Virus record (IMG/VR): IMGVR_UViG_3300021356_000135
Span: 1 to 26,984 of that record
Source: a virus
Length of the DNA: 26,984 bases
Reading direction: 5' to 3' (one strand)
Positions 1-26,984 of this stretch are shown here, one piece after another (position 1 is the first letter of the stretch; each line of letters starts with the position of its first letter). The notes beneath the pieces were generated by a model, which worked only from the letters and a program-made list of their open reading frames with translations, was not told the DNA's origin and did not search any database. Both the position numbers and the translations under genes were made by a program.

Positions 1-309
1 CAGGAAGGTGCCTATTCTCCCACCACGGGCAAAATGTCTGCCGGGCTATACTGGGACACCAAAACGTCCACATACTCCTCCCAGACCCCTCCTAGAGTGC
101 CGCTAATTCAAAAACCAGCAAAGGCCAGAGAAACAGATTGGGGGCAAACGGTCCAGACCCGTTACCTCATCCAGCCCATTAGCGGAGTAAGTCCAAAGTC
201 TTTGGTAGGTGCAGAGTTGGAGGTTCAAGGAACAAAGTTTCAAATCATGGAAGCACTAGGAACGAGTCTAGGAGCAGACCAAATAATCTGGGAGTTGGGA
301 TGCCAGTAG
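1..309 (+). CDS. Partial gene, candidate head-closure / head-tail connector protein
   Basis: The reading frame is open from the first base of the window, so the true start lies upstream; an in-frame ATG at 34 is probably internal. 102 codons are visible. The C-terminal part (GVSPKSLVGAELEVQG and following) looks like a small beta-rich domain. I do not recognise a family by motif. The role is inferred from gene order: in siphoviruses the gene just before an HK97 gp10-like protein and the tail terminator is commonly the head-closure protein that seals the connector. The stop overlaps the next start (ATG at 300), which suggests translational coupling. It could instead be another connector component. 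Confidence 0.55.
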   Translation, partial: QEGAYSPTTGKMSAGLYWDTKTSTYSSQTPPRVPLIQKPAKARETDWGQTVQTRYLIQPISGVSPKSLVGAELEVQGTKFQIMEALGTSLGADQIIWELGCQ

Positions 310-743
310 GGAATAAGAAAATCTGGAAATCCAATTTAAAGAAGGCTGGGGAAATCTACAGAGAGAAGAAACTGTCCCAAGTCCGTGCCGTAACCCTGCA
401 AACACTCCGGGAAGTAATGCTGGGTTCCCCAGTAGACACGGGCAGATTTAGGTCTAATTGGATGGTGTCCGCAGGAAAGAGAAACAAGGTCCTAAATGAG
501 ACTTACCACAAGGACAATAAAAGCGGAAAGAAGGACCAACCCGTTTCCGTGGATGAACTACAAGAAAACCAGAAGGAAATAGCAAAGCTAGGGGACCAAG
601 AGAAGCTATACATATCCAATAATCTGCCATACGCCCAAAGACTGGAAGAAGGACATTCTAGCCAGAACAAAGGGTTTTTTAGACGGGCCAAAGAAAACGC
701 AAAGGCACGGTTTGCGGTGCTGGATGATGTGGTAGTTAAATGA
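300..743 (+). CDS. HK97 gp10-like head-tail joining / tail component
   Basis: 147 residues. The segment SPVDTGRFRSNW (about residues 42-53) is the typical signature of the HK97 gp10 family: an N-terminal amphipathic helix, then 'PVDTGxLRxSW'. A later segment, NNLPYAQRLEEGHSSQ (about residues 107-122), matches the family's usual 'NxxpYAxxlEyGhS' motif. These proteins act at the head-tail junction during tail joining. The gene overlaps both neighbours: it starts inside the end of the previous gene, and its TGA overlaps the ATG of the tail terminator at 740 (ATGA). The central part is charged and lysine-rich. Family assignment is fairly firm; the exact mechanical role is inferred from the family. 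Confidence 0.8.
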   Translation: MPVGNKKIWKSNLKKAGEIYREKKLSQVRAVTLQTLREVMLGSPVDTGRFRSNWMVSAGKRNKVLNETYHKDNKSGKKDQPVSVDELQENQKEIAKLGDQEKLYISNNLPYAQRLEEGHSSQNKGFFRRAKENAKARFAVLDDVVVK

Positions 744-1255
744 ATATAAACGATTTGGAACTAAGGTTTATGTCTTGGTTCTCAGATGCTTGGGGATTGA
801 GGACCCTAATCAATTGGTCCCAATTCAATGCCCCATATGATCTAAAGCAAACCATCCCATCCCAGACCATCCAGAGAGATGCACGGGGGCAAATGCAATT
901 TGACGAGGAAGGCAACCCCATCCTCACAGGGTACGAATACACCAAGTCCATCTTGGTGCCTAGTTTAGTTCAATTGACAGGCTCTTGGGACGAGTTCCCA
1001 CCAGAAGAGTCCGTGATTGAATACAAATACGCTTTTTACTCAAACCTCCTCACCAAGAGGATGCAGGGCACGGCAGAAGTCAATAGCCATGTCCAAAAAC
1101 TCCGGGAAATCTTGGAACTACAAACTCTACAGTTTGATGAGTTCTTGGAAGGTAGTGTCCACACGGATGTAGTGGAACAAAGGTCCGGATTTGTCACGGA
1201 CACGGGTGACTTCTGGGAAGTCCCTGTGATTACCAATTTAACCTTTATGTTGTAG
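740..1255 (+). CDS. Putative tail terminator protein
   Basis: 171 residues, starting at an ATG that overlaps the previous stop (ATGA). The N-terminal part (INDLELRFMSWFSDAW) followed by a short beta region and a long central helix resembles small tail terminator / tail completion proteins, which cap the tail tube and set its end. The position between the gp10-like gene and the tail tube gene is the classic place for the terminator in lambda-like and HK97-like gene orders. No catalytic motif is expected. Assignment rests mainly on size, gene order and the acidic alpha/beta look of the protein, so the family name is inference. Confidence 0.6.
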   Translation: MNINDLELRFMSWFSDAWGLRTLINWSQFNAPYDLKQTIPSQTIQRDARGQMQFDEEGNPILTGYEYTKSILVPSLVQLTGSWDEFPPEESVIEYKYAFYSNLLTKRMQGTAEVNSHVQKLREILELQTLQFDEFLEGSVHTDVVEQRSGFVTDTGDFWEVPVITNLTFML

Positions 1256-1264
1256 GATGCAACC

Positions 1265-2488
1265 ATGCCAATGAACAGTAAAACCCAACGGTCCCGGAAC
1301 CGGAAGCTATTTATACTTCCGGAGACAGTAGGAGGGACCCCAGTTTACCCAGCCTCAACAGATGCCTTTCTTGCGGTGGAGTTGTCAGACTTCTCCCAAG
1401 AAACGCAAACAGCCGAAATTAACGAGTATACAGACCAGCTATTGCTCAAACAGGAGCAAGTGGTTGGCTTTGGATACGCTAACCCTAAGATGACCCTCCA
1501 TCCACGTTTTGGGGCCACAGCAGGGGCAGACCCAGTAGAAGGGATTTTACTGGAAAACTTCTTTGGGAAGAAAACGGTAAATGCTGGGACAGACGTGACC
1601 TATACTTGGGAAGATCACGATGACACCCTCTGTGCTTGGCACCAGATCACGGATGTCATGCAGCAAGTAGCGGCAGGAATGGTGGTTTCAGAAATGAATG
1701 TAACCGTTTCAAAGCAAGAGTTGTTGTCCTATGAATTCACCATGCAGTCCAACAGGATTATGCATAATTCCCAGTGTGAGTTAGGGGCAACTCAACCAGC
1801 AGCAACCACGGGAGCAGGTTCTACCCTTATCCTAGATGCTGTTGCCTCTTACCTTTGCCAACCGGGAGCAAGATTTGATGTCTATGACGGGACCTCCGGA
1901 ACATTCATTGAAACCATTACGGTTACCAGCTATGGGGCCAATGACAACGAGATTGTTGCAGACGTAGTAAATGCTGTGAATCCGGGGGACGTTCTAAAGC
2001 CAACCCTCCCAGCCGGGACCTATTCCAGCCAGAAACCATTTGCACCCACAGAGGCTTCCATTTACTTGGGGCCAGCAAATGAGCCACGGGCTACCCTAAT
2101 GGTTCCGGGCATGAAGTTCTTGACAAGGGAAATGTCCATTTCCATGAATAAGAACATTAACACCCCTACGGAAGACGAGTTGAACGGTAGCCTTTATGGT
2201 GGGGCAGAGTATGAGATTGACAGCCCAACCATTGAGTTGTCCACCACGTTGAACTTGAGGCCAAAGACAGCCCGATTATTTGAGACAGCCAAGAAGGACC
2301 AGTTGCGTTCCTTGGCAATGGAGATACCTTTTGGAACCCGTAAGATTATTGTCTACGTTCCAGAGGTGTTCATGGTTGTGAGTGACGGGGGGGAAAATGC
2401 TGGAGCAATTCAGCAGCAAGTAGACTTCCGGATTTCTGCTGGAACGGCAACCAATGATGCTGGACGTTTTGAGTGGATTGTTGCTTGA
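1265..2488 (+). CDS. Major tail tube protein
   Basis: 407 residues with a start 9 bases after the terminator gene; TAGGATGCAACC before the ATG contains a weak AGGA ribosome site. The opening (RKLFILPETVGGTPVYPASTDAFLAVE) and the later GMKFLTREMSISMNKNINTPT segment fit phage tail tube proteins of the 'tube_2' type, which stack as hexameric rings around the tape measure. The protein is long for a tube protein. The stretch at about residues 175-260 (from ATQPAATTGAGSTLIL on) looks like an inserted beta domain, probably displayed on the outside of the tail. The gene is followed by a non-coding strip with a recurrent motif and then the tail chaperones. The role is well supported by order and composition. 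Confidence 0.8.
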   Translation: MPMNSKTQRSRNRKLFILPETVGGTPVYPASTDAFLAVELSDFSQETQTAEINEYTDQLLLKQEQVVGFGYANPKMTLHPRFGATAGADPVEGILLENFFGKKTVNAGTDVTYTWEDHDDTLCAWHQITDVMQQVAAGMVVSEMNVTVSKQELLSYEFTMQSNRIMHNSQCELGATQPAATTGAGSTLILDAVASYLCQPGARFDVYDGTSGTFIETITVTSYGANDNEIVADVVNAVNPGDVLKPTLPAGTYSSQKPFAPTEASIYLGPANEPRATLMVPGMKFLTREMSISMNKNINTPTEDELNGSLYGGAEYEIDSPTIELSTTLNLRPKTARLFETAKKDQLRSLAMEIPFGTRKIIVYVPEVFMVVSDGGENAGAIQQQVDFRISAGTATNDAGRFEWIVA

Positions 2489-2507
2489 TTTTTAACACGG
2501 GTTTAAA
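2489..2507 (+). promoter_or_regulatory. Recurrent intergenic motif, copy 1 (TTTTTAACACGG...)
   Basis: Directly after the tail tube stop the sequence reads TTTTTAACACGG followed by GTTTAAA. Nearly the same string stands before the gene at 12595, and a closely related one before the gene at 21878. In those two the motif ends exactly at the ATG; here the next start is 35 bases further on. It may be a translation-leader or RNA-processing element specific to this phage. Function is unknown. Confidence 0.5.
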
Positions 2508-2541
2508 TCTTTTTTAATCCCACGTTTTACGGTGCCCATCT

Positions 2542-3012
2542 GTGAGCAGGAAGCGACAACGAAGCAAGCAGAGGGGCATCTCCAATTTAAAGGCATTTGA
2601 GGCTATGGATTTAAGTTTTATGTCCGTTTCTACGGGCAAGATAAAGAAGCAAGTTCACGGGGTAGAATGGTCTTATAGGGTTCCGACAGCCCATGAAGAC
2701 GATGAATTCCAATCCATCCAACTCCGGATGATGACAGACGGCAAACCCCTTGCGGAAGCCTTCAACCGTACCTCCTCCAACAAGAAAGAAGACCCCAATA
2801 AAATTATTAACTTTTCTGCTCTTGCCCTCCGGAGGTTTGAGGCATTGGTTACCGGATGGAGTCCAGCCTTTACCGTAAATGGGAAGGAGTTGGAGTACAA
2901 CCAAGAGAATGTAAAGTTGATAGTGGAAGACCTCCCCAAACTGGCCCAACAGGTAGACAGTGCATTGTGGGCAGAGTACACGGAGTTTACAGAAGGGGAA
3001 CAGGGAAACTAG
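2542..3012 (+). CDS. Tail assembly chaperone, short form (lambda gpG-like)
   Basis: 156 residues in the zero frame, with a GTG start at 2542. A possible alternative start is the ATG at 2605, which has GAGG just before it. The protein is charged, with a basic N-terminus and a helical body, and ends in an acidic tail (EYTEFTEGEQGN). It lies between the tail tube and tape measure genes, the universal place for siphovirus tail assembly chaperones, which bind the tape measure before tube polymerisation. The last sense codons GGA AAC together with the preceding G form a -1 slippery heptamer immediately before the TAG, so a minority of ribosomes should make the longer fusion form. Confidence 0.82.
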   Translation: MSRKRQRSKQRGISNLKAFEAMDLSFMSVSTGKIKKQVHGVEWSYRVPTAHEDDEFQSIQLRMMTDGKPLAEAFNRTSSNKKEDPNKIINFSALALRRFEALVTGWSPAFTVNGKELEYNQENVKLIVEDLPKLAQQVDSALWAEYTEFTEGEQGN

Positions 3013-3413
3013 AGAATTGGATTAAAACCCAGACTGGGGACTTTTTCTTTACCGGACAGAGTCCGGAACATGGAGTGGATACAGAGACACCCTGTTTGTT
3101 GGGGTGGTGCTGTCAAGATGACGGTAATGTGTGGGATGAAGATGGAGTCCCCCCTCCTTGCGAGGTGTGCCCCCGTGCTGGGTTCCAGCTAACTTTTCAT
3201 AATGAGAGGTTGATTAGAGTCTGGAAGTTTTTGGACATGACGGGCCGGGACCGAATGTTTGACGAGGGTTTTCTACGAGAAGAGGCTGTTGAGGTTGCTT
3301 TGAATAGATACCGGATGAATTCAATTAGAAACTACGAAAACCTCCTATACCTAGACACCATGATTCTAGAACACCGGAGGAAAAACAAACCCAAGGAGAA
3401 AAAACAAAAATGA
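2542..3413 (+). CDS. Tail assembly chaperone, -1 frameshift fusion (gpGT-like)
   Basis: A second frame, without a start of its own that looks convincing, runs to 3413. It can be joined to the short chaperone by a -1 slip on G GGA AAC at 3003-3009, giving 156 + 134 = 290 residues. The added part has a cysteine-rich segment (CCQDDGN...CEVCPRAGF, four Cys in all), possibly metal-binding, then a charged helical C-terminus ending in KKNKPKEKKQK-like basic residues. In lambda the T domain of gpGT contacts the tube protein while G binds the tape measure; the same division of labour is inferred here. The reading frame before 3009 in this frame (from 2856) is a shadow of the G gene. Confidence 0.82.
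3003..3009 (+). other. -1 ribosomal frameshift slippery site GGGAAAC
   Basis: Read in the chaperone frame the bases are G GGA AAC followed by TAG, a perfect X XXY YYZ heptamer that differs from lambda's GGGAAAG in the last base. A Shine-Dalgarno-like AGAAGGGG lies just upstream (2991-2998). Downstream there are two small hairpins: CCC/GGG at 3028-3038 and a perfect CCGGAC-AGA-GTCCGG at 3052-3066. The second is further away than usual stimulators, so its role is uncertain. Confidence 0.85.
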
Positions 3414-3457
3414 TTCCCTCCTACTCCTTGGCTCTAACAAATCCGTGACAGCATAAA

Positions 3458-6400
3458 ATGGCAACAGACACCCAACTAGAACTAGGGTTAGATATTAAGC
3501 GAATGCTAAAGGAGTTGGACAAACTCCAGAAGCGTTTTGAGAAGGAACTACCCCAAGCAATAGATAAGTCTGAAGATGCTATAGAGGACTTTGAGGATTC
3601 CGTTGACAAGTCCATGAAAGGGGCAACCCAGTCCACCAAGCAACTGGGTAGAGGCTTCCAGAACATGGGCAAACAACTGGACAAGATGGACCAGAAGTTT
3701 AAGTCAATGGAAAGCTCATTGGGAAGCCTAAAGAGGGGGTTCCGTGGGCTAACTACAGTGGTGGGCACCTTCATGGCTGGGTTTGCCGCTAAGTCTTTTG
3801 TCCAGTTTGGTGCCGATTACGAAAGGACAATAGGACAATTAAAAAGCATAATCTCCGGTTCCTCAAAGGATTTAGCCGGGGACATGATGGTCTTGCGGAA
3901 GGCCATTAGGGAAACTGGAGCAACCACCCACATTACAGCACAGGAAGCCGCAGAAGCTGCAAAAGCCCTTTCTGCATTGGGCATGAATGCAGAGGACACC
4001 GCAGGAAATTTGCAGTTGATGGTAGAGGCAAGTGCCGCATTGAGTGCCCCCATTGATGAAGTGGCCCGGATTGTCAAGAATCAGCAAAACATCTTCCGTA
4101 TTTCCTCCCGTGAAATTGCCAACACCCTTGTTGGTGCCTATCAGTCGAGTGCTGCAAATCTAGAAAAATTGGATGTAGCTTTCCGGAACGTTGCTAAAGA
4201 TGCAGCAGGGGCCGGGATGTCCTTTGCTCAAGTCACGGGTGCCCTTGGTTACCTAATAGACCGTGGTGAGTCTGCAATGTTGGCAGGAACCCGTCTAAGG
4301 GGGGTAATAGTACGTTTAGAAAAGCCCACAAATATAGCTAAAGAGCAGATGGAAAGGCTGGGGGTGTCTTTTGATAGTATCAAGGACGATGACATGCCCA
4401 CCCGATTTAAGAAGATAGCGGCAGCATTAAAGCAAGTGGGAAGTGCCACAGAACGGTCCCGGATTCTCTCCAATATGTTTGGAGCAGAAACAAAGGGGGT
4501 AGCCCAGACGATTATAGAAGGCTACATGGAAGGCACAGACGTAATTGACGGGATGGCTAAGAAGTTTGTAGAAGCTGGTGATGCTGCTGACGCTTACAAG
4601 AAGATTGTGGACGATGTCCAAGGGGCTATGGATAACCTCACCAGTGCGGTGCAGGACCGTTTACTGGAAGTGTGGAAAACCTTAGAACCGATTATTAAAA
4701 GAGTCCTCAACCAAGCCACAGACTTTATACGGTCCTTGACCAATGAGGACATATACAACTTCATGGAAACGGTGGGGGTTGGGCTAATCAAGGCCGGGAC
4801 AGCCTTCTACAACATCATAGCCAATGCAGTAAACGCAATCACAGGGTTTGTAAATTCTGGTGGGTTCCAAAAGGTCCTTGCAGTAGGGGCCAAGATTGTA
4901 AAAGTCACATTTGGGCAGACAGAGGTTTCAGAGATACGGGAGTTACGGGACGAGATTATCCCGGCATTGGAAGCACAAATAAAAGCAGATGAAAAGAACC
5001 TTGGGAAATTAGGAAACGGGATTATTTCCGCAATTCAAGACACTGCACAAAAGGGATTAGAAGGGATTGGGATTGGAGGAAGGGATGGGTTTAATCTGGG
5101 GATGATGACGGATGCCAGTGCTTACACCCAGTTGGAAAGAGCAAAGGAACGTCTAGCGGAGTTAATGAAAACCCACGGGAAGGTAGAGCAGGATTCCACC
5201 ATCATGCCTACGGTGGGATCAGACAGCACAGCAGACCTGTTAAGTACCTTCCAAAAGCACATTGCAGAGATGAGGAAGAACAACATTCTCATGAAGGGAA
5301 TGAACCCCTCAGATGCCAGCAACAAGTCACCGGGCCAAGCTAATGTGGATTATGGCACCAAGAGTGGGCTGGATGAGGCCGCAGAGGACGGGGAAGGGGA
5401 AGGCAAGGGTAAACTAAAAAAGGACAAGGACGGGGATTTTGTAGTCCCAGACAGCATTAAAAGTTTAATCCCAGACTTGCAAGCATTCAAAGCAATGCAT
5501 GAGGACGTACAAAAGCAAGTCATTGAGTCCATGATGGCTTTGAAGGGTGAGACAGAAAATGTATTAAGGTTGGATGCTGACAGACTAGCAGCACAACAGG
5601 TGATAGCCCAAGCAATGGCTATTCAAGCCGAACACTTCTCCAAACCTGCATTGATGCAAGCCCAGCTAGCAGAGAATGCGGAAGTCCTACAAAACATTTT
5701 TGAAGACACTGAAGACGTTCAAGACAGGTTTGTCCAGTTACTGGAAGTCCGGAGACAGTTAGAAAGCCAGATTGCAGGGGCAAAGAAGGCGGACACGGTG
5801 GAGTCCTTGAAACATGCCCAACTCCTTTATGGACAACTGGAAGGGGTGATAGCGATAACGGATGCCTACGAAAAGCAGATGGTGAGTGAGGCCAAGGCCA
5901 CATTGGAAGCAAAGAACAGGACAGCCTTTATGGATGCCCAAGTATCTTTGCTCCAGACAGTCCAAGACAAGATGGACAGCAACCTGTCATTTGCGGAGAA
6001 ATACAAGTTATTGAATGAGGCAAGCCAAGCCGTAGAGGAATTAGCCTTAGCCAATGCAGAGGGGATGACAGCAGAGATGAGGGCACAACTGGACAGTCTC
6101 CAGAAAGCCCTTGGTCTGGAAGAGAAGTTGTTAGGGATTAAGGTAAAGCAAACGGAGGAAGAGAAAAAGCAGCAAGCAGAGGCTAAGAAGGCCAACTCTA
6201 CAAAAGCCATTGAAGCAGGGATGAGGGCTTTGGGGATGAATGCCCCAGAGGGAGAGCAGTCTGGGGAATCCAAAGCAATGGTTGCTGGCATTGCTCAAAG
6301 TGGCCCCAATGCTTCCAGAGGGATGAACATTGTAAATTCTGCTACACCCCAAGAAGCTGCAATTAAGTTGGTCATGTCCAACGAGAAGGTAAAGGAAGGG

Positions 6401-9400
6401 CTGGACAAACTCTTTGGAGCAATCTTTAAGCTAGTAGACCCCTTACTGGACATGATTGGGCCAATGCTTGGCTCTGTAACAGAATTGGTTGAAGCATTTA
6501 AACCCCTTACACAAGCACTAAAACCCATTGGCAAGCTAGTTCAAGGGGCATTTATTAAAGTAATGAAGGCTCTGACAACAGCAATTAAACCCCTTGTCCA
6601 TGTCCTTGCTCAAGTTGTTAGTATTTTTGGGGCAATCTTTGGAGCAGGAGGTGGGGGTTCTGGTTCCTTTGGAGATGGGATTGAAGACTTAGAAGCGGCA
6701 CTAGCCTCTGTCCGGGGTGCCTTGGAGGAAATGAAGTTTGGGGACATGAACCCAGCCAGTGCAGTAGAGAAACTGGGAGAAGCACAGCAGAAATACGATG
6801 AACTAAGAAAGAAAGCCTTTGCAGGAGATGCAACCCAAGAAGACATAGAGAAGTTTGTAGATTTCTCCAAAACCTATTTGGAATTATCCAAGGACGTAAA
6901 CAAATCCAGTAGCAAGTACGTCAAGGACTTCAACAAGGTAAACAAAGACCTAAAGAGCATGGAGAGTGCCCTAGAGGGTGCCATAGGTGGAGGGGAAGAC
7001 GAGGGGGGAGGATTTGGTTTAGATATAGGGGCAATCTTAGAAAAACTCTTGGGATTTATTGGCAAACTGGCCCAAGCCTTTGTGGAAGCGGTTAAAGGTC
7101 TACTGGAGGGGGCATTTAATCTTCTTGCTTATATTGCTCAAGCAGTAATAGACAAAATTCGAGAAGCACTAAAGCCAGCATGGAACCTAGTTAAAGACTT
7201 GGCAAAGGCTGTCTGGGACAAGATTGTTGAGGCTTTAAAAGGGGCTTGGAACATTCTGGAACAACTAGCCCAGTTAGTTTGGACAGTGGTTAAAAGTTTC
7301 TTTGAAGGAACTTGGAATTTATTGGAAAGGTTGGGCCAGTGGGTTTGGGATGTGGTCCGTAAGTTCTTTGCTGGTTATTTAAGTTTGCTGACCAAGTTCT
7401 ACACCTTCATTTGGGAGAAGGTAAAAGAGTTCTTTGAAGGGACGGTTAACTTGCTCCAACAACTTGCCCAGTTTATCTGGACCACAGTAACCACTCTCTT
7501 CCAAGGTGCTGTCAATCTGCTTGCCCAGTTTGCCCAGTGGATTTGGGACAAGGTGGTTTCCTTCTTCCAAGGCTATCACAATCTGCTGACAAGGTTGGTG
7601 ACCACGATTTGGAACAAGGTGGTGGAGTTCTTTAAAGGCTACCACAATCTGCTAGTTAAGTTTTACACCTTCATTTGGGAAGTGACCAAAAAATTCTTCA
7701 CAGGAGCATTCAACCTTCTAGCCCAGTTAGGCCAGTTTATCTGGGGTGTGGTTCAACAGATGTTTAAAGGCGGATGGTCTTTAATCTCTCAAGCCATGCA
7801 GTTGTTGCAAGGCATATTGACCAAGGCATTTTCTGGAGGATATAGCCTATTTAATCAGATTAAGGACCGGATTCTTGGCTTTCTGTCCGGTGGTCGAAAC
7901 ATTATTCAAGAGATAATAAACAAGATTTTAAAAGCCCTTGGAATCAATGGACAGCAAGGAGAAATCCCCATCCTACCAAACCCGTTTCATGCCATTTTTG
8001 GAAGCAGGGGAGGACCCAAGCATTTCCTATCCATAAAGTACAAGTTTGGAGAAGGTGGGGACGTTCCAGAATTTGGAAGAGGTGGGGACACGATTTCCGG
8101 AGGGATGGCAAAAGGACCCTCCCACCAGAGTGGAATGTTGGGGATGACCAAGGCCGGGGCACCGTTTCTCTTTGAGGGTGGTGAATACATTGTAAACAAG
8201 AGAAGTTCCCAATTATTGGGGAATGATTTCTTAGCCAGAGCAAACAGTGTTAAATCTGGACAGCAGAAAAACAACTTTTTAAACAGTATTCTTTCCAAGG
8301 CTTGCCCGGATTGCATGAAGGGGGCACTCCCTCAGTTTGCAACTGGTGGCTCATTATATAGCCCATTATTTGGGGCATTAAATGATTTACCCTCTCCTCC
8401 ACCTACCACAACTGCACCCCCTTCCCAGTATGTTGCACCCTCCGGAGGTGGCTTTAATTGGCTTAATAGTGCCAGTGGAAACATTAACTTATTCAGTCTA
8501 GCCAACCCCCTCAAAGGAATTGCAGGGCCTAGAGGTGGTTGGTCTGGGAAACTCAGCTACGATTTAGCAAGGGGATATTTTAAATTAAATCAAAACCTAG
8601 TGTCCTTGGGTGTTGGCGGAACTCCTCCAAAGGATTATCTCCAGAGTGGACCCTACATTGACTTTGTGGACCAATTCTGGGGTAACGAGCATTCCGTTGA
8701 TTTGTTAAATGTTGCCAACCCCTTGCGACACATAGCAAACCAAGCAAGTGCCTTGTGCATGGGGGATGGTGGACTACTCCCAGAGTTTGCAATGGGTGGA
8801 AGAGTTCACCGGACAGGAAGCGAGTTTGATTTGCCGGAATATGGCTTAGGTAATTTTAATCCAGTAAAGATCCTTACAGACAGTGTAAGGGGGGTAACCA
8901 ATACTATCCAAAGTGGTGTGCAAGCGTTGACTAATGCAGTAAGCCCAGCATTAAACGGATTTTTGAAAGGGATTGGGGTTGACGATCTAACAGAATTTGC
9001 TCAAGGACTGGCGAACGGTTCTATTGATATTGTAGACACGTTGATTAAGGAGGGGGGTAACTGTCTCTCTGACCCAGTGAAGTGCGTTAAAGATTGGTTT
9101 GGAAAGGCAAGCGAGTTATGCAAAGACGCAATGGGTGCCCTTGCTCAAGCCGTAGGACCAGAACAGTTAAAAATGGGGCTGGATTTTAATAGCTTAGACT
9201 TCTGGAATGCCAAGGTAGACGCAAATTTTGGAGGGGATGTCCTCAAGTTACTCAATACCGGATTTTCAGCAGTAAGTTCAGTCTTCTCCGGATTCACGGG
9301 AGTTGAGAAAAAAGATTGGCGGAAAAATGCTGGGTTTGCTCCAAACAATGTTCCCGTTTCTCCCAAGAGTTCTTCCAGTATTACCCCAGAGGTTAGTCCA

Positions 9401-9859
9401 CAAAAGGAGGTTGGGGTAAGTCACCACCTAGACGGGCTTTTCATGAAATTCTTTGGAATGACGTTTGGAGAGTTTCAGCAAAAAATTGGGGGATTAAAAC
9501 TTTTTGGAAATGGTGGGCTGGTAACCGGGGCATCTCATGCCCGTGGAGGGATTCCAGCAGAGTTAGAGGGTGGGGAATTTGTGATTAGAAGGCAAGCGGC
9601 ACAGATGGCAGGATATGCCAATCTAGCCCAATTGAATGCATCCGGACAGATGACCAACGACAGGTCCACGGCAATTTTAGAAAGAATTGCCCAGAGGCTG
9701 GAGCAGCAACAAGCCCCACAGGTAACCGTCCATGTTTACACGGATTTAGAAGGGCAAGTCCAAGCAGGAATAAGCCATTTTAAAACGGAAATAAAAAACC
9801 GTGCAGACCGTATTCGTTCATCTAACCGGGAGTTCATCCCCATGTCTGCATTGGTCTAA
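3458..9859 (+). CDS. Tail tape measure protein (TP901 family)
   Basis: 2133 residues. Residues 1-90 are a charged coiled coil. Residues about 100-340 (FGADYERTIGQLKSIISGSS, TGATTHITAQEAAEAAKALS) match the TP901-type tape measure core. Long helical and coiled-coil regions follow. At about residues 1215-1478 there are twelve tandem 22-residue repeats with fixed Phe/Trp positions. The C-terminal third is glycine-rich and holds two copies of the tape-measure tail motif GPSHxxG...GGEYIVN / GASHARGG...GGEFVIR (about residues 1551-1580 and 2024-2045), with a proline-rich spacer (LPSPPPTTTAPP) between. It fills the tail tube, fixes tail length and is ejected at infection. By scaling with lambda's gene H product the tail should be about 0.3 micrometre. 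No clear ribosome site precedes the ATG. Confidence 0.95.
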   Translation: MATDTQLELGLDIKRMLKELDKLQKRFEKELPQAIDKSEDAIEDFEDSVDKSMKGATQSTKQLGRGFQNMGKQLDKMDQKFKSMESSLGSLKRGFRGLTTVVGTFMAGFAAKSFVQFGADYERTIGQLKSIISGSSKDLAGDMMVLRKAIRETGATTHITAQEAAEAAKALSALGMNAEDTAGNLQLMVEASAALSAPIDEVARIVKNQQNIFRISSREIANTLVGAYQSSAANLEKLDVAFRNVAKDAAGAGMSFAQVTGALGYLIDRGESAMLAGTRLRGVIVRLEKPTNIAKEQMERLGVSFDSIKDDDMPTRFKKIAAALKQVGSATERSRILSNMFGAETKGVAQTIIEGYMEGTDVIDGMAKKFVEAGDAADAYKKIVDDVQGAMDNLTSAVQDRLLEVWKTLEPIIKRVLNQATDFIRSLTNEDIYNFMETVGVGLIKAGTAFYNIIANAVNAITGFVNSGGFQKVLAVGAKIVKVTFGQTEVSEIRELRDEIIPALEAQIKADEKNLGKLGNGIISAIQDTAQKGLEGIGIGGRDGFNLGMMTDASAYTQLERAKERLAELMKTHGKVEQDSTIMPTVGSDSTADLLSTFQKHIAEMRKNNILMKGMNPSDASNKSPGQANVDYGTKSGLDEAAEDGEGEGKGKLKKDKDGDFVVPDSIKSLIPDLQAFKAMHEDVQKQVIESMMALKGETENVLRLDADRLAAQQVIAQAMAIQAEHFSKPALMQAQLAENAEVLQNIFEDTEDVQDRFVQLLEVRRQLESQIAGAKKADTVESLKHAQLLYGQLEGVIAITDAYEKQMVSEAKATLEAKNRTAFMDAQVSLLQTVQDKMDSNLSFAEKYKLLNEASQAVEELALANAEGMTAEMRAQLDSLQKALGLEEKLLGIKVKQTEEEKKQQAEAKKANSTKAIEAGMRALGMNAPEGEQSGESKAMVAGIAQSGPNASRGMNIVNSATPQEAAIKLVMSNEKVKEGLDKLFGAIFKLVDPLLDMIGPMLGSVTELVEAFKPLTQALKPIGKLVQGAFIKVMKALTTAIKPLVHVLAQVVSIFGAIFGAGGGGSGSFGDGIEDLEAALASVRGALEEMKFGDMNPASAVEKLGEAQQKYDELRKKAFAGDATQEDIEKFVDFSKTYLELSKDVNKSSSKYVKDFNKVNKDLKSMESALEGAIGGGEDEGGGFGLDIGAILEKLLGFIGKLAQAFVEAVKGLLEGAFNLLAYIAQAVIDKIREALKPAWNLVKDLAKAVWDKIVEALKGAWNILEQLAQLVWTVVKSFFEGTWNLLERLGQWVWDVVRKFFAGYLSLLTKFYTFIWEKVKEFFEGTVNLLQQLAQFIWTTVTTLFQGAVNLLAQFAQWIWDKVVSFFQGYHNLLTRLVTTIWNKVVEFFKGYHNLLVKFYTFIWEVTKKFFTGAFNLLAQLGQFIWGVVQQMFKGGWSLISQAMQLLQGILTKAFSGGYSLFNQIKDRILGFLSGGRNIIQEIINKILKALGINGQQGEIPILPNPFHAIFGSRGGPKHFLSIKYKFGEGGDVPEFGRGGDTISGGMAKGPSHQSGMLGMTKAGAPFLFEGGEYIVNKRSSQLLGNDFLARANSVKSGQQKNNFLNSILSKACPDCMKGALPQFATGGSLYSPLFGALNDLPSPPPTTTAPPSQYVAPSGGGFNWLNSASGNINLFSLANPLKGIAGPRGGWSGKLSYDLARGYFKLNQNLVSLGVGGTPPKDYLQSGPYIDFVDQFWGNEHSVDLLNVANPLRHIANQASALCMGDGGLLPEFAMGGRVHRTGSEFDLPEYGLGNFNPVKILTDSVRGVTNTIQSGVQALTNAVSPALNGFLKGIGVDDLTEFAQGLANGSIDIVDTLIKEGGNCLSDPVKCVKDWFGKASELCKDAMGALAQAVGPEQLKMGLDFNSLDFWNAKVDANFGGDVLKLLNTGFSAVSSVFSGFTGVEKKDWRKNAGFAPNNVPVSPKSSSSITPEVSPQKEVGVSHHLDGLFMKFFGMTFGEFQQKIGGLKLFGNGGLVTGASHARGGIPAELEGGEFVIRRQAAQMAGYANLAQLNASGQMTNDRSTAILERIAQRLEQQQAPQVTVHVYTDLEGQVQAGISHFKTEIKNRADRIRSSNREFIPMSALV
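7100..7891 (+). repeat. Twelve tandem 66-bp (22-residue) repeats inside the tape measure gene
   Basis: Units start every 66 bases from 7100 (7100, 7166, 7232 ... 7826). Each encodes a variant of FFxGxxNLLxxLxQFIWxxVxx: the double Phe, Gly4, the NLL core and a Trp near position 17 recur. DNA identity between units is low while the protein pattern is strong, so the repeats are old and kept by selection. Edge units (first two and last two) are more diverged. Aromatic repeats of fixed length are known in tape measure proteins, where Trp/Phe spacing is thought to match the tube's helical rise. Confidence 0.93.
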
Positions 9860-10885
9860 ATGCTCCTAGTTACCATCACAGTGGACACGGTAGATTACCA
9901 CATTGCCCCAGACAGCTACCAAGGGGATTTCTTTTACTACCCCTTTATTACGTCCATGCCGATGTTGGAAATAGGACCTCAAGGCTCTGGGGGGTTGATA
10001 GGGGTACGTTTAGGAAATATTCAGCTAACCCGTGACAGCAGCAACCCGGACCATCCTTTTGGGGTGGACCGTTTCAACAAGCTGATTTCCGAACCCAACC
10101 AATACAACTGCAAAATTATCTGGAGCAAAACCAAGGAAGTCTTGCACGATGGGACGATAGCACTTGCAAACGTTTCAGACCAAACCTTGGATTTTACTTT
10201 AACTGATCCGGTATATGAGCAGGATTTAAAACGGTATTCAATCACAGAAAAATGGTTCTTTGTCGAGGATGTGATTGCCCCCACGGGAGGGGGACCCATT
10301 AACGTAAAGGTTTCTGGACATGAGTTTGTTGTAGGCATGAGGGTTGTTTTTGCCGAAATGACGGGACCGGGGAGTGAATTGAATTACACTAAAACAAATG
10401 ATAACTGGTTCATTGTGGGAACGGTTGCAAACGAGTTTATTGGAATATTTACCCAAGATTTTACCCCATTAACAGCAGGGGTAACGCTAGGAACTCCAGT
10501 TTTTGATAATGGAAGTGCTGACGGTATCCCCAAGAATAGAATAGGTATTCCAGCCTATGTCCCGTTTTGTCATGGTTCTGTATTCCACAAAACTCCTGTT
10601 ATCCGTAGATCAACCCAAGAGGTAGCCAACCCAAACCTTATAGCCACAAATCCTTCATTCCCCTTAGAGGTTTATGAGGATGGTGTCTTGATTGGAACCA
10701 ATGACCCGTCCAGCCCGGAAGCCTACACCAAGGCCCCAACCTCAGAAGTGATTTATTTAAATTCTCCAATGGCAGACGGGAAACTTAGCATTTGCGGAAG
10801 AGCATTAACCGGGGGGACAATCAACGAATTATTCCGGCATTTCTCTGGTCTTTTGGGGCTAGGATTTGACGATAGCAAGGCGTAA
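9860..10885 (+). CDS. Tail tip / baseplate hub-type protein with an FCCH-like inserted domain
   Basis: 341 residues; the start follows the tape measure stop directly (TAAATG). The first 120 residues (LIGVRLGNIQLTRD, HDGTIALANVSDQTLDF, LTDPVYEQDL) have the look of the N-terminal domain of phage tail hub proteins. Residues about 135-195 (INVKVSGHEFVVGMRVVF ... LNYTK ... FIVGTVANEFIGIF) match the pattern of the small 'ubiquitin-activating E1 FCCH-like' domain often inserted in phage tail proteins (Ghxf..Gd.V...LN...y.V..v..n.F). The C-terminal part (FPLEVYEDGVLIGTNDPSS) is another beta region. The position after the tape measure supports a tail-tip role; distal tail protein is the alternative. 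Confidence 0.65.
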   Translation: MLLVTITVDTVDYHIAPDSYQGDFFYYPFITSMPMLEIGPQGSGGLIGVRLGNIQLTRDSSNPDHPFGVDRFNKLISEPNQYNCKIIWSKTKEVLHDGTIALANVSDQTLDFTLTDPVYEQDLKRYSITEKWFFVEDVIAPTGGGPINVKVSGHEFVVGMRVVFAEMTGPGSELNYTKTNDNWFIVGTVANEFIGIFTQDFTPLTAGVTLGTPVFDNGSADGIPKNRIGIPAYVPFCHGSVFHKTPVIRRSTQEVANPNLIATNPSFPLEVYEDGVLIGTNDPSSPEAYTKAPTSEVIYLNSPMADGKLSICGRALTGGTINELFRHFSGLLGLGFDDSKA

Positions 10886-10888
10886 CAA

Positions 10889-11062
10889 ATGGCAGGAACA
10901 ACCGAAACGGCAGACAAGATTTATAACGTTGCTTATACAAAAGTTGGAGGTCCTTGGGAAATCTTGGACACGGTAACCATTGAGATTGATGACAATTGTG
11001 TGGTGGAGGTTGATTTACCAGCAGGAACGATAGAAGAATCAGAAATTAGGGTGATGTTCTAA
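10889..11062 (+). CDS. Small conserved-looking tail-tip ORF (57 residues)
   Basis: A 57-residue frame beginning MAGTTETADKIYNV and ending IRVMF fills the gap between two tail genes. It starts 3 bases after the previous stop, and its TAA overlaps the next ATG (TAATG at 11060-11064), the same coupling used elsewhere in this operon. The protein is acidic and beta-like (EILDTVTIEIDDNCVVEV), with no membrane segment. No family is recognised. Its exact fit between neighbours is the main evidence that it is real; a structural tail-tip role is inferred. Confidence 0.7.
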   Translation: MAGTTETADKIYNVAYTKVGGPWEILDTVTIEIDDNCVVEVDLPAGTIEESEIRVMF

Positions 11063-11619
11063 TGAGTGAAGGAGGACAGGTCCTTGTAGTGGACCAGATG
11101 GGGGAAGTTGCGGAAAGGGGCAACTACTACGTTGTGATTAGAGAGGGCAAGGTCTGGTTGGTCAATAGGAACCAAGACATAAACCCAGTGGTTGCCAAGT
11201 TTACAAGACCAGCCCTTCTCTCTATGCAAGTCAACCAACCCCACCCCACCCGTAAACTGATTAGCTCATTTACTCAAAACATCCCATACCCTCACAGCAG
11301 AAGGCTGGAGCAGCAACAAATAGAAGTCCATATTGAGGCTAACACCTTTGGGATGGATGAAGAGGTAAAGCCTTTGTCCCAAGTTGAAAAGGAGGTCGAG
11401 AACTTCTTGCTCAATTGGTACAACATCCAAAAAAGGCCCAAGGTAAAGGTCCAAATTCAGAACATTCAAAAATTTGAAATTGGAGACAGGATTGAATGTT
11501 TTGACGAGTATTTGGAAATGAAAGCAATAATAACCATTGAAGGCGTTACTTACCATTTTGAAGATGAAAGAACTACAGTTACTGGTTTTGCTCTTGTTAA
11601 CCATGTCCGGGAGTCTTAG
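11062..11619 (+). CDS. Putative tail-tip protein, possible C-terminal part of a split hub
   Basis: 185 residues, coupled to the upstream mini-gene by TAATG. The N-terminal third is short beta strands (GNYYVVIREGKVWLVNRN). The middle is helical (VEKEVENFLLNWYNIQKRP). The C-terminal part (IQNIQKFEIGDRIECFDEYLEM...ITIEGVTYHFEDERTTVT) resembles the 'iGD.I...' beta domain that ends phage hub proteins. Read together, 9860-11619 could be a hub protein divided over three genes. No catalytic residues are evident. The link to a hub is inference from gene order and general pattern. Confidence 0.6.
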   Translation: MSEGGQVLVVDQMGEVAERGNYYVVIREGKVWLVNRNQDINPVVAKFTRPALLSMQVNQPHPTRKLISSFTQNIPYPHSRRLEQQQIEVHIEANTFGMDEEVKPLSQVEKEVENFLLNWYNIQKRPKVKVQIQNIQKFEIGDRIECFDEYLEMKAIITIEGVTYHFEDERTTVTGFALVNHVRES

Positions 11620-11621
11620 GA

Positions 11622-12575
11622 ATGAGGCTTTTGTCTAACCCTGCTGAAATGACCCTTTCTTCTGTTGGAGTCCCTGTTTCTGGTGACTATGCCTTGGACA
11701 GTGTCCGGGACAATTACCCCTCCCATCCCTACATTTCAGACATGCACACGGACACCATAACCGTGGGATTTGATGCTGGACAGGACAGCCTTTTCTTAGG
11801 GCATGTAATGGCAGAGGAGGTAAAGGTAACTTTTAATACTGGGGAGGTGAAGAACTTCCCCCAGAGGATAGGCTGGAATAGAGTGTTTGCTAGAGGACGG
11901 AAAAAGCTAGGAAATGACATTTGGGTGGATGTCCCAGCCACGGCAACAAGTGCGAATGTCGAGTTAAAAAATGTGGTCAACGTGGCGGAAGGGATCGACA
12001 CCTTTTCCAGTAATGGAACGGATGGGATTTTAAAACAGGGAGCAGACCAGATAATTTTTGAGAATTACCCCCAGCTAAAAGTAGGAACGTTTCTGGTTAA
12101 TGGGGGGATGACTTACCAGATAAAAGAGTTACGGGGGGCAGGAACAGGGGTAGACGATGTGGTCCTTAGAACTGGTGGAAGTGCAGGATTCACCATTTCA
12201 GAGGTGCGTCTACCCCTCTCCATTGGTTTAATACGAGTTGGGAAAAAAACGCAATTCCCTAACCCAACAGTTGGCTTAATGATGAATACCCAAGACTTTG
12301 GAATTAGACGGGAGTCTTTGGGGGCAATGCTTTACTCTCCCCGTTCTATGGTCCGGGCCTATTCGGTGCCAATGCAATTGACGAGGGAACAGTTAGAATT
12401 GTTTATGGTGACTACGGAAGGATTACGAGGGACACCCGTTGCTTGTGACTTGCTAAACGGGATGGACCCTAGAAGGGTTGGATACATGACTTTGGTTAAT
12501 CCTCCAGATATTAACGCAATGGTTAGATTGTACAGCATATTTGAGGTCAATTTTGAATTGCGTGAACTGTCCTAA
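11622..12575 (+). CDS. Putative tail-tip structural protein of unknown family
   Basis: 317 residues; the start lies 2 bases after the previous stop, with GGGAG about 10 bases upstream. The protein is rich in beta strands and has no signal peptide or membrane segment. It includes HPYISDMHTDTITVGFDAGQ near the N-terminus and a C-terminal part (MVRAYSVPMQLTREQLELFMV ... GYMTLVNPPDINAMVRLYSIFEVNFELREL) that looks like a complete folded domain. I do not recognise the family. It is the last gene of the compact tail-tip group before the fibre block, which begins after a recurrent intergenic motif. Confidence 0.6.
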   Translation: MRLLSNPAEMTLSSVGVPVSGDYALDSVRDNYPSHPYISDMHTDTITVGFDAGQDSLFLGHVMAEEVKVTFNTGEVKNFPQRIGWNRVFARGRKKLGNDIWVDVPATATSANVELKNVVNVAEGIDTFSSNGTDGILKQGADQIIFENYPQLKVGTFLVNGGMTYQIKELRGAGTGVDDVVLRTGGSAGFTISEVRLPLSIGLIRVGKKTQFPNPTVGLMMNTQDFGIRRESLGAMLYSPRSMVRAYSVPMQLTREQLELFMVTTEGLRGTPVACDLLNGMDPRRVGYMTLVNPPDINAMVRLYSIFEVNFELRELS

Positions 12576-12594
12576 TTTTTAACACGGTTTTAAA
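12576..12594 (+). promoter_or_regulatory. Recurrent intergenic motif, copy 2, ending at a start codon
   Basis: TTTTTAACACGG followed by TTTTAAA runs from the stop of the previous gene to the ATG at 12595. No standard AGGAG lies in this strip, so the motif must carry whatever translation signal the gene uses. It matches copy 1 (2489) almost base for base and copy 3 (21860) closely. Confidence 0.55.
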
Positions 12595-13686
12595 ATGTCT
12601 ACTCTTTCCACGTTAAAAGTAAACCGGATTACATCCAGAGATACGGCTACAGAAGTCCAGATAGATAAGCAAGTGAACATGAACAACAACCCTATTGTTG
12701 GTGCGTTGTCTGTTTCTACAAACGAGATTATTGCCAACAGTGCAACCCAGTTAAAGGCCGGGATAATGTCCACAGGGGACAAGGCCAAACTAGACAATAT
12801 TGAGGCACAGGCAGACGTAACCGATTCAACAAACGTCCATGATGCCGGGGCAATCATGGAGTCAGAGTTTTCCGGAAATACGGGGGTGATGTTCCGGAAA
12901 GAGTTGGATGGCTCAACAGGTTTGCACACCTACGAATTAAGAAACGATTACCTAAACAGTGATAGTTTTGACAGCAAAGTGGGCTATGTCAAAAGTGACG
13001 GTTCCGGGAATCTCCAGTTTGATAACAGCACCTTTTTAATTCAGAACCAGCCGATAACGGTAGACGGGGATGTAGCACCCGTGACGAGTGGTACGACACC
13101 CACCAATCTGGAGATGGTTTTAGATTCTCAAGCCATTGTAGGGAAGCCTCAAGTAGTAGCAGCAGATGAAGACGATGATAGGATTTTATTAGCCCAGCAA
13201 ATGTCGGATGGTTCTTATGAATTGCGGCAGATTAGCCCAAAAGATTTTGGGGCTGTTTCTTCTGGTGGTGGTTCCTCAATAGGTTCTTTTGATGGGACCA
13301 AAGGGGTAAACAGGGAAGCAGGAGAAACAGGGACGATAGTTACTTTAGAAATCAACAATGCTGCCATAAATACCCAACCAATGGCATACGGTTCCGGGAG
13401 TACACCAGCCTTGAAAGGGACAGACGAGTTGATGGTGGGGAGGGCATCCTTGGGGCTGTTGGCTAAGACTACACTAAACGAGTTGGGAAGCTGGTTTACC
13501 AATGTGTTTGGCTTTGGTACTGGAGGAGGAGGAGGTGGTGGTGGTGGCACAACCAGTGTTACTGGATTGGCTATTTATTTTGAGATTGATTCAAACGGAG
13601 ATTTAACACTAATCCACACTGGTGGATTAACATCTAGTGAAATGTATATAAACGCCAACAGTGAACTTGTAGCAGTAGTGGTTTAA
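12595..13686 (+). CDS. Tail fibre-like structural protein
   Basis: 363 residues. Residues about 52-82 (LKAGIMSTGDKAKLDNIEAQ, ADVTDSTNVHDAGA) are the well-known phage fibre motif 'MSaaDKtKLdgIEagAdvTd', a short coiled-coil and linker element of trimeric fibres. The C-terminal quarter contains a nine-glycine run (about residues 310-318) that links the shaft to a small terminal domain (SVTGLAIYFEIDSNGDLTLIHTGG). A membrane segment is absent. The stop codon overlaps the next start (TAATG at 13684-13688). Likely a side or central fibre subunit; the receptor-contacting parts are probably in the following genes. Confidence 0.75.
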   Translation: MSTLSTLKVNRITSRDTATEVQIDKQVNMNNNPIVGALSVSTNEIIANSATQLKAGIMSTGDKAKLDNIEAQADVTDSTNVHDAGAIMESEFSGNTGVMFRKELDGSTGLHTYELRNDYLNSDSFDSKVGYVKSDGSGNLQFDNSTFLIQNQPITVDGDVAPVTSGTTPTNLEMVLDSQAIVGKPQVVAADEDDDRILLAQQMSDGSYELRQISPKDFGAVSSGGGSSIGSFDGTKGVNREAGETGTIVTLEINNAAINTQPMAYGSGSTPALKGTDELMVGRASLGLLAKTTLNELGSWFTNVFGFGTGGGGGGGGGTTSVTGLAIYFEIDSNGDLTLIHTGGLTSSEMYINANSELVAVVV

Positions 13687-14906
13687 TGGGCGAGTCTGTT
13701 GTTGGGAGGGTTGTCTTTGTTCCTAGAGGGGCATGGTCAGACGTATTAGCGGCAAATGAGCAGTTTGTTGTTGATGACTTGACCACATGGAAAGGACACC
13801 AATATTTAGTAAGAACTGTACACACCCCACAGTCCACTATTGCAAGCGGAGATGGGACACAACCCGGAGGTCCTTACAGCAACAGCCTTTTTTATTCTTT
13901 CTCAAAAGGTTTTGAGCCAACCGGATTATTTTGGGACCAAACCAGAACGTATTACCCCGGTGAGTTGGTTTTTTTTGGTGCCGCAACGTATGCGGCAGTT
14001 AAACAGTCTTTCAATTATGAGCCAGATAAATACCCAAACTTCTGGTTTAAAATGGCTTCCGGTGCCATGACATGGACAGGGAATTTTGACACTAACAACT
14101 ATTACCCCACCGGGCAGGTGGTTATGTACAAAGGGAGTTGTTATTTAACCAATAAAGGGACCGGAGGGCATGACCCAACCTCCAACAAGGGCTTGTTAGA
14201 TTATGAGTTGATAGCCCAAGGACTTTGGCCTAGAGGTGTTTATACTTCCACCTTTGTCTACACTGGAGGGGAGATTGTCCGTGCAAGGGCAGGAATAGCA
14301 CAACCCACTAGAGGGGGTTCAACCTTTGTTATGTCAAACAGGGGAGGAGTTGGTGCTGGGAGTCCTCCCAAGTCTACAGCAGCATGGGTAGAGGTTTGTA
14401 AGGGATTAAATTTTGCCCCAATTTATTCGTTAGGTTCCCGTTATTACGAGGAAGACATTTTAAAATTCCAAGGGGACATTTATTACTGTGCAACCAATCC
14501 TAGCACAGTAGGAACCCCAGTAAGTGAACCATCCCATTTTATTAAAATTCTAGACCAACAATTCCAAGCACCAGTCCAGTTTAATACGCTGAACATGCCC
14601 ACCAAGCTACGGGTTAGAATGAACACGGCAGCAAGTGCTTTTGATGCGGTAGACTGGACAACAATACACGGGGAAAATGATTATTTTGACTGGGTGATAT
14701 TTTGGCAGAACAACCCCGATATTTTACGAATTACACCGGAGCAAAGGGCTTGGCATTTCCCTACTTATTGGCGTTATGGGATACCAAGTGCTTACCAGTG
14801 GCAGACTAATCCGGGGCAACCAGACACAAAAGGAAATGTTCCCTTTGTCCCAGTGGCTGGACCCTACACTCCCAGCTATGTTACTAAACCTGCCCCTCCT
14901 TCATAA
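13686..14906 (+). CDS. Receptor-binding-type protein with carbohydrate-binding-like repeats
   Basis: 406 residues. Several repeats of roughly 55-70 residues carry the pattern W-x-G...YYpGelVxfxGxxYxAxx...W (for example TYYPGELVFFGAATYAAV, NYYPTGQVVMYKGSCYLT, RYYEEDILKFQGDIYYCA). This is the aromatic pattern of chitin/cellulose-binding modules of the CBM5/12 (ChtBD3) type. The last 100 residues (DWVIFWQNNPDILRITPEQR onward) form a distinct Trp-rich C-terminal domain with a proline-rich end. The gene is coupled to the fibre gene before it. A host surface glycan is the likely ligand; that target is inference. Confidence 0.72.
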   Translation: MGESVVGRVVFVPRGAWSDVLAANEQFVVDDLTTWKGHQYLVRTVHTPQSTIASGDGTQPGGPYSNSLFYSFSKGFEPTGLFWDQTRTYYPGELVFFGAATYAAVKQSFNYEPDKYPNFWFKMASGAMTWTGNFDTNNYYPTGQVVMYKGSCYLTNKGTGGHDPTSNKGLLDYELIAQGLWPRGVYTSTFVYTGGEIVRARAGIAQPTRGGSTFVMSNRGGVGAGSPPKSTAAWVEVCKGLNFAPIYSLGSRYYEEDILKFQGDIYYCATNPSTVGTPVSEPSHFIKILDQQFQAPVQFNTLNMPTKLRVRMNTAASAFDAVDWTTIHGENDYFDWVIFWQNNPDILRITPEQRAWHFPTYWRYGIPSAYQWQTNPGQPDTKGNVPFVPVAGPYTPSYVTKPAPPS

Positions 14907-14935
14907 CTAATAATGGTTTCTAAAAGGGTTAGAAT

Positions 14936-15895
14936 ATGCCTGTTTTAAATCTTGGAAGAGTTCGCCCGGTTTTCCGGGGTGAGTTTTCAGCATTAGACGG
15001 TCAAACGATGACTAAATACGATGTGGTAACTCATGCTGGAAGTGCGTGGTTTTATGTTTCTGGGACGGACACCGTTGCTAATATTAACCTTACTTCTGGC
15101 AACCATCCGGGTACCTCTAACAGTGCTGGGAACTGGCAGGAGATTGCTAAAGGGGTGGAGACTGTTGGGCTTTATTCTAATGGCACAACTTATTTCCAAA
15201 ACCAGATTGTCCAGTTTGGTTCCTCCTCCTATGTAGCCCGGCAAAAAGTCCCGGCAGGAAGTGGAAACACCCCCGGAGTTGCTACAGCATTCTGGCAAGA
15301 ATTTGCTACGGGGTTTGGACGTTATGCTAACGTTTATGTAGACACCACCAGTTACGGGACAGGGGACATTGTCACATGGAAGGGCAACACCTATATTGCT
15401 AAAACTACTGTGCCACTAGACGGGGGAGGTGCCCACAGACCAGACAGATGGCCCGACTGGGACTTAGTTGCCCAAGGATATTTCTTTGCTGGGGAATGGG
15501 ACCAAGCAATTGTAACTAATTCCCATTTTGGAGTAGGGACCGTGGTGTCCTACCGTGGAAGTGCTTATGTAGTAACCAACAGATTGGGAGTAAACAACTC
15601 AAAAGTCCCTCCCGTGTCCGCAGAATACACCAAACTATTTGAGGGGATAACATTAGGATTTAATCCCGACAGCACCCTAATGGGACACTGGCACAGTGCG
15701 ACCACCTACTACGAGGGGGAGATGGTTACCTATATAAACGCAATCTATATTGCAAACCGTATTTGCAATGCTGGAGAAATTCCCGGTGCCACGGGTTCAA
15801 CGGGTTGGTCAGAGGTTTTAGCTTTAGACACCCGTTATTTAGAGATTAAAAACAAGACAGCCACTAACGTAAGATATAGGTTCATTGGGTACTGA
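14936..15895 (+). CDS. Second receptor-binding-type protein with carbohydrate-binding-like repeats
   Basis: 319 residues, with AAAGGG ahead of the ATG as a possible ribosome site. The whole protein is made of about five repeats like those of the preceding gene: TYFQNQIVQFGSSSYVARQK, SYGTGDIVTWKGNTYIAKTT, HFGVGTVVSYRGSAYVVTNR and TYYEGEMVTYINAIYIANRI all show the same tY..g.iV.y.gs.Yva core with a Trp some residues later. The two genes are therefore paralogous arrays of one module. A short C-terminal strand (ATNVRYRFIGY) may join it to the fibre. Likely a glycan-binding tail decoration or receptor-binding protein. Confidence 0.72.
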   Translation: MPVLNLGRVRPVFRGEFSALDGQTMTKYDVVTHAGSAWFYVSGTDTVANINLTSGNHPGTSNSAGNWQEIAKGVETVGLYSNGTTYFQNQIVQFGSSSYVARQKVPAGSGNTPGVATAFWQEFATGFGRYANVYVDTTSYGTGDIVTWKGNTYIAKTTVPLDGGGAHRPDRWPDWDLVAQGYFFAGEWDQAIVTNSHFGVGTVVSYRGSAYVVTNRLGVNNSKVPPVSAEYTKLFEGITLGFNPDSTLMGHWHSATTYYEGEMVTYINAIYIANRICNAGEIPGATGSTGWSEVLALDTRYLEIKNKTATNVRYRFIGY

Positions 15896-15897
15896 AG

Positions 15898-16812
15898 TTG
15901 ACAACAGCAATTACAGACCGGGGGACATGGACAAAGGAAAAGGAATACTTTGAATTTGACCGTGTAGCCTTCAAGGGTGCCCTTTATGTCTGCAAATATC
16001 CAGAGCCACACATTGCCAGTAATGCGTCCATGCCGGGAACCTATCCGGGGATGGCAATGTACTGGTCACACCTTTCGGATGCCTTGGAACAACTCCCAGA
16101 AGTGGAGAAGGTCCCAGCATTTTCCGAAAGGCGGATTTTAAGGATTTGGTTTCCAGATGAGACTTACCACAAAGGACAAAACGTTTTCTTTGCCTTTGAA
16201 ATCTGGGAATGTCTACAACGGGCAGAACCAACAGAGAGTCCAGAGACACATCCTTGGAAGTGGAAGTCTGTACAAGGAAATGATGATGAGACAACAGAAG
16301 GAGGAGGGGAAGGAAGTCTTTCTGATACTACTAGCCCACCCTATCCGGGCTATGAGTTCACATTTGAGGAAGAGGCTTTAATCTGGGAAGTGGTCCATAA
16401 CTTTGGATGCAAGCGGTTTTATTTTGAAATTTACGACACAACAGACCGACAGCATTTTGGATGGACACGGGAATATATGGACGGGAACACGGTTAGGATT
16501 TATTTTAATGAAGCAATTGCAGGACGTGTCCAGATGTGGGCACTTCAACCAAAAAACAGGCCCCTAAATGATTTGGGAGTCACCCCTGTTTGTCAGACTG
16601 TCCAGATTTATGAGGAGGACTTCCCAACGGCAAGCAATGAATGGGTGATAAGCCATAGCCTCAACATCCGAAAAATAAAATGCCAAGTTTTTGACGAGGA
16701 AGACAGACAGCATTTTGCCTTCCAGAAGAACGTAGTAAACAACCAGATTGTCCAGTTGAAGTTTGAGCAAGAATTGGCTGGGCATGTCAGACTTATCCCA
16801 ATGACAGGTTAA
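15898..16812 (+). CDS. Tail fibre protein with one carbohydrate-binding-like and two HNLG-type domains
   Basis: 304 residues from a TTG start two bases after the previous stop; no clear Shine-Dalgarno site is seen, so the start rests on coupling and on conserved sequence beginning at once (DRGTWTKEKEYFEFDRVAFK). The N-terminal half again carries the carbohydrate-binding-like pattern. An acidic, Gly-rich linker (about residues 130-150) leads to a duplicated beta domain: ALIWEVVHNFGCKRFYFEIY...RQHFGW and NEWVISHSLNIRKIKCQVFD...RQHFAF. Each unit ends in an 'F..ela GhVrl' strand. The same domain occurs in the two following fibre genes. Probably a receptor-contacting or fibre-joining protein. Confidence 0.68.
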   Translation: MTTAITDRGTWTKEKEYFEFDRVAFKGALYVCKYPEPHIASNASMPGTYPGMAMYWSHLSDALEQLPEVEKVPAFSERRILRIWFPDETYHKGQNVFFAFEIWECLQRAEPTESPETHPWKWKSVQGNDDETTEGGGEGSLSDTTSPPYPGYEFTFEEEALIWEVVHNFGCKRFYFEIYDTTDRQHFGWTREYMDGNTVRIYFNEAIAGRVQMWALQPKNRPLNDLGVTPVCQTVQIYEEDFPTASNEWVISHSLNIRKIKCQVFDEEDRQHFAFQKNVVNNQIVQLKFEQELAGHVRLIPMTG

Positions 16813-16912
16813 TTGTAAAGACCCTGTCACAAACACCTTGAAGATTCATTCCTCTTGCATGGTAAAAAAGAGGGAAGAAAAAGTTTCAATATTATTTTAA
16901 CGAGGGGTGAAT

Positions 16913-16926
16913 GGGCAGGAATGCCC
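16913..16926 (+). other. GGGCA-GGAA-TGCCC hairpin upstream of fibre genes
   Basis: A perfect 5-bp stem closes a GGAA tetraloop of the GNRA class, in the 172-base untranslated strip between 16812 and 16985. No T-run follows, so it is not a standard terminator. It could be an RNA stability or processing element for the fibre mRNA. The strip also holds the inverted repeat described next; no convincing sigma70 promoter was found in it. Confidence 0.4.
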
Positions 16927-16942
16927 TGTTAAGAAGCAAAAA

Positions 16943-16956
16943 TTGTGATGTCACAA
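16943..16956. promoter_or_regulatory. Perfect inverted repeat TTGTGA-TG-TCACAA
   Basis: Six-base arms separated by two bases lie 29 bases before the ATG at 16985. The spacing is too short for a CRP site (which has six bases between TGTGA and TCACA), so it is either an operator for an unknown regulator or a small RNA hairpin. It is followed by an AT-rich stretch and the strong ribosome site AGGAG. Confidence 0.35.
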
Positions 16957-16984
16957 AATTATTTTTCTTTTAGGAGTTTTTAAA

Positions 16985-18487
16985 ATGGCAAGCTACCCCC
17001 TTTATCATGGGATTGAATTAGCCCAAAACGCACAGATTCACAACCTAGTCTTTGAAACCAGAACAGCAGACCCAGCAAGTGGGGAGTTGGTTGTTGGACG
17101 GCAATGGTACAACAGCACGGACAACGTTTTCCGTATGGCTGTTGCAGACAGCAACGGCACCTTGGTGGTACGGACATTTACCACCAAAGAAGCTATGGAC
17201 GTGGAGAGGGGACGAATCAGTACTCTAGAAGCTGAAACGTTCTATGCGGATGGCAGACGGGCAATGAGTGGGGATATTGATGCAGCAAGCAATCAAGTCC
17301 GCAACCTTGCAGCACCAACAAATGACGGTGACGCTGTCAACAAGCTATATGTAGATGACAAGTTTGCTTCTCTTGGACATGCCTTTGAATATTGCGGAAG
17401 CGTAACCCCCGGAGCAGATGCCAGCACAGCATTTGACATGGACGGGCTAACGCAAAAGCAACCCGGAGACTACTATAAAATTATTGGTTCTGGTTATGTA
17501 AAGATTGGGACAGCCGCAGCATTCTACGTTAATGCCGGGGATAGCCTCATCTGGAACCCAGACGGAGGACTAGACAAGTTTGACAATACCAACAGTGAGG
17601 TTTCCGGAACAGACCAGTTTATTACCGTTACTGGAAGCACAGACACCGGATTCTCTGTTGATGTTGCCGCAGAGTTTAAGACACGGATGTCCACCGTGGA
17701 GTCCCGTGCAGACAGCATGGACAGTTTGGTTGCTGCAAACCAAACAGCCACAGGGATAGCCACAGACGGTTCTTATGTCCCCAGTGCTGGCTCTAACTAC
17801 ATTGCCACAGCAACCAGTGTCCACGATGCTACCATTAAGCTGGACAGCAGTTTAAAGGCTGTTAGTGATGCACTCGACACGGAGACGAGCAGAGCAACAG
17901 CCGCAGAAACGGCAATTGATACCCGTTTAACCACGGTTGAGTCACAGGTAAATGGAAACATTGGTGACAAGAACAGTCTAACCACCGATGATAAGACTAA
18001 CATTGTTGCCGCAATCAATGAGGTTGACGGGCAGAACGACAGCAACAAGCAAGCAAGCGAGGACCGGGACACCACCATCCGGACAGCCTTGGGTATTGCC
18101 TCAGACGGTTCTTGGTCCAAGGGTGTTATTAACGACACCCTCAACCCCGGAGATGTGGCAACGGCATTGTCCAACGTGGAGACAGAAGTTACCACAGGAC
18201 AGTCCACCCTCAATGCCCGTGTCAATGACTTGCTAGCCTCTATTAACAGCAAGATTTACAAGTACGCTTCCCCAAGTGCTGCCCTTGCCCACAACTTTAG
18301 CCACAATCTGGGGACCACAGACTTGAATGTTCAAGTGTGGGTACAAGATCCAAGTGGAGCATGGCGCAATGACATTGTCCCCGTGACTGTGGTTGATGAC
18401 AACAACATTGGATGTTTATTGACCCAAGCAGCACAGGTAAAAATCCTTGTAACATCCGTAACAGCCGTAACAGCAAACGCAGCATAA
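16985..18487 (+). CDS. Trimeric tail fibre protein with coiled-coil shaft
   Basis: 500 residues with a clear ribosome site (AGGAG, then TTTTTAAA before ATG). The early region has the common fibre motif MSGDIDAASNQVRNLAAPTN...DAVNKLYVDD (about residues 96-125). Two long heptad regions (around residues 220-250, and 290-330 with LDTETSRATAAETAIDTRL) predict a trimeric coiled-coil shaft, with a repeated LGIASDGS motif between segments. The C-terminus is a HNLG-type beta domain (ALAHNFSHNLGTTDLNVQVW...VVDDNNIG) shared with the neighbouring genes. Probably the main shaft of a tail fibre. Strong GC hairpin after the stop. Confidence 0.78.
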   Translation: MASYPLYHGIELAQNAQIHNLVFETRTADPASGELVVGRQWYNSTDNVFRMAVADSNGTLVVRTFTTKEAMDVERGRISTLEAETFYADGRRAMSGDIDAASNQVRNLAAPTNDGDAVNKLYVDDKFASLGHAFEYCGSVTPGADASTAFDMDGLTQKQPGDYYKIIGSGYVKIGTAAAFYVNAGDSLIWNPDGGLDKFDNTNSEVSGTDQFITVTGSTDTGFSVDVAAEFKTRMSTVESRADSMDSLVAANQTATGIATDGSYVPSAGSNYIATATSVHDATIKLDSSLKAVSDALDTETSRATAAETAIDTRLTTVESQVNGNIGDKNSLTTDDKTNIVAAINEVDGQNDSNKQASEDRDTTIRTALGIASDGSWSKGVINDTLNPGDVATALSNVETEVTTGQSTLNARVNDLLASINSKIYKYASPSAALAHNFSHNLGTTDLNVQVWVQDPSGAWRNDIVPVTVVDDNNIGCLLTQAAQVKILVTSVTAVTANAA

Positions 18488-18500
18488 AACGGTTTAATTA

Positions 18501-18518
18501 GGCCCCAGAAATGGGGCC
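18501..18518 (+). terminator. Strong GC hairpin GGCCCC-AGAAAT-GGGGCC
   Basis: A perfect 6-bp all-GC stem with a six-base loop stands 13 bases after the fibre stop. No T-run follows (ACACCAAAAC), so full intrinsic termination is unlikely. It may protect the 3' end of the upstream mRNA or reduce read-through between fibre genes. It is followed by the ribosome site AAGGAG for the next gene. Confidence 0.45.
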
Positions 18519-18542
18519 ACACCAAAACAAGGAGTTTTTAAA

Positions 18543-19088
18543 ATGGCAGAGCAAAGACTTTTAAACACCGTAAGGTCCCACGGACACCTTATTATTCCCA
18601 ACCTTGAAGAGGGCGAGGACTTTCCACCAACAGCCTATGATGGAGAATTGTTGATGAAGCAAGGCCAGTTGTGGAACTACGGCACAATGTCTGGAGTTCA
18701 GTCTTGGCACCCCATTACCCAGCCCAAAGCAACCTATGTCCACAACCAAGCAGTTGCATCAGAGACTTGGAGTATTACCCACGGACTAAACAATCAGTTT
18801 TTGATTGTGACTGTCTACAGCAACAACACCACGGATGGAAGCTATAGGCTGGTTGCGAATCCACCAGTGACTTTCCTTGATGACAATAATATTGAGATTC
18901 CTTTTTCTGACCCAGTAAGTGGTAGAGCCGTGCTATTGGCTCAAGGGGGTGCAGCAAGTTCTACTCAAGTGGTTGTTCCAAAAATTGAGGAATTACGGGC
19001 TGAAATTCAACAAGAAATGCTTGGTGGCATGAAGTCACAAACAACCACTCAATCCAACGGCAATTTGCGGATTAAATTGTTTAATTAA
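18543..19088 (+). CDS. Tail fibre-associated protein with HNLG-type domain
   Basis: 181 residues, with the same start context as the gene at 16985 (GGAGTTTTTAAAATGGC). The N-terminus (HLIIPNLEEGEDFPPTAYDG ELL...GQLWNYG) is a short beta cap seen in phage fibre-head proteins. Residues about 75-135 (ASETWSITHGLNNQFLIVTV ... FLDDNNIEIPFSDPVSGRAV) are the HNLG-type beta domain. The last 45 residues are a short helix (PKIEELRAEIQQEMLGGM) and a strand. No enzyme motif is present. Likely a fibre connector or receptor-binding subunit acting with the shaft and tip encoded on either side. Confidence 0.68.
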   Translation: MAEQRLLNTVRSHGHLIIPNLEEGEDFPPTAYDGELLMKQGQLWNYGTMSGVQSWHPITQPKATYVHNQAVASETWSITHGLNNQFLIVTVYSNNTTDGSYRLVANPPVTFLDDNNIEIPFSDPVSGRAVLLAQGGAASSTQVVVPKIEELRAEIQQEMLGGMKSQTTTQSNGNLRIKLFN

Positions 19089-19100
19089 GGAGTCAACAAA

Positions 19101-19652
19101 ATGGCAGCAGCACCAGCAGTAGAACTGGAACTAGATTATCTAGTTTGGAAAGACAAGAACGGCACGGAACGAGTCACTCCGGCACATACTTTTGCTAGCG
19201 GCACGATGATGCTATTCCAGCAGTCAACGGCTCCGGTCGGATGGACTAAATCCACAACACACAACAACAAGGCTTTACGGATAGTAAGTGGCTCTGTTTC
19301 AACTGGTGGAAATCACGCTTTTACAACGGCATTTGCTTCCAAAGGCGTTTCGGGTAGCGTCAGCACTAGCACTAGCACTAGCGTTTCTATCGGCAATTGG
19401 GGTTCATCAAACGCTCATTATATGCCAAGTCACCGTCACATTAAAAAGCACAGAGGTGGATATGGTGGCACCCAGCTTTCTGCTGGTACGGGGTGGGGGA
19501 CTGTACACCATCAATACACGGAATATACTGGGGGGAACGGATCACACAAACACTCTGCCTCTGCTTCTTCCTCTTCCTCTTCCTCTTTCAGAGGTTCTAA
19601 CATAGATATGCGAGTTCAATACGTTGATTTTATCATTGCACAAAAGGATTAA
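19101..19652 (+). CDS. Tail fibre tip protein, gp37/collar-like with HxH metal-binding motifs
   Basis: 183 residues with TAAGGAG as ribosome site overlapping the upstream stop. The segment FASGTMMLFQQSTAPVGWTK, then NKALRIVSG and TGG, is the classic tail collar/fibre-tip opening ('G...F.Q..APtGWtk...ALRv..G'). HxH motifs (SHRH with a nearby KKH, and GSHKH) match those that coordinate iron ions in the needle-like tip of T4 gp37. The end NIDMRVQYVDFIIAQKD matches the usual 'l.VqYvd.IIc.KD' terminus of such proteins. Two low-complexity Ser/Thr tracts lie between. Likely the receptor-contacting end of the fibre. Confidence 0.85.
   Translation: MAAAPAVELELDYLVWKDKNGTERVTPAHTFASGTMMLFQQSTAPVGWTKSTTHNNKALRIVSGSVSTGGNHAFTTAFASKGVSGSVSTSTSTSVSIGNWGSSNAHYMPSHRHIKKHRGGYGGTQLSAGTGWGTVHHQYTEYTGGNGSHKHSASASSSSSSSFRGSNIDMRVQYVDFIIAQKD
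19363..19380 (+). repeat. GCACTA x3 hexanucleotide repeat in the fibre-tip gene
   Basis: Three exact copies of GCACTA code for the alternating Ser-Thr stretch of the tip protein. Because the unit is six bases, slippage would add or remove whole dipeptides without breaking the frame. Confidence 0.7.
19567..19584 (+). repeat. CTTCCT x3 within a polypyrimidine tract of the fibre-tip gene
   Basis: Three exact CTTCCT units sit in a pyrimidine-only tract (19564-19589) that encodes a run of seven serines just before the last strand. The hexamer unit keeps the frame on slippage, so the linker length could vary between virions or strains. Confidence 0.7.
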
Positions 19653-19655
19653 AAA

Positions 19656-20234
19656 ATGTTTGAAATTACTTGGCTTGTTGTTCACGTTGATGAAGATGTA
19701 GTTACTATAAATCAAGCAGATGAAGAAGATGTATTTGTTCAAATAAATCAGAAATTTGACTTAGCCTTTCTTGGCGCAGACGTTTTACGGATTCAGTGGT
19801 CGGCTGGGCCAGAACCCAATTTCATACAAAAAATTGTGGAAATTGTAGATGAGGAAACTGAGGAGAAGACCAAAGAAGTTAGGGATTTCCCTCTTGAAAA
19901 ATTAACGGATATTCCAAACTGGGATAAGTTGCATCAGCTTATCGACACGACACTGAAAGAGGATATTCCACCGGAACCAACGCTTGCAGAAAAATTGGAC
20001 ATGTTACGAGGGGTACGGTCTGATTTACTGCAAGAGGCTGATATTACGATATTAAGGTTTTTAGAAAATGGGGAAGCTATTCCTCCGGAGTGGGCAAAAT
20101 ATCGGCAAGACCTCCGGAATCTTCCATCAGAGATTGAATCTGGAAAATTGCCAGAACCTACGGTGGTCAATAATGGTTCGGAGTACTTTCCGGATTTTGC
20201 TATCCAGTTTAACTCTTGGCCCGTAAAGCCATGA
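19656..20234 (+). CDS. Putative tail fibre assembly chaperone
   Basis: 192 residues directly after the fibre tip gene. Residues about 118-160 (MLRGVRSDLLQEADITILRF LENG then IPPEWAKYRQDLRNLP) carry the family pattern 'R..R..lL..tD......p..w..YRqaLRdlP' of phage tail assembly chaperone proteins. These small proteins usually follow the fibre gene whose folding they assist. The N-terminus (MFEITWLVVHVDEDVVTINQ) is a beta strand pair, and the middle is acidic. The end overlaps the next start (ATGA at 20231). Chaperone action on the tip protein is inferred from family and order. Confidence 0.75.
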   Translation: MFEITWLVVHVDEDVVTINQADEEDVFVQINQKFDLAFLGADVLRIQWSAGPEPNFIQKIVEIVDEETEEKTKEVRDFPLEKLTDIPNWDKLHQLIDTTLKEDIPPEPTLAEKLDMLRGVRSDLLQEADITILRFLENGEAIPPEWAKYRQDLRNLPSEIESGKLPEPTVVNNGSEYFPDFAIQFNSWPVKP

Positions 20235-20509
20235 AAATAAAACCCGAAGCAAGTTGCCCTTTGAATAATTTTAAAAAATGCAAAGGGCTAGAGTGTGCTT
20301 GGTTTATTCAAATCCGTGGACATAATCCAAACACCGGAGAAGAGATCGATGATTGGGGTTGTGCAATGGCATGGACCCCAATCCTCTTGATAGAAAACGC
20401 CCAACAGTCACGGCAAACGGGTGCAGCGGTTGAGTCATTCAGAAATGAAATGGTCAATGCACAGCAGCAAATTCAACATTCAGAATTGAGGAAAATTGAG
20501 GGACTTTGA
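20231..20509 (+). CDS. Small conserved Cys protein of phage (CPLNN type)
   Basis: 92 residues from the ATG at 20231, chosen because it overlaps the previous stop as ATGA; a TTG 15 bases upstream is possible but less likely. It has four cysteines in the first half (SCPLNNFKKCKGLECAW and WGCAMAW), which may bind a metal. A helical second half follows (LIENAQQSRQTGAAVESFRN). From memory, very similar short proteins are common near fibre or oxygenase genes of marine phages, with no known function. I give no function. The next gene starts inside its 3' end. Confidence 0.72.
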   Translation: MKIKPEASCPLNNFKKCKGLECAWFIQIRGHNPNTGEEIDDWGCAMAWTPILLIENAQQSRQTGAAVESFRNEMVNAQQQIQHSELRKIEGL

Positions 20510-20990
20510 GATTCCAATTCAAGATTTTGCCTATAAGTTCGCAATTAAGGAACATCAAGAAATAAAAGATGCTGCTCTGAACGCAATTGAGCAAATGGGG
20601 AAGTTTTCTTATTACTGCGAGGATCAGCGAATTTCTCACACCGATTGGCATTTGAATGTTTCCCATGTACGGGCGTATGCCGACATCGTTATGCCTGTTT
20701 TAATCAGCTACTTCCCACTAGAAGGCTTAGAAATAAAACAATTTTGGTTTCAGCAATATGAGGCTGGAGATTATCACGGCATTCATTCACATGATGACTG
20801 TAATTTCAGTTCCGTTTATTATTTAGAACTACCAGACAATTCGATAAAAACCAAATATCACGGGCAAGCGGAAATTGATATAAATGAAGGGGATTTTCTT
20901 ATCATGCCAGCACACATTAAACATCTTAGCCCATATGTAAACAGCGGAAGAAAGACGAGCATTGTGTTAAATTTAAATTTAAAAAGTTGA
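20496..20990 (+). CDS. Putative 2OG-Fe(II) oxygenase, first of two
   Basis: 164 residues from a TTG start at 20496 that is supported by GAGG five bases upstream; this start overlaps the previous gene by 14 bases. The core YHGIHSHDDCNFSSVYYLE gives the metal-ligand cluster (His97, His99, Asp101). A later INEGDFLIMPAHIKHLSPYV with His143, then Arg152 (GRKTSIVLNL), gives the distal His and the 2-oxoglutarate-binding Arg expected of the double-stranded beta-helix fold. Such enzymes hydroxylate protein or nucleic acid side chains using Fe(II), O2 and 2-oxoglutarate. The substrate is unknown; neighbouring fibre proteins are a possibility by context only. Confidence 0.75.
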   Translation: MRDFEIPIQDFAYKFAIKEHQEIKDAALNAIEQMGKFSYYCEDQRISHTDWHLNVSHVRAYADIVMPVLISYFPLEGLEIKQFWFQQYEAGDYHGIHSHDDCNFSSVYYLELPDNSIKTKYHGQAEIDINEGDFLIMPAHIKHLSPYVNSGRKTSIVLNLNLKS

Positions 20991-20991
20991 A

Positions 20992-21552
20992 ATGAAAATA
21001 CTTACTGAGGTTGTGGGGCAGCGTCAGTTCAAATATGTGATCCAAGAACTTACTGCCCCAAATTTTCCTTGGTACTATTTGCGAAGCACAGCATACCCAC
21101 CAGAAGCTAAAATTAGTTTTCACCAAGCAGCAGATGCTAGCTTTAGCCATATATTGCTAGAGAATGATTTTGAAAGCCCATTTTGTCAGATGTTTCTAGA
21201 TATGGTGTTGACCATATTTGACAATGCTAATGAGGATTTTGAAACAATTGGCAGACTTAGGTTAGGGCTGATTCCAAGGACTGCAAAGCCAATCACACAT
21301 TTGCCTCATGTGGATTATTACGAGGAACACAAAACAGCCTTAATTTGTTTGTCTGGAGACAGTGGCCCCACAGATTTCTACAAAGAAAAATATGTAGTAG
21401 GTAGTGACAAGGTTTCAGAAAAATTTACAAAAATGAAGTCTGTAAAACCTCAAGCAAACCAAGTGGTATTCTTTGATGGATTGATTTTTCATTCTTCCAC
21501 GACACCAACAACAGACGAACCAAGAATCATGCTAAATGTAAATTACAAATGA
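20992..21552 (+). CDS. Putative 2OG-Fe(II) oxygenase, second of two
   Basis: 186 residues starting one base after the first oxygenase stop. The iron ligands appear as His106-x-Asp108 (LPHVDYYEEH) and His167 (FFDGLIFHSSTTP). Arg178 (EPRIMLNVNY) is placed to bind 2-oxoglutarate. Sequence is clearly different from the first oxygenase, so the pair is not a recent duplication. It looks like the prolyl-4-hydroxylase-like set found in many marine phages. Both enzymes lie between fibre genes and the lysis block and should be expressed late. Substrate unknown. Confidence 0.78.
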   Translation: MKILTEVVGQRQFKYVIQELTAPNFPWYYLRSTAYPPEAKISFHQAADASFSHILLENDFESPFCQMFLDMVLTIFDNANEDFETIGRLRLGLIPRTAKPITHLPHVDYYEEHKTALICLSGDSGPTDFYKEKYVVGSDKVSEKFTKMKSVKPQANQVVFFDGLIFHSSTTPTTDEPRIMLNVNYK

Positions 21553-21622
21553 ATTCCCTTCTAAGTATGGTGTTATTGGCAACCACAAATTAGACTACCC
21601 ATCCGGTTTAATAAACCATTTT

Positions 21623-21859
21623 ATGTCCTTTTGTGGGACGGGTGTTAGGAATGAATTGATTTTAAAAGGGTTCCCAAATGCGGTAGCCACACAAACTGCT
21701 GTCCTTCAGTGTGCTTGTGTTATGGACAAGATACGGTTGTCTATGTCCTCTGACCGTTTTGTGGGCTTAACCCAAGAACAACAGAAAGACCTTTCTTTAC
21801 GGTTTGCGTATCAGTGTGCAGGAGTAAAAGAACCTGCACAAGAGGTGGACCCAATCTAA
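21623..21859 (+). CDS. Small Cys-containing protein with disturbed 5' end
   Basis: 78 residues from the ATG at 21623, which has no ribosome site. The frame stays open upstream to 21542 and reads like a protein (YGVIGNHKLDYPSGLINHF, then MSFCGTG). I recall small secreted or lipoprotein-like families with 'yP...f...C.......C.C..~~i......f..l', and FMSFC...LQCACVMDKIRL fits only if the upstream residues belong. No usual start codon exists in that upstream part. An ATG at 21549, overlapping the oxygenase stop (ATGA), is in another frame and opens MNSLLSMVLLATTN, which looks like a short signal-like segment. A missing base between would join the two. Function unknown. Confidence 0.55.
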   Translation: MSFCGTGVRNELILKGFPNAVATQTAVLQCACVMDKIRLSMSSDRFVGLTQEQQKDLSLRFAYQCAGVKEPAQEVDPI

Positions 21860-21877
21860 TTTTAACAAGGTTTTAAA
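21860..21877 (+). promoter_or_regulatory. Recurrent intergenic motif, copy 3, ending at a start codon
   Basis: The strip TTTTAACAAGG followed by TTTTAAA fills the gap before ATG 21878. It differs from copies 1 and 2 by ACAAGG in place of ACACGG. AAGG may act as a weak ribosome site here. The shared flank TTTTAAAATG is also found at 16985 and 18543 after a real GGAG. Confidence 0.5.
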
Positions 21878-22450
21878 ATGGATTTAAGACCGTGGTATAT
21901 ACCGGAGGCAATGGCCCAAGACCCGTCCAGTATGCTTCCACAAGTGCAGGGGAACGTTATGCAGGGTGCCGAATTTATAAGTGTGTTCGCAGATTTAGGG
22001 GGAACCCTTGGAAGTCTAACCTTTGCTGGTTGGTTGCTGGTCCGGTTGCTGGCAATGCACGACAAGGAAAGACAACAGATGAGGGAAGCCTTCACAGCAG
22101 AGAGGGTAAGAGTACGAGATGAAAGAGAGAAAGAAAGAACAGAGTGGAATGAAGAAAGGCGGACCCATTTAGACAAGGATTCCAATAGTGATGCCGCTAT
22201 GGTTGCCGCTATGGAAAAGTCCCAGACCAACCTCCTGCAAATCGTACAAACCACACAAACTACAATTGGGGATTTATCCAAGGTGTTGGAAGCCCATAGC
22301 CATGAATTGAAGGCCAGCATCTTAGAGTTAAAAATGGCTGTTGCTACCAATTTTGACCGTGTCCATCAGAGATGGGACGGTGAAGAACGGAGGACAACGG
22401 GAAACGGGGGAAGGTCCTCTACTTCCCGGAAGTCTTCCGGTAATTCTTAA
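21878..22450 (+). CDS. Membrane-anchored coiled-coil protein, holin or inner-membrane lysis candidate
   Basis: 190 residues. A single hydrophobic segment lies at about residues 41-59 (GTLGSLTFAGWLLVRLLAM). A long, highly charged coiled coil follows (about residues 60-110, RQQMREAFTAERVRVRDERE), then a second helix and a Ser/Arg-rich C-terminus. The topology (short N-terminus, one membrane segment, charged helix) resembles single-spanning phage holins or i-spanin-like proteins. Its place ahead of the endolysin supports a lysis role, but the endolysin is several genes away. I do not recognise a named family. Confidence 0.6.
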   Translation: MDLRPWYIPEAMAQDPSSMLPQVQGNVMQGAEFISVFADLGGTLGSLTFAGWLLVRLLAMHDKERQQMREAFTAERVRVRDEREKERTEWNEERRTHLDKDSNSDAAMVAAMEKSQTNLLQIVQTTQTTIGDLSKVLEAHSHELKASILELKMAVATNFDRVHQRWDGEERRTTGNGGRSSTSRKSSGNS

Positions 22451-22474
22451 TTTTAAAAACCGTGAAAGGGTGCC

Positions 22475-22837
22475 ATGTCTACCAAGAATTTTGATTTTAC
22501 CATTGTCCAAGGTTCCACCCATGACATTACCGTGGAATTTTATGATGATGACAACCTCCCCCGGACACTAAGCGGAAATGATTTTAAACTGGACTGTAAG
22601 CAACACCCAAACAGCCCAGAGATTATTTTTAGTCTTTCCTCAGTAAGTGGACAAATTAGCGTGGATGGGACCACCACCAACATGATCCACCTAATTCTTG
22701 ACCACACCACCACCAAGGCCATGTCTTTTACCAAAGGGTTTTATGACATGGTCATGTATGACAGCACAAAGGCAAATGTAGAAGTGTTGATGTCCGGGAC
22801 CTGTTCTTTGGTCAAGACCATTACCCGTTTGCCGTGA
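22475..22837 (+). CDS. Small beta-domain phage protein ('FTIVQGSTxD' family)
   Basis: 120 residues beginning MSTKNFDFTIVQGSTHDITV. This opening, followed by a small antiparallel beta sandwich and the pattern GQISVDG...IHLILDHTTT...KGFYDMVMYD...VLMSGTCSLVKTITR, is a common small phage structural domain seen at tail/baseplate or collar positions and in some BppU-like N-terminal regions. It is likely a virion accessory protein despite its place among lysis genes. AAAGGGTGCC stands before the ATG as a weak ribosome site. The stop overlaps the GTG of the lipoprotein gene (GTGA). Confidence 0.65.
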   Translation: MSTKNFDFTIVQGSTHDITVEFYDDDNLPRTLSGNDFKLDCKQHPNSPEIIFSLSSVSGQISVDGTTTNMIHLILDHTTTKAMSFTKGFYDMVMYDSTKANVEVLMSGTCSLVKTITRLP

Positions 22838-23007
22838 ACTGGAAATTATTGTGGGCTGTTCTGCTCATGGTGTCAGTGCTGGGGGGTTGCTCCAGCACTC
22901 CAGCCTGTCATTTAAACGGAACGTTCCAGATTAAGTTTAACCCCTGTGACGGTAAAAAGCCCACCAAGCTAGAGTTGCGTAGAAGACGATCTGCTCACAG
23001 GCTATAA
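22834..23007 (+). CDS. Small lipoprotein, possible outer-membrane spanin (Rz1-like)
   Basis: A 57-residue frame starts with GTG overlapping the previous stop (GTGA at 22834-22837). It encodes a lipoprotein signal peptide: Lys4, a hydrophobic run (LLWAVLLMVSVLGG), then a lipobox LGG-Cys19 followed by SSTPAC. The mature part is 39 residues with two more cysteines and a basic end (LRRRRSAHRL). Phage-encoded small lipoproteins beside an endolysin are usually o-spanins that act on the outer membrane at lysis. This one lacks the proline richness of lambda Rz1, so the role is tentative. It implies a host with lipoprotein processing, most simply Gram-negative. Confidence 0.7.
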   Translation: MNWKLLWAVLLMVSVLGGCSSTPACHLNGTFQIKFNPCDGKKPTKLELRRRRSAHRL

Positions 23008-23010
23008 CTC

Positions 23011-23103
23011 ATGAAAAGCAAGAGGAATATGGTTACTTATGCAACCCTTGTTATTTTGGCAGCAATTGCAACCACCCTTTATCTGGGTTTTACGGGGTAT
23101 TAA
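23011..23103 (+). CDS. 30-residue single-span membrane peptide, candidate small holin-like gene
   Basis: ATG at 23011 to TAA at 23103 encodes MKSKRNMVTYATLVILAAIA followed by TTLYLGFTGY. It has a basic N-terminus and one hydrophobic helix of about 20 residues. It lies between the lipoprotein and the next gene with gaps of 3 and 2 bases, the tight spacing typical of this operon. No strong ribosome site is seen. It is too short for any family call. Position and topology make a small holin, pinholin or lysis regulator possible. Confidence 0.55.
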   Translation: MKSKRNMVTYATLVILAAIATTLYLGFTGY

Positions 23104-23105
23104 AA

Positions 23106-23519
23106 ATGGCTTTAGTTCATATAGACGCAATAACTACCCGTTGTCCTTATTGTGGACAGACCAACAGAACCAAGTTTACAACCAACGAATGGGTTAGTGC
23201 TGGGTTTGCGTGGGTAGTCAAATGCACAAACACCTACCCCCCGGACCACTCTGACCAGAGTCTAGTAGGACAACTTTGTGATAATGGATATGTGGCTTCT
23301 ATTGAGAAGTTCCGGACCATTGCCAAGGCATGGCAGACAGGAGTTGATTTCGACCCTCTGTTTGAAGAAGACAGCATTGTGTATCTTGACCCCTACCCCT
23401 CAGAGCCAGAGGTAGTGAATGGAACGAGTAATACACAACCACAACCGGAGGAACCTGTTGTAAGTGAACCAGACCCAATAGTGACGGATGAACCAGAAGG
23501 ACCTACACCAATTGGGTAA
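23106..23519 (+). CDS. Zinc-ribbon-like protein with acidic Pro-rich tail
   Basis: 137 residues. The first half contains CPYCG (Cys13-x2-Cys16), Cys40 and Cys58, a layout that may form a small metal-binding ribbon. The second half, from about residue 95, is a low-complexity Pro/Glu/Thr/Val tail (EEPVVSEPDPIVTDEPEGPT) that is probably unfolded. No DNA-binding motif beyond the cysteines is seen. It starts 2 bases after the mini membrane gene and precedes the endolysin. I do not recognise it; its role in lysis, if any, is not shown by the sequence. Confidence 0.6.
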   Translation: MALVHIDAITTRCPYCGQTNRTKFTTNEWVSAGFAWVVKCTNTYPPDHSDQSLVGQLCDNGYVASIEKFRTIAKAWQTGVDFDPLFEEDSIVYLDPYPSEPEVVNGTSNTQPQPEEPVVSEPDPIVTDEPEGPTPIG

Positions 23520-23542
23520 ACAATCATTTTAAAAAGGGAATC

Positions 23543-23983
23543 ATGGAAGAATTTATCCCTAACGTGCAGGATTTTAAAACGCAATTAAGACGGCATGAGG
23601 GAATTAGACTAAAGCCTTATTATTGCCCAGCCGGGAAACTTACCATAGGGGTGGGAAGAAACTTGGATGATGTGGGAATAAATGCCCAAGAAGCGGATGT
23701 CCTGTTAGACAACGACATTGAGGATTTAGGCCGCAGGATGTTGGGACACCCAGACTTGCCCCCAATGGATGAGATAGGACCAGCCCGTTACTATGCTCTA
23801 ATGAATATGGGCTTCCAGATGGGCTTTACTGGGCTGTTGAATTTCCAGAATATGCTCAAGGCACTCAGAGAACAGGACTGGGAAGGGGCAAAGAAGGAGG
23901 CATTAAACAGCCAATGGGCACGACAAACGCCCAGCAGGGCAGAGGAAATAGCAGAGATTTTAGCAACTGGTACTTGGACCTAG
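23543..23983 (+). CDS. Endolysin, T4-type lysozyme (GH24) with Glu-Cys-Thr triad
   Basis: 146 residues, about the size of the lysozyme core. RRHEGIRLKPYYCPAGKLTI with GVGRNL following is the GH24 active-site block. Glu19 matches T4 Glu11, Thr34 matches Thr26, and the residue nine after Glu19 is Cys28 where T4 has Asp20. The E-8-(D/C)-5-T spacing is intact, and Cys variants are known in phage endolysins. The C-terminal pattern SQWARQTPSRAEEIAEIL also fits. There is no signal peptide or SAR anchor at the N-terminus, so release should need a holin. It hydrolyses the glycan backbone of peptidoglycan. A terminator-like hairpin follows. Confidence 0.92.
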   Translation: MEEFIPNVQDFKTQLRRHEGIRLKPYYCPAGKLTIGVGRNLDDVGINAQEADVLLDNDIEDLGRRMLGHPDLPPMDEIGPARYYALMNMGFQMGFTGLLNFQNMLKALREQDWEGAKKEALNSQWARQTPSRAEEIAEILATGTWT

Positions 23984-23989
23984 AAGGAT

Positions 23990-24023
23990 GGGCACCTCTT
24001 ATCCCTCAATTGCAGGGGTGCCC
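23990..24023 (+). other. GGGCACC...GGTGCCC inverted repeat after the endolysin
   Basis: Seven-base perfect arms are separated by 20 bases; a smaller inner stem (CCCT/AGGG, 24003-24017) overlaps it. No T-run follows. Placed 6 bases after the endolysin stop, it probably shapes the 3' end of the late mRNA. Confidence 0.5.
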
Positions 24024-24041
24024 TAATGTTAACCTCTTCTG

Positions 24042-24069
24042 GGTGTTTAACAAATACCGGGGTTTTTTT
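24042..24069 (+). terminator. Probable intrinsic terminator of the late operon
   Basis: GGTGTTT (24042-24048) can pair with AAATACC (24052-24058; one G-U pair) across an AAC loop. Four G then a run of seven T follow (24063-24069). The stem is modest, but the T-run and the position 60 bases after the endolysin stop, ahead of minus-strand genes, favour a rightward terminator. Confidence 0.5.
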
Positions 24070-24107
24070 GCTTCTTACTCCTTAATGTGCATCCTGTGAG
24101 TTTTGGA

Positions 24108-24129
24108 AGGACAGGCTAACCCCTGTCCT
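24108..24129. terminator. Hairpin AGGACAGG / CCTGTCCT between convergent operons
   Basis: A perfect 8-bp stem with a six-base loop (CTAACC). On the plus strand TGTTTG follows; on the minus strand TCCAAAAC follows, so neither side has a strong T-run. It lies between the late plus-strand operon and the minus-strand lysogeny genes and may be a bidirectional terminator or RNA end. Confidence 0.4.
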
Positions 24130-24137
24130 GTTTGCCT

Positions 24138-24245
24138 ATGCAAGAGGGGAAAAACTTGGTTTTATGGATTTTAGTTATGATTCTCTTCTTCATTGGTTTT
24201 TCTGTTCTAGAGTCCTTTTTGTTGCCAGAACAACTTAATTTTTAA
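24138..24245 (+). CDS. Possible 35-residue membrane peptide
   Basis: ATG at 24138 encodes MQEGKNLVLWILVMILFFIG then FSVLESFLLPEQLNF, one strong hydrophobic span after a short polar N-terminus. It lies in otherwise gene-poor sequence after the terminator-like hairpins, and no ribosome site is visible (TTTGCCT precedes it). It could be a superinfection-related membrane peptide expressed from the prophage, or a chance AT-rich frame. Confidence 0.3.
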   Translation: MQEGKNLVLWILVMILFFIGFSVLESFLLPEQLNF

Positions 24246-24530
24246 ACGGTGTGTATTGCCAATTCATAGCCAATTAAAAGAGGACCTTTGCCAGTTATTG
24301 CCAATTACTGGAAAAAGTTTTTTGTGAAGGTTTGGACCCGTAGAGGGCAGAAACTGCAAGGGATAGCGGTTAATCCAACTTGTGTCAAATGGGTTCAAAA
24401 ACTTGATCCAATGCCAAGCAAACATTTCATTTTAAAATCCTCCCAACCCCCCACAAATTCTAGCCATGCTGGGAACCTCCAGCACACCCTCCTTGACCCG
24501 TAGACAATTCATTGCCAAAAGTGGGAAGAG
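24246..24530. other. Candidate attP region beside the integrase gene
   Basis: Directly next to the integrase 3' end lies a gene-free strip with direct repeats: TTGCCAATTCA (24256), AGCCAATTAA (24268), TTGCCAGTTAT (24288), TTGCCAATTAC (24298) and TTGCCAAAAGT (24512). A second 10-base direct repeat, GACCCGTAGA, occurs at 24335 and 24495. Short repeated arm sites flanking a core are the usual layout of attP. The core cannot be named without the host junction, and no tRNA fragment is obvious. Confidence 0.5.
24256..24308 (+). repeat. Four TTGCCAATT-like direct repeats (arm-type integrase sites?)
   Basis: Four copies of (T/A)(T/G)CCA(A/G)TT within 53 bases, all in one orientation, at 24256, 24268, 24288 and 24298; the last two are 10 bases apart, close to one helical turn. 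A fifth, weaker copy at 24512 lies across the presumed core. This spacing is consistent with binding of an integrase N-terminal domain. Confidence 0.5.
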
Positions 24531-25145
24531 TTAGAGCAATTTCTTTATAGTATCTTCAAGAGTGATGTGGTCCCGATTCAAGTATCTCATGGTAGTGGAC
24601 AAGTCCTTGTGGCCCATGAGTTTCTGAACGTGGACAGGAGACACGGAAGAGTCCGCTAAGAGGTTGGTGGCAAAGGTGTGTCTGTATCCGTGAAGAGTCT
24701 TGACCCCTTCCCCTATTCCTAGTTTTTCAAAGACCCTTTTAAAAGCCAAAGACAGTCCAATACGAGTAGACCAGAAAGGTTCTTGAGTGCGTGGATCTTC
24801 TAGGTAATAAGTGGCTTGTTCTTGAAACTGGAGGAATTCCAAAAGTCTTGGGTGAATAGGTAGGGTTCTTTCTTCTCTACTTTTGACTTCATCCAGTCCG
24901 GAGGTAATGAGGATGGTTTGTCTTACTAAGTCAATCTGGTCCCATCTCATCCCCCTCAATTCACTTGCCCGTATGCCCGTGTAGCGGAGCATAAGGTGGG
25001 CACGGAAAAGCAACCTTCCCCGGAGGTCCAACAACGGTTCCAGATACTCCTCCATTGTGCCCATGTCTTCTAATGTGTAGGTCTTTGGGGCTTTGCGTGT
25101 GTAACGAATATAGGGCACCTTTAAACGTCTAGGCATTCTTCCCAA
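24531..25145 (-). CDS. int: Tyrosine integrase, C-terminal catalytic part (split gene)
   Basis: 204 residues from a TTG at 25145, but the frame is open to about 25175 and reads YFLKYLREL before it, so this is the rest of the upstream fragment rather than a separate gene. All catalytic residues of a tyrosine recombinase are present: Arg59 (TGIRASEL), Lys88, His152-x2-Arg155 (LHGYRH), His179 (LMGHKD) and Tyr188 (TMRYLN). The enzyme would recombine phage attP and host attB. The gene lies next to the candidate attP and reads toward it. As it stands the protein is split, so integration may be lost unless the frame break is an error or is bypassed. Confidence 0.85.
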   Translation of the reverse strand: MGRMPRRLKVPYIRYTRKAPKTYTLEDMGTMEEYLEPLLDLRGRLLFRAHLMLRYTGIRASELRGMRWDQIDLVRQTILITSGLDEVKSREERTLPIHPRLLEFLQFQEQATYYLEDPRTQEPFWSTRIGLSLAFKRVFEKLGIGEGVKTLHGYRHTFATNLLADSSVSPVHVQKLMGHKDLSTTMRYLNRDHITLEDTIKKLL

Positions 25146-25630
25146 TTCCCGTAGGTACTTGAGAAAATAGCTACATCACGCATTGCGGAATTTATGGAAG
25201 CACTGGCCCAGCCTTTCTTTTTAAATGTTTCCAGCACCATCGACAGGTGCTTGACCTCTAGTTGTTCTGGCTGGTAGTGTCCAAACTTATTGGCAAAGGT
25301 TTCCAGACTGTACCCATAATGCTGGTGTGTGCTGGTGGCCCTAGACCGTTTGACATGATCCATAAATTCATTTAGACAAGCACGGACGGTGGGGGAAGCA
25401 ATTACTTCATTCTTCTCTTTTATTCTGCTTTCTTCTTGGGAATACAACCGTTTTAAAATGTTGGTTCTTTCCATTTCAGAACGGGAAACAGTCCCCCGTT
25501 TTGTGTCCTTGAAGTCTAATTCATCTATTGGGATGAGGTCCCGTTTTAGACAAGTTTTCCCCTGTCTGTAAAACCTCCCGTAGTAGACTTTCCTCTTTTG
25601 GTCTTTCCCTATGTAGGTTTTGGGCCTCAT
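25121..25630 (-). CDS. int: Tyrosine integrase, N-terminal arm- and core-binding part (split gene)
   Basis: 169 residues from ATG at 25630. The first 35 residues (KVYYGRFYRQGKTCLKRDL) look like the small arm-binding domain. Residues about 85-155 (PTVRACLNEFMDHVKRSRAT ... INSAMRDVAIF) are the SAM-like core-binding domain. The frame leaves the integrase pattern after VAIF and ends with an unrelated tail (SSTYGNWEECLDV). Adding one T to the T4 run (A4 at 25164-25167 on the plus strand) makes VAIFLKYLRELGRM and continues into the catalytic part, giving one protein of 366 residues, a normal integrase length. Confidence 0.82.
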   Translation of the reverse strand: MRPKTYIGKDQKRKVYYGRFYRQGKTCLKRDLIPIDELDFKDTKRGTVSRSEMERTNILKRLYSQEESRIKEKNEVIASPTVRACLNEFMDHVKRSRATSTHQHYGYSLETFANKFGHYQPEQLEVKHLSMVLETFKKKGWASASINSAMRDVAIFSSTYGNWEECLDV

Positions 25631-25931
25631 AATGTTGGTAGGTGTGGATGGGTATTGCTTCCGTGATTAGTTTTAAAATCTGGGCAAATACCGTGTTTTG
25701 TAAACCGTGGTATTTCTTCCCCTCTATAATTCCCAATTCTGCAAGACGCATTACCTCTTGCAATACGGAAAGGTTTAAATTGCAGTCTGTTTCCGGAAGG
25801 GTACAAACTTCTTGAATTCCAGCATCTTTACATAATTGAAGTCTTTTTTTCTTGAGATGGTTCTCTAAGTGGTTCTGGTGTCGCAACTCCAAGACTTTTC
25901 TCCTCTTGTTTGAGGTAAGCAAGTTTTTCAA
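25521..25931 (-). CDS. Possible frame-shifted C-terminal part of the repressor
   Basis: This frame overlaps the repressor by about 104 bases and the integrase by 110 bases, so its ends are shadows. Its middle (about residues 28-105, LCKDAGIQEVCTLPETDCNL, LSVLQEVMRLAELGIIEGKK) covers sequence not used by any other gene and looks helical and real. It would join the repressor by a +1 shift at the A7 run (25842-25848 on the plus strand, T7), making a 232-residue protein, near the size of lambda CI. The overlap with the integrase start argues that the last 35 residues may not be authentic. Confidence 0.4.
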   Translation of the reverse strand: MKNLLTSNKRRKVLELRHQNHLENHLKKKRLQLCKDAGIQEVCTLPETDCNLNLSVLQEVMRLAELGIIEGKKYHGLQNTVFAQILKLITEAIPIHTYQHYEAQNLHRERPKEESLLREVLQTGENLSKTGPHPNR

Positions 25932-26220
25932 GTGCCCTCACTTGCTCCCTTAGTATTCTTAATTCTTCTTGTTCAGATTTAGCGTTAGCCCTTGGTCCTC
26001 CTGTTCCGTACAGTAGCCATTGTGTGTTATATCCCAATCTTGATAGCCCAGCGAGGATAGATTTAGGAATGTCACGGTTAACGTTTTTGGGATTTTGAAC
26101 ATTACCAAGAACTTGCGGAGAAATGCCCATTGCTTGGCAAAATTCGGTTTTAGTGCGGTAATGAGACATTTCAAAAAGTTCTTGCAAACGGTTTAAAATA
26201 TTCTCTCTATTCAGTGCCAT
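25828..26220 (-). CDS. CI-type phage repressor, helix-turn-helix
   Basis: 130 residues from ATG at 26220, with AAAGG about 8 bases upstream. The N-terminal part (MSHYRTKTEFCQAMGISPQV LGNVQ) is a helix-turn-helix. The segment SRLGYNTQWLLYGTGGPRAN is the typical end of the DNA-binding domain in CI-like phage repressors ('lg.n..WLltGeGp'). A helical linker (EELRILREQVRALEKLAYLK) follows. The protein then ends soon after A7 (QEKKTSIM), without a full C-terminal dimerisation or peptidase domain. Transcribed divergently from the early gene at 26374; it should repress the promoter in the shared control region. The shortened C-terminus could impair oligomerisation. Confidence 0.8.
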   Translation of the reverse strand: MALNRENILNRLQELFEMSHYRTKTEFCQAMGISPQVLGNVQNPKNVNRDIPKSILAGLSRLGYNTQWLLYGTGGPRANAKSEQEELRILREQVRALEKLAYLKQEEKSLGVATPEPLREPSQEKKTSIM

Positions 26221-26318
26221 TGTGTCGCCTTTAGGGTAGAGGCATCTTGCCTAATCTTTAATGGGCAAGACCAGTGCCCCATGAATTGAAATAATGAGAC
26301 AAAACATCTTGTTTTCTC

Positions 26319-26347
26319 TTGATAATTAACAAAGTGTTTAATAAGAT
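26319..26347 (+). promoter_or_regulatory. Rightward early promoter (PR-like), TTGATA-17-TAAGAT
   Basis: The -35 box TTGATA (26319-26324) and -10 box TAAGAT (26342-26347) are separated by exactly 17 bases. The expected transcript starts near 26354, leaving about 20 bases of leader before the ATG at 26374. Operator half-sites cover the spacer and the -10 box, as in lambdoid PR. Confidence 0.7.
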
Positions 26348-26353
26348 TAACAC
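26325..26353. promoter_or_regulatory. Repressor operator cluster, ATTAACA half-sites
   Basis: Three half-sites occur: ATTAACA (26325-26331), its near-inverse GTGTTTAAT (26334-26342) and ATTAACAC (26346-26353). The second and third form an inverted repeat around AAG with one extra T; the first and second also face each other across AA. This arrangement fits two overlapping dimer sites for the adjacent CI-type protein on the rightward promoter. Confidence 0.55.
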
Positions 26354-26373
26354 ATCAGATTCATTACTATCAG

Positions 26374-26580
26374 ATGTTCAAAAATATGCAACAAAAACAA
26401 ACTGAACTTTTGGAAACACTCCAGTTGCTCACCTCAGAGGTGAAGGAACTACGGGAGCAAGTTGCCGGGTTGCGTGGTGAACTAAAGCCAGAGTTGAGCA
26501 AAACGGCAACTATTCAAAGGGTAAAGCAAGAGGAAAGGCTTTTGTCCAATGCTATTACCCGTTTTTTAACACGGGATTAA
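26374..26580 (+). CDS. Small coiled-coil early protein
   Basis: 68 residues, first gene of the rightward early transcript. Heptad-rich throughout (TELLETLQLLTSEVKELREQ), then a basic C-terminal helix. No ribosome site is seen before the ATG at 26374; a second in-frame ATG at 26386 gives a four-residue shorter product. The first gene right of PR in lambdoid phages is often a Cro-like repressor, but no helix-turn-helix is visible here. Function unknown; a dimeric coiled-coil is the only structural prediction. Confidence 0.6.
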   Translation: MFKNMQQKQTELLETLQLLTSEVKELREQVAGLRGELKPELSKTATIQRVKQEERLLSNAITRFLTRD

Positions 26581-26588
26581 AAACCCGT
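26558..26588 (+). promoter_or_regulatory. CCCGT-N8-ACGGG-N8-CCCGT alternative hairpin
   Basis: The centre ACGGG (26571-26575) can pair either with CCCGT upstream (26558-26562) or CCCGT downstream (26584-26588); both loops are eight bases. The two stems exclude each other, the layout of an attenuator or a ribosome-controlled switch. The stop codon of the small early gene lies inside the second loop (26578-26580). Confidence 0.4.
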
Positions 26589-26613
26589 TTCATCTCTTTT
26601 AAAGAGGTCCAAA

Positions 26614-26984
26614 ATGGCGAAAGAAAGACCAGACTATAAAACCTATATTGGGGGCACAGATTCCGGTCCTATTCTGGGGAAGTCCAAGTGGAAGACGAGG
26701 ACAGAGGTTTGGGAGGAAAAGACGGGCAAGGTTGAACCCCCAGACCTTTCCAATAATCAAGCAGTACAGTGGGGATTAAAACTGGAAAAGTTGATTAGAC
26801 AGGAAGCGGAGGTCTACCTTAAACGAAAAATTACGGTGCCCGGTTTCAAGCAGTCCAAAATTTTAAAATATGTGGGTGGACATATAGACGGGATGTTTAA
26901 CGTAGAAAAGACGGTTGCCCTCACAATGCAGGAACAGCACAGGGCATGGGGCAAGAACAAGGGGAAGCGAACACGCAAGGAGAA
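26614..26984 (+). CDS. YqaJ-family viral recombinase / exonuclease (partial, cut by window end)
   Basis: ATG at 26614 with AGAGG nine bases upstream; the frame is open to the last base (123 codons seen). The N-terminus YIGGTDSGPILGKSKWKTRT then EVWEEKTGKVEPPD matches the YqaJ signature 'iGGSdaaaiLG.spwkT..eLw.eKtG'. Glu58 (WGLKLEKLIR) and Asp92 (GHIDGMF) match acidic metal-binding residues of the lambda-exonuclease fold. The ExK motif expected further on is not yet seen, which may be due to the window end. Such enzymes degrade one strand at double-strand ends for single-strand-annealing recombination, usually with a partner annealing protein encoded nearby. Confidence 0.82.
   Translation, partial: MAKERPDYKTYIGGTDSGPILGKSKWKTRTEVWEEKTGKVEPPDLSNNQAVQWGLKLEKLIRQEAEVYLKRKITVPGFKQSKILKYVGGHIDGMFNVEKTVALTMQEQHRAWGKNKGKRTRKE

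Follow-up and report, generated by a model that had tools for sequence, protein, structure and literature searches.

Why does a temperate phage place two different 2OG-Fe(II) oxygenases directly behind the genes of its tail fibre, and on what do these enzymes act? We explored this question on a 26,984-base IMG/VR record, referred to here in its entirety as the window, whose gene content is that of a temperate siphovirus, with a tape measure protein at 3458–9859, fibre genes at 13.7–19.7 kb and lysis genes at 21.9–24 kb. The temperate lifestyle follows from a repressor-like gene and an encoded tyrosine integrase. The latter is divided between two ORFs on the minus strand, overlapping in different frames (24531–25145 and 25121–25630), which comprise the catalytic PF00589 domain and the SAM-like N-terminal part and could reflect a frameshift, an assembly error or decay. 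A second overlapping pair, on the plus strand directly 5' of the tape measure gene (2542–3012 and 2856–3413), is arranged as programmed frameshift pairs usually are, its first member matching a tail assembly chaperone (phrog_313).

The genes of interest are all encoded on the plus strand. A fibre-region protein (phrog_21918, 18543–19088) is followed by a fibre tip of 183 aa (TIP, 19101–19652), the tail fibre assembly chaperone (19656–20234), CYS1, a protein of 92 aa with four invariant cysteines (20231–20509), oxygenase A (PF13759/phrog_81, 20496–20990, with a TTG start and GAGG upstream) and oxygenase B (phrog_274, 20992–21552). The initial annotation had placed a fibre chaperone upstream of the cassette, which is borne out by matches to PF16778 (E=1.7e-5, just under the gathering score) and to the PHROG tail fibre assembly family phrog_4912 (E=8e-8). 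Chaperone stop and CYS1 start codon overlap as ATGA, the start of oxygenase A overlaps the 3' end of CYS1, and oxygenase B begins 1 nt after oxygenase A, so that chaperone, CYS1, A and B form a coupled series on the same strand as the tail and lysis genes. Promoter and terminator signals inside the cassette did not exceed the level of shuffled sequence.

Oxygenase A matches PF13759 with 30.6 bits against a cut-off of 27 and phrog_81 with E=8e-19, while oxygenase B matches phrog_274 with E=3e-31 and, weakly, DUF6445/PF13640. As initially proposed, the two are not recent duplicates, since they lack BLAST similarity to each other and can be aligned by profile only, at the metal-site region (hhalign 94.9%). 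The AF2 models (pLDDT 92.9 for A and 90.4 for B) are both predicted as a double-stranded beta-helix, with a VIA-align Z of 16.2 to 2rg4 for A, and of 16.3 to 3dkq (148 residues, 2.4 A) and 15.3 to PiuC for B. A and B belong to different families, which by these models share the double-stranded beta-helix of prolyl-hydroxylase/PiuC-type enzymes. In A, residues H94, H97, H99, H143 and K153 are invariant over 26 aligned sequences. Its putative metal site reads HxH...H (H97, H99, H143) in all 26 members and not HxD/E, the usual carboxylate being replaced by histidine; H99 aligns with D108 of B in the profile alignment, and the same HxH is found in the solved homologues 2rg4 and 3bvc. In B, the HxD...H triad of H106, D108 and H167 is invariant in 24 sequences, and R178, at the position of the basic 2OG ligand, is invariant in a 6-sequence alignment. 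Because the metal-site residues are kept and the folds are confidently predicted, we regard A and B as probably real, active-site-bearing oxygenases, with the three-histidine site of A as a caveat.

The fold itself does not tell the substrate. Its matches include the protein hydroxylases PHD2, P. putida P4H and PBCV-1 collagen P4H, and the likeness reaches AlkB (for B, Z about 15) and small-molecule enzymes, too. Repair or modification of nucleic acids, either AlkB-like or as implied by the label 'DNA endonuclease V' that relatives of B carry, would be in line with these AlkB matches. In T4 DenV, an entirely helical glycosylase, the N-terminal threonine acts as the nucleophile. Oxygenase B starts with MKIL and is predicted as a beta-helix with HxD...H, which rules it out as a DNA endonuclease V, an identity that fold and motif speak against for A as well; the label of phrog_274 as a whole appears to be wrong, going by this predicted fold. 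Since the late fibre context likewise argues against it, we consider a role in nucleic-acid metabolism very improbable.

The genes of this locus are exchanged between close relatives. In three IMG/VR contigs (L088, L089 and L090), the sequence agrees with the window at about 95% identity until position 18994, within the 3' end of the phrog_21918 gene, and at 97% from 21559 onwards, and the intervening segment of the window, about 18995–21558, is replaced by other genes. Tip, chaperone, CYS1, A and B have thus moved as one segment, and the fibre segment differs between otherwise near-identical phages, as in metaviromic islands for host recognition. The initial annotation had delimited the cassette to 20231–21859 and counted four genes, coupled or nearly coupled. 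CYS1, A and B are present there and are coupled to the chaperone, but the real unit starts further left, with tip and chaperone, and the fourth gene, a small ORF with four cysteines (21623–21859), belongs to the conserved backbone beyond the right edge (21559–21859) and lies outside the cassette. This small gene starts inside the 97%-identical backbone and directly follows CYS1 in L088–L090, where it is intact and encodes 103 aa (L088 7926–8237), whereas the window copy (21549–21859) is frameshifted near its start and truncated; we found no relatives of its product outside this lineage.

In place of the window's genes, L088–L090 carry the order tip–chaperone–oxygenase C–tip–CYS1, in which the chaperone is 37% and CYS1 84% identical to those of the window, while oxygenase C (P0006, PF13640, phrog_61) is unrelated to A and B. 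The more distant relative L188 displays the order tip–tip–chaperone–oxygenase C'–CYS1, with C' sharing 39% identity with C. Each of the three tip alleles encountered in the lineage is therefore accompanied by a 2OG oxygenase, and since A and B are non-orthologous to the oxygenases of the relatives, the enzyme class is kept while the enzyme differs. The exact four-gene order, whose conservation the initial annotation had named as a check, was encountered neither in the relatives nor in the CYS1 loci described below, and single-sequence scans of IMG/VR returned no relatives of B or of the chaperone beyond this lineage.

The assignment of the tip is based on the match of its family profile to the solved tail fibre 9qgo (E=4e-10) and on two HxH motifs, H111–H113 and H149–H151, which are invariant across the family. 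CYS1, with its invariant cysteines at positions 9, 17, 22 and 44 and an also invariant TGAAVESFRNEMV stretch, has no family match in Pfam or PHROG and is widespread, with at least 596 confirmed stretches in an IMG/VR scan. We kept 80 of these loci for neighbourhood analysis. In nearly all of them CYS1 directly or almost directly follows a two-HxH fibre tip, and the next gene usually encodes a protein of about 100 aa (C0), chaperone-like by position. The pair of tip and CYS1 is also found in 13 of 15 loci from bacterial genomes. By this position, CYS1 can be regarded as a partner of the fibre tip. It is a nearly invariable neighbour of HxH-type tips, in phages of aquatic origin as well as in prophages of Proteobacteria and desulfovibrios (L009–L087, L171–L184). 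Small single-domain cupins of about 90 aa are common beside CYS1 and the chaperone-like gene, with 14 found in distinct loci (e.g. L011 2534–2800, L056 and L078).

Across these loci, an oxygenase is located within 3 kb of CYS1 or the tip in 13 of 66 distinct cases. The density amounts to 16 oxygenase genes per 360 kb within this distance; beyond it, 3 were counted in 328 kb (binomial p=0.004; p=0.02 with the window and L008 left aside). It should be noted that the loci come from contigs of metagenome assemblies, often short and related to one another, and that the test took them as independent once identical CYS1 sequences, and nothing else, had been removed; since they are partly redundant, the p-values are indicative only. 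Whole-record searches agree with this count and add further members; the PF13640 genome search gives minimum counts, since it overlooked the oxygenase already identified in L008. The enzymes derive from several families, recur in this way at the tips of phages that are unrelated to one another, and either separate tip and CYS1 or follow CYS1 or the chaperone. Apart from them, Pfam searches on representatives revealed mostly structural and lysis proteins near CYS1, non-lysis enzymes being restricted to single matches to a glycosyltransferase, a phosphoesterase and a homing-endonuclease-like protein. The association of oxygenases with the exchangeable receptor-binding module is thus well supported.

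At the same time, about 80% of the tip/CYS1 loci have no recognised oxygenase, and the profiles used detected none in the 15 loci from bacterial genomes, from which it follows that the tips do not need one. This feeds the notion that the oxygenases are mere passengers, accumulating in the fibre region as a recombination hot spot with no functional tie to the tip. Such enzymes are very common in marine phages, both in the phage sequences surveyed here and in the literature (PMC9602691), and the low GC content of A and B (0.37–0.38, compared to 0.456 for the window) suggests recent import. However, passengers would not be expected to keep their catalytic residues intact, to be retained as an enzyme class through non-orthologous replacement in three of three alleles, or to leave other enzyme classes so scarce at the same spot, and we therefore deem this explanation unlikely.

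Candidate substrates of the collagen type were rejected, as neither Gly-X-Y repeats nor proline enrichment were found in the tips beside oxygenases; the few collagen-like ORFs observed all belong to loci whose tip module has no oxygenase. Oxygenase–fibre gene fusions were not seen either. A single long oxygenase ORF was met, in phage S-T4, where the oxygenase is joined to a domain of the 'ferrochelatase' family. That family, phrog_2954, itself displays an HxD...H pattern (RRHKDR...EHW; L164 12298–12978, L006 6656–7816) and is, from this motif and from the fusion to a 2OG oxygenase domain, probably a mislabelled oxygenase. Since family labels such as DNA endonuclease V and, probably, ferrochelatase hide further oxygenases, the number of phage oxygenases is underestimated.

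The families of A and B are themselves not fibre-specific, since their members in T4-like cyanophages (Kyanoviridae) and Pelagibacter myophages have head, replication and metabolic genes as neighbours and are often separated from each other. Among the IMG/VR loci found with oxygenase A, the tip or CYS1 occurs in 0 of 80, and other fibre or virion genes lie within 4 kb in 38 of 79. The link to fibres put forward in the initial annotation therefore has to be restricted: it holds for the enzyme class, which recurs in tip modules, but not for the A and B families in particular, whose relatives in Kyanoviridae occur away from fibres and often apart, the very outcome that the initial annotation had named as speaking against its idea. 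Aquatic phage contigs commonly contain tandem arrays of 2–9 divergent 2OG oxygenases. Within the sampled loci, an A-type directly adjoins a B-type gene in 26 cases, including the A–B order of the window (L095), and podophage-like contigs carry arrays of A, B and D oxygenases after Gly-rich fibre genes, with a gap of 22–57 nt in six contigs, all these labels being approximate because profiles bleed across the oxygenase superfamily. The podophage-like arrays hold up to nine oxygenases and stop before a virion structural gene. Head-to-tail runs of six to nine divergent oxygenases are present at L095 7154–10412, L097 7986–13877 and L164 7929–14150. From these arrays and adjacencies, tandem oxygenase sets are a pattern that recurs, in many but not all cases next to fibre genes. 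Two-oxygenase sets had initially been described as being of no known function in phages, which still applies to their function, but such sets are not unprecedented (PMC9599517, PMC9602691, PMC3909814).

We propose, tentatively and with a confidence somewhat short of even, that A and B are protein hydroxylases which serve the exchangeable receptor-binding module. We favour this reading for three reasons: enzyme and tip are swapped together, the class persists although the individual enzyme differs, and protein hydroxylases are among the nearest solved enzymes. In such a model, the module consists of tip, assembly chaperone, CYS1 and one or more oxygenases; A and B would be made late, together with the tip, and would hydroxylate side chains of a module protein, i.e. 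the tip, an upstream fibre protein or CYS1, before or during assembly. The modification could adjust how the protein folds, how stable it is, how it binds metal at the HxH sites or how it contacts the receptor, and the oxygenase would move along with the tip as enzyme and substrate have to match. A further-reaching version, in which tip-matched oxygenases hydroxylate the receptor-binding tip or its metal site, and in which this modification layer is swapped along with host specificity across unrelated phages, is possible yet more doubtful.

The same linkage of tip and oxygenases would be accounted for almost as well if the enzymes acted on a component of the host surface, such as the receptor or a precursor of LPS or capsule, during lysogeny or infection, leading to receptor masking or superinfection exclusion. 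Enzymes and tip would then travel together as both concern the same receptor. Conversion genes usually sit between fibre and lysis genes, the very interval occupied here, and the phage, encoding an integrase, is temperate. A and B are, however, read as members of a late operon of tightly coupled genes on the strand of the tail and lysis genes, inspection by eye revealed no evident hydrophobic N-terminus in either of them, and glycan-synthesis genes do not accompany them, so that we consider action on the host surface rather unlikely, if worth keeping in mind beside hydroxylation of a module protein.

A metabolic role, in which the enzymes would use up 2-oxoglutarate or oxidise a small molecule and so reprogramme nitrogen or energy metabolism of the host, has been proposed for cyanophages in the form of 2OG signalling (PMC3037559) and is assumed in PMC9602691. 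The former proposal rests on NtcA and cyanobacterial nitrogen signalling, whereas the phage of the window is not a T4-like cyanophage, and the exchange with fibre tips as well as the presence of multiple divergent enzymes would be left unexplained. Both the metabolic and the DNA-repair reading fit less well, and we regard the metabolic one as improbable here. This matters beyond the single locus, since 2OG-Fe(II) oxygenases, which rank with the commonest enzymes of marine phages that lack an explanation, tend to be classified as auxiliary metabolic genes. The swapping of non-orthologous oxygenases along with the fibre tip speaks instead for a substrate in the virion or a receptor. The phage of the window, as a compact temperate system, makes it testable whether phages modify the protein with which they grip their host.

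In the open-access literature searched, we found no experimental test of a fibre substrate for phage oxygenases, and the use that viruses make of prolyl 4-hydroxylase is termed cryptic in a study from the Baltic Sea (PMC9301287). Earlier publications already cover oxygenase arrays as well as the occurrence of such enzymes in host-recognition islands. HTVC023P-type pelagiphages (PMC9599517) and cyanophage S-SCSM1 with its 24 oxygenase genes (PMC9602691) likewise carry several non-orthologous oxygenases close together; as far as the available parts of these two reports extend, the enzymes are treated there as auxiliary metabolic genes, a link to an exchangeable tip is not drawn, and no oxygenase is named among the S-SCSM1 virion proteins. 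Comparison with the PBCV-1 collagen prolyl 4-hydroxylase (5c5t) gives a similar fold for oxygenase A (Z 14.5), and viral and bacterial P4Hs are profile matches to oxygenase C of the relatives, but the tips neighbouring the enzymes here are without collagen-like sequence. Oxygenase B belongs to phrog_274 (denV) of T4-like cyanophages, or DUF6445. Oxygenase A is by sequence a member of the phrog_81/PF13759 family of cyanophages and pelagiphages and shares its invariant H/H/H/H/K pattern, but there the genes reside among replication and metabolic genes or in arrays, whereas here the gene is part of a tip cassette in a temperate siphovirus. A further parallel is offered by metaviromic islands, for which Mizuno et al. 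2014 (PMC3909814), in the portion available to us, do not describe a gene-level swap of a tip together with non-orthologous oxygenases, but list Fe(II)-dependent oxygenases (8/390) under host recognition, within hypervariable segments that contain such enzymes just as the segment studied here does.
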